NCBI GenBank assembly: GCA_002238965.1 | Contig: MPNJ01000002.1 | Span: 67,001-131,000 of the forward strand | Reading direction: 5' to 3' | DNA from: Nitrospinae bacterium bin107 | GTDB taxonomy: Bacteria; UBA8248 | DNA: 64,000 nucleotides | Shown here: piece by piece, positions 1 to 64,000 of the stretch | Numbering within the stretch: position 1 is the first letter of the stretch | Layout of the letters: every line of letters starts with the position of its first letter | Position numbers and translations under genes: made by a program | Notes under the pieces: model-generated | The model's input: the letters and a program-made list of their open reading frames with translations, nothing else | Database searches by the model: none | What the model was told of the DNA's origin: nothing

Positions 1-715
1 CGTTCTTCCAGATCGGGTCGTGCGAGAGGCGCTTATGGGTCTGCGATACGAGCGGACAGATGGTTCCCGCCTCGATATGCGGCCGCCACGTGCGCGGCGA
101 AGCCTGCCCGCTGGGGAGATGGCCGCCGAGTACGTCCTTCACCACGTTGCCGTCGCCCCGGTAGAAGATCGTCTTGACTTTGTCACCGATGCCCGCGGCT
201 TTCAGGAAGGCGAGCTGATGACGGTGGTGCGTGGAGCCCCGCTTGTTGGAGCCCATCGACAGTTTGCCGGGGTTCTTCTTGGCGTAGGCGACGAGGTCCT
301 CGAACGTCTTGATGCCGTACTTGTTGTTGCACTTCACCGCCACGCCGTAGACGTGCTTCTCGACCTGGGCCAGCGTCTGGAAGTCGTTGTACGTCCTCCT
401 GTAGTGCGGCAGGTGGAAATACCCGTAGAAGCTGGCGCTGATGTGCATGATGATGTGTCCGTCGGCGGGCTTGCCCGAAACGTAGAGAACCGGCTCGTGC
501 TGCGAGCCGCCGCTCTTGAAGGTCACCCGCATGGGAACGCCGAGCACCTTTGGAAACTCCTGGGCGAGAAGCTGGCACCAGACCGCCACGCTCGAACCAG
601 GCGAAGTGGTGCAGATCAGCTCCATCGGTTTGGACGGGAACTTCATTGCCAGCGCGGGAGCGCTCCATAAAATGAGAACGGCTGCGAGAACAAGAATACG
701 TTTGAAGCTCGACAT
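1..715 (-). CDS. Bug/TctC-family periplasmic substrate-binding protein (3' part outside window)
   Basis: Translation from the ATG at 713-715 gives an N-terminal signal peptide (MSSFKRILVLAAVLILW..., probable cleavage after ALA) followed by FPSKPMELICTTSPGSS, the typical opening of tripartite tricarboxylate transporter (TTT) binding proteins (family known as Bug or TctC). About 238 residues are visible; the C-terminal quarter lies beyond base 1. The family binds carboxylates or related small organics in the periplasm and passes them to TctA/TctB. No tctA or tctB is adjacent here, so it is an orphan binding protein as far as the window shows. A ribosome-binding site (GGAGGGAACACC) precedes the ATG on the minus strand. 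Confidence 0.85.
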   Translation of the reverse strand, partial: MSSFKRILVLAAVLILWSAPALAMKFPSKPMELICTTSPGSSVAVWCQLLAQEFPKVLGVPMRVTFKSGGSQHEPVLYVSGKPADGHIIMHISASFYGYFHLPHYRRTYNDFQTLAQVEKHVYGVAVKCNNKYGIKTFEDLVAYAKKNPGKLSMGSNKRGSTHHRHQLAFLKAAGIGDKVKTIFYRGDGNVVKDVLGGHLPSGQASPRTWRPHIEAGTICPLVSQTHKRLSHDPIWKN

Positions 716-1038
716 GGTGTTCCCTCCTTCAAGGGGTGGGTATGATGGGGCAAGTAGGGACCCCCACTTCTGTGGGTGATAGGTATGATTCACGATACCA
801 TTTCCCGGTGGAATTTACAAATTTTTATTTTCGGAGGGCCGCTTCGCATGGCGTCCGGGAAAAGCGCCACGGCGACGCGCGGCGCAAATGGTCTGAACGG
901 GGTGCAAAAGCCCTTCGAATCCTGTCTAATGGCGACATCTTTAATGTCGACACCATGAAAATCCCGAAGTGAGAGGGACCCCGAAGAGCGCGAAGCAGCG
1001 GCGGCGTTCCGCTCAAGGTTAACCGGAGGTATTCATCC
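716..1038. other. Divergent intergenic region with a degenerate repeat
   Basis: This gap separates the divergently transcribed binding-protein gene and the metallo-beta-lactamase operon, so it should hold both promoters; I cannot fix either. At 754-776 there is a short inverted repeat (GTAGGGACCCCCACTTCTGT followed by GGGTG) resembling one half of the 77-bp dispersed element at 32657 and 52666. The end of the gap carries a clear ribosome-binding site (CGGAGGT) for the gene at 1039. No convincing gene is present. Confidence 0.5.
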
Positions 1039-1929
1039 ATGACCGACAGCAGCGTGTTGTCCTACAGCGGCGTCACGGATTTGGGCGGCGGCAAGGCCTA
1101 CGCCTTGCACAACGTCTTCGAGCTTGACGGACGGATCAGCGCCTATCCCAAAAGCGCCAGGGGCTTCGCTCCCTCGAACTGCTACCTCCTTTGTGAGGAT
1201 GACGGCGCGATCCTGCTCGACACGGGCTACAACGGCCACAAGCACGCCCTGTTCGAGCAGATAGGCTCCATCATCACGCCCGACACCCCGCTTTCGATCT
1301 ACCCGCTCAGGCTCAACGAGTTCATGTCCGTCGGGAACGCCGCAGCACTCGCCCGCGAGTTCAACGTCGTGGAGTGCTTCGCCCGGCGGCCCGATATGGA
1401 TTTCTGGCTCGACTTCGACGTGGAGAAATTCGGCCCCAAGAGCGAGGCGGAGCAGATATTCCCGACCACCGTCCTCGGAAACGAACTCGAATGCCGCGTC
1501 GGCGGGAACGAGAACAGGGTCATCAGCGGCATCAACGCGCCCATCCGCCTCATCACCACCATGTGGATTTACGACGAAGCCACCCGCACCCTCTTCTCCT
1601 CGGACATGTTCAGCCACATCTGGGGGGACGACCCCGAAGGCCCCTGGGCGGTGGAGGAAGATTCCGTGACGACGCCTGAGTTCGTGCGCTCGTTTCTGCT
1701 GAACACGCGCTACTGGTGGCTCGAGGGCGTGGATACCGGGCATGTCCGCAAAGGCATCGCCGACGTTTACGACAGCTACGACATCGAAAACATCGCCCCC
1801 GGCTACGGGGCCATTCTCATGGGACGCGAACTGGTCGAACGCCAGTTTTCGGTGCTCGATGAGGTGCTGCGCGATCTGGATCGCTCCGTCGTCGACCCGC
1901 GCTACGTTCCCCGCGACATGGAAAGGTAA
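1039..1929 (+). CDS. Metallo-beta-lactamase-fold protein lacking most metal ligands
   Basis: The 296-residue protein has the layout of the diiron-type MBL fold seen in flavodiiron (ROO/FprA-like) proteins, without the flavodoxin domain: an ILLDTGYNG strand-turn near residue 58, a central LFSSDMFSH strand and a late APGYG turn. Its paralogue immediately downstream keeps HQETPH, GDGFAYSH and APSHG at the same places. Here the first motif reads NEFMSVGN and the last histidine is tyrosine, so only the central aspartate is clearly kept. It may be a non-catalytic partner or regulatory subunit of its neighbour. Start is supported by CGGAGGT. The next gene begins 2 bases after the stop, so the two are probably co-translated. 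Confidence 0.7.
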   Translation: MTDSSVLSYSGVTDLGGGKAYALHNVFELDGRISAYPKSARGFAPSNCYLLCEDDGAILLDTGYNGHKHALFEQIGSIITPDTPLSIYPLRLNEFMSVGNAAALAREFNVVECFARRPDMDFWLDFDVEKFGPKSEAEQIFPTTVLGNELECRVGGNENRVISGINAPIRLITTMWIYDEATRTLFSSDMFSHIWGDDPEGPWAVEEDSVTTPEFVRSFLLNTRYWWLEGVDTGHVRKGIADVYDSYDIENIAPGYGAILMGRELVERQFSVLDEVLRDLDRSVVDPRYVPRDMER

Positions 1930-1931
1930 TC

Positions 1932-2705
1932 ATGAACCCCCACGAAAATCCCCTACCGCGCGAAATCGCTCCCGGCATCTTCTGGCTCGGCATCTGCCAC
2001 GAACAGCACCACAAGGGAAAGATTTACCACAGCTACAACGCGGCCTTCCTCCTCATCGGCTTGGAAGGTTCGATACTCGTCGAAACGGGCCACCAGGGGG
2101 ATTTCCCCGTCGTCTCACAACAGGTGAGCGAGATTCTGGCCGAGCGCGGCTCCACGCTCAAATACCTGTTCCTCTCCCACCAGGAAACGCCCCACGCGGG
2201 CGGGCTGGGCAGGCTGCTCGAAGCCTATCCCGAGATGACGGTCCACTGCGACGTGAGCGACTACCATCTCTCCTACCCCGAACATGCGGACAGGATGCGG
2301 CAGATGGAAATCGGAGATGAGATCGACCTGGGCGACAGGCGCTTCATCGCCGTCGAACCGGTCATCCGCGACTTGCGCACTTCGCTCTGGGGGTTCGACA
2401 CCGGCGCGCGCGCCCTCTTTCCGGGGGACGGCTTCGCCTACAGCCACTACCACTGGGACGGCCACTGCGGAAAGATCGCGGAAGAGGCCAAATCGCTCGA
2501 TCTGGCGGAAGTCCTGGGCGTGTTCGCGGAGCGGGCGCTGTTCTGGACGCGCTTCGCCGACATGAACATCTATTCGGATCGCCTGGAAGCATTGCTCGAA
2601 GAGCTCGACGTCGCCGTCGTCGCGCCCTCCCACGGACTGCCGATTCTCGATCTCGCGGTCACCATGCCCAAGGTGCGCGAAGGCTTCATCGCCGGAAACG
2701 ATTGA
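1932..2705 (+). CDS. Metallo-beta-lactamase-fold hydrolase or oxidoreductase, flavodiiron-type
   Basis: A 257-residue MBL-fold protein. Visible ligands are H and E of LFLSHQETPH (about residue 78), the second H of that motif, D of LFPGDGF (about 158) and H of VAPSHG (about 234). Compared with the flavodiiron HxExDH motif the aspartate is proline, and the ligand before the LFPGD strand is not histidine, so the metal site is altered. No flavodoxin or rubredoxin domain follows. It sits between a degenerate paralogue (2 bp upstream) and an acyl-CoA dehydrogenase (9 bp downstream), which suggests one operon. The substrate is unknown. Confidence 0.7.
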   Translation: MNPHENPLPREIAPGIFWLGICHEQHHKGKIYHSYNAAFLLIGLEGSILVETGHQGDFPVVSQQVSEILAERGSTLKYLFLSHQETPHAGGLGRLLEAYPEMTVHCDVSDYHLSYPEHADRMRQMEIGDEIDLGDRRFIAVEPVIRDLRTSLWGFDTGARALFPGDGFAYSHYHWDGHCGKIAEEAKSLDLAEVLGVFAERALFWTRFADMNIYSDRLEALLEELDVAVVAPSHGLPILDLAVTMPKVREGFIAGND

Positions 2706-2714
2706 GGAGCGCCG

Positions 2715-3908
2715 ATGGATTTTTCCCTGACCGACGAACAAAAGGCGCTTCAACAACTCGCGCGCGATTACGTCACCCGCCACGTGAAACCTATCGCCGC
2801 CGAGTATGACCGGAACCCGGATCCGCTGGACTGCATCCCCACTGAAGTCGTCGAGGAAGGCTCGAAGCTAGGCCTCCGCACGCTGGCGCTTTCTGATGAG
2901 CGCGGCGGCGGAGCCGACATGCTCACCCTCTCCATCGTTGGCGAGGAGCTGGGCGCGGGCGACTTGGGCGTGGCCGCCACCTTCGATCAGACCTGGAAGT
3001 TCACGCCCATCCTCGAGCACTGGACGAACGACGAGCAGAAAGAGCGCTTCCTCCCGGCTTTCGTCTCGGACCACCGCTTTCATCTGGCGACTTGCATGAC
3101 CGAGCCCGACGCCGGTACGGATCACGTCCTGCCCTACGACGTCCCAGGAGCGGGCGTGCAGATGCGCGCCGAGCGCGACGGGGACGTCTACCGGCTGAGC
3201 GGCGTCAAGAGCTTCATCAGCAACGGCGGAACGGCCAGGCTCTACATCGTCTACACGCGCACCGACAAGACGAAAGGAGGCCTAAAGGGCATGACGCCCT
3301 TTCTCGTTCCCGCAGACACGCCGGGGCTCTCCATCGGCCAGATCCACGACAAGATGGGCCGCCGCCTCCTGAGCAACGCCACGCTCGTCTTCGAAAACGC
3401 CGAGGTCCCCGCCCGCAACCGGCTGGGGGAAGATGAGGGCCAGGCCGAGGCGCTACGCACCAGCCGCATCGCGCGGGGAAGGGGCGGCTACGGAGCCACC
3501 GTGCTCGGCTCGGGCCGGGCCGCCTTCGAGGAGGCCGTTCGCTACTCGCAGGAGAGGGTGCAGGGCGGAAAACCCATAGGGGGGCATCAGGCCGTCGCCC
3601 AGATGATCGGGGAGATGTACACGAAGCTGGAGATGGCGCGCTCCGTCCTCTGGCGGACCTCATGGGCCGTGGATTACGCCGAGGACTACGACCCGAAAAT
3701 GTCGTGGCTCACCAAGGTGGTTTGTTCGGAAGCGGCGTATGATGTTTGCCGCCTGGCGCTCGAGGTGCACGGCGGCGTGGGCTACATGCGCGAATGCCCC
3801 GTCGAGAAATACCTGCGCGACGTCATCTCGTTCCTCCACGGCGCCGGGAATAACCACATATTCCGGATCAAGATCAGCTCACGGATCACCGGCCTGCCGG
3901 CCGAATAG
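2715..3908 (+). CDS. Acyl-CoA dehydrogenase family flavoprotein
   Basis: The 397-residue protein has the complete acyl-CoA dehydrogenase architecture: N-terminal helical domain starting MDFSLTDEQKALQQLARDY, a middle beta domain with TCMTEPDAGTDH near residue 133, and a C-terminal helical FAD domain with HGGVGYMRECPVEKYLRD near residue 350. At the usual catalytic glutamate (YEGT) the sequence reads LHGAGNNH, so the base may lie elsewhere as in isovaleryl-CoA type enzymes, or the chemistry may differ. GAGGAG precedes the ATG. It is the third gene of the MBL operon; no electron-transfer flavoprotein genes are nearby. Confidence 0.85.
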   Translation: MDFSLTDEQKALQQLARDYVTRHVKPIAAEYDRNPDPLDCIPTEVVEEGSKLGLRTLALSDERGGGADMLTLSIVGEELGAGDLGVAATFDQTWKFTPILEHWTNDEQKERFLPAFVSDHRFHLATCMTEPDAGTDHVLPYDVPGAGVQMRAERDGDVYRLSGVKSFISNGGTARLYIVYTRTDKTKGGLKGMTPFLVPADTPGLSIGQIHDKMGRRLLSNATLVFENAEVPARNRLGEDEGQAEALRTSRIARGRGGYGATVLGSGRAAFEEAVRYSQERVQGGKPIGGHQAVAQMIGEMYTKLEMARSVLWRTSWAVDYAEDYDPKMSWLTKVVCSEAAYDVCRLALEVHGGVGYMRECPVEKYLRDVISFLHGAGNNHIFRIKISSRITGLPAE

Positions 3909-3969
3909 CGGGCGTAAGACAGCCTGGGGCGAGCTGGTTTTCGGAAACGTCTACTCCCGGCCGCCCGGG

Positions 3970-4371
3970 TCAGGCCTGAATGAGCTCTATGGGCATTTCT
4001 TCGGGACCTTCGATGAAGGCGGCGAACTTGCCGCTCACGTGGACGGGCATCTCCTGGATATTCGTCACCCCGTTGGCGCGCATGTCCGCAAGTAATCCTT
4101 GCAGGTCATCTACGACGAAGCAGAAGTGATGGATTCCGTACCCCTTGGGGCGAGGGCCGTCCGCTTCCGTGAGTCCGTCCGAGGGCCGGGGGGTGCGCAC
4201 GCTGAGCGTCCCTTCCCCCACCCGGAGGACGAGGTTGCGCGCCCCGGCCGGAAACTGCTCGGCCACTATCTCACTCCCGAAGAAGCGCTCGAACCAATCG
4301 GCTACCCTGTCGGGATCCCTGCTGATCATATGGACATGATGAAATGCGCCGACAATCGCCATCTTCTTCAT
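3970..4371 (-). CDS. VOC-superfamily (glyoxalase/dioxygenase-like) protein
   Basis: This 133-residue protein matches a single glyoxalase/bleomycin-resistance domain of two beta-alpha-beta-beta-beta modules: FHHVHMISRDPDRVADWFE at the N-terminus and GIHHFCFVVDDLQGLL in the second half, ending EEMPIELIQ. The histidines and the terminal glutamate are in the positions of VOC metal ligands. Such proteins act as isomerases, epimerases (methylmalonyl-CoA epimerase is one) or dioxygenases, usually as dimers; I cannot choose between them. AGGAG lies upstream of the ATG at 4371. It converges on the acyl-CoA dehydrogenase. Confidence 0.75.
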   Translation of the reverse strand: MKKMAIVGAFHHVHMISRDPDRVADWFERFFGSEIVAEQFPAGARNLVLRVGEGTLSVRTPRPSDGLTEADGPRPKGYGIHHFCFVVDDLQGLLADMRANGVTNIQEMPVHVSGKFAAFIEGPEEMPIELIQA

Positions 4372-4701
4372 TTCTCCTCTGCGCCAAAGTCAACACCGTA
4401 TATCCAGCCGCTCTTCCCTCTCTACCACCTTTCAAATCACGTTCTGCACGAAATTCAACCGAACCTGCAAGCCGTTAATCGGAGGGGAATCGTCATCCAA
4501 TGTGTATTTCACCATCTGCAGGTTAATGAGAATCGATCCCGGGAGCAAGGTGACGAATGACCTGTATTCAAAATAGAATCATCGACTCGACAAGTGCAAA
4601 TCCGAGATCAGGGAGCACTCCACTTGCATTGATCTTCTAACCTGATTTTAATCGCCGCGAATAAGCCCGGCTTTCGACTTTTTTCCTGAAGGAGACCCAA
4701 G
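4372..4701. other. Intergenic region without recognisable gene
   Basis: The gap lies between the divergent VOC and RidA-like genes and is visibly more AT-rich than the coding sequence around it. It should contain two promoters. The only element I can point to is the AAGGAG ribosome-binding site 5' of the gene at 4702. No repeat, RNA or credible open frame is seen. Confidence 0.45.
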
Positions 4702-5127
4702 ATGCCGAAGCAAATCGAATGTGTGGATTGGCCCGACAGGCTCGACGTCTGGACACCCTACTCGATGGCCATCAAGGCGAGCGGCGGGACGACCGTCTAT
4801 TTCGCAGGGGTCACCGCGGCCCCGCCCTATCATCACCATCCCCACAGGCCCGAGGAGTTCGACACGCTGCCAGGCGACTTGCCCACCCAGACGCGCATGG
4901 CGCTCGAGAACCTGAAGAAAAGCCTCGATGCCGTGGACGGCACGTTCCAGGACATCGTATTCTTCCAGTTCTTCTCGACGACGATGGAGGGCGCCGAGGA
5001 GGCAGGGGGCATCCGAAAAGAGTATTTTGGTGAGCATCGCCCCGCCTCCACCACGCTGCAGGTCGTGCGCCTCGCCACCGACCCCAGGTGCCTCGTGGAG
5101 GTCAACGCGATCGCGGTTGTCGACTGA
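4702..5127 (+). CDS. RidA/YjgF/UK114-family protein
   Basis: The 141-residue protein carries the RidA family signature: TRMALENLKKSLDAVDG helix, a FQDIVFFQFF strand and C-terminal CLVEVNAIAVVD. RidA proteins are trimers that hydrolyse reactive enamine/imine intermediates. The catalytic arginine of the canonical PAR(S/T) motif appears replaced: the sequence reads RPASTTLQVVRL, so it probably belongs to a non-RidA Rid subfamily with another role. It has a histidine-rich loop (YHHHPHRPEEF) near residue 38. AAGGAG precedes the ATG. It stands alone upstream of the methyltransferase array. Confidence 0.75.
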   Translation: MPKQIECVDWPDRLDVWTPYSMAIKASGGTTVYFAGVTAAPPYHHHPHRPEEFDTLPGDLPTQTRMALENLKKSLDAVDGTFQDIVFFQFFSTTMEGAEEAGGIRKEYFGEHRPASTTLQVVRLATDPRCLVEVNAIAVVD

Positions 5128-5311
5128 GGAGAGCCTCGACATTCTCCGGGGCGCGGCGCGGGCATCTGACCACCATTTTTTCATTGCCCACCACCGCCGC
5201 ACTTCGCTATTATCCCGTCCTGTCAAACCAAGACCAGTGAGGACTAAACGAGGCGCGCCTTCTCTTTTCCCGGGAATGGTGTGACAGACCCAATTCAGAG
5301 GAGCCACGGCT

Positions 5312-6157
5312 GTGGATATCATCAACGAAATCGGCTCGACCGCATTTTTCGTATCCTCCATCCGCGCGATGGAAAAAGACGAAGAACACAAACTGTTCGA
5401 CGACCCCTACGCGGCGCTGTTCGCCAACGAGGCGATCGAGGAGAAGGTACGGGAGCAGATACGGATTTTTCCGCCCGTGAGAGATTTGGTTCGCTACCGG
5501 GTTTGCGCCATGAGCGAAATCGTCGAGCGCGGGATCGAAGAAGGCGTGAAGCAGATCGTCTCGCTCGGCGCGGGCTTCGACATGCGCGCCCAGATTTATC
5601 AAACCGACGGCGTCCGGTTCTGCGACGTCGATCAACCGGCGGTGCTTCAGTTCAAGAACAAGGTTCTCGAAGCAGGCGGCGTCACGCCCTGTGCCGGAAT
5701 CGAATGCAATTACCTGGAAGTCAACCTGCCCGGGGAACTCAGCCGAGCGGGCTTCGACCTGGAAGCCCCCATCCTGTTCATATGGGAAGGCAACACCATG
5801 TACCTGCCGCTCGACCTGATCCATGATTTTCTGAGCCGGTTGCGCGCGCGCATCTCGGGCTTGACCATCGCCTTCGATTATCTCTCAGAAAAGGTGGTCA
5901 ACCGCACGACCGGCGACGAGAGAATCAGCGAATTCACCGACCTTTTCGAAAGCAACTTCGGGGCGAAATGGGTGACCGGCTTCGACGACCTCTCCGTGTT
6001 CCGGGAAAAGCACGGCTTCGAAGTGGTCTCATCCGCAAACGTCATTGAAGTCGGCGAGCGCCGTGCGCCCGAATCCGTGGAGCAAATGAACGAGTTTATG
6101 GAACTGACGGCCGACCTGTTGAAACTCTACTCCTACTGCGTGCTCAAGGCGTCCTGA
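5312..6157 (+). CDS. LCMT-type SAM-dependent methyltransferase, copy 1 of 3
   Basis: The 281-residue protein starts at GTG 5312 with AGAGGAG upstream. It shows the leucine carboxyl methyltransferase family glycine motif VSLGAGFDMRAQIY near residue 88, FCDVDQPAVLQFK (acidic SAM-binding loop) near 108, and the TLFIWEGNTMYLP-like segment ILFIWEGNTMYLP near 152. Family members methylate carboxyl or hydroxyl groups of small molecules or proteins. It is first in a tight tandem array: copy 2 begins 5 bases after the stop and is very similar over its whole length. The substrate cannot be told from sequence. Confidence 0.8.
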   Translation: MDIINEIGSTAFFVSSIRAMEKDEEHKLFDDPYAALFANEAIEEKVREQIRIFPPVRDLVRYRVCAMSEIVERGIEEGVKQIVSLGAGFDMRAQIYQTDGVRFCDVDQPAVLQFKNKVLEAGGVTPCAGIECNYLEVNLPGELSRAGFDLEAPILFIWEGNTMYLPLDLIHDFLSRLRARISGLTIAFDYLSEKVVNRTTGDERISEFTDLFESNFGAKWVTGFDDLSVFREKHGFEVVSSANVIEVGERRAPESVEQMNEFMELTADLLKLYSYCVLKAS

Positions 6158-6162
6158 GTTCT

Positions 6163-7005
6163 ATGGACATCAACGAAATCGGCGCAACCGCGTTCGTCAT
6201 TTCCTGTATGCGGGCGATGGAAAAAAATCAGGAACACAAGCTGTTCGACGACCCCTATGCGGCGCTGTTCGTCAACGAAGCGATTGAGGAGAAGGTTCAG
6301 GAGCAGATAAGGGTTTTCCCGCCCTCGCTGGAACTGGTTCGTTTCCGGGTGTGCGTCATGAGCGAGGTCGTCGAGCGCGGCATCGCGGACGGCATGAAGC
6401 AGATCGTTTCACTCGGCGCAGGTTTCGATATGCGCGCCCACATCTATCAGACTGAAGGCGTCAGGTTCTGCGACGTCGACCAGCCTGCGGTGCTGCAGTT
6501 CAAGAACAAGGTCCTGGAAGCAGGCGGCGTCACGCCCTGCGCCGGAATCGAGTGCAATTACCTGGAAGCCGACCTGCCCCGGGAACTGAAAAAAGCGGGC
6601 TTAGACCTCGAAGCGCCCATACTCTTCATATGGGAAGGCAACACCATGTATCTGCCGGTCGACCTGATCCACGATTTCCTCGCTCGAATGCGCGCGCAGA
6701 TCCCTCGTATGACCATCGCATTCGATTATTTCTCCGAAAAGATCATCAACCGCACGTCCGGCGATGAGAGAATCACCGAAGTCACAGATTTTTTTGAAAA
6801 CAACTTCAATGTGAAATGGCTGACGGGTTTCGACGACCTCTCCGTCCTCACGGAAAAACACGGCTTCGAAGTGCACGAATCCGAGAGCCTGATGGAAGTC
6901 GGCGAGCGACGCGCGCCGCAGTCCGTGGCGGCTGTAAAAGAGTACATGGACGTAGCGGCCGACTTGTTGAAACTCTATTCCTACTGCGTGCTCAAAGCGT
7001 CCTGA
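6163..7005 (+). CDS. LCMT-type SAM-dependent methyltransferase, copy 2 of 3
   Basis: The 280-residue paralogue of the preceding gene has the same motifs (VSLGAGFDMRAHIY, FCDVDQPAVLQFK, ILFIWEGNTMYLP) and the same C-terminus KLYSYCVLKAS. Long stretches match copy 1 nearly perfectly, including CDVDQPAVLQFKNKVLEAGG, so this is a recent duplication. The gap of 5 bases on each side (TGAGTTCT/TGAGTCCC junctions) suggests that the unit of duplication was gene plus junction. No separate promoter fits; expression is probably as one tricistronic message. Confidence 0.8.
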   Translation: MDINEIGATAFVISCMRAMEKNQEHKLFDDPYAALFVNEAIEEKVQEQIRVFPPSLELVRFRVCVMSEVVERGIADGMKQIVSLGAGFDMRAHIYQTEGVRFCDVDQPAVLQFKNKVLEAGGVTPCAGIECNYLEADLPRELKKAGLDLEAPILFIWEGNTMYLPVDLIHDFLARMRAQIPRMTIAFDYFSEKIINRTSGDERITEVTDFFENNFNVKWLTGFDDLSVLTEKHGFEVHESESLMEVGERRAPQSVAAVKEYMDVAADLLKLYSYCVLKAS

Positions 7006-7010
7006 GTCCC

Positions 7011-7832
7011 GTGAAAATCAACGAGGTCGGCTCCACGGCCTTTTTCCCCGCATGCGTCCGGCAGATGGAAAAAGACGAGGCTCTCCCGCTGTTCGAGGAC
7101 CCTTACGCAGGATGGTTCATCGACGAGGAGGCGACGGCGAAGTTCCGCGAGCTCATCCGCACTTTTCCGGCGGTCAGGGAGACGGCGCGCTACCGCGTGT
7201 GCATCATGAACGAGACGCTGGAGCGCGCGATAACGGACGGCGTGAAGCAAGTCGTCACGCTGGGTGCCGGCTTCGACATGCGCTCGCAAATTTTTCGTGC
7301 CCCCGGCGTCAGCTTCTGCGACGTCGACCAGCCTGGAGTTCTCGAGTTCAAGCGGAATGTTCTCGAAGAGCACGGCGTCGCGCCCTGCGCCGCGGTTCCC
7401 GGCAATTACCTGGAAATCGACCTCCCCGGAGAACTCGGCCAGGCGGGCTTCGACCTGGAGGCGCAGACCCTGTTCATCTGGGAGGGGAACACAATGTACC
7501 TGCCGGCAAATCTCATCCATGACTTTCTGGAGAGGCTGCGCGCACGAATCCCAAGCCTCATCGTCGCCTTTGATTATTTCTCGGGAAAAATCATCCACCG
7601 CACCTCCGGGAACGAGACGATGACGGCGACCTCGGATTATTTCGAAAGAAATTTCGGGGTGAAATGGGTGACGGGCTTTGACGATCTCTTCGCGTTCGAG
7701 GAGGGAAACAAGCTCAAGATCATCCGCTCGGGCGCCATGCTAGACGTGTGCATGCGCTATGCGCCCGAATCCGCTCCGGCGCTCGCCGAATGGACGGGGC
7801 TGCACTCCTATTGCGTGCTCAAGACCGGCTGA
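7011..7832 (+). CDS. LCMT-type SAM-dependent methyltransferase, copy 3 of 3
   Basis: I place the start at GTG 7011 because the protein then begins VKINEVGSTAFFPACVRQME, which lines up with the N-termini of copies 1 and 2; the open frame extends further upstream but would overlap copy 2 by 190 bases. The 273-residue product keeps VTLGAGFDMRSQIF, FCDVDQPGVLEFK and TLFIWEGNTMYLP and ends LHSYCVLKTG. It is clearly more diverged than copies 1 and 2 are from each other, so it is the older duplicate and may have a different substrate. Confidence 0.78.
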   Translation: MKINEVGSTAFFPACVRQMEKDEALPLFEDPYAGWFIDEEATAKFRELIRTFPAVRETARYRVCIMNETLERAITDGVKQVVTLGAGFDMRSQIFRAPGVSFCDVDQPGVLEFKRNVLEEHGVAPCAAVPGNYLEIDLPGELGQAGFDLEAQTLFIWEGNTMYLPANLIHDFLERLRARIPSLIVAFDYFSGKIIHRTSGNETMTATSDYFERNFGVKWVTGFDDLFAFEEGNKLKIIRSGAMLDVCMRYAPESAPALAEWTGLHSYCVLKTG

Positions 7833-7928
7833 GCCTCACTTCCATCTCGGGGGTGTTTCGAAAAAACGCAGACATTGCAATCATTCCCCCCTTGAAGGTC
7901 ATTGGCGACTGATGAAAGAGGAAGAATC

Positions 7929-8111
7929 ACTCCCCCCTTGAGGGGGAGTCGATGAGGTGAGGGTGAAAACCCGAAACCGAATCGGTGGGGGGTATAATTC
8001 GGAATGGTGATAAAATGCATTTTACCCCCCACCGCATCAGCCTTCGCACAAAGCGCTCGGCTTCCTCGTCGGCCTTCCCGAGGAGGAAAGGCCGACCCTC
8101 AAGGGGGGAGT
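7929..8111. repeat. MITE-like element with 16-bp terminal inverted repeats
   Basis: ACTCCCCCCTTGAGGG at 7929-7944 is exactly inverted as CCCTCAAGGGGGGAGT at 8096-8111, bounding 183 bp with no open frame. The left end is itself part of a hairpin (ACTCCCCC, loop CTTGA, GGGGGAGT). A 24-bp segment at the right end (8096-8119) recurs in inverted orientation at 32577-32600, so the end sequence is dispersed. No target-site duplication is clear and no transposase is present in the window. Confidence 0.5.
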
Positions 8112-8141
8112 GGTTGGTTAGTGTTCTACAAGGTGGGGGCA

Positions 8142-8169
8142 GTAGGGACAGGTCGCGACCTGTCCCTAC
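8142..8169. repeat. Perfect 28-bp palindrome
   Basis: GTAGGGACAGGTCG and its exact reverse complement abut with no loop. The outer part GTAGGGACAGG/CCTGTCCCTAC is the same as the ends of the 77-bp elements at 32657 and 52666, so this is likely a minimal or deleted member of that family. In RNA it would form a long stem and could act as a terminator or stabiliser for the converging genes. Confidence 0.6.
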
Positions 8170-8219
8170 CGGAAACACAAAAATCGACAAACAAATAAAC
8201 GATCGAATCCGCAGAATTC

Positions 8220-8597
8220 CTACAGCGTAATGACGAGGTCGGGCGCGGCGGGGGCGAGTGCGGCGTAGAGTTGCGGGAAGCAGCCTGCGCCCACGCCGGC
8301 CACCAGGCCCTTCGCCTTGACGTCGCCCGACCCGCATTGTTCGAACGTGCCCTCGGCGAGGTTGCGCCGCACGGCGCACTGATCGCAGACCATGAGGAGG
8401 ATGTTCTGCTCCGCGGCGACCTTGGCCAGGCGCTCGCCCACCTCGTCGCCCTCGCGCAGGCAGAACAGGTTGTCGTCGAAGAAAAACATGCCGACGACGT
8501 TCACACCGTGGTTGCCGGCTTCGAGTTGCGGCAGGATCATGGTGCCCAGTTTGTAGGTGGCCGACATGTCGGTGGCGAAAACGTATGCGATGTTCAT
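8220..8597 (-). CDS. DsrE-family protein
   Basis: The 125-residue protein has the DsrE/DsrF-like alpha/beta fold: IAYVFATDMSATYKLGTMI start, VNVVGMFFFDDNLFCLREGD in the middle, then LLMVCDQCAVRRNL with two cysteines near residues 77-80, and GVGAGCFPQLYAAL. DsrE-like proteins bind or relay sulfur (persulfide) on conserved cysteines, and some act in selenium or sulfur metabolism. GAGGAGGAACC precedes the ATG at 8597. It is not next to other sulfur-relay genes, so its partner is unknown. Confidence 0.65.
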   Translation of the reverse strand: MNIAYVFATDMSATYKLGTMILPQLEAGNHGVNVVGMFFFDDNLFCLREGDEVGERLAKVAAEQNILLMVCDQCAVRRNLAEGTFEQCGSGDVKAKGLVAGVGAGCFPQLYAALAPAAPDLVITL

Positions 8598-8726
8598 TGT
8601 TCTGGTTCCTCCTCGGGTGTGCCTCTCGACTGGTTGAAAATGACCCTGCTACCTCTGTTCACATCAAGTAATGTGTATTTTTTCGCTTGGAAGCGGGGGT
8701 GAGCCTCTCATCCCGCGCGCACAGCG

Positions 8727-9557
8727 TCAACGCCACTTTCTCGTTTCGAGGATTTTCTCGAATTCGGGCATCTCCATCGCATTAGAGGGTTCGACGCGCT
8801 CGACATCCTCACCCTTCACGGTGAAGAAAAACAACTTCTTGTAGATGCAGCCGGCGGGGCAATCCCCCCACGCCTTGCGGACGACGAGATACCATACATC
8901 GCCCGTTTTCGATGCTTCGATGTCCGATCCGTCCCCCAGGTGCGCATCGGCTTCTGCGTATTCTACTCCCGCTATCTTCAGGTATGCGCTACGCGCCGCT
9001 TTGACGTTCAGATCCTCGCTCAGGCGCATGACGAGAACGCCCGTGTGTCGGTAGGGCCGTACGGCCTTCAACTTAAGTTTCACGTTCAAGGCGTCGAAGG
9101 CGGGATTTCCGGTGCGCAACTCGACGGGTCCGTTTTTACACTCAAGGAGACCGGCGACTGCTTTAAACAAATCAGGCTTCACGCCCAGGAGAAGCACTCC
9201 GGGCACATGGGCCGCACGAACGGTAATCTTTGCAATTTCGGGGTACGCGTATCTCACCCGCTTGAGCACTCCCTCAATCTCGCGGGCGAGTTCGCGCCGC
9301 CGCTTCTCATCAAGGAGCAAGTCCTTGCTTTCTCTCGCGAGTATCTGGTGGCCTAGAAAGACCGCCTCGGAAAACCTGGAAGGATTAAGGGAGTCCGCCC
9401 GCACGACCATCGGAGCCGGAGCTGCGCCCCAGGCTTGCGTGCTCAACAATACGCTCCAGGCCAAAGGCAACAACAGACAAATCGCTGCGAAACGAAGCCA
9501 CACCACCGGGAAGGGATTTCCGCAATGCGTTCTATGGTGAGACAAACCCCCTTTCAT
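8727..9557 (-). CDS. Exported protein of unknown function
   Basis: I do not recognise this 276-residue protein. It has an N-terminal segment of basic residues then a hydrophobic stretch (LRFAAICLLLPLAWSVLL) ending near AWGA, consistent with a signal peptide. The mature part is mixed alpha/beta with a KRRRELAREIEGVLKRVRYAYPEI helix, a repeated strand pattern, and cysteines at about 142 and in DCPAGC about 232. GGAGGTTCTATAAG precedes the ATG at 9557, fixing the start. The downstream half resembles no catalytic motif I know. It lies just after the TAXI transporter operon on the same strand. Confidence 0.55.
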   Translation of the reverse strand: MKGGLSHHRTHCGNPFPVVWLRFAAICLLLPLAWSVLLSTQAWGAAPAPMVVRADSLNPSRFSEAVFLGHQILARESKDLLLDEKRRRELAREIEGVLKRVRYAYPEIAKITVRAAHVPGVLLLGVKPDLFKAVAGLLECKNGPVELRTGNPAFDALNVKLKLKAVRPYRHTGVLVMRLSEDLNVKAARSAYLKIAGVEYAEADAHLGDGSDIEASKTGDVWYLVVRKAWGDCPAGCIYKKLFFFTVKGEDVERVEPSNAMEMPEFEKILETRKWR

Positions 9558-9602
9558 CTTATAGAACCTCCATAAAGGGCCTTGCTATCCCATAGTATCC
9601 TC

Positions 9603-11456
9603 TCATCCAGCAGCCCGCAGGCGGGGTCCAAGCCATATTCCCCAAGCCGCCAGCACGAGCAACCCCGTGAAAGCGGCCGCCCACGCGACCCCGCCAGTGG
9701 GGAACAGTATGACGGCCACGGCTACCACTCCATAAATCGCGCGCTCGGGGAGACGCAAAGGGCCTTTGAGATATCCGCTGAGCGCCACCGCCCAGGCGCC
9801 CGTCGCGCAGAACAGCGAAACGCACGCAAGGGCGACCCAGCCCAAATCGCCCTGCCCCAGCAGCCTCGGGTCGAACGCGAAGGCGAAGGGTATCAGGAAC
9901 GAAACGAGGCTCAGGCGAAAGGCGATGAGGCTCGTCTCCATTGAGCCCGCTCCTGAAATTCCCGCTGCGGTGAACGACGCCAGCGCCACCGGGGGCGTCA
10001 CCATCGAGAGCACGCAGTAGTACATGACGAAGAAATGGGCGGGAAGCTCGGCTATGCCTAAATCCTTGAGCGCAGGCGCGAACAGAATCGCTCCGATGAT
10101 GTAGGCGGCGACCGTCGGCAGGCCCATCCCCATGATGAGGCAGCCGATGATGATCAGGAACATGGCGAAAAACAGCTTTCCGCCCGATGCGCCGATGAGG
10201 CCGGAGGAGAACTTGAGCGCCAGGTTCGATTGTATGGCGACGGCGATGATGATCCCGATGGCGGCGATGGGCACGGCGATTTCCGCGGCCTGCCGCGCTC
10301 CGTTTCGCACCACCTCGGCCCATCCTGCGAGGTTCAGCCAGCTCCTGCGGCGAAAGTATGCGACCACGGCGCACGAAGCCGTACCGATGACGGCGGCGTA
10401 GGTGGCCGAAAAGCCCGCGACCAGCATGGCGATCAGCGCAAGCGGCGGAAGAAGAAGATAGAGCCTTCCCGCGATGGGTTCCTCGGGTGTCAGTTCGCTC
10501 GCTCCGAGCGCGAGCGCGCCCTCGGCCCGTGCGCGCAGGTCGATGAAGATGAAGATGGCGGCGTAGAACGCGAGTGCCGGGATGAGTCCCGCCACTGCGA
10601 TACGCGCGTAGGATATCTGCAGCAACTCCGCCATCACGAACGCGGCGATGCCCATGATGGGCGGCATGAGCTGGCCGCCTGTGGAAGCGATGGCCTCCAC
10701 CGCGCCCGCGTGCGCCGGCCCGTAGCCGGTCTTTCGCATCAGCGGGATGGTGAAGACGCCCGTCGTCGCCACGTTCGCCACCGCGCTGCCGCTGATCGAA
10801 CCCATCAGGCTCGAACTCACGACGGCGGCCTTCGCAGCGCCTCCGGCGAAGCGTCCCGCCACCTTGAGCGAGAGGTCGATGAACAACTGCCCGCCGCCTA
10901 TCCCTGAGTAAACCGCACCGAAGAAAACGAAGTAGAAGACGAACTGAAGAGATGTCGCCGTCGTGATCCCCAGCACGCCGTTGGTCGTCATGGTCATGAT
11001 CTCGACCACTTCGTCAATCGTGAAACCCCGGAAGCCGAGTGCGCCGGGCAGCATCTTGCCGACGAACGCATAGGTGAAAAATACGAGCAGAACGCCCAGA
11101 AGCGGCCAGCCCACCGTGCGGCGCACCCCCTCGAACAACAACACCATGATCGCCGCGAAGGCCGCCACGTCCACGGCGAGGACCGGGTCGATGGTCTCCA
11201 TGCGTTCGGTGAGGCGGGTCGATGAGAGGGCGTAATAGACGAAAACAGCCGCCGTGCCGACGAGCAGCAGACCGTCCATCAGGCGATTGCGCCATGCCTG
11301 AGCGCCTGTTTTTTTCAGCGGATTAAAGAGCAGGACGAGCGCCAGCGCCAGAAGCAGGTGGATGGGCCGCTCGACCAGCGGAGCCTGCGGGTAGAAAACG
11401 ATCCACATCTGGAACGCCAGCCAGACGCCGTCGATACCAAGCTTTTCCATGCGCAT
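9603..11456 (-). CDS. TRAP transporter fused permease (DctQM fusion, TAXI type), system 1
   Basis: The 617-residue, highly hydrophobic protein contains both TRAP membrane parts in one chain: a small N-terminal four-helix DctQ-like region, then a DctM-like domain with GIGGGQLFIDLSLKVAGRFAGG near 185, SLMGSISGSAVANVATTG and STGGQLMPPIMG (about 260), and a second half with MGMGLPTVAAYIIGA. Such permeases import carboxylates with sodium together with a TAXI binding protein. The cognate binding-protein gene lies upstream at 11531-12544 with an intervening hairpin. The start at 11456 has only a weak ribosome-binding site, which fits coupling to the upstream gene. Confidence 0.92.
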   Translation of the reverse strand: MRMEKLGIDGVWLAFQMWIVFYPQAPLVERPIHLLLALALVLLFNPLKKTGAQAWRNRLMDGLLLVGTAAVFVYYALSSTRLTERMETIDPVLAVDVAAFAAIMVLLFEGVRRTVGWPLLGVLLVFFTYAFVGKMLPGALGFRGFTIDEVVEIMTMTTNGVLGITTATSLQFVFYFVFFGAVYSGIGGGQLFIDLSLKVAGRFAGGAAKAAVVSSSLMGSISGSAVANVATTGVFTIPLMRKTGYGPAHAGAVEAIASTGGQLMPPIMGIAAFVMAELLQISYARIAVAGLIPALAFYAAIFIFIDLRARAEGALALGASELTPEEPIAGRLYLLLPPLALIAMLVAGFSATYAAVIGTASCAVVAYFRRRSWLNLAGWAEVVRNGARQAAEIAVPIAAIGIIIAVAIQSNLALKFSSGLIGASGGKLFFAMFLIIIGCLIMGMGLPTVAAYIIGAILFAPALKDLGIAELPAHFFVMYYCVLSMVTPPVALASFTAAGISGAGSMETSLIAFRLSLVSFLIPFAFAFDPRLLGQGDLGWVALACVSLFCATGAWAVALSGYLKGPLRLPERAIYGVVAVAVILFPTGGVAWAAAFTGLLVLAAWGIWLGPRLRAAG

Positions 11457-11483
11457 GGTTCATGAAACCCCGATGCGAGGAAA

Positions 11484-11519
11484 CGGGGCGGAGGACGAAC
11501 CTCGTCGTCCCCCGCCCCG
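11484..11519 (-). promoter_or_regulatory. Intercistronic hairpin between TAXI binding protein and permease
   Basis: CGGGGCGG at 11484-11491 pairs with CCGCCCCG at 11512-11519, and GGACGA at 11493-11498 pairs with TCGTCC at 11505-11510. On the minus strand, the transcribed one, it follows the binding-protein stop and is followed by TTTCC rather than a long U-run. This is the position where binding-protein operons often carry a hairpin that stabilises the upstream message or partially terminates, raising binding protein over permease. Confidence 0.6.
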
Positions 11520-11530
11520 CCGTGGTCGGT

Positions 11531-12544
11531 CTACAGCCAGCCTTTTTCCTTGAAATACTTCGCGGCACCCGGATGGAGCGGCACCCCGACGCTCGCCGTT
11601 TTACCGCCGTTTTTGGGTTTGAAGAATCTCCAGGCCGCGTGGGCTTTGCCCATGGCCTTCTTGTTCTCGGCCAGCGTTTTCGTGATGGTGTAGGCGAGTG
11701 AATCCGACATGTCCTTGTGCGCGATAAGCACCGTTCCGAGGTCGACCGCCATCACCTTGCCCTTGATGCCCTTGAACCACTTGCCCGGCACGGCCGCCGT
11801 CCGCAGGCCATTGGCGGCGAGGGCCTTGAGCGCCTTTTGGGGGAAACTCAGGAAGCGCATCGCGATGGTGGTCGTGACTTCCGTCACCGTCGGGTGCCTC
11901 GGGATGGCGACCTCGAAGTAGAGGTCCGCCCTGCCGTCCTTGATGATCGCCGGAATCTGGTTCGCGGCCACCTGAATGATCTTGCCGCCCCGCGCCTTCA
12001 TGTCCTTGCGGCTGGTTCCCAGCGCGGCCATGAGCATGTCGGCGACAACGGGGACGGTGCTGCCCGCAGGCTTCATGACGATGCGCGCGGGCGGCTTGGA
12101 GAGCATCGCTTTTTCGAGCGTGTCGTTGCCCGTCCGCTTGATGTAGCTCTCCGTCACCATGGCTGTGACGCGCACTTTGTTCAGCCCGCCGATGAGAGCG
12201 CGGATGTTGTTGTGCTTTTGCTTGTAGACGCCCTTCAAGCCGTTGTAGGCCCAAAGTGCGGAGGCGACGTTCGAAAGCGCGATGGTCGCCTTTTTCTTGT
12301 CCACGGCGGCGGGATTGCTCACGCCTCCGCCGCGCGCGATCACTTCGGGGTTGCTGCCCTTCGGCAGGCTGGGCTTGAGCAGTTGCGCCAGCGTGGCGCC
12401 GAAGACGTACCAGGCCGAACCGGGCCGCATCGCGCCGATACTGAAAGAATCGGCGGCGTATGCCGCAGGGCCCGCGCCCGTTATCAGGGCAGCCAGCAAA
12501 AGGCCGAGCGTCAACCCCTTGAAGCGCATTCTTTTTCTGAGCAT
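11531..12544 (-). CDS. TAXI-family TRAP transporter substrate-binding protein, system 1
   Basis: The 337-residue protein has a signal peptide (LTLGLLLAALITGAGPAAYA) and the TAXI family opening SFSIGAMRPGSAWYVFGATLAQLL. Later segments (ARIVMKPAGSTVPVVADML; VEVAIPRHPTVTEV-like region; SDSLAYTITKTLAENKKAM) are typical of this family, which binds acidic substrates in the periplasm. It precedes its fused permease by 74 bp on the same strand and follows the DapA-family gene by 42 bp. GGGAGGAAACCC lies 5' of the ATG at 12544. Confidence 0.88.
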   Translation of the reverse strand: MLRKRMRFKGLTLGLLLAALITGAGPAAYAADSFSIGAMRPGSAWYVFGATLAQLLKPSLPKGSNPEVIARGGGVSNPAAVDKKKATIALSNVASALWAYNGLKGVYKQKHNNIRALIGGLNKVRVTAMVTESYIKRTGNDTLEKAMLSKPPARIVMKPAGSTVPVVADMLMAALGTSRKDMKARGGKIIQVAANQIPAIIKDGRADLYFEVAIPRHPTVTEVTTTIAMRFLSFPQKALKALAANGLRTAAVPGKWFKGIKGKVMAVDLGTVLIAHKDMSDSLAYTITKTLAENKKAMGKAHAAWRFFKPKNGGKTASVGVPLHPGAAKYFKEKGWL

Positions 12545-12586
12545 GGGTTTCCTCCCCTCGTTGGTTTATCCTTGAGAGACGAACGA

Positions 12587-13540
12587 TTATCCGGTAGTCG
12601 CGGTTTCGAGTTTCAGCAGGCCCGATTGCTCCACGGCGCTTTTGATCGCCTCGAACGTGCGTCCCTTGGCGACCTCGCTCGGCGGACGCACGACGGGCGA
12701 TTTGAAGCGTCCGGCGAGCACCATCGCCGTTTTCATGCGCGCGTGCGCCTCCCCTGAGGGCTCGCCGCTCGAATATACGACTTCCTTGAGCGGTAGAATC
12801 TGCGCCTGTATCTCCTGCGCGCGGTGCAGGTCGCCCGCCTTGACGGCCTCATAGAGCGCTACGATGAGGTCGGGAATGAACGAGGCGAACCCGACGAGCG
12901 CGCCGTCCACGCCCTGCACCATCGAGGCGAGGAGATATTCGTCGTGACAGGTGAGGATCGTCGTATCGGGCGCGTTCTCGCGGATGGAGGCGATGTCGCG
13001 CGCGTATTGGGACATCTCGCGCGTGCCGACCTTGAAGCAGGTCACCCAGGGAATCCTCCCGAGTTCGCCCAGAAGCTCGGAACTGTAGCTCGCCTTCGTC
13101 CACGCGGGATACACGTGCACCACCAGGTTCAGGTCGGACGCCTCGCCGACTGCCGTGAAGTAGTCGATGACGTGCTGCGGTCGATGTCCGAAACGCAGCC
13201 AGTGGTGAAACGGCATCACGAGCAGCCCGTCGGCCCCTGCTTCCCGGGCCATCTCGGCTTGTTCGATACCGTCGCGGATGCCCTCGCATGCGAGCCCCGA
13301 AATTACCGGCACGCTTCCGCCTACGGCGTCAGCGACGATCCGCGTCACCTCGGCGCGTTCTCGTGCGGTAAATGAGAATACCTCGCCCGTGTGGCCGTTG
13401 GTGACGAGCCCGTTCACACCCTCGAATCCGGCCAGCCATCCGGAAAAACGGCGAAGCTCGGCCTCATCGATATCCATGTTGTCCAGCATGGGGACCTGCA
13501 TCGCTGGCAGGATCCCCGAATAGCTTCTGCGTTCCACCAT
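12587..13540 (-). CDS. Dihydrodipicolinate synthase/N-acetylneuraminate lyase family protein
   Basis: I choose the ATG at 13540 (MVERRSYSGILPAMQVPM) because AAGGAGAGCACGAC precedes it; a longer frame upstream adds only a basic tail. The roughly 317-residue protein is a TIM-barrel class I aldolase: NGHTGEVFSFTARERAEV near 48, ADGLLVMPFHHW near 103, VVHVYPAW (tyrosine of the catalytic triad) near 138 and the Schiff-base lysine in WVTCFKVGT near 167. The family condenses or cleaves pyruvate with an aldehyde. Its place between two TAXI transporters suggests catabolism of an imported keto or sugar acid, not lysine synthesis. Confidence 0.85.
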   Translation of the reverse strand: MVERRSYSGILPAMQVPMLDNMDIDEAELRRFSGWLAGFEGVNGLVTNGHTGEVFSFTARERAEVTRIVADAVGGSVPVISGLACEGIRDGIEQAEMAREAGADGLLVMPFHHWLRFGHRPQHVIDYFTAVGEASDLNLVVHVYPAWTKASYSSELLGELGRIPWVTCFKVGTREMSQYARDIASIRENAPDTTILTCHDEYLLASMVQGVDGALVGFASFIPDLIVALYEAVKAGDLHRAQEIQAQILPLKEVVYSSGEPSGEAHARMKTAMVLAGRFKSPVVRPPSEVAKGRTFEAIKSAVEQSGLLKLETATTG

Positions 13541-13717
13541 GTCGTGCTCTCCTTCTTGACGTTTCCGCCACCGGGTTCTGCGGCGAAACAAACGGATTTT
13601 TCAGCGCCGGGGCGCTCATCTGTCGAACAAAAGATAGTCGGTTATTTTAGCCGAGCGGATATGAAATGCAATCGGGAGGCCCGAACCTAATTTCATCCAC
13701 AGCAAGGAGTTTCCGAC

Positions 13718-15592
13718 TCAAGTCTCTCGACCGGCCATTTTCTGGGAAACAAGTACGCCCGCCAGACCCAGGAACCCCAGTGCGCGCAGGAGCAGCGAAG
13801 GCGTGAAGAGGAGCACGGCGGACACTCCCAGCAGCACGCGCAGCATCGGCGAGACGGGCGCCAGAATAAATCCCTGCAAGCAGCCTACCATGGCGAGGAA
13901 ACCGAGTGTGACGCTGATAGCCGTCAGCAGCATGGGACCGAAGTTGCCCACGTCCAGGATGTTCGTGTAGGCGAAAAGAAATGGCGTGATGAGGAGCGCG
14001 AGTGACATGCGCAGCGCCGCGTACGCCGTCTGGTTCACGTCCGATTGCGCGATGCCCGATGCCGCGAATGCGGCCAGCGCGACCGGCGGGGTGACGCCCG
14101 AGGTGAGGATGAACCAGAAGACGATCAGGTGAGAGGCCAGAAGCGGGACGCCGAGTTGCTGGAGAGCGGGTACGGCAATGACGGAGACCACGACATAGGC
14201 GGCCACCACCGTCATGCCCATCCCCAGGATATAGCAGACGACGCCCACGAGCGTGAGGGTGAGGAACAGGTAACCGCCGGTGGCGTTGATGATGAAATCG
14301 CTGAACTTGATCCCCAGCCCGGTCAGCATGATGGCGCCGATCATCAGGCCCACCACACCCGCCGTGGCGCCCACGACAAGCGAATTCCGCGCTCCCAGCA
14401 CGAGAGCGTCCAGAAGACGCCGGGGCGTCAGGCGCGTGTTCCGGCGCAGGAAACTCACCACGACGATGGAATAGATGGCCACCACGGCCGCGAGGTTGGG
14501 AGAATGCCCTTGTAAGAGCACGAAAACCATCAGGAAGGCCGGCAGGAGAAGGTGGCCCCCGCTCTTGAGGACGGCCTTCAAGGCCGGAACCTCTTCGGCC
14601 GGAACCAGGCTGATGCCCTCCTTGGCCGCCTCGATATGAACGAAGAAGAGGACGGACAGGAAATAGACCAAGGCGGGGACTGTGGCGACCGCGATGACGC
14701 TCACATATGGAATCTCCGTGATGGCGGCGATGATGAACGCGGCCGCTCCCATGATCGGCGGCATGAACTGGCCTCCCGTGGAGGCCGCCGCCTCCACCGC
14801 GCCTGCGATGTGGGGCCGGTAGCCCGTACGCTTCATCAGGGGGATTGTGAACGACCCCGTGGCCACCACGTTGGCGACCCCGCTGCCCATCATGGAGCCA
14901 ACGAATCCGCTGGAGATGACGGCCACCTTGGCCGGGCCGCCGCGACTCCGGCCGGCCAAAGCGTTGGCGAACTGAACCAGGAATTCTCCGCCGCCGGCTT
15001 CTTCCAGGAAAGCGGCGAAGGCGATAAATAAAAAGACGTACGACGCATAGGCGTTGATGACGACGCCGAACACCGCCACCTCCGAAGCCATGAACTCCAG
15101 GATGCGCTGAAGCGTGAAACCCTTATGGGCGAAGACGGTGTCAGGAAGCCAGGGGCCCACGTAGGCGTAGATGATGAAGATAAGCGCCAGGATCGGCAAC
15201 ACGTTCCCCAGCACCCTTCTGCCCATCTCCAGGGAAACGACGATCAGCATGCCGCCGATGACCATGTCCATCGCCGTGGGCTCGCCCATGCGCTCCGCGC
15301 GGTAGGGCGTGTCCCAGATCCAGTAGGCGGCTGCGAAGACCGTGAGCGCTATCAGGAACCAATCGACGGCGCTGGGACGGAACTGCGGAGAAGAGCCGCC
15401 CGCCGGATAGAGGAGGAAGAGGAGGATGCCGGTGAAGATCAGATAGAACCCCCGGTGGCTGTGCGTCGAGAAAATCCCGAAACTTCCCGTGTAGATGTAG
15501 AAAAGGGAGAACACGACGGCGACGGCCATCATCACGTAACGCACCGACCCTTCGAGTCGCCTCGTCTGGGGCAGCCCCGGTTGGCGAGCCAT
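13718..15592 (-). CDS. TRAP transporter fused permease (TAXI type), system 2
   Basis: A second 624-residue fused DctQM permease. After an N-terminal helical region it shows FLEEAGGGEFLVQFANALAG near 195, GFVGSMMGSGVANVVATG, STGGQFMPPIMGAAAF near 275 and GMGMTVVAAYVVVSVIAVP in the second half. It is clearly homologous to, but diverged from, system 1. GAGGAGTGATTTC precedes the ATG at 15592. The binding-protein gene ends 87 bp upstream across a 10-bp stem hairpin, and a DapA-family gene follows 177 bp downstream on the same strand. Confidence 0.92.
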   Translation of the reverse strand: MARQPGLPQTRRLEGSVRYVMMAVAVVFSLFYIYTGSFGIFSTHSHRGFYLIFTGILLFLLYPAGGSSPQFRPSAVDWFLIALTVFAAAYWIWDTPYRAERMGEPTAMDMVIGGMLIVVSLEMGRRVLGNVLPILALIFIIYAYVGPWLPDTVFAHKGFTLQRILEFMASEVAVFGVVINAYASYVFLFIAFAAFLEEAGGGEFLVQFANALAGRSRGGPAKVAVISSGFVGSMMGSGVANVVATGSFTIPLMKRTGYRPHIAGAVEAAASTGGQFMPPIMGAAAFIIAAITEIPYVSVIAVATVPALVYFLSVLFFVHIEAAKEGISLVPAEEVPALKAVLKSGGHLLLPAFLMVFVLLQGHSPNLAAVVAIYSIVVVSFLRRNTRLTPRRLLDALVLGARNSLVVGATAGVVGLMIGAIMLTGLGIKFSDFIINATGGYLFLTLTLVGVVCYILGMGMTVVAAYVVVSVIAVPALQQLGVPLLASHLIVFWFILTSGVTPPVALAAFAASGIAQSDVNQTAYAALRMSLALLITPFLFAYTNILDVGNFGPMLLTAISVTLGFLAMVGCLQGFILAPVSPMLRVLLGVSAVLLFTPSLLLRALGFLGLAGVLVSQKMAGRET

Positions 15593-15616
15593 GAAATCAC
15601 TCCTCGGCGATGGGGA

Positions 15617-15659
15617 GTCCGGGTCCCGCGGTCAATGGAAGTGGCCACAGGACCCGGAC
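15617..15659 (-). promoter_or_regulatory. Intercistronic hairpin between TAXI binding protein and permease, system 2
   Basis: GTCCGGGTCC at 15617-15626 is perfectly inverted as GGACCCGGAC at 15650-15659, a 10-bp GC-rich stem with a 23-nt loop. It lies between the binding-protein stop and the permease ribosome-binding site, the same place as the hairpin in system 1 although the sequences differ. No U-run follows, so attenuation or 3'-end protection of the binding-protein message is more likely than full termination. Confidence 0.6.
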
Positions 15660-15679
15660 CAAGTTCCCGGCTTTGCGAA

Positions 15680-16684
15680 TTACTTCTTCATTCCCTTTTC
15701 ACGCCAGTATCTGGCCGCGCCCGGGTGCATGGGCAGACCGGACTTCTTCGCCTCCTCCACTCCGGCGGCTATCCCGCGCATCAGCCTGTGGATCTTGGGC
15801 AGCACCTTCTTGACCTTGGGGGTGAAGACCGTCTTGACGATGTCGTAGGCGATCTTCTCCGGAACGCGCTTGTTGGCCACCCAGAAGACCGTGTTCCAAA
15901 TCGTGGGGTAAGGCTCCTTGATGGTCTTGAACACTTTCGTGGGGTCGTAGGTGCCGGGCCAGAATCCCGCATACGTCTTGATGAACAACTTGCGTTGCGC
16001 CTCGCTCATCCGCACGAGGCGGAGGGGCCGCTGCGCGTCCAGCGAGAGGGTCCAGGCCGAATGCAATCCGTTCTGGGCCGCAGCGTCGAGGCGGCCGTCG
16101 ATCATGGCGGTGGTCTCATCGGCGTAGGTCAGATACTTGACCGCCTTTATCTTTTTCATCAGGCCGAAGGCTTCCAGCGCCATCTTGAAGTTCTTAATGC
16201 TTCCGCTGCCCGCCGGTCCGCCGGCGATGGTCTTGCCTGCCAAATCGTCGAACGTCTTGATGCCCGAGCTCTTGAGCGCGAGCACCCCGAAGGGGCTGTC
16301 GTAGAATTTCATGAGCACGCGGATGTCCTTGGCCGGCTTTTTGCCCTTGAAGGACCTGACGCCGAGATACGCCTCCGCCATGGTCGGTGCGTGAACGATG
16401 GCCATGTCCAGGTCCCCCGTGGCCATGCGGCGCACGTTCTCCACGTCGCCCTGGGTGGATTCCGCCACCACGTTTAAGGATTTGATCTCCCGGGTCAGGA
16501 TGGGCGACAGGCCGCCCGCCATGTAGAACCACCCGCCGCCGGGTCGGCTGCCCGCGAAGTTGAGGTACACCTTGGCGGCTTCTACGGGCGCGGAACTCAA
16601 TAGGACGCCAGCCAGGGACATGGTCACCAGGCCTGTCAGGGCGACTCCACGGATGTGGAGGAAACGCCAGAGTCTGTTACGCAT
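15680..16684 (-). CDS. TAXI-family TRAP transporter substrate-binding protein, system 2
   Basis: The start at ATG 16684 is fixed by the strong AAAAGGAGGTACGGATC just upstream and by the signal peptide it gives (ALTGLVTMSLAGVLLSSAPVEA). The 334-residue protein continues KVYLNFAGSRPGGGWFYMAGGL, the TAXI ligand-pocket opening, and has VVAESTQGDVENVRRMATGD near 75 and IAGGPAGSGSIKNFKMALEAF near 150. It should capture an anionic substrate for the fused permease that follows. It is the first gene of the five-gene minus-strand cluster, so the promoter is expected in the gap 5' of it. Confidence 0.88.
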   Translation of the reverse strand: MRNRLWRFLHIRGVALTGLVTMSLAGVLLSSAPVEAAKVYLNFAGSRPGGGWFYMAGGLSPILTREIKSLNVVAESTQGDVENVRRMATGDLDMAIVHAPTMAEAYLGVRSFKGKKPAKDIRVLMKFYDSPFGVLALKSSGIKTFDDLAGKTIAGGPAGSGSIKNFKMALEAFGLMKKIKAVKYLTYADETTAMIDGRLDAAAQNGLHSAWTLSLDAQRPLRLVRMSEAQRKLFIKTYAGFWPGTYDPTKVFKTIKEPYPTIWNTVFWVANKRVPEKIAYDIVKTVFTPKVKKVLPKIHRLMRGIAAGVEEAKKSGLPMHPGAARYWREKGMKK

Positions 16685-17093
16685 GATCCGTACCTCCTTT
16701 TGGGGATGGAAAGAACGACCGGCGGGCGGATTGAGCCGCCATTCAACCGGACGAAACGCTACGAAGTGGTATAGGGGGAAGTGAAGACGGTGAATTACAG
16801 ATGAAAACCACGCGCATTTCGTGCCCATCAATAACCCTTCACAACGAGGAAAGAAGATGGACCAACTAATGCGATGTAAGTATGAGCAACATAATAAGGT
16901 AAGGAGGTTTCCCGCGCAAGCAGGCGCCTTTCCCCCATCCACCCGCACTCGACCGCCCATGCTTCGGGCGAGCTGCCGGCTCAACTTCCCGGCTTTTCAT
17001 GCAAATACACAGGTGCTAGGCTTCCAGAACTCGACGAGCAATCAGCAAGGACCCTAGGGAGCAACCAACTCCTGGAGCGAAAGGAGGGTCGGC
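16685..17093. other. Divergent promoter region
   Basis: This 409-bp gap lies between the divergently transcribed TAXI cluster and the 3-hydroxyacyl-CoA dehydrogenase gene. It is less GC-rich in its middle part (around 16800-16900) and should contain both promoters. Good ribosome-binding sites sit at both ends (AAAAGGAGGT on the minus strand, AAGGAGGGTC on the plus strand). No gene, repeat or strong terminator is seen. Confidence 0.5.
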
Positions 17094-18074
17094 GTGGATT
17101 CTCGGGTAGCGGTAGTGGGCGCCGGTATGATGGGCCACGGCATCGCCCTTCATTGCGCGATTACGGGCGCAAAGGTCATCCTGACGGATAAGGAACCGGC
17201 CCGGCTCGAATCCGCCCTGGAATGGATGGAGGGAGACCTCCGCATCCTGCAGGAACACGGCCTGGCGCCGAAGCAGACTCCCTCTCCACTCGACGAGCGC
17301 ATATCCCTCGCTGCGAGCGTGGGAGAAGCGGCGGCGAAGGCCGACTTCGTCTTCGAGGCGGTGTATGAAGACCTGGGCGTCAAACAAGACGTCTTCCGGG
17401 AACTAGATAAGCACGCCCCGCCCGATACCGTGCTCGCCACGACCACCTCATCGCTCCGCGTGGCGGAAATCGCCGCTGTCGTTTCCGATCCAGGCCGTGT
17501 GCTCGGCGCTCACTGGGCGAATCCCCCGCATATACTCCCGCTCGTGGAAGTGGTTCTCGGCCCCGCTACGAGTGAGGAGGCCCACGCCAGGCTCCTCTCC
17601 TTTTTGAGGAAGATCGGCAAGGCTCCCGTATCCTGCCGCGACGTGGCAGGCTACATCGTCAACCGCCTGCAATACGCCATGCTGAACGAGGCCGTCAGTC
17701 TGGTGGAGCGCGGGCTCACCACGCCCGAGGACGTGGACGAAGCCGTCCGGCACGGCTTCGGTATCCGCCTGGCCTGCAAGGGACCCTTCGAATGGAACGA
17801 CCTCCTCCACGACGCCGACATCACGCTGAATGTTTTCGAAAATCTCTACAGGGCCGAGGGCGACCCCAAGTTCAAGCCCTCCGCGTTGTTGTTGAAACAA
17901 ATCGAAAGAGGCAAACTCGGGCTTTCCACCGGAAAGGGGTGGCGCGACTACGGCGGGCGTACGCGCGAGGAACTCATCGAGGAAAGGGATACGGTAGTCC
18001 TGCGGGCGGTGCGGGCCTTGCAGGAATTGGGCATCATCCAGGGCGCGAAGAACCGCCCCGACCATCCGTCCTGA
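17094..18074 (+). CDS. 3-hydroxyacyl-CoA dehydrogenase family protein
   Basis: The 326-residue protein starts at GTG 17094 behind AAGGAGGGTCGGC. It has the NAD-binding Rossmann motif VAVVGAGMMGHGIALHCA at residues 5-22, the ADFVFEAVYEDLGVKQ segment near 83 and the C-terminal helical domain beginning DVAGYIVNRLQYAMLNEA near 183. The catalytic histidine lies in LGAHWANPPHILPLVEV and a glutamate follows. The family oxidises 3-hydroxyacyl-CoA or related beta-hydroxy acids with NAD. It lacks a fused hydratase and has no beta-oxidation neighbours, so a small hydroxy-acid substrate is also possible. Confidence 0.87.
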   Translation: MDSRVAVVGAGMMGHGIALHCAITGAKVILTDKEPARLESALEWMEGDLRILQEHGLAPKQTPSPLDERISLAASVGEAAAKADFVFEAVYEDLGVKQDVFRELDKHAPPDTVLATTTSSLRVAEIAAVVSDPGRVLGAHWANPPHILPLVEVVLGPATSEEAHARLLSFLRKIGKAPVSCRDVAGYIVNRLQYAMLNEAVSLVERGLTTPEDVDEAVRHGFGIRLACKGPFEWNDLLHDADITLNVFENLYRAEGDPKFKPSALLLKQIERGKLGLSTGKGWRDYGGRTREELIEERDTVVLRAVRALQELGIIQGAKNRPDHPS

Positions 18075-18109
18075 AGAGCGCGCGGCGCATCACTCACGCA
18101 TCACGCGCC

Positions 18110-19636
18110 TTAGTCATCGACAAAGCTCACCTCTGGCTCCAGCCCCATCAGAGCGGCCAGAGCTCCGAAGCGGCGCACGACGACTTCGCCCAGCATATTC
18201 CGGTCACGGCGGCGGCACTTGAGCTTGAGAGAACCCTTGCGCGGCGACGTCTTGAGCGAAAAACGCCCCAGCACACCGGGAACGCCGCCGCACAGAGTCT
18301 CGCCCAGGCGCACGGTGGAGCCGATGATGCGCGCGCGACCGGCGGTATCCTCATCCAGCAGCCGCTCGACGGTGCGCAACTCCCCGTGGGTCTCCCGGCT
18401 CGTATAACGTCCGTAAACGGACAGAGCGAGAAACACCCGCTCCTCGTGGCTGACGTGCAGGGCGCGCGCGTGCAGCACATCGGCGCTGGCCTGGGCGGCC
18501 CGATAATCCGGGTGCACCCGCCAGCCGACGTCGCTGAGCAGACAGACGGCGTGACGCAAGCGCTGCTCAGACGCGCTCTCGCTGGGAAAAAGGCTTTCCG
18601 TCCACTCGAGCAGTTCAGGGACGTGATCGGGAAACCGCGCAGTGCGGGCATGAATGTCGCCCACCGCACTGAGCAGCGGGTCCTCTTTCCGGACCCGCTT
18701 CCCCAGGCACGCATAGGCGAGCCCTTCGCGCAGCCCATTAGCGGAGAAGACCACGTCGCGTGGCGCAACAATCGTTAGGAGGTGTTCCATCACAAGTGCT
18801 GCGAGCGGCAGCAAATCGAGCCGCCTGCTCGAAACGCCGCGAATGCCCGTCAACGATTCGCGGCTCTGGCGGGATATCAGATCGGCGATTTTTTCAAGGT
18901 CGCCGCGGCGTAGCCGGTAATGGTGAATGATGTTGAGCGGATAGCCCGAATGCGACATGTGAGCGTGCGCCAAAGCCCGCCAGTTGCCGCCGACGGCATA
19001 GAAAGTACGCTTGCGCATTTTGGTGAGCCAAGGCAACTCGCCCAAAGCTTCGTCAATGATCCGCCGCGCACACTTTCGCTGGCCGCCCGAGGCGGCGAAG
19101 AGGTTGAGCGGCCCGAGAGGCAGCGTCGCCTGCTCGGCGATCACGCCATCAACCAGATGGACCAACTCGAGGCTGCCGCCACCCAGGTCGCCCACGACGC
19201 CGTCCGCCTCCGGCGCTCCGCTCAACACCCCGAGCGCCGCCATCTCGGCTTCTTCGGCGCCGGAGAGCACGCGCACGCGAAAACCGCACCTTCGCTCCAC
19301 TTCGGCGACGAACTTAGCCCCATCCTCGGCATCGCGAACAGCCGCGGTGGCGATGGCGTCGAAGCGCGTCACCCCCATCGCGAGCAACAGGACGCCAAAG
19401 CGCTCGATGTTCAGTAGCGCCTGTTCGATGCCCTCCGTATCGAGCTTGCCGGTATCGTGTAAATTGCGGCCCAGGCCGCACAGGATTCTTTCGTTGAACA
19501 TGGGCAGCGGCGCGCGCATCAACCCCTCGAACACGACCAGACGGATCGAGTTGGAACCAATGTCAATTACGCCATAGCGTTCGTGAGAGCCGGTTGCCTC
19601 ATCGACGAGGCCTGGTCGTTCAGCCGTCTTCCGCAA
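18110..19636 (-). CDS. ppx: Exopolyphosphatase, Ppx/GppA family
   Basis: The 508-residue protein begins [18 protein letters not shown], the first phosphate-binding motif of the actin-like ASKHA fold, and has [16 protein letters not shown] near 145 and [15 protein letters not shown] near 215. A C-terminal HD-like helical region follows. It removes terminal phosphate from polyphosphate, or pppGpp in GppA-type members. The only reasonable start is TTG at 19636, which overlaps the end of ppk by 17 bases, so it is probably translated by coupling to ppk. It converges with the 3-hydroxyacyl-CoA dehydrogenase gene. Confidence 0.9.
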
Positions 19637-21779
19637 TACGCAACCTCGCCGGGCCGCCTGCCCGCCTGAGCGCGCTTCCGCGACCAGACAGACTCGGATT
19701 CGTCATGAAATAGGTGTGCGCCGTGAAATCTTCTTCCCCGAGCGGCGCTCGCTCGTAGTCGCCGTCGCCAGCCATGTTCCAGCTTTGGACATCGTCCTTG
19801 TAATTCGCCACCATGATCTGGTCGAGCACCTGCTGATGCACGGTTTCGTTCTCTATCGGCACCAGCACCTCGCAGCGGCGGTCGAAGTTGCGCGGCATCC
19901 AGTCGGCCGAGGTGATGAACACCTTCGCATGAGGCGAGGGCAGCGGGTGGCCGTTGGCGAAACACACGATGCGCGAGTGTTCCAGAAACCGCCCGATGAT
20001 GCTCTTGACCCGGATATTTTCGGATAGGCCTGGCACGCCCGGACGCAGGCAGCAGATGCCGCGAACCACCAGATCGACCTGAACGCCTGCGGCGCTCGCC
20101 TGGTAGAGCTTGTCGATCACCGTCCCGTCCACGAGTGAGTTCATCTTCGCCCACACCCCGGCCGGCCGGCCAGCTTCGGCGTTGGCTATCTCATTGTCAA
20201 TCATCTCAAGCACGGATTTCCGAAGGCCCGAGGGCGCCACAGCGACGCACTCGAAACTTGTCGGCAGCGCATAGCCGGTGGTCAGGTTGAACACTTGCGC
20301 GGCGTCGTGGGCAAGACGCTCATCGCAGGTGAAAAACGAGAGGTCCGTATATATGCGCGCGGTAATCGGATGGTAGTTGCCGGTGCCGAAGTGCACGTAG
20401 CTGCGCAGATCTTCTCCCTCGCGCCGCACGACGCAGGTGACCTTGGCGTGAGTCTTGAGCTTCATGAAGCCATAGACCACGTGGACGCCGGCACGTTCGA
20501 GCGACTGCGAGAGCTTGAGGTTGGTCTCCTCGTCGAAGCGCGCCTTGAGTTCCACCATCGCGGTGACCGATTTGCCCGATTCCGCAGCCGCGATGAGCGC
20601 CTTCACGATGGGCGACCCGTCGGTCGTGCGATACAGCGTCTGTTTTATCGCCAGCACACTCGGGTCGGCCGCAGCCTGTTCGAGAAACTGCACCACCACG
20701 TCGAAACTCTCGTAGGGGTGGTGGACGATGATGTCCTTGTGGCGGATCGCCGCGAAGCAATCGTTGTCGTACTCGCGGATGCGCTCGGGAAAGCGCGCCC
20801 GGTACTCAGGGAAAATCAGATCCGGCCGCCCGCAATCGATTAACTCATCGAGTTGCGCCATGCCGATCGTGCCGGTCAGCTCCACGATGTCCTCGGGTTG
20901 CGCGTCGAATTCGTCAATCACCAGTTCGCGCAGCGAATCCGGCAAGTCGGCGCTCAGGTTCAGACGCACCACGCCACCGAGCCGGCGCCTGCGCAGCATG
21001 GTCTCGAACAACAGGACGAGGTCTTCGGCCTCTTCTTCGTATTCGATATCGCTGTCGCGGATGAGGCGGAACACGCCGCTTCCGACGATCCGGTAGCCGG
21101 GGAACAACTGATCGATGAACAAGCGAACCAGATTCTCCAGCGCGAAGAAGCGGACATCCTCTCCCGGCAGGCGTATGAAGCGGCGCACCTGATCGGGCAG
21201 CGGAACCAGCGCCCGCATCTTCCGGGCACCATTGATGGCTTCGAGCTCCAGCGCCAGGGAAAAACCGCGATTGGCGATAAAGGGAAACGGGTGCGCCGGG
21301 TCGATGGCGAGCGGCGTCAGCACGGGGAATACCTGTTTCAGGAAGTAGTCGCCCAGCCATTCGATGTCCTCCGCGCTCAAGTCTTTCGCGGTGACCACCG
21401 AGATACCGACCTCTCCGAGTTCAACTTGTAAGCGCCGCCAAACCGTTTCCTGCTCGCGAATCAGCCGAGCGCTCTCCTGAGAAACTTCGAGCAACTGCTC
21501 TGCGGGCGTACGGCCGTCGAGGCTCTTCTGGGTGACGCCGTTCGCCACCTGGCCCTTGAGACCGGCGAGGCGCACCATGAAGAATTCATCGAGGTTGCTC
21601 GCCGATATGGAGAGGAATCGAAGCCGTTCGAGCGCGGGGTGGCGGAGATTGCTCGCTTCGGCGAGCACGCGCCAGTTGAAAGAGAGCCAGGAGAGTTCGC
21701 GATTCAGATATCGGTGGCGTGGATCGAGGATCGGCTCAGCGGCAATGGCGGAGGATTCATCTTCAGCCAGGCGCGACAT
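19620..21779 (-). CDS. ppk: Polyphosphate kinase 1
   Basis: The 719-residue protein has the full PPK1 layout: N domain ([20 protein letters not shown] near residue 23), head domain, and two phospholipase-D-like C-terminal domains. The autophosphorylated histidine is in [11 protein letters not shown] near residue 443 and the second HKD histidine in PHAKVFITS near 616; [20 protein letters not shown] follows the first. The enzyme reversibly makes polyphosphate from ATP. Its stop lies inside the start of ppx, so synthesis and breakdown enzymes are co-expressed. The ATG at 21779 has a weak ribosome-binding site. Confidence 0.95.
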
Positions 21780-22088
21780 GCTCTGCGTCCTCTATGGATG
21801 TCCCGTGGAACTAACAGATTCAGGGCGCCGCGAACCAAGTCATACATTGGAAACACCCGAAGGTTCTGCGACACCGTCTCGAAGACGTGCGCATTGTAAT
21901 CCGCGTAACTGTCAGAATGCAATGGAGAAGGATGGATTCGGGTCTTTGAAATCTTGTCTGGGATTGGAGACGCCCGATATGCAAGGGTTGAATTTCACCC
22001 TCACGCCTGCACAAAACCGCCTTCTGTATTCACCAGGAGATGCTTAACGGCGTGCTCTCCCGGCTGCGCGCGCTGCTTGCGGCGTACG
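21780..22088. other. Intergenic region without recognisable gene
   Basis: The gap lies between two minus-strand genes: it is upstream of ppk and downstream of the methionine-synthase-like gene. A promoter for ppk-ppx is expected here. I find no Pho-box-like repeat that I would defend, no terminator with a U-run and no credible frame. Confidence 0.4.
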
Positions 22089-23222
22089 TCATATTCTCTC
22101 GGACGTGATGGCGGCGCCTTCGGCCAACGCCGCGAGCTTGACGTAGACGATGTCGGGATCGACCGCTCCGAAACCGGCGAAGGTCCCGAACCCGCAGTCG
22201 GTTCCGGCGACCACCCGATCCGGACCAAAGAGCTCCACGAAGCGCCCGATCCGCTGCGCGACGAGTTCGGGATGCTCCACGAAGTTGCTCGTCGTGTCGA
22301 TGACGCCGGGCACGAGGATCTTTTCCTCGGGTATCTCGTCCCGCCGGTCGCGGAATACGGTCCATTCGTGCTCATGCCGCGGGTTGGCGTTCTCGAACAG
22401 GACGTAGCGGGCGCGTGCGGACATCAGGGAGGAGAACACGTGATCCAGCCCGACGTCGCACACGTGAGGCCCCTCGTAGTTCCCCCAGCAGATGTGGACC
22501 CGCACCCGCGCCGGGTCGGCGTCGCGGAGCGCGTGGTTCAGTACCTCGACGTTCGCCGACGCGATCTCGCCGAACTCGGCATCTGAACAATCTTCGTACA
22601 GCACGTGGCGCGCGAGCCCTAAGTCAGGGCAGTCGAGCTGGAGGTCGAAGCCAGCCGCCAGGATCGCGTCGTATTCCGTTTTCATCGCGTCGGCGAGGGC
22701 TTCCAAGTAGGCCTCACGAGTAGGGTAGTAGACGTTCGGCATGAACAACGCGATGACGCCGGGCGACGCCGCGTTCAGGAAGCCGCGCTTAACGTCATGC
22801 GACGCCATCGCGTTCTTGAAATTTTCGATGTCGGCCCTGAGGTCGGCGTCGTCCTTAGGTTCCACCGGTCCGGTGCATTGCGGACGGACGAGCTTCGGCG
22901 TCCCGCCCTCGCGCGCGAGGCGTTCGAGATAGCGCGGGAAGAGCTTCAAATCCCCGGGCACGGCTCGCTCGCTCTGGCCGGAGAAGCCGGTGTAGCGGTT
23001 CTTGACGTAGGTGGTGTAGGAAATCTTGGACGTCTCGCCGTCGGAGACGATATCGACCCCGGCTTCGACCTGCCGGCGAACCGTCTCCGCGCACTCTTCC
23101 GCCATGCAGGCGGCGAAGTCGGCCGGGTCGTAGGGCTCGTCCCGGTCGCGGGCGAAGAGAAAATCGAGCGCACGCTTGCTTCGCGGCAACGACCCGACGT
23201 GAGTGGTGGCGATACGCGTCAT
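22089..23222 (-). CDS. Cobalamin-independent methionine synthase (MetE C-terminal) family protein
   Basis: The 377-residue protein has only the C-terminal catalytic barrel of MetE: RIATTHVGSLPRS at the start, VDIVSDGETSKISY near 55, then zinc ligands in VRVHICWGNYEG near 236 and TDCGFGTFAGF near 345. MetE proper carries a further N-terminal barrel that is missing. Stand-alone members transfer methyl groups from various donors and usually are not the main methionine synthase. GGAGGAGACCCTC precedes the ATG at 23222. It follows the amidohydrolase gene by 31 bp on the same strand, so the two probably share a pathway. Confidence 0.82.
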   Translation of the reverse strand: MTRIATTHVGSLPRSKRALDFLFARDRDEPYDPADFAACMAEECAETVRRQVEAGVDIVSDGETSKISYTTYVKNRYTGFSGQSERAVPGDLKLFPRYLERLAREGGTPKLVRPQCTGPVEPKDDADLRADIENFKNAMASHDVKRGFLNAASPGVIALFMPNVYYPTREAYLEALADAMKTEYDAILAAGFDLQLDCPDLGLARHVLYEDCSDAEFGEIASANVEVLNHALRDADPARVRVHICWGNYEGPHVCDVGLDHVFSSLMSARARYVLFENANPRHEHEWTVFRDRRDEIPEEKILVPGVIDTTSNFVEHPELVAQRIGRFVELFGPDRVVAGTDCGFGTFAGFGAVDPDIVYVKLAALAEGAAITSERI

Positions 23223-23253
23223 GAGGGTCTCCTCCCCGTCCGGGCGGCCGGGA

Positions 23254-24642
23254 CTAGATGAACTTCCACGGGCTGTAGAGCGGCACCTTGCTCCGCTTCA
23301 TGACCCCTTTCGCCAGGCGCCCGATCCGCTCCACGATTTCCGTCTCGTCTATCGTTTTGATCTCGCGGTTCTCCATCACGAACTTCCCGTCGACCATGAC
23401 GCTCTCGCAGCTGTTCCCCTGGGCCGAATAGACGAAATTCTGGATCTCGTTGTAGAGGGGGACCCAATCCGGCCGCTTCATGTCGAAGATGGCGACGTCG
23501 GCCTTCTTGCCCGGCTCGAGGGAGCCGATCTCCCGCTCCATGTTCATCGCCCTGGCTGCGTTGATGGTCGCCATCTCGATAGCCTTTTCGGCACTCCCCG
23601 CTGCCGGGTCGTAGCGGTAGTCCTTGGGCGTCGCCGCCGCCAGATACATTAGGCGCACCATGTCGTTGAAGTTCGAGCAGTCAGACGCGTCGGTCCCAAT
23701 GGCGACGTTGACGCCCGCCTCCATCATCTCCGGGAACTTCCCGAAGGCGGAGAGGCCGTAGCTGATCTTCATGGCGGTGCTCGGACAGTGCAGGACGTTC
23801 GTCCGCGTTTTGGCGAGAAGCTCGATCTCCCTGGCGCTCACGTGGATCATGTGGGTGAGGGCCACGTTCTTACCGAGAACACCGATGTTGTGGAGATGCT
23901 CGATGGGGCGGGCGCCGTTCAGGCTCAGGCTCTCCTGGACATTCTCGATCATGTTGGCCTGGTGCATGTGGAGGATAGTCCTGTACTTGTCCGCCATCTC
24001 CTTGGACTTTTGGTAGAGCCGGTCCGAGCAGCGCCCCATCCCGACGATGACGACGCAGGGCTTCACGAGCCCCACCCCGCCCCGGTAGTCCTTCATGAAC
24101 TTCTCGTTCTCGTTCAGACACTCCCGGGTGCTCTCGACCAGCATGTTGTGGCCCTGGCTCACCATGTCGAAGGACCTGCGGCCCATCAGGCCCCTCATTC
24201 CGATACGGGAGACGCCCTCGATGACGGGGCCTGGGTTGTAGGAGCCCGCCTCAAGAAAGGTCGTTGCCCCCGTCTTGAGGGTTTCGGCCAGGATCCCGAG
24301 GCCGCCCCATATTTCGTCCTCCGCTCTCACGATGGTGGCGACCTTGCGGTGGACGAAATCGGACCACGGCATTCCCGCGAGGGTCTCGGGAGAAAGACCC
24401 CGGTGCATGTGGTGGTAGAAGTGGATGTGCGCGTTGATGAGGCCGGGGGTGACGAGCTTCATGGTGGCGTCGTAGGTCCGTTTGGCCTCGTATTTTTTCC
24501 TGAGGGCGGAAGCCTTCCCGACGTCCTTGATCCGGTTCTTCGCTATGGCGACGGCGCCGTTTCGGATGACCCTCCGCTGCGGGTCCACGGTGACGACGGT
24601 TCCGTTCTCGATCAGGACATCCACCTTGGTCTTTGCGGCCAT
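23254..24642 (-). CDS. Amidohydrolase/deaminase (TRZ/ATZ-SsnA-type)
   Basis: The 462-residue metal-dependent hydrolase shows the amidohydrolase TIM-barrel ligands: HIHFYHHMH near residue 72, HMHQAN near 228, ALTHMIHVS near 262 and the aspartate in AIGTDASDCSNF near 320. Flanking beta-sandwich parts (VDVLIENGTVVTVDP at the N-terminus; GKKADVAIFDM near 405) are typical of cytosine-deaminase, guanine-deaminase and chlorohydrolase relatives. Likely activity is hydrolytic deamination or dechlorination of an aromatic nitrogen ring; the substrate is not predictable. GGGGGAGGATGCC precedes the ATG. Confidence 0.85.
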   Translation of the reverse strand: MAAKTKVDVLIENGTVVTVDPQRRVIRNGAVAIAKNRIKDVGKASALRKKYEAKRTYDATMKLVTPGLINAHIHFYHHMHRGLSPETLAGMPWSDFVHRKVATIVRAEDEIWGGLGILAETLKTGATTFLEAGSYNPGPVIEGVSRIGMRGLMGRRSFDMVSQGHNMLVESTRECLNENEKFMKDYRGGVGLVKPCVVIVGMGRCSDRLYQKSKEMADKYRTILHMHQANMIENVQESLSLNGARPIEHLHNIGVLGKNVALTHMIHVSAREIELLAKTRTNVLHCPSTAMKISYGLSAFGKFPEMMEAGVNVAIGTDASDCSNFNDMVRLMYLAAATPKDYRYDPAAGSAEKAIEMATINAARAMNMEREIGSLEPGKKADVAIFDMKRPDWVPLYNEIQNFVYSAQGNSCESVMVDGKFVMENREIKTIDETEIVERIGRLAKGVMKRSKVPLYSPWKFI

Positions 24643-25019
24643 GGCATCCTCCCCCGCGCAGGAATTCAGAGAATTTACTTTTCGATTTGATCAACACTAC
24701 ACAAGGGGGTTTTTGATGACAACCGAAGCGAAATGGCAAAGGTAAAGCATTCGGGAGATTTTCCATACGTACACGTTCAGGCGGCGGCCACAGAATGTAT
24801 AGAGAAACAACGCTGATTGACCCGAAGGATTCAGTTCCGTATTCTGCATGTATTATAAAAATCGAAATGACGGCTGCCTTGCCCTAAAAGAGTGATCAAC
24901 GGAAGAGAGTCTCTTCGACGTGCCGCTCTTCCATTGGTGAGCGTTAGGTCGATAGTGGCGACGCTTTGCTCTGAGAGCGGGCCTCGAGGACGTGAGGGCC
25001 CAACTGGAGGCAGAGCACC
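24643..25019. other. Divergent promoter region
   Basis: This 377-bp gap separates the divergent amidohydrolase and tctBAC operons and is locally AT-rich around 24830-24900. Two promoters are expected. I see no obvious operator palindrome or repeat. A GAGGCAGAGCACC sequence precedes the tctB start. Confidence 0.45.
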
Positions 25020-25502
25020 ATGAAGCGATTCCACCGGGAAACGTGGGTCGGGCTTGCCGTGTTCGTATTCAGCCTGGCCGGACTGGCGCTGATACCCAGC
25101 CAGGTGCTTATCCGAAAGGTGGGAGAACGGACTATTCCGTTCCCCCCCAGCGCCTTTCCATTTCTTGCCCTCTCCCTGCTCGCGCTCATGGCCGCATTGA
25201 TGGCCGCGCAAAAATGGATATCCCCCTCCTCCGCGCCTGAGCGCCTTCCCAGCGGACCGCTTCGGATCCGCGCCATGGCACCGGTCGCCACCTTCGCCCT
25301 CTACATCTTCCTCGTCGAGTGGTTCGGGATGCTCCCCGCCACCCTCGTCGCCGTCGCCCTGTTCGCCTTTCAGCTCGGGATGCGGGAATGGCGGACCCTC
25401 GCGCTGCTCGCTCTGTTGACCCCGCTCTTCATCCGGGTCTTCTTCGGTCATTTCCTGGGCGTCGTGCTGCCGGAAGGCAGGCTTTCGAGCGGGGTCTTCT
25501 AG
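25020..25502 (+). CDS. tctB: Tripartite tricarboxylate transporter small membrane subunit TctB
   Basis: The 160-residue protein has four hydrophobic helices: LAVFVFSLAGLALIP near residue 13, FPFLALSLLALMAALMAA near 47, ATFALYIFLVEWFGMLPATLVAVALF near 87 and LALLALLTPLFIRVFFGHFLGV near 125. The last helix ends GHFLGVVLPEG, typical of TctB. TctB is the poorly conserved partner of TctA in the inner membrane. The tctA start codon follows one base after the stop, so the two are coupled. Confidence 0.85.
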   Translation: MKRFHRETWVGLAVFVFSLAGLALIPSQVLIRKVGERTIPFPPSAFPFLALSLLALMAALMAAQKWISPSSAPERLPSGPLRIRAMAPVATFALYIFLVEWFGMLPATLVAVALFAFQLGMREWRTLALLALLTPLFIRVFFGHFLGVVLPEGRLSSGVF

Positions 25503-25503
25503 G

Positions 25504-27009
25504 ATGTGGGCGCAGTTGGCGCAAGGCCTGTTCCTGTGCCTGCGCTTCGACGTGCTCGCCGTCCTGGTGATCGGAATGTCGATGGGGATCGTGGTGGGCG
25601 GCCTGCCCGGCCTCACGGCCGCCATGGCTGTGGCGGTTCTGCTGCCGATATCGTTTTTCGTCGAACCCGTTCTGGGGATTCCCTTCCTCTTGGCCATCAC
25701 GAAGGGGGCGATATTCGGCGGTTCGATTCCCGCGATCCTGATCAACACGCCGGGCACGGGCGCAGCCGCGGCCACCGTACTGGACGGCTACCCCCTCGCC
25801 CAGCAGGGCAAGGCGAGAAAGGCCCTCGAGATGGCTCTCTACTCCTCCGTCATCGGGGACACCTTCAGCGATCTCGTCACCATCTTCATCGCGGGCGCCA
25901 TCGCGGCGGTCGCCATCCTGGTGGGCCCCCCGGAATATTTCGCTATCTTCGTCTTCAGCTTCGCCATCATCAGCTGCGTCACGGGCCGTTCGGTGATTCG
26001 TGGGCTGATGTCCGCCGCTCTCGGGCTGTTTCTGAGCTCGGTCGGTCTCGACCCCCTGATCGGGGTGCGGCGCTTCACCTTCGGCTCGGTGGACCTGACC
26101 GGGGGAATCTCGTTCATCGCGATGCTGATCGGGATCTTTGCGCTCTCGGAGATCCTCCTCTACGGAGAGAAGACCCGAGAGGAGCGCAAGGCCGAGGACG
26201 AGAAGCGCATGACCGCGTGGCGCGCCGAGGGCAACGAACCCCTGACAATGGAGGAGTTCAAGAGTTGCGGCCGGACGATCTCCCGCTCGGCGGTGGTCGG
26301 CACGATCATCGGCGCGATTCCGGGCCTGGGACAGGTGGTCTCCGCGTTCGTCTCCTACGGCCTGGCGTTCCGGAGGTCGAAGCAGCCCAAGCAGTTCGGG
26401 AAAGGATCGCTGGAGGGAGTGGCCGCCGCCGAAACCGGCAACAACGCGGTCAACGGTTCAAGCCTCATCCCCCTGCTCAGTTTCGGCATACCGGGCGACA
26501 TCGTAACCGCGGTGCTCTTCGCCGCATTCATGGTGCAGGGGCTCCGGCCGGGCCCCCGCCTCTTCGAGGATCACGGCGCGATCGTCTACAGCATCCTGAT
26601 CGCCATGCTGCTCTGCAACGTCCTGATGCTAATCCTCGGGTTCTTCAGCCTGCGCTACGTGGCCCTGATCGCGCGGTTCCCGAAGAAGGCGGTCTTCCCC
26701 GTCGTGGCGGCGTTCTGCGTGGTGGGGACATACGCCCTGAACAACAGCTTCTTCGATGTGAAGGTAATGCTGGTCTTCGGAGTAGTGGGCTATTTTCTGA
26801 GAAAATTCGATTTCCCGGTCGCTCCCCTCATCATCACCTTCATTCTGGGGCGGGCGTTCGAGTCTTCCCTCGGACAATCGCTTATCATGGGAGACGGCGA
26901 CCTGTCCCTGTTCGTCCGCCGGCCCATCTCGCTCGTCTTTATATTGCTGGCCGCAGGTGTCGTCGTCTGGGGCGCCCGCCGCCGATCCCCGCAGGCCGGT
27001 GATGAATGA
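25504..27009 (+). CDS. tctA: Tripartite tricarboxylate transporter large permease TctA
   Basis: The 501-residue polytopic protein shows the TctA family motifs: GIVVGGLPGLTAAMAVAVLLP near residue 24, the GGSIPAILINTPGTGAAAAT loop near 75, and in the second repeat GTIIGAIPGLGQVVSAFVSY near 263 with ETGNNAVNGSSLIPLLSFGI near 308. It forms the proton- or sodium-coupled channel for carboxylates. It sits between tctB and tctC in one operon, with tctC 70 bp downstream. Confidence 0.93.
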   Translation: MWAQLAQGLFLCLRFDVLAVLVIGMSMGIVVGGLPGLTAAMAVAVLLPISFFVEPVLGIPFLLAITKGAIFGGSIPAILINTPGTGAAAATVLDGYPLAQQGKARKALEMALYSSVIGDTFSDLVTIFIAGAIAAVAILVGPPEYFAIFVFSFAIISCVTGRSVIRGLMSAALGLFLSSVGLDPLIGVRRFTFGSVDLTGGISFIAMLIGIFALSEILLYGEKTREERKAEDEKRMTAWRAEGNEPLTMEEFKSCGRTISRSAVVGTIIGAIPGLGQVVSAFVSYGLAFRRSKQPKQFGKGSLEGVAAAETGNNAVNGSSLIPLLSFGIPGDIVTAVLFAAFMVQGLRPGPRLFEDHGAIVYSILIAMLLCNVLMLILGFFSLRYVALIARFPKKAVFPVVAAFCVVGTYALNNSFFDVKVMLVFGVVGYFLRKFDFPVAPLIITFILGRAFESSLGQSLIMGDGDLSLFVRRPISLVFILLAAGVVVWGARRRSPQAGDE

Positions 27010-27079
27010 GGAGGGTTACACTACATAGGGGGCGCATGATTTCAGAGAAGGCAGGAATAACCCACAGGAGGGAATTCTC

Positions 27080-28042
27080 ATGAAACGACTCACGACAGTT
27101 CTACTCATCGCGGCCATGGCTCTGTGGCTGGCGCCGACCCACGCGGAGGCTGCGAAGTTCCCGAACAAGCCCGTCCGGCTGATCATCCCCTATTCGCCGG
27201 GCGGCTCGCACGACGCGCACGCGCGCGCCTTCGCGAGCGTCATGGAACCCTATCTGGGCCAGCCCATGCTCGCGGTCATCCGGGCGGGCGGCGGCGGCTC
27301 CATCGGAGCGAGCTTCGTGGCCCGCGCGCGGGCGGACGGGCACACCCTGATCCTGGGCGACCAGCAGAGCATCCTGGTGAAGCCTCTCCTGGAGAGCCTT
27401 CCCTATTCCTCGGCGTCCTTCGTGCCGGTGGGGCGAATCAATTACAGCCCGCTTCTCATTACCGTGAAGAAAGACGCCCCCTGGAAGAACCTGCGTGACC
27501 TGATCGAAGACGCCAAGCGCAGGCCGGGCAAGATCTCCTTCGGCGGCGTCCCCGGCCTGGGTGTGGACCAGATTCCCATGGAGCTTCTCTCGCTCAAGGC
27601 GGGCATCAAGCTGAAGTTCGTTCCGTTCCAGGGCGGCGGGCCCACCTGGCAGGCCTTCCTCGGCGGGCACATCGACATCGCCCCCGCATTCGCCTCCACG
27701 GTGATGCCCTCTCTCTCCAAGGGAGATGTCCGCGTTCTCGCTATCACTGCGCCCGACCGGCTGCCCCAGCTTCCCAACCTGCCCACGATGAAGGAGCAGG
27801 GCTACGACGTCCAGTTCGCCATGTTCCGCACGGTCTTCGCGTCCAAGAAGACGCCTGCGGACATCCTGGGCAAGCTACGGGCGGCCTTCGACAAGGGAGT
27901 GAAGGACAAATCCTTCCAGTCCATGGTGAAGCGCATGGGCGAGCGGGTGATATACATGAGCGGAAAGGATTTCGAGTCCTTCATGGCGGCGGAAAACAAC
28001 AACATGAAGGCGCTCGTGAACAAGCTCGTCAAGAAGAAATAG
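27080..28042 (+). CDS. tctC: Tripartite tricarboxylate transporter substrate-binding protein (TctC/Bug)
   Basis: The 320-residue protein has a signal peptide (TVLLIAAMALWLAPTHAEA) and then FPNKPVRLIIPYSPGGSHDA, the typical opening of TctC/Bug proteins. The ligand pocket region includes the aspartate of SHDAHARAFA and RAGGGGSIGASFVARARADG near 70. It binds a carboxylate or aromatic acid in the periplasm and delivers it to TctAB. ACAGGAGGGAATTCTC precedes the ATG. Unlike many such operons the binding protein comes last (order B-A-C). Confidence 0.92.
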   Translation: MKRLTTVLLIAAMALWLAPTHAEAAKFPNKPVRLIIPYSPGGSHDAHARAFASVMEPYLGQPMLAVIRAGGGGSIGASFVARARADGHTLILGDQQSILVKPLLESLPYSSASFVPVGRINYSPLLITVKKDAPWKNLRDLIEDAKRRPGKISFGGVPGLGVDQIPMELLSLKAGIKLKFVPFQGGGPTWQAFLGGHIDIAPAFASTVMPSLSKGDVRVLAITAPDRLPQLPNLPTMKEQGYDVQFAMFRTVFASKKTPADILGKLRAAFDKGVKDKSFQSMVKRMGERVIYMSGKDFESFMAAENNNMKALVNKLVKKK

Positions 28043-28423
28043 CCACCTGGCGGAAGCTGCGATAAGCTGAACAATGGCTCCCGGCTCACCCTCTGCACCC
28101 GGGGCGGGCCGGGGGCGGCTCGGACAGGACGTCGCGCGCCTTTGTTCCCTTTCTGGAAAAACACCTGGGCAGAGATGAGCCCCCGCGCGGTCGGTATGCT
28201 GGAAGAACTCGTGAGCGCGCCGGAGCAGGAGCCGACGAGGGCGTTCACCAAGGGCCGCCTCGTCATCCGGAAATCCGCGCGCCTGCCCGCGGACACGGCA
28301 TTATTCCGCGCCGATCCGCTTGTCCTGGAAACGGAACTGGAGTAGCGTCACCGGGCTACGATTTTGCATGAATTTCATCCGTACGACGCCGAACCCGGCC
28401 TGAAATTTCCTGGGGAGCCATAG
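28043..28423. other. Intergenic region, possibly with a gene remnant
   Basis: The gap between tctC and the sulfatase gene contains a plus-strand frame at about 28175-28345 ending DPLVLETELE with some coding-like composition. It has no ribosome-binding site or family match that I recognise, so I treat it as a possible remnant and not a gene. The sulfatase ribosome-binding site (GGGGAGCC) is at the right end. Confidence 0.35.
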
Positions 28424-29938
28424 ATGCAAACGAGACCGAACGTCCTCCTGATCAATACCGACCACTGGTCCTCGTCCCTGCTGGGGGCGGCGGGCCACCC
28501 CTGCATCCTGACGCCGACGCTCGACACCTTCTGCAAGAACGGCGTGCGCTTCACGAACGCCTATTCCGAGCACCCGTTCTGCATACCGGCGAGGCGTACG
28601 CTGATGACCGGCGCGAGCGCACGCGCCCACGGCGACCGCGTTTTCAGCCCGACGATGCTGATGCCCGACCACCTGCCGACGATGGCGCAGACCTTCCGCG
28701 ACGCGGGCTATCAGGCCTATGCGGTCGGCAAGATCCACGTCTATCCCCAGCGCGACCGCATCGGCTTCGACGACGTCATCCTGGACGACGAGGGCCGCTC
28801 GATCTACAACGTCGCCGATGATTACGACATCTACCTGGGCGACATTGGCCATACGGGCCGCCAGTTCGATCACGGTATGGGGAACAACCAGTACACCTAC
28901 CGGGCGTGGCATCTGCCCGAGGCGACGCACCCCACGAACTGGACCACCCGCATGATGGCGCGCACCATCAAGCGGCGCGACCCGAGGCGGCCGGCCTTCT
29001 GGTATCTCTCCTACCGCCATCCGCACCCGCCGCTCGTGCCGCTCCAGGCCTATCTGGACATCTACCGCGACATACCGATCGACGAGCCGTTCGTGGGCGA
29101 GTGGGCGCGCGACCGCGAAAAGCTCCCCTACAACGCGCAGGCCACCCAGTCGCGCGGCGACCTGTACGGCGAGGGGGCGATTATCGACGCGCGCCGGGCG
29201 TTCTACGCGCTGTGCACCCATATCGAGCACCAGATACGCATCATCATCGGCACCCTGCGCGAAGAAAGCCTCACCAACGACACCATCATCTGCTTCACCT
29301 CGGACCACGGCGACATGCTCGGCAACCACGGCATGTGGGCCAAGCGCGTCTTCTACGAGTATTCCGCCGGAATCCCGATGATCCTGGCGGGTCTCCCGGA
29401 CGACGAACGTGTAGGCAGCAACCGGGTGGACGACCGCCTCGTCTGCCTGCAGGACGTGATGCCCACCCTGCTCGACCTGTGCGGCATCGAGGTACCCGAG
29501 ACGGTGGAAGGCCTCTCGATGGTGGGTGATAAGAAGCGGGAATTCCTCTTCGGCGAGGCGGGCGAGGACGCGCATTGCTCCCGCATGATCCACGACGGAC
29601 GCCACAAGCTCATCTACTACCCCGTCGGGCACTTTTTTCAGCTCTTCGACTTGCAGGAAGACCCGAACGAACTCGTGGATCTTTTTTCAGATCCCGACTA
29701 CGCCGACGTGCTCTCCCGGTTGAGCGAGACGCTGGAGGGACAGATGTACGGAAGCGACGAGAAATGGCTGGATAACGGGAAACTCGTCGGCGAGCCGGCC
29801 CGGCGGTTCCAGCCCGGCCCCGACCGTACGCTGTCCGCCATGCGCGGGGACCAGTGGCCCTTCCCCCCGGCAACCGAAGCAGGCTTTCTGGAGTGGTTCC
29901 CGGAGACGAAGAGCGATGCGGATGAGGAGGAGGGTTGA
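28424..29938 (+). CDS. Sulfatase-family hydrolase (cysteine-type)
   Basis: The 504-residue protein starts RPNVLLINTDHWSSSLLG, with the metal aspartates of the alkaline-phosphatase superfamily, and has FCIPARRTLMTG near residue 64, the CxPxR motif whose cysteine is converted to formylglycine. The second metal site is in FTSDHGDMLGNHGMWAKR near 291. It lacks a signal peptide, so it is probably cytoplasmic. Members hydrolyse sulfate esters or phosphonate monoesters. Its position downstream of tctBAC suggests, without proving, that the imported acid and the sulfatase substrate are related. Confidence 0.88.
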   Translation: MQTRPNVLLINTDHWSSSLLGAAGHPCILTPTLDTFCKNGVRFTNAYSEHPFCIPARRTLMTGASARAHGDRVFSPTMLMPDHLPTMAQTFRDAGYQAYAVGKIHVYPQRDRIGFDDVILDDEGRSIYNVADDYDIYLGDIGHTGRQFDHGMGNNQYTYRAWHLPEATHPTNWTTRMMARTIKRRDPRRPAFWYLSYRHPHPPLVPLQAYLDIYRDIPIDEPFVGEWARDREKLPYNAQATQSRGDLYGEGAIIDARRAFYALCTHIEHQIRIIIGTLREESLTNDTIICFTSDHGDMLGNHGMWAKRVFYEYSAGIPMILAGLPDDERVGSNRVDDRLVCLQDVMPTLLDLCGIEVPETVEGLSMVGDKKREFLFGEAGEDAHCSRMIHDGRHKLIYYPVGHFFQLFDLQEDPNELVDLFSDPDYADVLSRLSETLEGQMYGSDEKWLDNGKLVGEPARRFQPGPDRTLSAMRGDQWPFPPATEAGFLEWFPETKSDADEEEG

Positions 29939-29974
29939 GAATCAAGTCGTCGCCAGAGAGAGCACTCGGCAATT

Positions 29975-30187
29975 TCATACTGCGAAAACTTCGTCCCTGA
30001 CAAGATGCAACCTGGCTACTTTGGGCACGTCTACTTCACCGAAATGGCAAAGCACCGCATCCCGGACCATTGACTTCAGTTCATCCCAGTCCTCTCCCTG
30101 GGTGAAAATTCCGTAGCCCAAGGCCCGGGCGTCATAGCCGCCTTCTACTGCTTCGGTAACCTCGAAAACGACTTCGCTCGGCGTCAT
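29975..30187 (-). CDS. Small HicB-like protein (orphan)
   Basis: From the ATG at 30187 the product is 70 residues (MTPSEVVFEVTEAVEGGYDA...). It belongs to the short family with EVTEAPEGGYxARALG and FTQGEDWDELKSMVRDAVLC patterns, often misnamed 2-oxoisovalerate dehydrogenase and having the HicB antitoxin fold. These are usually paired with a HicA-like double-stranded-RNA-binding toxin gene. None is visible on either side here. A TTG at 30232 could extend the frame by 15 residues, but no ribosome-binding site supports either start strongly. Confidence 0.65.
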   Translation of the reverse strand: MTPSEVVFEVTEAVEGGYDARALGYGIFTQGEDWDELKSMVRDAVLCHFGEVDVPKVARLHLVRDEVFAV

Positions 30188-30314
30188 GAGTACGCCCGAC
30201 TCGCTGATATCTGACTTCAGAAAATATAACAAGAATCCACAGAATGAACCGATCTGAATCAGTACAATTCAATGAAACCCGTATTCACAGGCAAGCCGCA
30301 TTCTCATTCAAAAA

Positions 30315-30362
30315 TGGTGGAGGCGGCGGGAATCCGAACCCGCGTCCGCAAGGCTTCCGTCG
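30315..30362 (-). repeat. Displaced copy of the tmRNA 3' end (putative att site)
   Basis: These 48 bases match the last 47 bases of ssrA (31245-31291) in the same orientation with a single inserted base, which changes the T-loop from GGTTCGATTCC to GGTTCGGATTCC. Similarity fades but continues for about 15 bases further. A truncated ssrA 3' end lying downstream of an intact ssrA is the usual footprint of site-specific integration into tmRNA. Only the gene at 30380-31195 lies between the copies. Confidence 0.75.
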
Positions 30363-30379
30363 CGTACGACTACGTGCGC

Positions 30380-31195
30380 CTATTCATCGAGTTGCGCGCT
30401 CTTCACGATGTATCCGCCGGACTTTTTGTCGAATTCCAGTTCCAACATCCCGCGGGCTTTCGCGTCTTCGAGCAGGTGTTTGAACGTTTTGTATCCGTGA
30501 TAGGATTCGCTGAATCCCGGCTTGCGGCGTTTCAGGGCCTGCTTCACCATCGATCCCCAGACCTTTTCTTCCTCGCCCCGCTCCCGGGACAAGTCCTCGG
30601 TCGTCTCCAGGACCAGATTGAGCCCTTCCAGCCGTTTTTCCTCTTCGCCGTCGACGACTTTCTTTCTTCCGGCGCGGGCGGCCGGCCGCTTCCGTTTGGC
30701 TTTTCCCTGTTTATCGGATTCGCGCATCAAGTCGTCGTAATAGATGAACTCGTCGCAGTTCGAGGTCAGCAAGTCGGAGGTCGAGTTCTTCACGCCGACG
30801 CCGACAACTACCTTGTTGTTCTCGCGCAGCTTGCTGACCAATGGCGAAAAATCGGAATCGCCGCTGATAATCACGAAAGTATCGACGTGCGACTTGGTAT
30901 AGCAGAGGTCCAATGCGTCGACGACCATGCGAATGTCGGCCGAGTTCTTGCCGGACATGCGGACGTGCGGTATTTCAATCAACTCGAAGGCCGCCTCGTG
31001 CATGGGAGCCTTGAATTCCTTGTAGCGCGCCCAGTTGCAATATGCTTTCTTGACGACAATGCTGCCCCTGAGCAATAAGCGCTCCAGCACTCTTTGAATA
31101 TCAAAATCCGAGTATTTGGCGTCGCGCACGCCAAGGGCGATGTTTTCGAAATCACAAAACAGAGCCATGTTCTGAATCGTGCTTTTTTCGGTCAT
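30380..31195 (-). CDS. NYN-domain putative ribonuclease with C-terminal LOTUS/OST-HTH domain
   Basis: I choose the ATG at 31195 (MTEKSTIQNMALFCDFENIA), giving 271 residues; the open frame extends upstream into ssrA, which is not coding. Residues 8-150 form an NYN (PIN-like) nuclease domain with acidic residues in FCDFENIAL, ADIRMVVDAL and ISGDSDFSPLV, as in LabA/MARF1-type proteins. A basic linker (KAKRKRPAARAGRKK) follows and residues about 210-265 (WGSMVKQALKRRKPGF..., GYKTFKHLLEDAKARGML) fit a LOTUS/OST-HTH RNA-binding domain. It lies between ssrA and a displaced ssrA end. Target RNA is unknown. Confidence 0.82.
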   Translation of the reverse strand: MTEKSTIQNMALFCDFENIALGVRDAKYSDFDIQRVLERLLLRGSIVVKKAYCNWARYKEFKAPMHEAAFELIEIPHVRMSGKNSADIRMVVDALDLCYTKSHVDTFVIISGDSDFSPLVSKLRENNKVVVGVGVKNSTSDLLTSNCDEFIYYDDLMRESDKQGKAKRKRPAARAGRKKVVDGEEEKRLEGLNLVLETTEDLSRERGEEEKVWGSMVKQALKRRKPGFSESYHGYKTFKHLLEDAKARGMLELEFDKKSGGYIVKSAQLDE

Positions 31196-31214
31196 TTGAA
31201 CTCCAGTTCGATCG

Positions 31215-31231
31215 GCGGCGCATGGCGCCGC
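31215..31231 (-). terminator. Hairpin just 3' of tmRNA
   Basis: GCGGCGC at 31215-31221 is exactly inverted as GCGCCGC at 31225-31231 with a three-base loop. It lies between the tmRNA 3' end and the NYN gene start. On the minus strand no U-run follows, so it may be a processing or pausing hairpin and not an intrinsic terminator; on the plus strand it is followed by AAGTATTTTATT. Confidence 0.35.
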
Positions 31232-31244
31232 AAGTATTTTATTC

Positions 31245-31605
31245 TGGTGGAGGCGGCGGGAATCGAACCCGCGTCCGCAAGGCTTCCGTCGTGAGCGTCT
31301 ACGCGCGTAGCCGGTGGAAAGGGTTTCGCCCGGTCTCAAGCCCACCGGCGGGCCATTCTCCGGGCTAGTCCGATTCGATTTCGCCTATCAGGCTCCGGAC
31401 CGAAACCTGGGTCGGCTAGTCCGCATCATGACGTTCCGCACCTCCCCCGCGGACGAGGCGAGGGGGAACGCTCGCTAGCGTTTAAGCAGCGAGAGCCAGC
31501 TCGTTGTCGGCTGGTGTGATTTTGCCACATTGATAACGGGGCCAAGTGGCGTCCCCGGCGCGCAGCTCAGACTTCAAATCCTCCCGTCGAAGCCAGATCG
31601 CCCCC
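31245..31605 (-). ncRNA. ssrA: Transfer-messenger RNA (one-piece tmRNA)
   Basis: Read on the minus strand, the RNA begins GGGGGCGATCTGGCTTCGAC at 31605, the standard tmRNA 5' end, and ends ...GGGTTCGATTCCCGCCGCC TCCACCA, giving the alanyl acceptor/T-arm tRNA-like domain with encoded CCA at 31245. The tag frame runs from GGC at 31526 to TAA at 31482 and encodes GKITPADNELALAA, with the usual hydrophobic LALAA end recognised by ClpXP-type proteases. Between tag and tRNA-like domain are GC-rich segments able to form pseudoknots. Length is 361 nt, and smpB lies upstream on the same strand. Confidence 0.95.
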
Positions 31606-31612
31606 ATAAGAT

Positions 31613-31618
31613 ATGATA
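31613..31618 (-). promoter_or_regulatory. Possible -10 box of ssrA
   Basis: On the minus strand TATCAT ends 7 bases before the predicted tmRNA 5' end, one mismatch from TATAAT. I do not see a convincing -35 hexamer, so ssrA could also be transcribed from the upstream smpB operon and processed. Confidence 0.3.
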
Positions 31619-31666
31619 CCGAGGCTCCGGAGCGGCGATCATGGCCCCGGACCCGTTTCGAATACG

Positions 31667-31873
31667 CTATTTACGTCTCCTCCACATTTCGGGATAGAAG
31701 ACGTAGCTCAGATACGCGGCGGGGAGCAGGAATACCAGCCATATCCACAGCAGCCAGCCCTCGAAGGCTCCCGGCCAGGTGGCGCCAATGGCCAGGCCGA
31801 ACGCAGCCAACGAGATTTTCAGCAGACTCACCTGCCACCAGCGCATCGTGTAGTCCTTGAACATGTGCATCAT
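31667..31873 (-). CDS. Small membrane protein coupled to smpB
   Basis: The 68-residue protein is mostly two hydrophobic segments (VSLLKISLAAFGLAIGATW and GWLLWIWLVFLLPAAYLSYVF) with a basic C-terminus (MWRRRK), fitting a two-pass inner-membrane protein. Its ATG overlaps the smpB stop as ATGA, so translation is probably coupled. It ends 61 bases before the tmRNA 5' end. I do not recognise the family. The tight position between smpB and ssrA argues that it is a real gene. Confidence 0.6.
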   Translation of the reverse strand: MMHMFKDYTMRWWQVSLLKISLAAFGLAIGATWPGAFEGWLLWIWLVFLLPAAYLSYVFYPEMWRRRK

Positions 31874-32334
31874 CCCCGGTTCCTCTCCCTCAGCGCGCGC
31901 TCAATCTCTCGGTTCGCGTCGCGTTTTTTCAGCTCTTCCCGGCGGTCATGGAACTTTTTGCCCTTGCCGACGCCAATCTCCACCTTCGCGCGGCCCCGGG
32001 CGAAATACATCTTCATCGGCACGAGCGTCATGCCCCGTTCGTTCACGCGGCCGATGAGGCGGCCTATCTCGCGCTTGTGGAGCAGCAGCTTTCGCCTGCG
32101 CGTGGGCTCGTGGTTGTTAATGTTGCCGTGCCCGTAGGGGCTGATGTGGCAATCGACCAGCCATGCCTCGCCGTCGATGATGTCGCCGAAGCTCTCCTTT
32201 AAGTTCGCGCGGCCCTCGCGGAGCGCCTTCACCTCCGTACCCGTGAGCACGAGGCCCGCCTCATAAGTCTCATCGATCGCATAATCGGCGCGGGCGCGCC
32301 TGTTCTCGGCAACGATTTTTATGCCGCCCGCCAT
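31870..32334 (-). CDS. smpB: SsrA-binding protein SmpB
   Basis: The ATG at 32334 gives a 154-residue protein, MAGGIKIVAENRRARADY, of the usual SmpB length. Family blocks are YEAGLVLTGTEVKALREGRA near residue 24, VDCHISPYGHGNINNHEP near 60, RRRKLLLHKREI near 80 and the basic tail GKKFHDRREELKKRD that enters the ribosomal mRNA channel. SmpB delivers Ala-tmRNA to stalled ribosomes. It is directly followed by a small membrane-protein gene and ssrA, and rnr lies just upstream on the same strand, so the ribosome-rescue components are clustered. Confidence 0.96.
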   Translation of the reverse strand: MAGGIKIVAENRRARADYAIDETYEAGLVLTGTEVKALREGRANLKESFGDIIDGEAWLVDCHISPYGHGNINNHEPTRRRKLLLHKREIGRLIGRVNERGMTLVPMKMYFARGRAKVEIGVGKGKKFHDRREELKKRDANREIERALRERNRG

Positions 32335-32809
32335 CACAAACCTCAAGAATCTCAGGAAAAAGAAAAAGGAGCGCATCGCTCCCCAAGTTCCCTTGTCATC
32401 GAGAAACAATATAGCTCTTCGCGTGATTTTTCGCCACCGGGGAAAATTCATAGGGGAATCGTGAGTGAGACGAATCAGAAACCTTGCCGTTTGGGACCGT
32501 TGAAAATGTCCTGCCTACGTGATTCGGCAAATGGAACCAACCAGGGAGAGACGAGACTTCATTCCTTCAGAGTGTCAACCAACCACTCCCCCCTTGAGGG
32601 GATTGTTGAAAAAGCCCGCTTCGGATGCGGGTGGCGTGGGCGGGCGCGATGGTTTTGTAGGGACAACCCTCTGTGGTTGTCCTGCCCTCCGTGGTCGTCC
32701 TTTGTCAGGACAGGCACGGAGGCCTGTCCCTACAGCGAACAATTCGATGGATGATTGAGATTGCCTCCCTCTTAGAAGGGGACTTATTCAACAACGCCGT
32801 TTCGGAGGT
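32335..32809. other. Repeat-containing intergenic region between rnr and smpB
   Basis: This 475-bp gap between two minus-strand genes carries the 77-bp element at 32657-32733 and, at 32577-32600, a 24-bp match in inverted orientation to the right end of the MITE-like unit near 8.1 kb. The stretch 32335-32450 is open in the smpB frame but the SmpB family start is at 32334, so it is probably leader. No other gene is seen. Confidence 0.55.
32657..32733. repeat. 77-bp dispersed inverted-repeat element, copy 1
   Basis: The unit starts GTAGGGACAACC and ends GGCCTGTCCCTAC, with two internal stems (ACAACC...GGTTGT; GGACAGGC...GCCTGTCC). A copy of exactly the same length lies at 52666-52742 with several compensating differences, and a 28-bp palindrome at 8142 and a short relative at 754 share its ends. 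All copies are intergenic. Confidence 0.7.
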
Positions 32810-35095
32810 TCAGCGGCGTCTCCCCCGCTTAATCGCCGCTTTTCCCCTCTTCTTGCGCCGAGAAACCGGGGCCTTCTTCTCGGAGCGTCGACGCTCGGTG
32901 GATATCGCCGCGCGGCGCGATTGCGCCGCATCGCCGACCAACTCTCTCGTCCCGCCCGCCATTAACTGGAACGTGACGCGCCGAGAGGCCAGTTCCACGC
33001 TCTCCACCCGCACGGTAACGGGATCGCCCAGGCGGAATCTTCGGCCGGACCTTCGGCCCAGTACGGCGTGTTCCTCTGGAATATAGGCGTAGTAGTCATC
33101 CGTCATGAATTCGAGCGGTACCATGCCTTCTACGAAAATATCTTCGAGCTCCACGAAAATCCCGAAATTCGCGACGCCCGAGACGTGTCCCCGAAAGCGT
33201 TCGCCAACCTTATCGCGCATGAACAGCGCTTTCATGAAATCGGCCATCTCGCGCGAGGCGGCCTCCGCCGTCCGGTCCCGCTCGGAAATATCGCCGCAAA
33301 GGGCGGCGAGGGGCTTCGCCTGGGGCTTCCGCTTATCACCGCGCATGAGCTTCTGGAGCCTTCGGTGGACACACAGGTCCGCGTAGCGACGGATGGGCGA
33401 GGTGAAATGCGTGTAGCGCTCGAAGCCCAGGCCGAAGTGAAGGGCGGGCGCCGCCTCATAACGCGCGAGCTTCATGCTCCTGAGCGCGGCGAGATTCACG
33501 TAGCGCTCCACGTCCGAGCCCTCCACAGCGTCGAATACCTCCTGAAGCCCGCCCGGCCGCTTGAGCTCCTCCAGACGCGGCGCTTTCAGGCCCAATTTGG
33601 AGAGGATCGCCCTTAAACCTTGGAGATTATCCTCCGACGGCGACTCATGGACGCGGAAGACCGAGGCGCCGCCCGCATCGGCGAGAAATTCCGCCACCGC
33701 GCGGTTCGCCGCCAGCATGCACTCCTCGATGAGTCGGTGCGCGGATGTTCTGGGCGCGCGCGCAATACCCGTCGGCATACCCTCCTTATCGAGCAGCACC
33801 TGCGCTTCGGGCAAATCGAAATCGAGGCTGCCCCGGCGCATGCGCTCCACGTGAAGCTTGTCGGCAAGGGCCGAGAGCTGCCTGAGCGGCGCTTCAAGCG
33901 CGCGGGCGCTTTCCACTTCATTCTCCTCCGGAATCTCCCCGTCTTCCAGAACGGCCGCCGCGCCGCGATATGTCAAAGAAGCGCGCGAGCGAATACGCGC
34001 GAAGGTAAGGCGCATCCCCGATTGATTCCCGTAACGGTCGAAATCGATGAAGACGCTTAAGGTTCTGCGAACGGCTCCCTCGCGCAGGGAACACACCTCG
34101 CCGGTGAGGCGGGGCGGCAACATGGGCACCGCCCGATCCGGCAGATATACGCTCGTCCCCCGGTCGCGGGCTTCTTTATCGATCGCGCCGCCCGGCTTCA
34201 CGTAATGACCCACGTCGGCGATATGCACGCCGAGGCGGCGGCCATTTTTGATTTTTTCAATCGAAACCGCGTCGTCGCGGTCGCGCGCGTCGAAAGGATC
34301 GACCGTGAAAGCGCACAGGTCCCGCAAATCCTCCACACCCTCCGGAAAGGGAGTATCCTCCCCCGGCGGAGATATGCTCTTTTCCTCATCCAGCACCTTT
34401 TTGGGGAAATCCTCGCGTATCCCGTGCTTGGCGAGCACCATCCGTCCCTCGGCGGCGGGGTCTTCCGGGTAGCCGAACGACCTCAGGATGCGCCCTCTGG
34501 CGGGTTCCCGATGAGTCGGGTACCGGCTTATCTCGACCTCCACCCATTCGCCGCGTCTGGCTCCCTCCCGGCTCCCCGCGCCCAGTACCACGAGGTGCGG
34601 GATGCGCTCTTCCTGGGGCTCCACCCACGCGCTCCGGCCCTCGACGCAGAGCCTGCCCACCAGGGTTTCGTGCGCGCGCTCTATCACGTCGAGCACACTG
34701 CCCTCGCGCCTCCCGTCGGGCTGTACTTTCTCCACCCTGGCGGAGACCGTATCGCCGTCCATCGCATCCCGCGTGCGGGTTTTCTTGATCATGATATCGA
34801 GTGGTTTTCCCTCACCCGGCGCCTGGTTCGGAACGACGAACCCAAACCCCAGCCTGTGGCCCCGAAAGGTTCCCTGGTAGATGGAGAGGGAACCCGGCGT
34901 CGAATAGCGGCCGCGAACCCTGACGAGCGCACCCTCTTCCGCCATGGCGCGAAGGCGCTTTCTGAGCGCAGGGCGCGCGGCGGAGGGAACATCGAGCAGG
35001 CGCACGAGTTCGCGCACGGCCATCGGCCTGTCCTCTTCGGCGATCAGGCGGAGTATCTTTTTCTCGTCGGGTATCGAGTCCGGGTTTCGCTTCAC
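32810..35095 (-). CDS. rnr: Ribonuclease R
   Basis: The 761-residue RNase II-superfamily exonuclease has an N-terminal winged-helix region (MAVRELVRLLDVPS), cold-shock domains, the catalytic RNB domain with DPFDARDRDDAVSIEKI near residue 265 holding the metal-binding aspartates, TSPIRRYADLCVHRRL near 575, and a C-terminal S1 domain (GERFRGHVSGVANFGIFVEL) near 635. The tail is basic (SRRKKRGKAAIKRGRRR), as expected for RNase R rather than RNase II. It degrades structured RNA, including mRNA released by tmRNA. It starts at GTG 35095, 12 bp after the phosphatase stop. Confidence 0.95.
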   Translation of the reverse strand: MKRNPDSIPDEKKILRLIAEEDRPMAVRELVRLLDVPSAARPALRKRLRAMAEEGALVRVRGRYSTPGSLSIYQGTFRGHRLGFGFVVPNQAPGEGKPLDIMIKKTRTRDAMDGDTVSARVEKVQPDGRREGSVLDVIERAHETLVGRLCVEGRSAWVEPQEERIPHLVVLGAGSREGARRGEWVEVEISRYPTHREPARGRILRSFGYPEDPAAEGRMVLAKHGIREDFPKKVLDEEKSISPPGEDTPFPEGVEDLRDLCAFTVDPFDARDRDDAVSIEKIKNGRRLGVHIADVGHYVKPGGAIDKEARDRGTSVYLPDRAVPMLPPRLTGEVCSLREGAVRRTLSVFIDFDRYGNQSGMRLTFARIRSRASLTYRGAAAVLEDGEIPEENEVESARALEAPLRQLSALADKLHVERMRRGSLDFDLPEAQVLLDKEGMPTGIARAPRTSAHRLIEECMLAANRAVAEFLADAGGASVFRVHESPSEDNLQGLRAILSKLGLKAPRLEELKRPGGLQEVFDAVEGSDVERYVNLAALRSMKLARYEAAPALHFGLGFERYTHFTSPIRRYADLCVHRRLQKLMRGDKRKPQAKPLAALCGDISERDRTAEAASREMADFMKALFMRDKVGERFRGHVSGVANFGIFVELEDIFVEGMVPLEFMTDDYYAYIPEEHAVLGRRSGRRFRLGDPVTVRVESVELASRRVTFQLMAGGTRELVGDAAQSRRAAISTERRRSEKKAPVSRRKKRGKAAIKRGRRR

Positions 35096-35107
35096 GAGCG
35101 ATTCATC

Positions 35108-35770
35108 TCATTCCACTTCCCGGGAGGAAACCTGGTGGCAGTCCACGATGCCGCCATCGCCGAGTTTCACGCACGTCAGAAAACCGCCGGCTACGGCGCG
35201 CGTGTCGATGCCCAGATATAAGGGAAGTTCGTTTTTTATCTCCAATCCCGGTGTGTGCCCGAAGATGACAGGCTTGCCGAAATCATATCCCGCATGGAAA
35301 AATTCCTCGCGTATCCAGACCAAATCCATCGGGTCCTGCCGGTCGATGGGAACGCCCGGCCTCAGGCCCGCATGTACGAAGATGAAACCGCGGCTCGTAT
35401 GAATCCACTCGAGGGCATTGAAGAATTTCAGATGCTCAGGCGGCACCAGAACGTCGCCTCCCTCATCACGGTAGTTTTCCAGCGTCGCGCCGCCGCCGTT
35501 CATGAGGTAGACGCCCGGATGATAACTCCCGCCGCCTGAGAGATAATCCAGTAGCATGTCCTCATGGTTGCCCCGCAGGAAAACAGCTTTGGGGTATTCG
35601 CGCTTGAAGCGGATCAGCAAATCGACCACGGCCTTCGAATCCCGCCCCCTGTCGATGTAATCTCCGAGAAAGACGATCTCGTCCTCCTCCTGGAAGGGCA
35701 CGCGCTCCACCAGGGCTTCGAGCATGTGAATCTGGCCGTGGATGTCGCCGACCGCGTAGAGATTGGACAT
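35108..35770 (-). CDS. Calcineurin-like metallophosphatase (PPP family)
   Basis: The 220-residue protein has all PPP signatures: YAVGDIHGQIHMLEAL at residue 5, FLGDYIDRGRDSKAV near 34, VFLRGNHEDMLL near 65, and late histidines in FVHAGLRPGV and IFGHTPGLEI. It is a two-metal serine/threonine or nucleotide phosphatase; the short size fits bacterial PrpA/ApaH-like enzymes. It lies between polA and rnr with gaps of 18 and 12 bp, so the three form one operon. Substrate cannot be told. Confidence 0.88.
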   Translation of the reverse strand: MSNLYAVGDIHGQIHMLEALVERVPFQEEDEIVFLGDYIDRGRDSKAVVDLLIRFKREYPKAVFLRGNHEDMLLDYLSGGGSYHPGVYLMNGGGATLENYRDEGGDVLVPPEHLKFFNALEWIHTSRGFIFVHAGLRPGVPIDRQDPMDLVWIREEFFHAGYDFGKPVIFGHTPGLEIKNELPLYLGIDTRAVAGGFLTCVKLGDGGIVDCHQVSSREVE

Positions 35771-35788
35771 GGGGAACGTGCGCCTCCG

Positions 35789-38521
35789 CTACTTCAACTC
35801 GCCCCAGTTATCCCCCGTGCTCACGTCCACATCGAGCGGAACGTGTAAGGGCATTGCGCCGCGCATCTCCTCTGTGACGAGGGCGGAGACGCTTTCAATT
35901 TCTGCGGGCGGTATCTCGAACAGAAGCTCATCGTGCACCTGCACGAGCATGCGCGCCTTCCTCTCCTCTCTCTTCAGGCGATCGGCAATCGCAATCATCG
36001 CGATCTTGATGATGTCGGCGGCGCTGCCCTGGATCACCGAGTTCACAGCCGTCCGCTCGGCGGCGTTTTTCGCGTTGCGGTTCCGGCTGTTCAGATCCGG
36101 CAGGTACCTGCGCCGCCCCATGATGGTGGAGACGTAGCCGCGCGTCCTGCCGCTCTCGATGGTCTCATCCACGAAGGCGGGCACGGCGGCGAATCGCTCG
36201 AAATAGGTGTCGATGAACGAGCGGGCTTCTGACTGCGGGATGCCGATGGTCTGGGAGAGGCCGAAGGGCCCCTGCCCGTAGATGATACCGAAATTCACCG
36301 CCTTGGCGACGCGGCGCATCTCGGAGTCCACTCCGTCGAGGGCCACGCCGTAGACGGCCGAGGCGGTCGTGGCGTGAATGTCCTCCCCCTTGCCGAAGGC
36401 GTCGACGAGGGCCGGGTCGTTCGTGAAATGCGCCAGGACCCTCAGTTCGATCTGGCTGTAATCCGCGGATAAGAGTTTCCATCCCTCCTCGGGCAGGAAG
36501 GCCCGGCGAATCTGGCGGCCCAGATCCGTGCGGATGGGTATGTTCTGCAGATTGGGGTCGGAACCGCTCAGGCGGCCCGTGGCGGCGACCGTCTGGTTGA
36601 AGCGCGCGTGGATGCGGCCCGTCCGTGGGTTCACCAGTTCGGGCAGGGTATCCACGTAGGTGCTCTTGAGCTTGGAGAGCTGTCTGAAACTCAGGATTTC
36701 CTGGGGAAGGGGGTGCTGAGGCGCCAGCCGCTCCAGCGTGTCGATGTCGGTGGAAGGCCCTGTTTTCGTTTTCTTGATCACCGGCAGGTTCAGCTTTTCG
36801 AACAGGATGACGCGCAGCTGCTGGGTGGAGTTGATGTTGAACTCCTGGCCCGCCAACCCGTGGATTTCGCTTGTCATCTGCTCGAGGCGCGCCTCGAGCT
36901 CCTTGCCCATGTTCCTCAGAAACTCCCGATCCAGCCGGATGCCATCGCGCTCCATGTCGAGCAGCACGCGCAGGAGCGGGACTTCGAGTTCCTCGAACAG
37001 GCTCACCAGCCCGTCGCTTTCGAGCTGCGGAGCCATCTCCACAGCCAGGCGATATGTAATATCCGCATCCTGGCAGGCGTAGGGGGCAGCCGTCTCGACC
37101 GGCACGTGGGAGAAGGGAATCTGCTTCGCCCCCTTGCCGCACAGATCGGCATATTTGATGGTCGTCACCCCGAAGTACTCCTGCGCCAGATGGTCCATCC
37201 CGTGGCTCCTGCGGCTCGAGAGCAGGAGGTAGGAGGCGAGCATTGTGTCGAACACGGGGCCGCAAACCTCGCGGCCGGCCTCTTTGAGCACCGCGATGTC
37301 GTATTTGATGTTCTGGCCGATTTTCTCGATTTGAGTCGATTCAAGCAGCGGCGAGACTTCACGGAGCACGTCTTCGAGCGCAAGCTGGGGGCCCGAATCC
37401 ATCGTCTCATGCCCTACCGGGACGTAGAACGCGCGGCCCGGGGCGGCGGAAAAACTGAAACCCACGATGCGCGCCTTCATGGGATCGAGCGATGTGGTCT
37501 CCAGATCGAACGCGAAGCGCCCCGCGTTTTCGAGTTCTGCGATCATCGACCGCAGATCTTCCTGCGTTCTGATGACGTGATAATCGCGCTCCTCCTCTAC
37601 GGCTGGAGCAGCCGCCTCTTCGGTCGCAGCTTCCTCGGCCTCTGTTGCGCTGTATCCGGGGAGTTGTTCGATGATGTTCTTGAATTCGAGCTCCTCGGCG
37701 AAGAGTTTCCGGCCCGCCTCGATGTCGGCGTCGCCCAGACGACAAGATTCCAGGTCCCCTTCGAGCGCCAGGTCGCGCTTGATGGTGCAAAGCTGCCGCG
37801 AGAGCTTCGCCATCTCGACGTTTTCCTCGATGTTCTCGCGTTGCTTGGGGCGTTTTATCTGATCAGTAGATGCGAGCACCTGGTCGAGTCCGCCGAACTG
37901 CTGGATCAGGGCGACGGCTGTTTTCTCCCCGATGCCGGGCACGCCCGGAATGTTGTCCGCCGTATCTCCCATGAGCGCCTGGATATCCACGAATTTTTCG
38001 GGCGGCACGCCCCATTTCGCTTCGATCTCGGCAGGCCCCATCTCTTCGTCCTTCATCGGGTCCCAGATGCGCACGTTTTCAGTGACCAGCTGGGCGAAGT
38101 CCTTATCCGCCGTCACCAGGACGACCTCGAAGTCCTCCGCTTCGGCGCGCGCGGCCAGCGTGCCGATGATGTCGTCGGCTTCGGCACCCACCTGTACGAG
38201 AAGCGGGATCCGCAGCACCTCGACCACGCGGTGCATGTAAGGGATCTGCTCGACCAGGTCTTCCGGCGCGGCGTCGCGGTTTCCCTTGTAGGCGGGGTAA
38301 ATCTCGTGGCGGAAGGTGGGCTCGGGGCGATCGAAGGCGATGGCCACGTACTCGGGTCCTCGCTCCCGGATGACTTTCAGGAGCATTCTGGCGAACGCCA
38401 GCGTACCGCCTGTGGGCACGCCCTTCGAGTTCGAAAGACGCTGGCGCATCGTTCCGTAATAGGCCCGGAACATGTAGCCCGAGCCGTCAATCAGAAAGAT
38501 TCGTTTTTTATCTTCCGTCAT
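35789..38521 (-). CDS. polA: DNA polymerase I
   Basis: The 910-residue enzyme has three domains: a 5'-3' exonuclease (FLIDGSGYMFRAYYGTMR at the start; GDTADNIPGVPGIGEKTA near 186), a 3'-5' exonuclease with intact acidic residues (FDLETTSLD near 339, GQNIKYDIAVL, YACQDADITYRL), and a family A polymerase with motif A LLSADYSQIELRVLAH near 685, motif B KAVNFGIIYGQGPFG near 743 and motif C QVHDELLFEIP near 863. The proofreading domain is therefore probably active, unlike in many polA homologues. It is the first gene of the polA-phosphatase-rnr operon. Confidence 0.97.
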   Translation of the reverse strand: MTEDKKRIFLIDGSGYMFRAYYGTMRQRLSNSKGVPTGGTLAFARMLLKVIRERGPEYVAIAFDRPEPTFRHEIYPAYKGNRDAAPEDLVEQIPYMHRVVEVLRIPLLVQVGAEADDIIGTLAARAEAEDFEVVLVTADKDFAQLVTENVRIWDPMKDEEMGPAEIEAKWGVPPEKFVDIQALMGDTADNIPGVPGIGEKTAVALIQQFGGLDQVLASTDQIKRPKQRENIEENVEMAKLSRQLCTIKRDLALEGDLESCRLGDADIEAGRKLFAEELEFKNIIEQLPGYSATEAEEAATEEAAAPAVEEERDYHVIRTQEDLRSMIAELENAGRFAFDLETTSLDPMKARIVGFSFSAAPGRAFYVPVGHETMDSGPQLALEDVLREVSPLLESTQIEKIGQNIKYDIAVLKEAGREVCGPVFDTMLASYLLLSSRRSHGMDHLAQEYFGVTTIKYADLCGKGAKQIPFSHVPVETAAPYACQDADITYRLAVEMAPQLESDGLVSLFEELEVPLLRVLLDMERDGIRLDREFLRNMGKELEARLEQMTSEIHGLAGQEFNINSTQQLRVILFEKLNLPVIKKTKTGPSTDIDTLERLAPQHPLPQEILSFRQLSKLKSTYVDTLPELVNPRTGRIHARFNQTVAATGRLSGSDPNLQNIPIRTDLGRQIRRAFLPEEGWKLLSADYSQIELRVLAHFTNDPALVDAFGKGEDIHATTASAVYGVALDGVDSEMRRVAKAVNFGIIYGQGPFGLSQTIGIPQSEARSFIDTYFERFAAVPAFVDETIESGRTRGYVSTIMGRRRYLPDLNSRNRNAKNAAERTAVNSVIQGSAADIIKIAMIAIADRLKREERKARMLVQVHDELLFEIPPAEIESVSALVTEEMRGAMPLHVPLDVDVSTGDNWGELK

Positions 38522-38758
38522 GTCTCAACGCGTGATAGAGGAAAGGGGGCGGTTCGGCCCCAAGTTTGCACGGAAGCGCTTTTCCCGCAACCCGCAGCGG
38601 GGAACCCCTGCTCGCCTCGCCGCAGGGGTCTCTGCGGGCGGCCATCCGGTCGCGGGTGAAGCTCGATGAGTGCGGACACCCGCAAGTTTCAGAGGTGGAG
38701 GAGTGCCGATAATTACAAGGCGCAATGGTTCCCGGAAGTAAAACAGCCGTTTCGCCGG

Positions 38759-39784
38759 TTATCCGATGACCTCGTCCCCTGTAATGGCCGCCTCGCCATA
38801 AACTTCGGGGTTGAAGACATCATACGGCCGTTTTCCGGCGATGAAGCGCTCGATATTCATCACAGTACGCAAGGCCATCTCCTCGCGCGTCTCGCGGCCC
38901 GCGCTCCCCATGTGCGGGGTAAGAACGACGTTGGGCAGATCTTTAAGCCCCGCTATCGGCCCCGGGTTGGGCTCGGGTACCTCGGTCTGATAGACGTCCA
39001 GCCCGGCGCCCCGGATTCGCTTTTCTCTCAGGGCTTTCTCCAGGGCCGCCTCGTCCAGAACGAGTCCGCGCGAAGTGTTGATCAGAATAGCGCTCGGCTT
39101 CATGAGAGAGATAAGGTGTTCATTGATGAGACCCACCGTGTCTTTGGTGAGCGCCGGGGTCAATGCGATGAAATCCGCCTCTCTGAACAAATCGTCCAGG
39201 GTGCGGAATTCGGCGGAATCCAGAACGAACTCCTCCGCCGGGCTCAGGGGGGTGCGCTTGTTGTAGGTAATGCGCATATCGCATGCGGCGGCTTTGCGCG
39301 CCAACAGTTGCCCGATCCGGCCCATCCCGACGATTCCGAGCGTCTTGCCGAAGAGGCGCGTACCCATGAAAGCCATCGACTGATTCTGCCGCCAGCGGTC
39401 CTCCCGGAGGAACGTATCCGCCTCCGGCAATCGCCACGCCGTCGCCATCAAAAGAGCAAAAGTGAATTCCGCGGTTGTTTTCTGGGTCATGCTTTTTTGC
39501 CCCGAGACCGGAATGTTGCGCCGCGTCGCCGCTGCAAAATCGATGAACTTCGCCGACCCGTGCATGACGGAGACGAACTGCAACTCTTTCGCCGCCTCGA
39601 ACACCCGCTCGTCGAAGGGGATCTCCCCGATACCGAACAGTATGTGTTTGTCGCGCACGGCTTCCAGCAGTTCTGATTCCGGGATCATTCGGTCGACATG
39701 TGGATATGTGGTCACCTCGCCCAGTGTATCGAGCTTGGCGGCAGCGGCCTCCGGAATCGGTTGGGGCACAAAAATTCTAGTCAT
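38759..39784 (-). CDS. D-isomer-specific 2-hydroxyacid dehydrogenase
   Basis: The 341-residue protein has the NAD-binding GMGRIGQLLARKAAACDM motif near residue 158 and the catalytic triad: arginine in LINTSRGLVLDEAAL near 240, glutamate in VYQTEVPEPNPG near 272 and histidine in LTPHMGSAGRETREEM near 294. The family reduces 2-keto acids (glyoxylate, hydroxypyruvate, phosphohydroxypyruvate). No ACT or other regulatory domain is present. AAAGGAAAATC precedes the ATG. It stands alone between polA and arsM. Confidence 0.9.
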   Translation of the reverse strand: MTRIFVPQPIPEAAAAKLDTLGEVTTYPHVDRMIPESELLEAVRDKHILFGIGEIPFDERVFEAAKELQFVSVMHGSAKFIDFAAATRRNIPVSGQKSMTQKTTAEFTFALLMATAWRLPEADTFLREDRWRQNQSMAFMGTRLFGKTLGIVGMGRIGQLLARKAAACDMRITYNKRTPLSPAEEFVLDSAEFRTLDDLFREADFIALTPALTKDTVGLINEHLISLMKPSAILINTSRGLVLDEAALEKALREKRIRGAGLDVYQTEVPEPNPGPIAGLKDLPNVVLTPHMGSAGRETREEMALRTVMNIERFIAGKRPYDVFNPEVYGEAAITGDEVIG

Positions 39785-40314
39785 GATTTTCCTTTCAATG
39801 ATTGGGTTACCGAAAAAAACGGAATTACAGGAATCAAATCGGCCATATCTGCATGCGCGCCAGCCGTCCTTAATTCTGACCTGGTCGGCCGCTCCCGACT
39901 AATTGGTTTCGAGGCAGAAGAGTATGAAGGGCGGTTTGCTCATTCCCGAGAACTGCCTAAGCACGGCTCCGACTGCACCGCCGGATGTCGTAGACACGAT
40001 CTCCTAGAGCCCGCCGACGATGACCAGGCCGCCATCCACCCGCGCGCGCTCATACCAGAACTCAACGAAGACGGTATGGATGGATACAATGTACACGTTA
40101 TCCGCCCGGCTCGCGAACCGCCCTGCTCCGAGCGGGGAGGAATGACTACCTGCACCGTATTTAGCGGCATCGGGCATACTTGGAAGTGTGGCGCGATTCC
40201 CTCGCCATCAGAAAGAATTCCCCCTTCCCCTCTCCCCCGCGTCCTTGCTATCCTACTCAAGTTCGGGGCGTCTATTCGCGAAGCCCGAATGCTACCGACG
40301 AGGAGGTTCCATCC
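39785..40314. other. Divergent intergenic region without recognisable gene
   Basis: This is the longest gap (530 bp). It separates the dehydrogenase gene and arsM. Several frames are open by chance, but none has a good start or a pattern I recognise, and no ArsR gene is present. A strong ribosome-binding site (GAGGAGGTTCCATCC) sits at the right end. A decayed gene cannot be excluded. Confidence 0.4.
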
Positions 40315-41091
40315 ATGTCCGCTGGATGCTGCGACGATTCAGGTGAAATCAAAAACGCGGTTCGCGAGCTTTATGCGAAGGTCGCCGCGGGCGAGGTTTC
40401 CTGCTGCGGGGACTCAGACGCCGAGATGCCTATGGGCGCCGATAACGTCCAAAGCATCGGCTATGCGAAAGATGCCTTGGAGGAGCTTCCTCGTGACGTT
40501 CTGAGCGCCAACGCGGGATGCGGGAATCCCATTGCGGACGCTCATCCCAAGCCGGGCGAGACGGTGCTGGACTTAGGCTCGGGCGCGGGGCTGGACTGTT
40601 TTCTTGCCGCGAAGGAGGTGGGGCCGCGCGGAAGCGTGGTCGGCCTCGACATGACGGACGCCATGCTGGAAAAAGCGGAGAAAAACAGACAAAGGCTGGG
40701 CGCTCAAAACGTCTCGTTCAGAAAGGGCGAGATGGAAGACATGCCGATTGAAGACGCCTCGGTCGACATCGTCATCAGCAACTGCGTCATCAATCTCTCG
40801 CCGGACAAGGCGGCCGTATACCGTGAATCTTTCCGCGTGCTGCGTCCGGGCGGACGCTTCGTGGTGTCGGACGTCATACGGTCGGGCGAAGCGTCGGGAG
40901 ACGAAACCACCGAGTCATCCGCAGAAACCTCCATCGAGGATTGGTGCGCGTGCATCGCGGGCGCAATCAGCGAGCATGCTTATACTGCCGGGCTGCGCGA
41001 GGCTGGATTCGCCAACGTGGAAATCATTGGGCGTAAACCCTACGTCACGCCTGAACTCGCGAGCGCGACCATCCGGGCCATCAAGCCCTGA
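40315..41091 (+). CDS. arsM: Arsenite S-adenosylmethionine methyltransferase
   Basis: The ATG at 40315 follows GAGGAGGTTCCATCC and gives 258 residues. The SAM site is [20 protein letters not shown] near 78, with [15 protein letters not shown] after it. Arsenic-binding cysteines are recognisable in [12 protein letters not shown] near 155 and [11 protein letters not shown] near 214, plus AGCGNP near 64; this set is typical of ArsM. It converts arsenite to methylated arsenicals. No arsR, arsB or acr3 gene is adjacent, so it may be constitutive or regulated from elsewhere. Confidence 0.9.
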
Positions 41092-41223
41092 CTTATCTAC
41101 CTCCAGCCGAAGCAAAAAAATTGTGAATCCACAACCGGGCGGGAAGACGCCTTATCATTGACACCCCTCGTTCGCGGGTGCTAACAATCCGGTTCGGCTT
41201 TTCCCATCATGGAGACGATAAGA

Positions 41224-42207
41224 ATGCACATCGACGCTCATTGCCACATATATCCCGATGAATACTTTGAAATCCTGGAAAAAGAAGGCCCGCGCTACGG
41301 AGTGAAGCTCACCACGAACGCGGAAGGCAAGCGCATCGTGGACATCAAGGGGATGATGCACCCGCCCATCGAGCCTTTCACCAACGTGGACTTAAGGCTC
41401 AAGACCATGGACGAGATGAGCCTGGACATGAACATCCTCTCCTTCTCATCGAACCCGGGCTGCTACTGGGCGGACGACGGACTGGCTGATGAACTCTGCA
41501 AGGCGGCGAACGACGCCTACGCCGGCATCATCGAGAAACACCCCACCAAATTCCACGGACTTGCCTCCCTGCCCGCGCAGAACGTTGACCTCTCGGTGAA
41601 GGAGTTGGAGCGCTCCGTGAACAAGCTGGGGCTCAAAGGCGGGTTTTTGAGCACGAACGTGAACGGACGGTACCTCGATGATGAGAGTTTCTATCCCATC
41701 TACGAGGCTGCTGCGGGCATGGACGTGCCTATCATCGTCCATCCGGCCAATCCGGCGGGCGCGGCGCAGATGAAGGATTACCACCTGTTCAACCTCGTCG
41801 GCTTCCCCACGGAGAGTGCGAACAGCATCGGACGCCTCATCTTCTCCGGCATTTTCGAGAGGCTGCCGAACCTGACCTTCATCTTCCTGCACGGCGGGGG
41901 AACCGTACCCTATCTGGTCGGCCGCTTCGCACACGGCTGGAAGGTGCGGCCCGAGTGCAAGAACATATCTCGCGCGCCCATCGAGTACCTCCGCTCGAAC
42001 TTCTACCTGGACATGCTGGTCTTCCATCCTCCCGTCGTGCGCTTCCTGGTGGACGTCATGGGAGGAGACCGGGTCGTGCTGGGCACGGACCTGCCCTACG
42101 ACATGACGGACACCGATGCGGTCGAAACGCTCCGGCAGTCGGGGCTGAGCCAGGAAGAATACGAGAACGTCTCGCACAAGAACATTCAGCGCTTGTTGAA
42201 CCTCTAG
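41224..42207 (+). CDS. Amidohydrolase family 2 (ACMSD-like) metal-dependent hydrolase or decarboxylase
   Basis: I choose ATG 41224 because GGAGACGATAAG lies at the right spacing; an ATG at 41209 lacks one. The 327-residue TIM-barrel starts MHIDAHCHIYPDEYFE, with the HxH metal motif, and continues with VHPANPAGAAQM near 170, LHGGGTVPYLVGRFAHGW near 222 and the aspartate of LGTDLPYDMTD near 283. This layout is that of aminocarboxymuconate-semialdehyde decarboxylase and related non-oxidative decarboxylases. It is 6-18 bases from the TauE-like gene, so the two are likely cotranscribed. Confidence 0.85.
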   Translation: MHIDAHCHIYPDEYFEILEKEGPRYGVKLTTNAEGKRIVDIKGMMHPPIEPFTNVDLRLKTMDEMSLDMNILSFSSNPGCYWADDGLADELCKAANDAYAGIIEKHPTKFHGLASLPAQNVDLSVKELERSVNKLGLKGGFLSTNVNGRYLDDESFYPIYEAAAGMDVPIIVHPANPAGAAQMKDYHLFNLVGFPTESANSIGRLIFSGIFERLPNLTFIFLHGGGTVPYLVGRFAHGWKVRPECKNISRAPIEYLRSNFYLDMLVFHPPVVRFLVDVMGGDRVVLGTDLPYDMTDTDAVETLRQSGLSQEEYENVSHKNIQRLLNL

Positions 42208-42225
42208 CCGGATTTGCTAGAACTG

Positions 42226-42969
42226 ATGTGGCCAACCTGGGATATCACGCTTCTTGTTTTCGCCGCGGCCTTCCTGGAGGGAGCCGCAGGAATCGATTTC
42301 GGCCTCGTGGCGACGCCTGCGCTGGGAGCCCTCGTCGGCGTGCGCGATTCCGTGCTCACTCTCTCGCTGCCCAACTTGATCCTGGTGGCGATTCGCGCGA
42401 TCGGCGGCGGCGTTCCCACCCCCTCGCTCAAACGTCTCATGCCTTACCTTGGCGCGGGTGCGGCGGGCGCCGCCGTGGGTGTGCTGACCCTGATCTCCAG
42501 TCCGCCCACGTTCCTCAAGTGGTCGGTGGGCGTCCTCGTCCTTTTGTTCGCCATCTACAGCATCTCGCGCCAGAGAGTCCAACTCGACATGCGCGACGAG
42601 ACTTTCTTCACCTATCTGGCCGGGTTCTTCGCGGGCGGCCTGAGCGGCTTTTCTTACGCGGGCAACCCCATAAGCATCATGTATCTCGACAGCACGGGCG
42701 CAGGCCGCGCCCGGATGATGCGGCTCACCTATACGAGCGCGCTGGTGTTCGCGAGCGTTCAGATTGCCATCCTGAGCGGCTCGGGCGCACTGGGGGCCTT
42801 CGAGTCAGCGCGCTCCGCCGTATCTATTCTGCCCGCCGTCGCCGGATTCCTGATGGGAAGACTGATCCGCGGAAGCATCCCGCCCGCTTTGGGCTACGCG
42901 AGCGGCCTGGGGCTGATGATTGCCGCAGCGCTCGCTCTTTTGATTTTCGGGCCTTCGGGGTGGAAGTGA
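42226..42969 (+). CDS. TauE/SafE-family membrane transporter
   Basis: From ATG 42226 the 247-residue protein (MWPTWDITLLVFAAAFLEGA) has about seven or eight hydrophobic helices arranged as two repeats, typical of TauE/SafE (anion permease, sulfite or sulfonate exporter). Recognisable parts are GAAGIDFGLVATPALGALVG near residue 18 and the second repeat FFAGGLSGFSYAGNPISIMY near 135. A TTG at 42214 could add four residues. It may export or import an organic anion linked to the hydrolase upstream. Confidence 0.8.
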   Translation: MWPTWDITLLVFAAAFLEGAAGIDFGLVATPALGALVGVRDSVLTLSLPNLILVAIRAIGGGVPTPSLKRLMPYLGAGAAGAAVGVLTLISSPPTFLKWSVGVLVLLFAIYSISRQRVQLDMRDETFFTYLAGFFAGGLSGFSYAGNPISIMYLDSTGAGRARMMRLTYTSALVFASVQIAILSGSGALGAFESARSAVSILPAVAGFLMGRLIRGSIPPALGYASGLGLMIAAALALLIFGPSGWK

Positions 42970-43008
42970 GGATGGCGTAAATACGGCCCTGGAAAGGCTC
43001 GGATACGT

Positions 43009-43971
43009 CTATACCACGCCGGCGCGCAGTACATGATGGAGGTGCAGCACGCCCGCCAGAAGCTTATCCGCACCGGCGGTGACTGCCAGGGATGTTATGG
43101 CGCCCGCCTCCATCAATTGAACCGCCGCGGCGGCCATTTCATCCTGATCAATCGTCGTTGGATCGATCGTCATCAAATCGCCGGCTGTAAGCTCGGGCAA
43201 ATCCTCGGTTTTCTCCAGCGCGCGCCTCAAGTCCCCGTCCGTGATGACGCCGCGCAATTCCTGATCCATGCCCATCACGCACGTCATCCCCAGCCTCCTG
43301 GCGCTCATCTCGCGCACGACCCGGTCCAGAGAAGCCGCTTCTTCCACCTGCGGAACGTCATCGCCCGTGACCATCAGTTCTTTCACGCGAATGAGTTTCT
43401 TTCCCAAAGCCCCGCCGGGATGAAAACGCGCAAAATCCTCGGGCTGAAACCCTCTCGCCTCCAGCACGGCCATCGCCAGCGCATCGCCCATCGCCAGGGC
43501 GGCGGTGCTGCTCGCCGTGGGCGCAAGCTGAATCGGGCAGGCTTCTTCTTTCACGTGAATGTTCAGAACGGCCTGCGCGGCGCGCCAGAGGGTGGAATTC
43601 CCGGTTCCGGTGATGGCGATGAGCGGCGTGCCCAGACGGGCGAAGACCGGCAGGATGCGCACCACCTCGTCCGTCTCGCCGCTGTAGGAGAGCGCGACGA
43701 TGACGTCGTCTTTCGTCACCATACCCAAATCACCGTGAACGCCCTCTGCGGGATGGAGAAAATAAGAAGGCGTGCCTGTACTCGCAAGGGTGGCGGAAAT
43801 CTTCTGACCGATCAGCCCGCTCTTTCCCATGCCGGTGACCGCGACCTTGCCCCTGCACCCCAGAACGATTTCGACCGCCTGGATGAACCCCCCGTCCAGC
43901 CGCTCGATGAGCCCTGCGAGCGCCTCGGCTTCGATCCGAAGCGTCCGCGCGCCCCGCTCTACGGGATTCAT
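43009..43971 (-). CDS. kdsD: Arabinose-5-phosphate isomerase (KpsF/GutQ/KdsD family)
   Basis: The 320-residue protein has an N-terminal SIS sugar-isomerase domain (VAVTGMGKSGLIGQKISATL near residue 44; FLHPAEGVHGDLGMV near 72; ALSYSGETDEVVRI) and two C-terminal CBS domains (LMVTGDDVPQVEEAASLDRV and LMTIDPTTIDQDEMAAAAVQ). It converts ribulose-5-phosphate to arabinose-5-phosphate for Kdo, an outer-membrane lipopolysaccharide sugar, which supports a Gram-negative host. No other kds gene is adjacent. The ribosome-binding site is weak. Confidence 0.92.
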   Translation of the reverse strand: MNPVERGARTLRIEAEALAGLIERLDGGFIQAVEIVLGCRGKVAVTGMGKSGLIGQKISATLASTGTPSYFLHPAEGVHGDLGMVTKDDVIVALSYSGETDEVVRILPVFARLGTPLIAITGTGNSTLWRAAQAVLNIHVKEEACPIQLAPTASSTAALAMGDALAMAVLEARGFQPEDFARFHPGGALGKKLIRVKELMVTGDDVPQVEEAASLDRVVREMSARRLGMTCVMGMDQELRGVITDGDLRRALEKTEDLPELTAGDLMTIDPTTIDQDEMAAAAVQLMEAGAITSLAVTAGADKLLAGVLHLHHVLRAGVV

Positions 43972-44212
43972 CGAAGTTGCTGTTTTTCGAGAACTCAGAA
44001 TCCTTCCTCCCCGGAAACGTCTGGCGGAAAAATATCACCCCATCAACGAGGTGTCCATGCGGGGCGTTTCGAGGCCGGACCCGGCAGGCCCAAGTCTTTA
44101 CTCCCACCGCCCCTCATGCTAGAAATTATAGTCAGAATGCCTCATGAGGACGAATGCCCTTCGGATGGAGAGGGATAGAACCCATCGCAGGAGAATCGCA
44201 GGAGTACCCGTC

Positions 44213-44962
44213 ATGTCCGGTCATTCCAAATGGAGCACCATCAAGCGGAAAAAAGGCGCACTCGACGCCAAGCGCGGCAAGATTTTCACCAAACTCATCA
44301 AGGAAATCACCATCGCGGCCCGGATCGGCGGGGGAGACCCCGACGGCAATCCCCGGCTGCGCACGGCGATACAGACGGCGAAAGGGGCCAACATGCCTCA
44401 GGACAACATCGCACGCGCCATCGCCAAGGGAACGGGCGACCTCGAAGGCGTGAGTTATGAGGAATGCGCCTATGAGGGCTACGGCCCCAACGGGGTGGCG
44501 ATTCTCATCGCGGTGCTCACCGACAACCGCAACCGCACGGGCGCGGAAATCCGCCACATCCTGACGAAGAACAACGGCACCATGGCCGAGCCGAACGCCG
44601 TGGCATGGAACTTCGAGAAAAAGGGACTGTTCCTCGTCCCCCAGGAGAGCGTGGATGAAGAAACGCTCATGGAGCTCGTGCTCGAAGCGGGGGCGGAGGA
44701 CTTCGAATCCACCGACGATTTGTTCGAGATCCATGCCTCGCCCGATGCGTTCGAGTCCGTGCGCGAGGCGCTCGACAGTAGCGAGATACCGACGGAATCG
44801 GCCGAACTCGCCATGCTGCCCAAATCGACGGTGAAACTCGAAGGCAAGGAAGCAGAACAGATGCTTCGTCTCATGGAAGCGCTCGAGGACAACGACGACG
44901 TGCAGAACGTCTACGCGAACTTCGACATTTCCGAAGAACAGATGGCGGAAGCATCCGCATAA
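44213..44962 (+). CDS. yebC: YebC/PmpR-family DNA-binding or translation factor
   Basis: ATG 44213 ([20 protein letters not shown]) is the family start and is preceded by AGGAGTACCCGTC; the frame is open further upstream but that part does not match. The 249-residue protein has the usual blocks [20 protein letters not shown] near 29, [11 protein letters not shown] near 60 and [13 protein letters not shown] near 89. YebC proteins were described as transcription regulators and more recently as ribosome-associated factors helping translation of proline-rich stretches. It commonly precedes ruvC, as here with 31 bp between. Confidence 0.96.
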
Positions 44963-44968
44963 ACGCAC

Positions 44969-44993
44969 AACCCACCGCCCGTGGGGTTTTCTT
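44969..44993 (+). terminator. Possible terminator or attenuator before ruvC
   Basis: CCCAC, loop CGCCC, GTGGG is followed by GTTTTCTTTT, which runs directly into the TTG start of ruvC. The five-base-pair stem is short but GC-rich and the U-run is good. It could reduce read-through from yebC into ruvCAB, or mask the ruvC start, which has no visible ribosome-binding site. Confidence 0.4.
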
Positions 44994-45527
44994 TTGACGC
45001 AATCTGAAATCACATTCCGCGTTCTGGGCGTGGACCCCGGCCTTGGCGTCACGGGCTACGCCGTCTTGCGCCTCGACGAGGGCGAATACGAACCTCGCCT
45101 GGTGGATGGCGGCATCCTCAAGAGCGATTCAAACGCGGCGCTAGAGAAGCGCCTCTACGAGTTGCACAAGGACCTCGTTCACATCATCGAGACGAACGAA
45201 CCCCACGTCATGGCCGTGGAAAACCTCTACAGCCACTACAAGCACCCCCGCACCTCCATCATCATGGGACACGCGCGGGGGGTGATCTTCCTCGCCGCAT
45301 CGCAGGCGGGCGTTCCGGTGGTCAGCTACGCGGCGACCGAAATCAAGAAATCGCTCGTCGGCGCCGGACGCGCCACGAAGGCGCAGGTGCAGCACATGGT
45401 CCAGCAGCGACTCAGATTGCACGATTTGCCGGAACCCCCAGACGTGGCCGACGCCATTGCCGCGGCGTATTGCCACATCGACCGCAGCTACTTAAGAAGT
45501 GAGCAGGCGGTCGGGAGTAAAGCATGA
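44994..45527 (+). CDS. ruvC: Holliday junction endonuclease RuvC
   Basis: The 177-residue protein has all acidic catalytic residues: FRVLGVDPGLGVTGYAVL near residue 8, AVENLYSHYKHPRTS near 73 and PDVADAIAAAYCH near 148, plus KSLVGAGRATKAQVQ before the last. It cleaves Holliday junctions as a dimer. The start is TTG 44994; no ATG or GTG gives the conserved N-terminus, and no ribosome-binding site is seen because a hairpin and U-run occupy the leader. Its stop overlaps the ruvA start (ATGA). Confidence 0.96.
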   Translation: MTQSEITFRVLGVDPGLGVTGYAVLRLDEGEYEPRLVDGGILKSDSNAALEKRLYELHKDLVHIIETNEPHVMAVENLYSHYKHPRTSIIMGHARGVIFLAASQAGVPVVSYAATEIKKSLVGAGRATKAQVQHMVQQRLRLHDLPEPPDVADAIAAAYCHIDRSYLRSEQAVGSKA

Positions 45528-46159
45528 TCCGACAGATATCGGGGGAGATTATCGACGTCCAGGCCGAATGCGTCATCCTCAAGACTTCAGCCGGCATCGG
45601 GTATGAAATACAGGTGGGCGGATACGCGGTGCATGAGCTACAGGCGCTCATGGGCGCGCGCGAGGCGGTGGAGCTCCACACCCATCATTACCTGGAGGGA
45701 AACGTGGCCACTGGTCAGCTCCTGCCCCGGCTGGTGGGTTTCCTCTCGGCGGAAGAAAGAGCGTTTTTCCTGTCGTTTATTAAAGTGCCCGGCATCAGCC
45801 CCAAAAGCGGGGTGCGGGCGATGAGCCTCCCCCCCCTTCAGATCGCAGAAGCCATCGCGACGGCGAACACCGTCATGCTCACCAAACTGCCCGGCATCGG
45901 CAGAAAAAAAGCCGAACAGGTAATCTCCACGCTCAGAGAGGAAATTGCGGAACTTCAACTGGCGCGCGATATCGAGGTTCCATCGGACGAACACCGCGAC
46001 GCCACGCCCCTGCATGGCGACGTCATGGCCGTGCTGGTGGGACAGTTGGGCTACCGAACGCCCGAGGCGGAGAATCTCGTGGAGCGCGCCGTCGCCTCGC
46101 TGGGAGCTGAGGCGGAGGCCGAAGCGATCTTGCAGGAAGTGTTCCGGCTGAGCCGATAG
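45524..46159 (+). CDS. ruvA: Holliday junction branch migration protein RuvA
   Basis: The 211-residue protein begins MIRQISGEIIDVQAECVIL, the OB-fold domain I of RuvA, followed by two helix-hairpin-helix motifs (SFIKVPGISPKSGVRAMS near residue 80 and LTKLPGIGRKKAEQVI near 125) and the C-terminal domain III that binds RuvB (VLVGQLGYRTPEAENLVERA). It forms the tetramer that holds the four-way junction. Start overlaps the end of ruvC by four bases, so they are coupled; ruvB follows 10 bases later. Confidence 0.96.
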   Translation: MIRQISGEIIDVQAECVILKTSAGIGYEIQVGGYAVHELQALMGAREAVELHTHHYLEGNVATGQLLPRLVGFLSAEERAFFLSFIKVPGISPKSGVRAMSLPPLQIAEAIATANTVMLTKLPGIGRKKAEQVISTLREEIAELQLARDIEVPSDEHRDATPLHGDVMAVLVGQLGYRTPEAENLVERAVASLGAEAEAEAILQEVFRLSR

Positions 46160-46169
46160 GGAGAAAACC

Positions 46170-47234
46170 ATGGTCATCGAGCGGCGCGTGAGCGCGAAGG
46201 CGGCGAGCCCGGCGGAAGAGCGAACCTTCACCTCGCTGAGGCCCACGCAGCTTGAAGAATACGTGGGCCAGACCGACCTGGTGGCGAAACTGCGTATTGC
46301 GCTCGAGGCCTCGCGCAGAAGAAACGAGCCCCTGGGCCACATTCTCTTCCACGGGCCGCCGGGTCTCGGGAAAACCACGCTTTCGCACATCATCTCGGAG
46401 GAAATGGGAACGCGCCTCGTCAAGACCTCCGGCCCTTCTCTCTCCAGACCGGCCGACCTCATGGGAATACTCACGGGCCTCCAGCAGGGAGACGTGCTGT
46501 TCATCGACGAGATCCACCGCATGCCCAGCGCGGTGGAGGAATTCCTCTACCCCGCGATGGAGGACTACCGCGTGGACTTCGTCGTCGATAGCGGACCCAT
46601 GGCCCGCACCATCAATTTCCCGCTCAAGATATTCACGGCCGTGGGCGCCACGACGCGCCCCGGCGCCCTGACCGCCGCTCTGAGAGAACGCTTCTATCTC
46701 GTCTACCACGTGGATTTTTACTCCGAGGAAGAACTCGTGCAGATACTCCTGCGGAGCGCCGTTCGTCTCGAAATTCCGATTGAAGAAGAGGCGGCGCGCG
46801 AACTCGCACGAAGAAGCCGGGGCACGCCGCGCACGGCGAACCGCCTCCTGCTCTGGACGCGCGATTTCTGCCAGGCGCGTGGGGATGACGCCATCACCCT
46901 CACCAGTGCGCGCGAGGCGCTCGCCATGGAAGGCGTGGACGAGTTGGGTCTGGACGCGCTGGACAGGAAATATCTGAGGACGATCATCGATCAATACGGC
47001 GGCGGCCCGGTGGGGGTGGAGGCCATCGCCGCCACCATGAACGAGGAGACGGACACCCTGGTGGACATGGTGGAGCCTTTCCTGCTGCGGGCGGGTTTCG
47101 TCCAGCGCACGCGCGGCGGCAGGCGCGCGCCATCGGCGGCGTATTCGCATCTGGGCGTCGCGCTGCCCAAAGGTGTCCAGCGGGATCTTTGGGAGGGCGC
47201 CGCGAAGGATGAGGAAACCGAAACATCCCCTTAA
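46170..47234 (+). CDS. ruvB: Holliday junction DNA helicase RuvB
   Basis: The 354-residue AAA+ motor has Walker A HGPPGLGKTTLSHI near residue 64, Walker B LFIDEIHRMP near 112, sensor motif GATTRPGALTAALRERF near 155 with the arginine finger, and the C-terminal winged helix (LDRKYLRTIIDQYGGGPVG near 258; FVQRTRGGRRAP). It drives branch migration with RuvA. GGGAGAAAACC precedes the ATG. DUF2905 follows 15 bases later. Confidence 0.97.
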   Translation: MVIERRVSAKAASPAEERTFTSLRPTQLEEYVGQTDLVAKLRIALEASRRRNEPLGHILFHGPPGLGKTTLSHIISEEMGTRLVKTSGPSLSRPADLMGILTGLQQGDVLFIDEIHRMPSAVEEFLYPAMEDYRVDFVVDSGPMARTINFPLKIFTAVGATTRPGALTAALRERFYLVYHVDFYSEEELVQILLRSAVRLEIPIEEEAARELARRSRGTPRTANRLLLWTRDFCQARGDDAITLTSAREALAMEGVDELGLDALDRKYLRTIIDQYGGGPVGVEAIAATMNEETDTLVDMVEPFLLRAGFVQRTRGGRRAPSAAYSHLGVALPKGVQRDLWEGAAKDEETETSP

Positions 47235-47249
47235 GAGGACAGATAGCAG

Positions 47250-47474
47250 ATGGAGCCTTTCGGCGGTTTTGGAAAAGCGCTGATTCTGCTCGGCGCGGTT
47301 TTGATGGTCCTGGGAGTGGTGTTCGTCTTGGCGCCCAAGATTCCGTTTCTGGGAAAACTGCCGGGCGACATTCACTTGCGGGGGAAGAACTGGAGTTTTT
47401 CCTTCCCGGTGGTGACCTGCATCGTGATCAGCATCGTGCTGACGCTGCTCTTGAACCTTTTTTCGAGAAGATGA
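47250..47474 (+). CDS. DUF2905-family small membrane protein
   Basis: The 74-residue protein has two transmembrane segments (ALILLGAVLMVLGVVFVLAP and VVTCIVISIVLTLLLNLF) joined by FLGKLPGDIHLRGKNWSFSF, which is the DUF2905 signature (G-x-LPGDI-x-x-x-x-x-N). Function is unknown, but the family often follows ruvB, as here. AGGACAGATAGCAG precedes the ATG. It is the last gene of the yebC-ruvCAB operon and converges on the SDR gene 11 bp away. Confidence 0.9.
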   Translation: MEPFGGFGKALILLGAVLMVLGVVFVLAPKIPFLGKLPGDIHLRGKNWSFSFPVVTCIVISIVLTLLLNLFSRR

Positions 47475-47485
47475 CCTAGCGCGTC

Positions 47486-48250
47486 CTACTTCCAGCCCCC
47501 GCCGCCGTTCACGTACACGGTGTCCGCCGTCATGAACCCGCACGCATCCGAGCACATGAACAACACCAGCTCACCAATCTCTTCCGGCGTACCGAAGCGG
47601 CCCATCGGTATCTGAGCGCGCATCGACTCCCTGAGTTCCTCCGAGGAGACGTCGTGAAACGGCGTGTCGATGGGTCCGGGCGATATGGACATGCACCGGA
47701 TGCCCCTGTCCGCATACTCGCGGCCCACGCCCATGCTCATCGTGACCACCGCGCCCTTGGCCGCTGCGTAGTGCACCGAGTGGCCCGGCCCTCCGCGCTT
47801 GTGCGCCATGCTCCCGATGTTGACGATGACGCCCCCGCCGTTATCGAGCATTTCGGGAATCGCGGCCTGCATACAGTAGAAAACACCCTTGACGTTCAGG
47901 TCGAACGTCCGCTCCCACAGGTCGTCTTCTATTCCTAAAAAATCAGAACGGCGCAGAGCGGCGCCTGCAGAATTGAGCGAAAAATCGACCCGGCCGAACC
48001 TCTCCTTGGCGCGCCTCGTCATGTCGAACGCTTCTTCGCGCGATGTGACGTCCACCTTCATGTGAACGCCCCGGCCTCCGTTCTCCGTAACGCGCTCGGC
48101 GACATCGGCTGCGCCTTCCTCATCCAGGTCCGCGCAGAATACGTTGGCTCCCTCGCGCCCGAAAATGAGCGAGGTCTCCTTTCCGATGCCGCTGGCTGCG
48201 CCGGTGACGATGATGGTTTTTCCCGCGAAAAATTCAGGTGTCCTGGGCAT
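47486..48250 (-). CDS. Short-chain dehydrogenase/reductase
   Basis: The 254-residue SDR has the NAD(P) motif IIVTGAASGIGKETSLIFG at residues 12-30, LNSAGAALRR near 90, the catalytic serine region IVNIGSMAHKRGGPGHSVHY with YAAAKGA (tyrosine and lysine) near 158, and a typical C-terminus CGFMTADTVYVNGGGGWK. An aspartate (FCADLDEE) follows the second strand, favouring NAD. Substrate unknown. It is 38 bp downstream of the PGDH-like gene on the same strand, so they may be cotranscribed. Confidence 0.9.
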   Translation of the reverse strand: MPRTPEFFAGKTIIVTGAASGIGKETSLIFGREGANVFCADLDEEGAADVAERVTENGGRGVHMKVDVTSREEAFDMTRRAKERFGRVDFSLNSAGAALRRSDFLGIEDDLWERTFDLNVKGVFYCMQAAIPEMLDNGGGVIVNIGSMAHKRGGPGHSVHYAAAKGAVVTMSMGVGREYADRGIRCMSISPGPIDTPFHDVSSEELRESMRAQIPMGRFGTPEEIGELVLFMCSDACGFMTADTVYVNGGGGWK

Positions 48251-48287
48251 TCATTAACTCCAATTGTTAGAAGAGTCTTTTCCCGGT

Positions 48288-49289
48288 TTACGCGTTCGCG
48301 TCGGCGGTGATGATGCGCTGCATCTCGTATTCCTCATCCGGCACGAGTCCCGGAATCGGCTTGCCCGCCAGAAAGCATAGTACGTTTTCCGTCGCATCCA
48401 GCTCCATCTGCAGGCGCGAGGAACGCGCACGCGCGCCCAGGTGCGCTGTGAGAATACAGTTGGGCGCTCCCACGAGGACGCCCCGGTAGGGCTCTTCAGG
48501 GAAAACGTCGATGCCTGCGCCCCCCAAGTGGCCCGAGCGCATCGCGCGCGCAAGTGCCTCATCGTCCACGATGACGCCGCGCGCCGTGTTGATGAGAAAA
48601 GCGCCTTTTTTCATCATCGCAATCTCGTCTTCCCCCACCATGTGAATCGTCTTCGGCGTGGCCGGAACGTGTAAGGAGACAGCATCGGCGCGCCGGTAGA
48701 TTTCTTCTTTCTCGGCCCATTCCACACCGTAGCGCTCGCCGAATTCGACATCGGGAACGAGATCGTTCGCGATGATTTTCGCCCCGAAACCCGATGCCTG
48801 GCGTATCACCCGCTTGCCGATGCGCCCCACGCCGATGACGCCCAGGGTGATCTCATCGAGCGTGCGGCCCATGTACTGAAGCCACTCGCCGCGCAATAGC
48901 GCGTCATGAGAGTGATGTACGCCGCGCAGGAGCGAGAGCAGGTGGCTCAGCGTCAGTTCCGCCACGGCTTGCGAGTTGGCCCCGGGGGTGTTCGCAACGA
49001 GAATGTTCCGCTCGCGGGCGGCGTTCAGGTCCACCGTCTCGAGGCCCACCGTGGCGCGCGAAATGAAGCGAAGACCTTTCGCCAGATCCAGTATTCTTGG
49101 ATTGAATGGTTCCAGGCCTGCGATGACGGCGTCGAAGCCATCGCGAATCATCTCGGCGAATTCATCTTCGTTCGGCCGCTTGCCCAGCGTGTTGCGCACG
49201 TACTCCACCCCTGCGCTTTCGAGCATCTCGACGGGCTTGGGGTCGATTTCCCCAAACGGCGTGGTGGAGACGAGTATGCGGGGAGTCAT
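48288..49289 (-). CDS. D-3-phosphoglycerate dehydrogenase-like 2-hydroxyacid dehydrogenase
   Basis: I use ATG 49289 (MTPRILVSTTPFGEIDPKPV) with GGGAGATTTTTT upstream; the frame is open further 5' but lacks a site. The 333-residue protein has GVIGVGRIGKRVIRQASGFG near residue 148, arginine in LINTARGVIVDDEAL near 236, glutamate in DVFPEEPYRGV near 267 and histidine in LTAHLGARARSSRL near 285. There is no ACT domain, so serine feedback is not expected and another keto-acid substrate is possible. It follows a divergent acyl-CoA dehydrogenase gene. Confidence 0.88.
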   Translation of the reverse strand: MTPRILVSTTPFGEIDPKPVEMLESAGVEYVRNTLGKRPNEDEFAEMIRDGFDAVIAGLEPFNPRILDLAKGLRFISRATVGLETVDLNAARERNILVANTPGANSQAVAELTLSHLLSLLRGVHHSHDALLRGEWLQYMGRTLDEITLGVIGVGRIGKRVIRQASGFGAKIIANDLVPDVEFGERYGVEWAEKEEIYRRADAVSLHVPATPKTIHMVGEDEIAMMKKGAFLINTARGVIVDDEALARAMRSGHLGGAGIDVFPEEPYRGVLVGAPNCILTAHLGARARSSRLQMELDATENVLCFLAGKPIPGLVPDEEYEMQRIITADANA

Positions 49290-49661
49290 AAAAAATCTCC
49301 CGAAAATCTCGAGAAACGAAACCAACCCGTATAGCGGCTGGTGCAAGAATTATCTCAATGGGTTAAAGTATGAAAACCCAGCGGAGATTACATGCCTCGA
49401 TGAAACGCTGTCAAACTCAAAGAGGCATCTGATAGAATCGATATCCATCCCCCGGCGGAGGAAGTGCGCCTTTTCCCATGAGGCGCGCTCGACCTCCAAA
49501 TTTATGCCGGCGTAGCAGTGTGATGAAAATCGTCGATTGATGGAGATTTTGATGAGTTGAACACGAGATTCGTCGAGCATGTCCTCTCGCTCGACCCTGA
49601 ATCAGAACGCCGTCTGGATGATCGAGGCGGGCGCTTTTCGCCTCGATGAACAGGAGGAAAA
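49290..49661. other. Divergent promoter region with 5' UTR hairpin
   Basis: This gap holds the promoters of the PGDH-like gene and the divergent flavoprotein gene and is AT-richer than its surroundings. A nine-bp perfect stem (ATCGAGGCG at 49621-49629 with CGCCTCGAT at 49639-49647, loop GGCGCTTTT) sits just before the ribosome-binding site CAGGAGGAAAA of the gene at 49662. I see no coding frame here that looks real. Confidence 0.5.
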
Positions 49662-50885
49662 ATGATGGGTCCCACAACCGCGGCGAGTGAGTCATACGAA
49701 ACGCTGATGGATCTGAAATACGACAAACAGATCATCGACAAAATTAAAGCCCTCACGCCACAGATGGAAGAGATGGCGGCCGAAATCGACCGAGAAGGCC
49801 GCTTCCCCACCGAGAACTACAAACTGCTCACCGACGCAGGCCTGAACGCCCTTTGCATCCCCGAAGAATGGGGCGGCTCGGGCGCGAATTCCCTCACCTA
49901 CAACATGGCGCTCGCAGAACTGGGCAAGGCGTGCGCCTCCACCGCGCTGACCTGGAACATGCACCAGACCTGCGTGAGCCTCTTTTTCGACCTGGCGAAC
50001 GATGAGCAGAAAAAGCGCGTCCTCCCCGACATCGTCGAGAACGGCAAGCTGTTTTCCTCCGTCACGGCGGAACGCGGTATGAGCTTCCGGCACCTCGTGA
50101 CGCTCAAGTCCATCTTCTCCCCCGTCGAGGGCGGCTATCGGCTGAGCGGCAGGAAGATTTCCGCCTCGATTGGCGAGCACGCCGATTACTATTTCACCAC
50201 CGGGTTCCTGGAAGGTAAAAAAACCGCCGCCGAGGCCATCATGACCGCCGTACTTCACAAGGATTACGGAGGTTCATCCGTACAGGTGGTGTGGGACACC
50301 ATGTCGATGCGGGGAACGGCGAGCGACGACATCATCTTCGAGGATACCTTCGTGCCGAACGAGGACATCCTGGGGGGTGAGAACTTCATCGGCGCGCTGG
50401 GGAAAATCGACATCACCATGTTCCACTTAGGCTTTGCCGCCGCCTACCTCGGCATCGCGGAGGGGGCCTACAATCACCTAGTCGAATATGTGAAAACAAC
50501 GCAGTACCCGCCCAACCCCGAACCCTTGAGTCACAACGAGATGTACCAGAGCAACATCGGCGAGTTGAGCTCCGAACTCAGGGCCGCGCGGATGCTCCTC
50601 TACGAGGCCTGTCACGTGAAGGAACAGGGCGACGGCATGGCGAACCAGAACACGGTGAAAACCGTCATGCAGTCCAAATACATCTCGTGCGAGGTCTGCG
50701 CCAAGGTGGTGCAGCACGCGATGCGGCTCGTGGGGGGCCGCTCCATCGCGCGGCGTTATCCCTTCGAGAGATTCTACAGAGAGGGCATCACCGGCGTCGT
50801 GATGCCGCCCGCGAACTCGCGCTGCATCGAGGTGGCCGGCTGCATCGAATGCGGTATCACGGGCATGATACTGCAATACGGCTAG
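49662..50885 (+). CDS. Acyl-CoA dehydrogenase-fold flavoprotein
   Basis: The 407-residue protein has the acyl-CoA dehydrogenase fold: DAGLNALCIPEEWGGSGANS near residue 57, a middle domain with RLSGRKISASIGEHADYY near 160, and a C-terminal helical domain with HAMRLVGGRSIARRYPFERF near 352. The end reads REGITGVVMPPANSRCIE instead of the usual catalytic-glutamate loop, a pattern found in flavin monooxygenase-like branches (for example sulfur-acquisition oxygenases), so it may not dehydrogenate acyl-CoA. CAGGAGGAAAA precedes the ATG. Confidence 0.82.
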   Translation: MMGPTTAASESYETLMDLKYDKQIIDKIKALTPQMEEMAAEIDREGRFPTENYKLLTDAGLNALCIPEEWGGSGANSLTYNMALAELGKACASTALTWNMHQTCVSLFFDLANDEQKKRVLPDIVENGKLFSSVTAERGMSFRHLVTLKSIFSPVEGGYRLSGRKISASIGEHADYYFTTGFLEGKKTAAEAIMTAVLHKDYGGSSVQVVWDTMSMRGTASDDIIFEDTFVPNEDILGGENFIGALGKIDITMFHLGFAAAYLGIAEGAYNHLVEYVKTTQYPPNPEPLSHNEMYQSNIGELSSELRAARMLLYEACHVKEQGDGMANQNTVKTVMQSKYISCEVCAKVVQHAMRLVGGRSIARRYPFERFYREGITGVVMPPANSRCIEVAGCIECGITGMILQYG

Positions 50886-50932
50886 GGGGCATCATCCCCG
50901 GGGGAGTTCCGTCTGTCGGGGGATATCGAGTA

Positions 50933-51274
50933 TTACTCCAGTAGCGAAATAGGACGGCGGCCGGCGAACCCACCATCGTAGCTGTGAAAATGTTCGATGT
51001 CGTCCTCGCCGAGCTTCCAGCAGTAGTAATAGCCGTCTCCCGAATCGAAATCCGCCAGCCACAATCCTTTGACTTCAACCCCTAAGTTTCTGACGGACTC
51101 GACCCACTCGCCGACCGCGTCATTCATGAGTCCTTCGAGGCGTTTGACATCTTGCGATTCGTCTATGTCTTCGAGTTGTCCGCGCATCTCCTCGACGACG
51201 TCGTGGTAGTGTTGCGTCACTTCCTTGACCTGCGGCAGCAAATCGCGAGCTTCCTGAAGCGTAAAGATAGCCAT
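50933..51274 (-). CDS. DUF2203-family protein
   Basis: The ATG at 51274 has AAAGGAACCATA upstream and gives a 113-residue protein, MAIFTLQEARDLLPQVKEVT, rich in acidic helices, ending LGEDDIEHFHSYDGGFAGRRPI. The start TLQEARxLLPxV and the end (E-x-I-x-F-(H/W)-x-x-x-x-G-(Y/F)-x-G-R-x-P) are those of DUF2203, a widespread family of unknown function. It lies downstream of an acyl-CoA dehydrogenase gene on the same strand, 119 bp away. Confidence 0.8.
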   Translation of the reverse strand: MAIFTLQEARDLLPQVKEVTQHYHDVVEEMRGQLEDIDESQDVKRLEGLMNDAVGEWVESVRNLGVEVKGLWLADFDSGDGYYYCWKLGEDDIEHFHSYDGGFAGRRPISLLE

Positions 51275-51393
51275 TATGGTTCCTTTATCATACGGCCTGG
51301 GTTTAGCTGCTCCCTCGGGGAGGTTCCAGCCCCAATATGCCAAGCGAATGCGGGCCGCTTTGATGAGTTGCCCGCCCTTGGAGCGGGGTTATC

Positions 51394-52554
51394 TCACTCT
51401 CCCCTGCGCTGCGAAAATTTTCTCCCGAAAATACCCGAGGCGATCACGTTTCGCTGCGCCTGGGTGGTGCCGCCGCCGATGGTGAACATCCGCACGTCGC
51501 GCGCCATGCGCTCGATTGGCAGATCGCGCGAATAGCCGGCGGCCCCGAAAATCTGGAGCGCGTCGTTCGTCACCTTGATCGAGGCTTCGGCCGAAAACGT
51601 CTTGGCGATGGCGGCGAGGTTCATGTCGGGAAAGCCCGTCTTCGGGTCTTCCTGCACCGCCGCCCGGTGGAGGAGGAGCCGCGCGGCGTCAAGCTGGATT
51701 CGCCCGTCCGCCAGAATCCACTGAAGCCCCTGGAACTCCGATATCGGGCGTCCGAACTGGTGGCGTTTTTTCGCGTATTCCACCGCCTGTGCGAAGGCGC
51801 CCTCGGCGAGCCCTAAGGCCACCGTGCCTGCCCCCACCCGCTGGGCGTTGTAGGCGGCCATCAGGCGACCGAAGCCTACCGTCACCAGGTTTTCCCGGGG
51901 CACGCGGCAGTTCTCGAATATCTCCTCGCTCTCGGGGATTCCCCGCAAGCCCATCATGAAGGCGCGCTCGCCGATGCGGAAGCCCTCCGCGCCCAACTCC
52001 ACAATCAGGGCGCCGATTCCCTGCTCGTCCCCGCCGTGCACCACGCGGGCGAATACGAGGTTGATGTGGGAGACGCCCGCGCCGGTGATCCACTTCTTCT
52101 TGCCGTTCAGGATATATTCATCGCCGTCGAGCACGGCCCGCGTCGTCATGTCGGTGGCGGCGCTCCCCGCCTCGGGCTCGGTGATGACGATGGCGGGCTT
52201 GTCCCCCTGGAGCACCATGGGCAGATACTTTTTTTTCTGCTCCTCGGTGCCGTATTTGATGATCGCCCCCACCACGCCCATGTTGCTGTCCACCACGATG
52301 CGCCCCGTGATGCCGCAGACCTTGGCCATCTCCTCGACCACCAAAACAGCCTCGATGAGCGGGCGTTCGGGGCCGCCGAATTCCTCGGGGATGTTCATGC
52401 CCATGAAACCCGCATCCGCGAGTATACGGGCGTTCTCCCAGGGGTATTCCTCTGTCTGGTCCCAGAACGCCGCTTTGGGCGCTATCTTGCTGGTGGCGAT
52501 TTCGCGGGCTTTTTGCCGGATTTCCCGTTGAGATTCGGTGAGGTCGAAGTCCAC
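51394..52554 (-). CDS. Acyl-CoA dehydrogenase
   Basis: The 386-residue protein starts at GTG 52554 behind AAAGGAGGCCGCG. Blocks include MDFDLTESQREIRQKAREIA, FMGMNIPEEFGGPERPLIEA near residue 50, AIVITEPEAGSAATDMTT near 122 and QIFGAAGYSRDLPIERMARD near 342 followed by IGGGTTQAQRNVIA. The expected YEGT glutamate is glycine, so the base may lie elsewhere. It likely oxidises a short or branched acyl-CoA in the pathway of the operon upstream, from which it is separated by a 77-bp repeat. Confidence 0.88.
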   Translation of the reverse strand: MDFDLTESQREIRQKAREIATSKIAPKAAFWDQTEEYPWENARILADAGFMGMNIPEEFGGPERPLIEAVLVVEEMAKVCGITGRIVVDSNMGVVGAIIKYGTEEQKKKYLPMVLQGDKPAIVITEPEAGSAATDMTTRAVLDGDEYILNGKKKWITGAGVSHINLVFARVVHGGDEQGIGALIVELGAEGFRIGERAFMMGLRGIPESEEIFENCRVPRENLVTVGFGRLMAAYNAQRVGAGTVALGLAEGAFAQAVEYAKKRHQFGRPISEFQGLQWILADGRIQLDAARLLLHRAAVQEDPKTGFPDMNLAAIAKTFSAEASIKVTNDALQIFGAAGYSRDLPIERMARDVRMFTIGGGTTQAQRNVIASGIFGRKFSQRRGE

Positions 52555-52665
52555 CGCGGCCTCCTTTCAGTGATGGTGGAGGAAGGCTTGCGAGAATCTG
52601 TTATGCAACGACTCGCACGAGCGCGCAAGGGGGAATGCGGGAACCAGCGGGGTAACCCCGTAGGA

Positions 52666-52742
52666 TTGTAGAGACAACCTACAGTGGTTGTCCTGCCCCC
52701 TATGATTGTCCTTCACGAGGACAGGCACAGGGGCCTGTCCCT
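52666..52742. repeat. 77-bp dispersed inverted-repeat element, copy 2
   Basis: Same length and organisation as the element at 32657-32733: begins GTAGAGACAACC, contains GTGGTTGTCCTGCCC and ends GGGGCCTGTCCCTAC. Differences between copies fall largely in loops or keep pairing. It lies between two minus-strand genes of a CoA-ester cluster and could act as an intercistronic terminator or stabiliser. Confidence 0.7.
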
Positions 52743-52769
52743 ACGGAATGCGTATGGCCAACCCGCACC

Positions 52770-53525
52770 CTACCTCCCCGTAAAGCGCGGCGTTCTTTTC
52801 TCCTTGAAGGCGCGCACGCCTTCTCCGGCGTCCTCTGTCTCCAGGAGGCGCTTCAGGATCACGTCGCCGAAGCGAAGGGCGTCTTCCATCGTCATGTCGC
52901 GCGCGCGGACGGTGATCTCCTTGATGGCGCGCACCGCAAGGGGCGCGTTCGCCAGCACCTGACGCGCAATTTTCTCCGTTTCCTCCAGCACGTTCGCCCG
53001 GGGAACCACCTTGTTCACGAGGCCGAGTCTCAGCGCGGTTTCAGCGTCGATGGGCTCGCCGGTGAACAGATGGTAGTGCGCGAGATTGAAGGGCAGTTGC
53101 TTCGCCAGGAGAATCGGCCCGCTGACGGAAGAGATGCCGCGCATCACCTGGGGCCAGCCGAGTTGCGTGTCCTCGGCCATGACGCGCACGTCGCAGGAGA
53201 GCGCGATGCCTGCCCCGCCCGCCAAGCAAAACCCGTTGATCGCCGCGAAGCAGGGCTTAAAAAGTTCCATGATGACCTGATATAGGTCGGAAACGGGTTT
53301 CACCTCCCTGTCTTCGGGCGGCGGCTCGGTGAGGTCGTGCCCGCTCGAGAAGGCCTTGCCCTCGCCGGTTATCAGACAACCCCACACATTTGGGTCGCGC
53401 TCCATCTCGTCGAAGAGCGCGAAGATGCGCTCGCTCATCTCATGGTTGATCGCGTTCATCTTCTCCGGCCTGTTCAATTTGATATAGGCCAGCTTCTCCC
53501 TCACCTCATATTCAACCAACGCCAT
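52770..53525 (-). CDS. Enoyl-CoA hydratase/isomerase family protein
   Basis: The 251-residue crotonase-fold protein has KLNRPEKMNAINHEMSERIF near residue 17, the oxyanion-hole segment AFSSGHDLTEPPPEDR near 58 and FAAINGFCLAGGAGIALSCD near 95, then GWPQVMRGISSVSGPILLAK near 122. Of the two catalytic glutamates of classical hydratase neither is clear (GVMRGIS region reads VMRGISS), so isomerase or another crotonase reaction is possible. GAGAGGACGAC precedes the ATG. It is 23 bp downstream of the HAD gene. Confidence 0.87.
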   Translation of the reverse strand: MALVEYEVREKLAYIKLNRPEKMNAINHEMSERIFALFDEMERDPNVWGCLITGEGKAFSSGHDLTEPPPEDREVKPVSDLYQVIMELFKPCFAAINGFCLAGGAGIALSCDVRVMAEDTQLGWPQVMRGISSVSGPILLAKQLPFNLAHYHLFTGEPIDAETALRLGLVNKVVPRANVLEETEKIARQVLANAPLAVRAIKEITVRARDMTMEDALRFGDVILKRLLETEDAGEGVRAFKEKRTPRFTGR

Positions 53526-53548
53526 GTCGTCCTCTCTGTTTCTTAAAG

Positions 53549-54337
53549 TTAGCCGCCGGGCAGATGCGGCATCAGTTCATCCAGCGTCTTGACTTCCAGG
53601 TCCGCCGTGACGTCCGGATCCCCGGCTATCGCCCCCCAGCGGTTCACCCACACAGTGGCCATACCGACTTTCTGGCCACCCACGATGTCCGTCCGCAAGT
53701 TGTCCCCCACCATGACGGCGTGGCGCGCCTCCACGCCCAGTTCAGCGAGCGCCTCTTCAAAGAGAAAAGGTTCGGGCTTTCCGAAAAACACCGGCTCACG
53801 TCCCGCCGCCGCCCGAACCGACGCCATGATGGCGCCTCCGCCGAGCGAGAAAGAGCCATCCTCGCTCGGCAGGCGCACGTCGGGGTTCATGGCGACGAAG
53901 CGCGCTCCCCGGCTCACCGCCCGCGCTGCGGCGCTCAAAGTCTGATAGGTGAGGTCTTCGTCCAGACCGACAAGCACAACGTCGGCCTTATCTTCTTCGT
54001 CATTCCCCAATATCTTGAATCCGCCCGATGCGACCGCACGTTTAAGCGAATCCGTCCCCAACACGAAAGCGCGACCCGGGCCAAAATTCTTCCTCAAAAA
54101 CGAGCCGACCCGGTCCAGTGCGGCCACGATGAGGTTCTCCCCCGGGTCGAGTCCAATACCCGCCATGTGGGCGCAGATTTCCGCCGCCGTGCTGCGGCTG
54201 ATGTTCGTGATGAAGCGATGGGGGAGGTTTCTCGACTTGATGGCCCGCATCAACTCCTGTCCGCCGGGCATCACCTCGTCTCCGGCAAAGAAGACTCCTT
54301 CCAGGTCGAACACGAAAGCCTTCTTGTCATGAAACAT
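53549..54337 (-). CDS. HAD-IIA family phosphatase (NagD-like)
   Basis: The 262-residue protein has motif I AFVFDLEGVFFAGDEVMPG near residue 8, motif II RFITNISRSTAAEI near 41, cap type C2 and motif IV VMVGDNLRTDIVGGQKVGM near 195 with the lysine in FFGKPEPFLFEEAL. Motif I reads DxE instead of DxD: the general acid/base aspartate is glutamate, which is uncommon and may slow or alter phosphatase activity. AAGGGG precedes the ATG. It sits inside the CoA-ester operon (9 bp after the CoA-transferase). Confidence 0.82.
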   Translation of the reverse strand: MFHDKKAFVFDLEGVFFAGDEVMPGGQELMRAIKSRNLPHRFITNISRSTAAEICAHMAGIGLDPGENLIVAALDRVGSFLRKNFGPGRAFVLGTDSLKRAVASGGFKILGNDEEDKADVVLVGLDEDLTYQTLSAAARAVSRGARFVAMNPDVRLPSEDGSFSLGGGAIMASVRAAAGREPVFFGKPEPFLFEEALAELGVEARHAVMVGDNLRTDIVGGQKVGMATVWVNRWGAIAGDPDVTADLEVKTLDELMPHLPGG

Positions 54338-54346
54338 GACGGCCCC

Positions 54347-55555
54347 TTAAATCGCCTCGCGCGCTTTCAGCCTTTCGATTTCCTCATCGCTCAGATTGAG
54401 CACTTCCTTGAGCACTTCCTCGGTGTGCTCGCCCATCAGGGGAGGCGGCGAGGGAGCAGCGCCCCAGGTGCCCTCCATCTTGATGGGCGTGTTGAACGTG
54501 CGCATCTCGCCGAGTTCAGGGTGGGTCATCTCCACCACCATCTCTCGCGAGCGCGTCTGGGGGTCGTTCAGCGCCTCGTCGATGCTCTGAATCGGCCCGC
54601 AGGGAACGCCGTGCGCCTCGATTCTCTCTATCCAGTGAGCGGCGGTGTTCGTCTTGTAGACTTCCGAGAGCTTGCCGTCCACGTACTCACGATTCTCGAG
54701 GCGGGTGGGCCTGTCCTTCATCCTCGGGTCGTCCTTCCATTCAGGATGACCCAGCGCGTCGCAAAGGCCCTGGAAGAAATGATCCAGAATGGCGTCGAGC
54801 ACGAGCCACTTGCCGTCGCCGCACTGGTACGCGCCGATGGGAACGGCGGATGCGTGGCCCGTGCCCATGGGCTCGGCCACGTCGCCCGCCGTCAGATAGT
54901 ATTGCGAACGATAGCTTGCGAGATACAACTGGGAATCCAAGAGCGAGACATCCACCTTCTGGCCCACGCCCGTCCGCTCGCGCTTGTAGAGCGCCGCCAG
55001 AATCCCGTGGGCGGCGAACATGCCGCCTCCCATGTCGCCCATGGGAACGCCGAGGCGCACGGGCGGCCTGCCCGGCTCGCCTGTGAAGCTCATGATGCCG
55101 CCGCGCCCCTGGATGATAAGATCGAGCGCGGGCTTGTCTTTCTGGGGGCCGGTGAGTCCGTAGCCGGTGACGGAGGCGCTGATGATGCGCGGATTCACTA
55201 ACTTAAGCGTTTTGTAGTCCGCACCCAGACGCTCCAAGACGCCGGGGCGGTAATTGTCATAGACCACGTCGGAGCGCTTGACCATCTCGCAGAAGACGCG
55301 GTAGCCCTCCTCGTCCTTCAGGTTCAGGAAAATGCCCCGCTTGTTCCTGTTGAGCGCGATGAAATAGGCGCTCGTCTCGCCCACGTAGTGGGGGGGCATC
55401 GTCCGGACCAGGTCGCCCCGGCCCGGTACTTCTATCTTGATGACGTCCGCACCCAGATCGGCCAGCACCATGCTGCCGTAAGGGCCTGCGAGCAGGGCGG
55501 AAAGATCGAGTATGCGCACGCCCTCCAGCGGCTTTTCCAAAACTGATTCCCCCAC
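54347..55555 (-). CDS. Class III CoA-transferase (CaiB/BaiF family)
   Basis: The 402-residue protein starts at GTG 55555 and shows LEGVRILDLSALLAGPYGSM near residue 10, ADVIKIEVPGRGDLVR near 35, NRNKRGIFLNLKDEEG near 71, SVTGYGLTGPQKDKPALDLI near 130 with the catalytic aspartate, and MGDMGGGMFAAHGILAALY near 170. The family moves CoA between carboxylic acids. It lies 16 bp downstream of the B12-binding mutase subunit, so it probably activates the acid handled by the mutase or recycles CoA. Confidence 0.9.
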   Translation of the reverse strand: MGESVLEKPLEGVRILDLSALLAGPYGSMVLADLGADVIKIEVPGRGDLVRTMPPHYVGETSAYFIALNRNKRGIFLNLKDEEGYRVFCEMVKRSDVVYDNYRPGVLERLGADYKTLKLVNPRIISASVTGYGLTGPQKDKPALDLIIQGRGGIMSFTGEPGRPPVRLGVPMGDMGGGMFAAHGILAALYKRERTGVGQKVDVSLLDSQLYLASYRSQYYLTAGDVAEPMGTGHASAVPIGAYQCGDGKWLVLDAILDHFFQGLCDALGHPEWKDDPRMKDRPTRLENREYVDGKLSEVYKTNTAAHWIERIEAHGVPCGPIQSIDEALNDPQTRSREMVVEMTHPELGEMRTFNTPIKMEGTWGAAPSPPPLMGEHTEEVLKEVLNLSDEEIERLKAREAI

Positions 55556-55571
55556 GAAAGATGCGCCGCCG

Positions 55572-55985
55572 TCAGGCCGCGCCGGCTGCTGCGTTGTTAC
55601 GGATATACGAGACGACTTCCGTCATGTCCGCATGGTGATTAAAAACTTCGGCGACGCCTAAGGATTTGAGCCCCGCCACGTCGCGCTCCAGGATGTTCCC
55701 GCCAAAGATGACGAGGCAATCATCGAGGCCCTCTTCCTTGATTCTCGCCATGAGCCTGCGCGCAATCCCCATGTAGGAGCCCGAGAGTATGCTCAGACCG
55801 ATGACGTCCACGTTCTCCTGAATCGCTACGGCGATAATCTGCTCCACAGTCTGGCGAAGCCCGGAATAGATCACCTCCATACCGGCGTCTCTCAGCGCGT
55901 GGATGATGACCTTGACGCCCCGGTCGTGCCCGTCGAGGCCCGGCTTCGCCATCAGGACCCGTATGCGTTTATTCGTGCTCATCAT
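55572..55985 (-). CDS. Acyl-CoA mutase small subunit, cobalamin-binding
   Basis: From ATG 55985 the 137-residue protein (MMSTNKRIRVLMAKPGLDGH) is a stand-alone B12-binding domain: DGHDRG (the DxHxxG cobalt-ligand motif) near residue 18, GLSILSGSYMG near 72 and VIFGGNILERDVAGLKSLG near 100. The start overlaps the large-subunit stop as TGATG, so the subunits are coupled. The long frame upstream of 55985 is out of frame with the mutase and is not used. Together they form the adenosylcobalamin-dependent acyl-CoA mutase. Confidence 0.93.
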   Translation of the reverse strand: MMSTNKRIRVLMAKPGLDGHDRGVKVIIHALRDAGMEVIYSGLRQTVEQIIAVAIQENVDVIGLSILSGSYMGIARRLMARIKEEGLDDCLVIFGGNILERDVAGLKSLGVAEVFNHHADMTEVVSYIRNNAAAGAA

Positions 55986-57634
55986 CAAACGACCGACGGC
56001 TCCACGTAGGCCCCGAAGGCGCCGCGCATCACCCCGGTCATCTCCCCCACGGTGAGGCGTGCGCGAGCGGACTCCATGAGATAAGGCACCAGATTCTCTT
56101 TCGATTCGCACGCCCTGGCCAGTTTTTCGAGTTGCGCAGCCACCTCGCCTTCATCGCGGGCGGCCTTCACGCGCGCGAGGCGCTCTTTTTGTTTTTCGAG
56201 CGCCGAATCATCCGCCTCGTAGAGGCCCTCGCCCGCGCTCATGCGGTCTTCCTCTTCCGAGGTGAACTTGTTCACGCCCACCCACACCTGCTCGCCATCG
56301 GCGATCTTTCGCTGATGCTCATAAGCCTGCCGCGCGAGCAGTCTCTGGATCTCGCCGCTCTCGATGAAGGGAACGATTCCCCCGCGCGATTCGTAATCGT
56401 CCACGATGGCCTGAATCTCCTCTTCCACCTGATCCGTCACGGCTTCCACCGCATAGCCGCCCGCCAGCGGATCCACCGTGTCGGCCACGCCGCTCTCATG
56501 GGCGATGACCTGCTGAATCCGGAGCGCCGTGCGGATGGACTCGTCCGAGGGAATCTCAAAGGCCTCGTCGAAACACGCCATGTTCACTGAGCGTGTGCCC
56601 CCCATGACAGCGGCCAAGGTGTAGAGCGTCTGGCGCACGATGTTGTTGAGCGGCTCGCGCGCCGCCATGCGGCTGCCGCAGTTGCCGGTCGAGAACTTGA
56701 GCTGCATGGTTTTCGGGTTTTTCGCGCCGTATTTCTCCTTCATCGTGCGCGCCCAGATGCGCCGCGCCGCGCGCAGCTTGCCGATAGATTCAAGCAGATT
56801 GAACGGCCCCACGCCCCCGCCGACCGAGAGGTGAAACGACATCGTGGGCACGAAGTCATCCACGTGGAGGCCGCGCGAGGTGAGCTCTCGTATATAGGCC
56901 AGAGCGTTCAGGATGGGGAAGGCGACGTCCTGCGCGAGGGTGGCGCCCGTCTCGGCGATGTGGGTGGCCGAGACGCTGACGGCGTTCACGCGCGGGCAGT
57001 GCTTCGCGTTGTATTCGATGATGTCGGCCACCAGGCGCATGGAGGGTCTCGGGGGGAATATCCAAGTGCCCCGGCCGATGTACTCCTTGAGCATGTCGTT
57101 CTGAAAGGTACCGCGCAGCTTATCGAGCGCGACCCCCTGGCGCTCTGCGGCGATGAGCCAGAACGCCTGGATGATGGCGGCGGTCGAATTGATGGTGTGC
57201 GAGACACTCACCTTATCGAGCGGTATCCCCTCGAAAACGTCCGCCATGTCCTGGGCGGTGTCCACGGCGACGCCCAGGCGTCCCACGTCGTCCTGGGCGG
57301 CCTCGTCGTCCGAGTCGAGGCCGAGCTGGGTGGGCAGATCGTAGGCCATCGAGAGGCCCGTCTGGCCGTTTCCGAGCAGAAAATGAAACCGCGCATTGGT
57401 GTCCGCCGAGGTGGAAAAACCCGCGTACTGGCGCATCGTCCAGAGCGAGCCCCGGTACATCGTGGGGTAGATGCCCCGGGTGTAGGGGTATTCTCCCGGC
57501 GCGCCGAGCTTTTCCCGATATCCCTCATCCGGCGCGTCCGGCCCGTAGACCACGGGCACGGGCTTGCCCGAGTTGTAGGCCGCCTCCCGGACGGGGCGCT
57601 CTTTTTTCGCGCCGTTATCCTTGGACTTAGCCAT
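55985..57634 (-). CDS. Acyl-CoA mutase large subunit (methylmalonyl-CoA mutase family)
   Basis: The 549-residue substrate-binding subunit has YPYTRGIYPTMYRGSLWTMRQYAGF (split here over the acyl-binding strand) near residue 48, GQTGLSMAYDLPTQLGLDSD near 87, LRGTFQNDMLKEYIGRGTWI near 150 and MGGTRSVNMACFDEAFEIPS near 365. The MYRG-LWTM version resembles two-subunit mutases, some of which act on ethylmalonyl-, isobutyryl- or 2-hydroxyisobutyryl-CoA, so the substrate is open. No MeaB/ArgK chaperone is in the window. GGGAGTGAACA precedes the ATG. It is the first gene of the operon. Confidence 0.92.
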   Translation of the reverse strand: MAKSKDNGAKKERPVREAAYNSGKPVPVVYGPDAPDEGYREKLGAPGEYPYTRGIYPTMYRGSLWTMRQYAGFSTSADTNARFHFLLGNGQTGLSMAYDLPTQLGLDSDDEAAQDDVGRLGVAVDTAQDMADVFEGIPLDKVSVSHTINSTAAIIQAFWLIAAERQGVALDKLRGTFQNDMLKEYIGRGTWIFPPRPSMRLVADIIEYNAKHCPRVNAVSVSATHIAETGATLAQDVAFPILNALAYIRELTSRGLHVDDFVPTMSFHLSVGGGVGPFNLLESIGKLRAARRIWARTMKEKYGAKNPKTMQLKFSTGNCGSRMAAREPLNNIVRQTLYTLAAVMGGTRSVNMACFDEAFEIPSDESIRTALRIQQVIAHESGVADTVDPLAGGYAVEAVTDQVEEEIQAIVDDYESRGGIVPFIESGEIQRLLARQAYEHQRKIADGEQVWVGVNKFTSEEEDRMSAGEGLYEADDSALEKQKERLARVKAARDEGEVAAQLEKLARACESKENLVPYLMESARARLTVGEMTGVMRGAFGAYVEPSVV

Positions 57635-57820
57635 TGTTCACTCCCGCGCAAGGGAATCTGAAACCACTCTCAAATGAGAACGGAAAATAGAAGAAATTCT
57701 CCCTATTGATTATCACACTCTTCCTCCAAGGCCAACGAGATTATCCGCGCCCATTGACCGGGAACGCTCCGGCGGAGAGAATCGGGAAAAACCCGACACC
57801 CCAAATAAGGAGAATCACAC

Positions 57821-58600
57821 ATGAGTCAATCTCTTTTCGACCTGAGCGGCGCGAAGGCGCTCATTACAGGCGCTGCGCGCGGCATCGGACGTACGCTGGC
57901 CGAGGGCTTCGCCGCCGCGGGTGCTGACGTCGCCATCGCGGACATCGACATCGAACCCGCCGGCGAGGCGAAAGAAGCCATCGAGGGCATGGGTCGCAAG
58001 TGCGCGCTCATCCAGGCCGACGTGACCAACATGGAATCGGCCGAGCGCATGGTGATAGAAGCCGCCGCAGCACTGGGCGGCCTCACCATTCTGGTGAACA
58101 ACGCGGGCACGAACGTGCGGAAAACGCTCTGGGACATCAGCGAGGCGGACTGGGACAGGATCCTCGACCTGAACCTGAAGAGCATCTTCTTCATCACGCG
58201 GCGCGCGGGCGAGGAAATGAAGAAATCGGGCGGCGGCAAGGTGATCAACATCTCATCCTTGATGGGCTGGTCCGTATTCCGAAACCCCCGGCAACAGTGC
58301 TACGGGCCTTATACGTCCTCGAAGAGCGGCCTCATCGGCCTGACGCGCGTTTTCGCTCGCGAGTATGCGACGGACAACATCCAGGTGAACGCCATCTGTC
58401 CCACCTTCATCGAAACGGAGCTCACCGCCTCCCTGCAGGAAGACGAACTCATCTACGACGCCATCTGCGACAGAACGCCCATGGGCCGCTTCGGGCAGAT
58501 GAGCGAACTGGTGGGGCCGGCCATCTTCCTGGCTTCCGAGGCGAGCAGCCTCGTGACCGGCACATCGCTCCTGGTGGATGGCGGGTGGTATGCCACCTGA
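57821..58600 (+). CDS. Short-chain dehydrogenase/reductase
   Basis: The 259-residue SDR has ALITGAARGIGRTLAEGFAA at residues 13-32, ILVNNAGTNVRKTLWD near 89, serine in VINISSLMGWSVFRN and the YGPYTSSKSGLIG active-site tyrosine and lysine near 162, and ends VTGTSLLVDGGWYAT. An aspartate (ADIDIEPAG) after strand two favours NAD. AAGGAGAATCACAC precedes the ATG. Its 3' end overlaps the ATP-grasp gene by 11 bases, so both are likely co-translated. Confidence 0.9.
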   Translation: MSQSLFDLSGAKALITGAARGIGRTLAEGFAAAGADVAIADIDIEPAGEAKEAIEGMGRKCALIQADVTNMESAERMVIEAAAALGGLTILVNNAGTNVRKTLWDISEADWDRILDLNLKSIFFITRRAGEEMKKSGGGKVINISSLMGWSVFRNPRQQCYGPYTSSKSGLIGLTRVFAREYATDNIQVNAICPTFIETELTASLQEDELIYDAICDRTPMGRFGQMSELVGPAIFLASEASSLVTGTSLLVDGGWYAT

Positions 58601-59843
58601 AGAAGGAGAGCGCGTTCTCCTGTTGATGACGACGGCCACCTACCGCGCATCCGCCTACATGGCGGCGGCTCAGGAGATGGGCGTCCGGGTCACAGTGGGA
58701 ACCGACCGGCCCGACCTTCTGGCCGGGCTGAACCCGGGCGGCTCCATCACGCTCGATTACAACGAACCGGAAGCAGGGGCCGCCCTCATCAGCTCGTTCG
58801 CAAGTCAGTTTCCGCTCGACGCGATAGCACCGGTGGATGACGACACGCTCATCCTCGGCGCGATGGCCGCCGAGGCGCTGGGGCTGCCCTACCATCCCGT
58901 GGAAGCCTCGCGCACGACGCGGAGCAAGTACGAACTGAGAAAAGTCCTCTCGGAAGAAGGCCTGCCTTCGCCATCGTTCCGCCTCGTCTCCGCCCAGGAG
59001 GAACCGGAGATAATCGCAGAGGGGCTGCGCTACCCCTGCGTTTTGAAACCCACCTTTCTCGCCGCGAGCCGGGGCGTGATTCGCGCGAACGACGAAGCCG
59101 AATTCGCAGATGCCTACCGCCGGGTCGGCGCGATACTCGAAGATCCAGAAACCATCGCACGCGGCGGCGCCGAGGCGGAGATGATCCTGGTGGAGGATTA
59201 CCTGGAGGGCATAGAGGTGGCGGTCGAAGGCCTCGTCGTGCGTGGTGAGGTGCACATTCTCGCGATTTTCGACAAGCCCGACCCGCTGGAAGGCCCTTTT
59301 TTCGAGGAAACCATCTACGTCACGCCCTCTCGGCTGCCCGATGAGACGCAAAATCGTATTCGTGAAGAAACCACCCGCGCCGCCCGCGCCATCCGCCTGC
59401 GCGAGGGGCCACTTCACGCGGAGCTGAGAATCAACGATGCGGGCGAAATACGGGTGATCGACGTGGCGAGCCGCTCCATTGGCGGGAAATGCTCGGGCGC
59501 ACTCGAGTTCGGGGGCGGCGCCTCGCTCGAATGCCTCATCCTTTCCCAGGCCCTCGGCGTAGCGCCTCCATCCATGGAGCGTGAGAAAAAGGCTTCCGGC
59601 GCCATGATGATTCCCATACCCGGTGAGGGGGTGCTGAAGGGGGTCGAGGGCAAAGACGAAGCTCTGGCCGTACCCGGCGTCGTGGAGGTCGACATTTCCA
59701 TCCACATCGGCGGGCGCGTCGTACCGCTACCCGAGGGAGAGAGATATCTGGGCTTCATCTTCGCAAAGGGAGAGCGGCCCGAAGAGGTGGAAGCCACCCT
59801 ACGCGCGGCGCATGAGAAACTCCGCTTCGAGATCGGGGAATAA
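58590..59843 (+). CDS. ATP-grasp ligase
   Basis: From ATG 58590 the 417-residue protein begins MPPEEGERVLLLMTTATYRA, in which the VLLL strand starts the pre-ATP-grasp domain; a later ATG at 58626 would cut this strand. ATP-grasp features are YPCVLKPTFLAASRGVIRA near 154, ILVEDYLEGIEVAVEGLV near 195 and LHAELRINDAGEIRVIDVAS near 273 followed by RSIGGKCSGAL. Such stand-alone enzymes usually ligate amino acids or other carboxylates to amines (carnosine synthase-type). The product here is unknown. A terminator follows. Confidence 0.82.
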   Translation: MPPEEGERVLLLMTTATYRASAYMAAAQEMGVRVTVGTDRPDLLAGLNPGGSITLDYNEPEAGAALISSFASQFPLDAIAPVDDDTLILGAMAAEALGLPYHPVEASRTTRSKYELRKVLSEEGLPSPSFRLVSAQEEPEIIAEGLRYPCVLKPTFLAASRGVIRANDEAEFADAYRRVGAILEDPETIARGGAEAEMILVEDYLEGIEVAVEGLVVRGEVHILAIFDKPDPLEGPFFEETIYVTPSRLPDETQNRIREETTRAARAIRLREGPLHAELRINDAGEIRVIDVASRSIGGKCSGALEFGGGASLECLILSQALGVAPPSMEREKKASGAMMIPIPGEGVLKGVEGKDEALAVPGVVEVDISIHIGGRVVPLPEGERYLGFIFAKGERPEEVEATLRAAHEKLRFEIGE

Positions 59844-59852
59844 GCCCAAAGA

Positions 59853-59882
59853 AAAAGGGCCGACCATATGGCCGGCCCCTTT
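59853..59882. terminator. Bidirectional terminator
   Basis: GGGCCG at about 59857 pairs with CGGCCC at about 59873, with ACC/ATAT/GGC between, preceded by AAAGAAAAA and followed by CTTTA. It lies between the convergent ATP-grasp and NifU-domain genes and can stop transcription in both directions: the A-run gives a U-run on the minus strand. Confidence 0.7.
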
Positions 59883-59897
59883 ATGCTTTCGCTAAAA

Positions 59898-60446
59898 CTA
59901 TTTTTTCGTCGGCGCGTAGTAGGGGTTCGCACCCGAGGCGTGGTCGGTGGTGTCGATCACCTGAATCTCGGGGTCTAATTGCTGTAAGCGCGCCTCGACG
60001 CCTGACTTGAGCGTCACGTCCGCCATGCCGCAGCCCGCGCAGCCGCCGCCCATCTGCACGAACACGCGCTTTTCCTCCACGTCGAGCAGGTTGATGACGC
60101 CGCCGTGGGAAGCCACCGCCGGGTTAATCTCCGTGTCGATGATCTCCTGAATCTGCTCCAGGAGGGACGTATCGCCCTCCGTCATCTCGCGCGTCACCTT
60201 GAACCCGCTCGTGGGGCCTTCGGTCACGAACTCGATCTGGGCCTTCTCAGCTCTGTCGACATGCTCGGGCGAGGCGAAAACGCCCAGCAGGGGGTTCTCC
60301 ACCCGGATGTATTCGGCCGCATCCTCATCCTTCACCAGGTCGAGCTTGTAGCCACCCTCGAAGCTGATGAGGATTCCGGCGAAGCCCCCGCCGTTTTGCT
60401 CCATGATTTCCTTGACTTTATCCGCCGCCGGCTCGGTTATCTTCAT
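59898..60446 (-). CDS. NifU-domain iron-sulfur carrier (NfuA-like)
   Basis: ATG 60446 (MKITEPAADKVKEIMEQNGG) with GGGAGTGATGTC upstream gives 182 residues; the longer frame is not used. The first half resembles an A-type (HesB/IscA) domain that has lost its cysteines, and the second half is a NifU domain with the cluster-binding GGGCAGCGMADVTLKSGVE near residue 150. This order is that of NfuA, which stores a bridging 4Fe-4S cluster and passes it to apoproteins such as lipoyl synthase. A lone gene without isc or suf neighbours. Confidence 0.9.
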   Translation of the reverse strand: MKITEPAADKVKEIMEQNGGGFAGILISFEGGYKLDLVKDEDAAEYIRVENPLLGVFASPEHVDRAEKAQIEFVTEGPTSGFKVTREMTEGDTSLLEQIQEIIDTEINPAVASHGGVINLLDVEEKRVFVQMGGGCAGCGMADVTLKSGVEARLQQLDPEIQVIDTTDHASGANPYYAPTKK

Positions 60447-60595
60447 GACATCACTCCCGAATGATTTGTCTCGTATATATGCGCCAATTCCCCATGCCCC
60501 CAAAGAATACCACGACGTGCGCAAAAGGCAAAAGATAAAACACATGGCGCAACGAATCCCATATTCCGCCGGACCTTGAGAGCACCGATCATTGG

Positions 60596-61453
60596 CTACA
60601 GCGGCGTCCGCGCCTTGATGTCCTCTTCGGTCACGTCGCCCATGTAGACGTAGCCCGTCTCCTCCACGCTCCCGCTGCCGATGTAGATGCCCACCGCCTC
60701 GATGGGTTCAGTATCGCTCAGGTTGTGGAGCCAGTGCTCCACCCCTTTGGGGATGTAGTGGAAGTGACCGCCGCGCACCTCGACGCGATCGGGACCCGCG
60801 CCCGCCAGGCCGTGGCCGCTGATGATGTAATAGATCTCCTCGCAGTTGTCGTGCCTGTGCTTCTTGTGCACCGCGCCCGGGAAGAACCGCGCGCGGAACA
60901 GCGTCGTGTCGCTGCCATTGCGCCCACTCAGAGGGAGCCTGAAGTCGGTGATCGACCAGCCCTCTCCCTCGTTCATGTTCTCGGGCTGCACGTCGTCCAG
61001 GTGCACCAGGATTCCCTCGGTCAGCCCCTCGCGCGGCATGTCGAGGTCGGCCCGGGTCACGTCGCCGTGGAACTCATAGCCCGTGCCCGCCACGCTCGGC
61101 GCGCCGAGGTAGAAGCCGACCACCATCGCCTCCTCGTCTTTCGTCTCGTTATAGAAGAAATGCGTCGACCCCTTCGGCATGAGGCGGCAGTGGCCCTCGC
61201 GCACCTCGGCGCGCTCGTCGCCCTGGCCGACTACGCCGTGGCCCTTCAAGTAGACCGCGATTTCCTCACACTCGGTATGCAGATGCTTCGCGTGCGTGGA
61301 GCCGGGCCGGAAGATAGAGTGAAAGACCGTTGTCGAGCTTCCGTGCGCGCCGGTGATGGGCAGGCGGAACTCCGAGATCGCCCAGCCTTCCTTTTCTTCC
61401 ATCTTCTCGGGCGTGACGTCGTCGACGTGGACCAGGGGGTATTGAAGCGGCAT
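60596..61453 (-). CDS. Double-cupin protein A
   Basis: ATG 61453 has GAGGAACTTGTCT upstream, giving 285 residues. Two cupin modules follow: residues 1-135 with KHLHTECEEIAVYLKGHGVV and 140-280 with KKHRHDNCEEIYYIISGHGL. Each starts with a repeated signature (VHVDDVTPEKMEEKEGW; VHLDDVQPENMNEGEGW) and ends GYxxxGDVTxxD. Histidines and glutamates are in cupin metal positions. It could be a dioxygenase, isomerase or sugar-binding protein. Its paralogue is 40 bp upstream in the same operon. Confidence 0.82.
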   Translation of the reverse strand: MPLQYPLVHVDDVTPEKMEEKEGWAISEFRLPITGAHGSSTTVFHSIFRPGSTHAKHLHTECEEIAVYLKGHGVVGQGDERAEVREGHCRLMPKGSTHFFYNETKDEEAMVVGFYLGAPSVAGTGYEFHGDVTRADLDMPREGLTEGILVHLDDVQPENMNEGEGWSITDFRLPLSGRNGSDTTLFRARFFPGAVHKKHRHDNCEEIYYIISGHGLAGAGPDRVEVRGGHFHYIPKGVEHWLHNLSDTEPIEAVGIYIGSGSVEETGYVYMGDVTEEDIKARTPL

Positions 61454-61493
61454 AGACAAGTTCCTCACAAAATGGTTGTTCTACAGGGAAGAT

Positions 61494-62366
61494 CTATTCG
61501 ATAGCGCCCGATCGCTGTTTCAGGTCTTCATCCGTCACGGGGCCCAGGTATTCAAAACCGCTCTCATCCAGTCCGCCCACCCCGATGTACCAGCCGGGAG
61601 CCGAGAGGTCTTCGGTATCGCTGATGTTGGCGAGCCAGTGCTCCACCCCGGCGGGCATGTAGTTCACGTCGCCTGCGAACACTTCCCCGCGATCTTTCCC
61701 GATTCCCGCCAGGCCGCGGCCCTTCAAGATGTAGCAAATCTCCTCGCAGTTGTTGTGGCGGTGCTTCATGTGCACGGTTTTGGGGCCGAAGTAGCCCTGC
61801 ATCCAGCACGAATCCGCGCCGACGCTGCGGTTGAGCGGCTCGTTGAAGTAATCCTGCGTCCAGCCCTCTTCATGCGACACCTTGACGTGGGGAACCTCGT
61901 CGTTGTGCACAAGGGGATGCTGCAGGGCGGCGGCGCTCAGCGTGCGCGGTGCGACGAGGTCGGCCTCGGTGATATCGCCGAGATAGACGCGGCCGGTGTC
62001 CTTCAGATAGGGAACGCGGTCGTAGAACCCGATGATGACCAGGGGATCGTGCCGGCCCAGGTTCACGAGCCAGTGCTCCACGCCCTTCGGAATCTGGTGG
62101 AAGTGGCCCGCGTGCACCTCCACGCGGTCCTCCCCGGCTCCCGCCAGGCCGTGTCCGCTCACGACGTAATACTGCATCTGGCAGTTCTCGTAGCGGTGCT
62201 TGTGGTGGCGATCACCCGGGGCCAGGGTGGCGTGGTACATGATGGAGGAGGAACCCTCCTTGCCGCTGACGACGACCCGGAAATCGGAGACGCTCCAGCC
62301 CTCTTTCTCGTCGAGTTTCTCGGGCGTCACGTTGGCGATGCGAATGTATGGGTGCTCAAAAGACAT
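61494..62366 (-). CDS. Double-cupin protein B
   Basis: ATG 62366 follows AAAGGAGGAGGTCGTC and gives 290 residues. The modules contain HHKHRYENCQMQYYVVSGHG near residue 62 and HMKHRHNNCEEICYILKGRG near 206, with signatures IRIANVTPEKLDEKEGW and, more diverged, DEVPHVKVSHEEGW. In module 1 the EE pair after the histidines is QM, so its metal site may be altered. It is preceded on the same strand by a zinc alcohol dehydrogenase (48 bp), suggesting a shared catabolic pathway. Confidence 0.82.
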   Translation of the reverse strand: MSFEHPYIRIANVTPEKLDEKEGWSVSDFRVVVSGKEGSSSIMYHATLAPGDRHHKHRYENCQMQYYVVSGHGLAGAGEDRVEVHAGHFHQIPKGVEHWLVNLGRHDPLVIIGFYDRVPYLKDTGRVYLGDITEADLVAPRTLSAAALQHPLVHNDEVPHVKVSHEEGWTQDYFNEPLNRSVGADSCWMQGYFGPKTVHMKHRHNNCEEICYILKGRGLAGIGKDRGEVFAGDVNYMPAGVEHWLANISDTEDLSAPGWYIGVGGLDESGFEYLGPVTDEDLKQRSGAIE

Positions 62367-62414
62367 GACGACCTCCTCCTTTGCCGGAGTCAAGCCCGCA
62401 GGAGTCTGCGGGAA

Positions 62415-63443
62415 TCAGTTCGCTATTTCGATTACCGCCCGGAGCGTGCCGCCGTCACCCCCTGAGTCGACGAACTCGAAGCCTTTTTGAATCTCATCGA
62501 GCGCGAAATGGTGGGTGACGAGGGGTTCGAGGTCGATTTGCCCGGTCGCCACCAGGCGGATGGCGCTCTCGAAATCCTCCGGCAGGCCCGCGCGCGAGCC
62601 GATGACGGTCAGATCCTTGAAGTAATAGGCCTGGCCCGGCACCCCGTCGACCTGCGCGGGCCCGATGCCGAACTGCAAAATCGCGCCGCCGGGCCGCACC
62701 ATATCGTAGGCCTGCACCATGGTCTCGGCGGCGCCCGCCGTCTCGATGACGATGTCGGCCCCCAGGCCGTCGGTGAGATCGCGCACGGCTTCCACGGGGT
62801 CCACCTCGCCCGCGGGCACGATTTCATCAGCGCCCATCTCTTTCGCCACCTCCAGCTTCCACTTGCTCCTCGTCACGGCGATGACGGACGATGCCCCCGA
62901 CACCTTGGCCAACTGCGTATGGAGCAGGCCGCTGCTCCCCTGCCCCAGGACGGCCACGCGCGAACCCGCGATGTAGGGCGCTTTTCTCTGGCTGTAGACG
63001 ACCGTGTAAAGCCCCACGAAGTTGGTCGCCGCGGCGAAACTCACCTGCTCGGGAAAGGCGAAGGCTTCCGTCTCTCGCACGGCGATGTACTCGGCGAAAG
63101 TGCCCGGCACCTCGCGGCCTCTCAATCCGCCGTGCAGGCAGATGTTCGTCAGCCCGCGCACGCAGTAGAAACACGTCCCGCAACTCGACAGCGGGTTCAG
63201 CACCACCCGGTCGCCCACTTTCAGGCGGGTGACGCTCTCGCCGACCTGCTCCACCGTGCCCGTGCACTCGTGGCCGGGGATGAGGGGGATGCGCGCGGGC
63301 ATTTTTCCGGCCCAGATGGATACGTCCGTGCCGCAGATAGCCGAAGTGGCCACACGCACCAGCGCGTGGTCGGCGGGCAGGCCGGGGTCGGGCTGATCGC
63401 CCACGCTCATCACGCGCGTTTTTTCAAGCAAAGCCGCTTTCAT
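62415..63443 (-). CDS. Zinc-dependent alcohol dehydrogenase (MDR family)
   Basis: The 342-residue protein has the catalytic zinc ligands CGTDVSIWAG near residue 37 and IPGHECTGTVEQVG near 59, the structural zinc loop with four cysteines (SSCGTCFYCVRGLTNIC) near 90-106, and the Rossmann motif VAVLGQGSSGLLHTQLAK near 165. It is a sorbitol/threonine dehydrogenase-like enzyme oxidising a polyol, sugar or hydroxy acid with NAD(P). ACGGAGAATTTC precedes the ATG at 63443. It is first of the ADH-bicupin-bicupin operon. Confidence 0.9.
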   Translation of the reverse strand: MKAALLEKTRVMSVGDQPDPGLPADHALVRVATSAICGTDVSIWAGKMPARIPLIPGHECTGTVEQVGESVTRLKVGDRVVLNPLSSCGTCFYCVRGLTNICLHGGLRGREVPGTFAEYIAVRETEAFAFPEQVSFAAATNFVGLYTVVYSQRKAPYIAGSRVAVLGQGSSGLLHTQLAKVSGASSVIAVTRSKWKLEVAKEMGADEIVPAGEVDPVEAVRDLTDGLGADIVIETAGAAETMVQAYDMVRPGGAILQFGIGPAQVDGVPGQAYYFKDLTVIGSRAGLPEDFESAIRLVATGQIDLEPLVTHHFALDEIQKGFEFVDSGGDGGTLRAVIEIAN

Positions 63444-63599
63444 GAAATTCTCCGTCAGAACATGAGGTTACGTTTTGGGAAAATGGGAATCGCAAAGGCC
63501 CAAGAATACGGCATCGAGGCGATATGGAAAAGCGGGGTTTGGGACAATCCTTAAAAGCCGTTGATACCCTTTCGCACCCACCCCTGAATGAAATTCTCC

Positions 63600-64000
63600 T
63601 CAGCGCGCCTCGAAGAAGCGGCGCACGGCGTGGTCGGGGGCTAACTTGCCCTCAATGGCGTCGCGGAGCCAGTCGGCCACCATGAGGTAGAAATCGGGCA
63701 GGCGTCCGCCCATGGTGTGGGTTTCGTCCTCATACACCCAAAGCTCCCTGGGGCCGCCCAGGAGGTCGAAGAGCCGCTCGGCGTCCTCCAGGGGACAAAG
63801 CTCGTCGAACTCGCCCATCGCGAGCAGGGTGGGACACTTGATGTCGCCCGCGACGCCCTCGAGCGTCATCTGCCCGGCCATGGCGTCGAACTCATCCTCG
63901 TCATGGATGTTGGACATGTACTTGTAGTTCGCGCGGTAGGCGGGCTTTCCGCTCTTGAAGATGGAGTCCTTCTGGAGGTAGACGCCCATCGCGCCCACGC
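63600..64000 (-). CDS. Alpha/beta-hydrolase C-terminal part (runs off right edge)
   Basis: The visible 133 residues are the second half of an alpha/beta hydrolase: IKCPTLLAMGEFDELCPLED carries the catalytic aspartate and ELWVYEDETHTMGG the catalytic histidine. The nucleophile serine must lie before the window edge. An ATG at 63998 should not be taken as the start. The family includes esterases, dienelactone hydrolases and C-C hydrolases. It is on the same strand as, and 156 bp upstream of, the alcohol dehydrogenase gene. Confidence 0.75.
   Translation of the reverse strand, partial: VGAMGVYLQKDSIFKSGKPAYRANYKYMSNIHDEDEFDAMAGQMTLEGVAGDIKCPTLLAMGEFDELCPLEDAERLFDLLGGPRELWVYEDETHTMGGRLPDFYLMVADWLRDAIEGKLAPDHAVRRFFEAR

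Follow-up and report, generated by a model that had tools for sequence, protein, structure and literature searches.

A foreign NYN-LOTUS gene between two copies of the ssrA 3′ end in Nitrospinae bacterium bin107: a probable remnant of a tmRNA-targeted island

In the 64,000-nt stretch of Nitrospinae bacterium bin107 DNA that we have analysed (the window), a gene for an NYN-LOTUS protein lies between the 3′ end of ssrA, the tmRNA gene, and a displaced copy of that end. The underlying event is real: an old insertion at ssrA, probably site-specific, that delivered a gene whose sequence marks it as foreign. We consider it probable, with good confidence, that this is what is left of an ssrA-targeted island, one that had already contracted when the sampled lineages diverged and whose foreign NYN gene then displaced the native one. 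The initial annotation had proposed an ssrA island, or its remnant, with a putative RNase as sole cargo; the insertion, the displaced fragment and the single putative RNase as cargo have stood up, the idea of an element that is mobile today has not, and the displacement of the family's native NYN gene by the insert had been overlooked.

The insert and its gene

The ssrA gene (31245..31605, minus strand; tag ADNELALAA) is intact, as had been seen from the start: ARAGORN calls it and the Rfam model RF00023 matches it with 171 bits. Its last 63 nt (31245..31307, minus strand), which comprise the 3′ strand of the outer helix, the T arm, the acceptor strand and CCA, recur at 30315..30378 (minus strand) as a displaced ssrA 3′ end that forms the right border of the insert. 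This distal copy keeps 58 of the 63 letters and has one inserted base; the duplication had been noticed together with that base, but at a length of 47 nt instead of 63 (30315-30378). According to the Rfam alignment, the copied stretch takes in the 3′ strand of the outer helix, which we take to be P2, from about its first base onward and ends exactly at CCA. The repeat has a local score of 51, and 200 dinucleotide shuffles of the downstream 2.5 kb gave no more than 21; the corresponding scores in three further genomes of the genus are 61 (G001), 44 (G003) and 53 (G005), with shuffles reaching at most 22.

Read in the sense of ssrA, the order is ssrA end, a 49-nt leader (31196..31244, minus strand) with a GC-rich hairpin and a GGAG ahead of the ATG, an 816-bp gene including its stop codon (30380..31195, minus strand) and the second ssrA end; leader, gene and ssrA fragment make up a unit of about 929 bp. 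The stop codon (30380-30382) is 1 nt off the distal repeat. As in a tDNA island, the displaced 3′ fragment lies downstream of a regenerated ssrA and in the same orientation; the integrase of such an island is absent between the copies, where the NYN gene fills the interval and leaves no room for one. Both this absence and the solitary position of the NYN gene, the main sense-strand ORF there with no further gene of note beside it, agree with what was first reported. The GC-rich leader hairpin (31215-31231) is preserved, by eye, across the five carriers described below, and a terminator scan finds it terminator-like on the plus strand only, i.e. antisense to the gene.

Outside the insert, a small flanking ORF (29975..30232, minus strand), presumably HicB-like, has no Pfam match and has similar DNA in G001, G002 and G004. 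The upstream flank that served for genome comparison is an ORF at 31870..32451 (minus strand), which we take to be smpB, and it is conserved among the compared genomes. At 32656-32734 an inverted repeat of 29 nt (83%), whose end is of the TGTAGGGACA type, looks like a dispersed small repeat and resembles, by eye, repeats near ssrA in G004 and G005.

With the ATG at 31195 as its start, the NYN-LOTUS (LK-nuclease plus OST-HTH) gene encodes 271 aa; the mechanical ORF list begins it instead at a GTG within ssrA. Residues 10-153 match Pfam NYN (3.9e-36), and in an AlphaFold model of the protein (pLDDT 81.8) this part has the NYN fold of VPA0982 (2qip, Z 19.6) and of the MARF1 NYN domain (5yaa and 6fdl, Z 19.5 and 18.3), though at 19-29% identity. 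Asp15, Asp87 and Asp113 are invariant in 36 aligned members and align with MARF1 Asp358, Asp426 and Asp452 (numbering matched by hand), whereas Ile88 stands at the position of Asp427, the other one of the four active-site aspartates named in the accessible part of PMC6294520. On its sequence and its model, the protein is likely to be an RNase. The LOTUS-like tail that had been proposed is supported at the level of the protein family: at E<=1, PF12872 (OST-HTH/LOTUS) matches 22 of the 36 aligned members, with a best value of 1.9e-5, but not the copy in the window; for that copy alone the fold of the modelled tail suggests such a domain but weakly, since 2kpm is found by Foldseek at E 0.045 and aligns at Z 7.0, a middling value (rmsd 5.2 over 89 residues) that ranks under two ORC winged-helix rows (Z 8.9 and 8.8).

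The ssrA locus in the genus and the family

Our protein search covered 61 genomes: the window's own, six of the same genus, 11 further ones of the same family and 43 others. Every genus genome is a draft and those with named records are MAGs; G002 is JAJDYR01 (jk18x34bins.43) and G005 is VXPH01 (Nitrospinota SB0662_bin_51). An ssrA gene above the Rfam cut-off is present in 13 of the 18 family genomes; G016 has a partial gene, the contig of G009 stops at the ssrA end and no ssrA above the cut-off was found in G006.

The NYN gene stands behind ssrA in five genomes of the genus (G000, G001, G002, G003 and G005), and all of these except G002 have the ssrA repeat. No repeat was detected in G002, where homology to G000 ends directly after the NYN gene. 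The repeat is offset from the ssrA end by 866 nt in G000, G001 and G003, with unit lengths of 929-930 bp in the first two; it lies farther away in G005 because the NYN gene of that genome is longer and contains a run of N. A 33-nt ssrA pattern, allowed up to three mismatches, occurs twice in G001 only among the 18 family genomes, the other repeats of the genus having been missed because of indels or mismatches.

The initial annotation had suggested a search for strains without the insert. Behind ssrA in G012, G013, G014, G015 and G017, which belong to other genera, no NYN unit was found in the 328 to 4543 nt readable, and in blastn of G012, G013, G014 and G017 against the DNA downstream in the window only the ssrA copy itself is homologous. 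Within the genus an empty ancestral site was not seen. G004 has neither the NYN gene nor the repeat behind ssrA and has other DNA there: about 1.2 kb of AT-rich sequence (L135 3229-4465; 26-45% GC per 100-nt step) that begins exactly after the ssrA CCA and ends within the small flanking ORF; the shared flank follows. Its two ORFs (133 and 119 aa) have no Pfam or PHROG family match. As an ancestral empty site G004 was rejected, since it groups with G005 and G006 (96.8/94) and has other DNA at the site; its state is better read as a later loss of the insert. The root of the genus is poorly supported (42.4/46 in IQ-TREE, and placed elsewhere in FastTree). G002 pairs with G003 near ssrA but with G001 in an alignment of BatA plus its upstream DNA, the first of these trees having been disturbed because upstream sequence of G002 could not be aligned.

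The 3′ end of ssrA is an insertion hot spot in the family. In G013 the gene of a tyrosine integrase (379 aa; Pfam Phage_integrase, 9.6e-33) has its end some 10 nt from ssrA and is adjoined by a helix-turn-helix gene, the contig ending 1.5 kb behind ssrA; G015 has the same integrase at ssrA in two pieces, and G012 a remnant consisting of its last 93 residues. A larger ssrA island as the source of the insert was sought here in vain: the island of G013 runs off its contig, G012 holds the integrase remnant only, and an ssrA island with both an integrase and an NYN-LOTUS gene, which the initial annotation had suggested looking for, was not found in the relatives. Nor did G012 yield a displaced ssrA copy, either with the 33-nt pattern at up to three mismatches, which matched its ssrA alone, or by alignment over 80 kb of about 103 kb (outside ssrA the best score was 17, and shuffles reached 18). 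The best-scoring match to the G013 integrase within the genus has 37% identity only. In G011 a 75% relative of this integrase (L192 8006-9230) lies beside a tRNA-Gly gene and not beside ssrA, so that integrases of this class may have changed target within the family. We also note that many tyrosine recombinase genes of the genus stand in close tandem pairs (in G000, which has 29 matches in all, on contigs C4, C26, C31, C41, C44, C47 and C48), which remind us of recombinase-in-trio elements.

Origin of the gene and fate of the native homologue

By its sequence the window's NYN gene is foreign to the lineage and of proteobacterial type. A tree of 95 proteins unites the five NYN sequences of the genus in one clade (100/100), which joins those of loci L023 and L024 (fork 100/99) within a mostly pseudomonadotan group, while ten NYN proteins from other genera of the family, which share 50-55% identity with the window protein, make up a clade of their own (100/99). 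DNA homology to L023 extends over offsets 42-868, i.e. the gene plus three bases past its stop codon; the neighbours of the NYN gene in L023 and L024 are ordinary-looking chromosomal genes, by eye. The ssrA ends of the genus, on the other hand, differ from that of G013 at two of 63 letters (three in G000). Compared with the repeat of G001, the ssrA end of G013 keeps 60 letters and those of three carriers of NYN relatives 46, 51 and 51; a one-piece tmRNA above the cut-off was not found in the genomes of L023 and L024. The proximal ssrA end therefore looks, from these letters, native to the family and not derived from the donor group of the gene. With a family-like attachment sequence and a pseudomonadotan gene, it is probable that the gene was loaded onto an element already adapted to the family.

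Candidate carriers of such genes were sought more widely. A habit of NYN genes to travel as tRNA or tmRNA cargo was rejected: none of the 78 loci L023-L100, which belong to the best 80 of at least 590 in the contig scan, has a tmRNA gene, and a tRNA gene occurs in two of them, close to the NYN gene in L037 and far from it in L086. Of 100 loci submitted to a flanking-repeat test, one had no NYN match, and among the 99 tested, ssrA-type flanking repeats are confined to the genus. Scores of at least 40 were obtained by the genus loci L001, L002, L004, L005 and L022 (the last two being one contig) and by L035; L056 scored 30 and the other listed loci at most 16.5. In L035 (about 1526-2350, from a Mariprofundales MAG) the NYN gene lies between two copies of a direct repeat, some 155 bp long and with inverted ends, which does not resemble ssrA and is perhaps a small transposable repeat. 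Viruses and plasmids were likewise considered and gave no source among the records searched: no NYN relative was confirmed in viral contigs, seven phage records have relatives at 27-36% identity, and six plasmid records have relatives in the 60-80% band of 254.

Ten of the 11 family genomes outside the genus carry the family-type NYN gene. It lies directly behind a BatA gene in all nine relatives in which both were found, a count that leaves out G008 (no BatA match) and G009 (neither). All seven genus genomes have the BatA-like gene as well, and in the six that are readable (G000-G004 and G006; G005 is cut by a contig end behind BatA) the next gene, about 0.3 kb farther on, is a PEP-hydrolase-like one, named after the Pfam match of the copy in G011, where the corresponding gene follows NYN. 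In these six genomes no trace of NYN was detected by tblastn (E<=1) in the 1.5 kb behind BatA. Since G000-G003 have one NYN match each (E<=0.001), the imported gene is the only one in these four. It seems that the native NYN gene was lost from the genus and that the ssrA-borne copy took its place, a xenologous displacement. G004, at 79% completeness, shows neither the imported nor the native gene, which is a poor fit to a strictly needed function.

The imported gene is under strong purifying selection. For the six pairs of G000-G003, dN is 0.002-0.021, dS 0.11-0.27 and dN/dS 0.014-0.091; the comparison uses four of the five carriers because the gene of G005 is longer and has a run of N in the assembly. 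At the proximal ssrA end five of six genomes agree in every letter and G000 differs by one, and the distal copy keeps from 53 to 62 of the 63 letters. Since the gene is conserved while the distal repeat decays between species, and no integrase fits between the copies, the unit looks fixed and not mobile.

History of the insert, alternatives and meaning

A history that accommodates the observed repeat and its site, the foreign gene, the missing native gene and the selection would run as follows. In an ancestor of the sampled genus members, DNA with a proteobacterial-type NYN-LOTUS gene would have entered the ssrA 3′ end site-specifically, as tmRNA-targeted integrative islands do and presumably by an integrase; this would have restored an intact ssrA and left 63 nt of the former ssrA end beyond the insert. 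The element would then have contracted to about 929 bp prior to the lineage split, its integrase lost or never carried, and the unit would have become fixed, with the gene selected, the fragment decaying and the native NYN-LOTUS gene behind BatA lost, in an order of events that we infer. The near-constant unit length in G000, G001 and G003 shows that the unit had its present small size before these lineages diverged, and would fit the shrinkage of a larger island and the insertion of a small circle alike. We can only infer the contraction, because no larger island with an integrase and this NYN gene was found; it is preferred because the ssrA islands of Dehalococcoides and those accepted by Islander carry a recombinase.

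Could the 929-bp unit have arrived as it is, a small circle that a tyrosine integrase specific for ssrA inserted in trans and that was never part of a larger island here? The borders are very tight (49 nt before the ATG, 1 nt from stop codon to repeat), the 866-nt offset recurs in three genomes in which leader and gene fill the whole interval, and a candidate helper integrase occurs in the family. We nevertheless regard this as unlikely: selection for ssrA and NYN would equally leave tight borders, known islands bring an integrase and may lose genes later, and no second such unit was seen at another site or in another taxon, the 99 loci having ssrA-type repeats in the genus alone. We would put little weight on the further proposal that the unit is a complete mobile cassette with the layout of an integron cassette (short leader, ORF and, right after the stop codon, a recombination site, here the 3′ part of tmRNA), moved in trans by a G013-like integrase. 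It is very doubtful, too, that the ssrA end was copied by tandem duplication or illegitimate recombination and that the NYN gene arrived separately between the copies. Both ssrA copies do look family-native, and G002 carries the gene with no detectable repeat; yet two independent events at one point would be required, the repeat runs from about the first base of the outer-helix 3′ strand to CCA like the tDNAs split by integrases, the other DNA present in G004 again begins exactly after CCA, and a later deletion can account for G002.

A further proposal concerns the role of the insert and not its origin. Rae1/YacP is an NYN protein that cuts mRNA on stalled ribosomes, and one could imagine NYN-LOTUS and tmRNA as a defence or RNA-surveillance module of this kind, with the position itself functional. 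The gene lies in sense 49 nt behind ssrA, the scan shows no terminator-like site in the sense direction, and three of the four MARF1 active-site aspartate positions are kept. We find the proposal hard to credit all the same, given that the 78 loci L023-L100 (among the 80 top hits kept from at least 590) have no nearby tmRNA gene, that the family's native NYN gene sits behind BatA, that no defence context is seen, and that the founding survey, in its accessible part, reports no conserved RNA-processing neighbourhood (PMC2848206). The defence module of the initial annotation has gained no support so far: PADLOC gives two weak matches, one to a generic NYN model (28.9 bits) and, lower still, one to HEC-09 (16.4 bits), no relative was confirmed in viral contigs, and the neighbours in L023 and L024, the two closest relatives, look ordinary by eye.

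How does the remnant that we favour compare with systems already described? Cis-mobilizable elements are flanked by att sites and lack an integrase of their own, and the same is reportedly true of hitcher elements. The insert resembles them in its att-like flanking repeats and missing integrase, but differs in that no related helper was found in the genus and in that it appears fixed, with a decaying distal repeat. With the tmRNA- and tRNA-targeted islands, as far as they are covered in the available portions of PMC4383910 and PMC3146451, it shares an intact tDNA, a displaced 3′ fragment, foreign cargo and a common hot spot; it differs in being 0.93 kb long, with one gene and no integrase. The ssrA islands of Dehalococcoides are there said to have a serine recombinase and a 20-bp repeat (PMC3146451), and Islander to discard candidates that are below 2 kb or lack an integrase (PMC4383910, same portions), so that the insert would not be listed by it; we file it as a remnant or integrase-less unit and not as an active island. 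The bacterial architecture of LK-nuclease (NYN/DUF88) plus OST-HTH, with identical domain order, wide occurrence and lateral spread, and without conserved RNA-processing neighbourhoods, has already been described (PMC2848206, on the evidence of its accessible text); the window copy differs in riding on an ssrA insert that displaced a native copy. The portions available of PMC9897764, PMC2518516 and PMC10872708 contain no closer precedent, and no single-gene ssrA insert was met with in the titles and abstract openings of the literature surveyed.

The locus may represent an end stage of acquisition targeted to tmRNA, in which an island has been cut down to one gene and an att scar and the remaining gene has taken over from a native homologue. 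Since a search that demands an integrase and 2 kb, as Islander does, would miss such events, gene replacement at tDNA sites may be under-counted. For the genus itself, the locus marks NYN-LOTUS as a function that most of the sampled members have retained, albeit from a foreign source.
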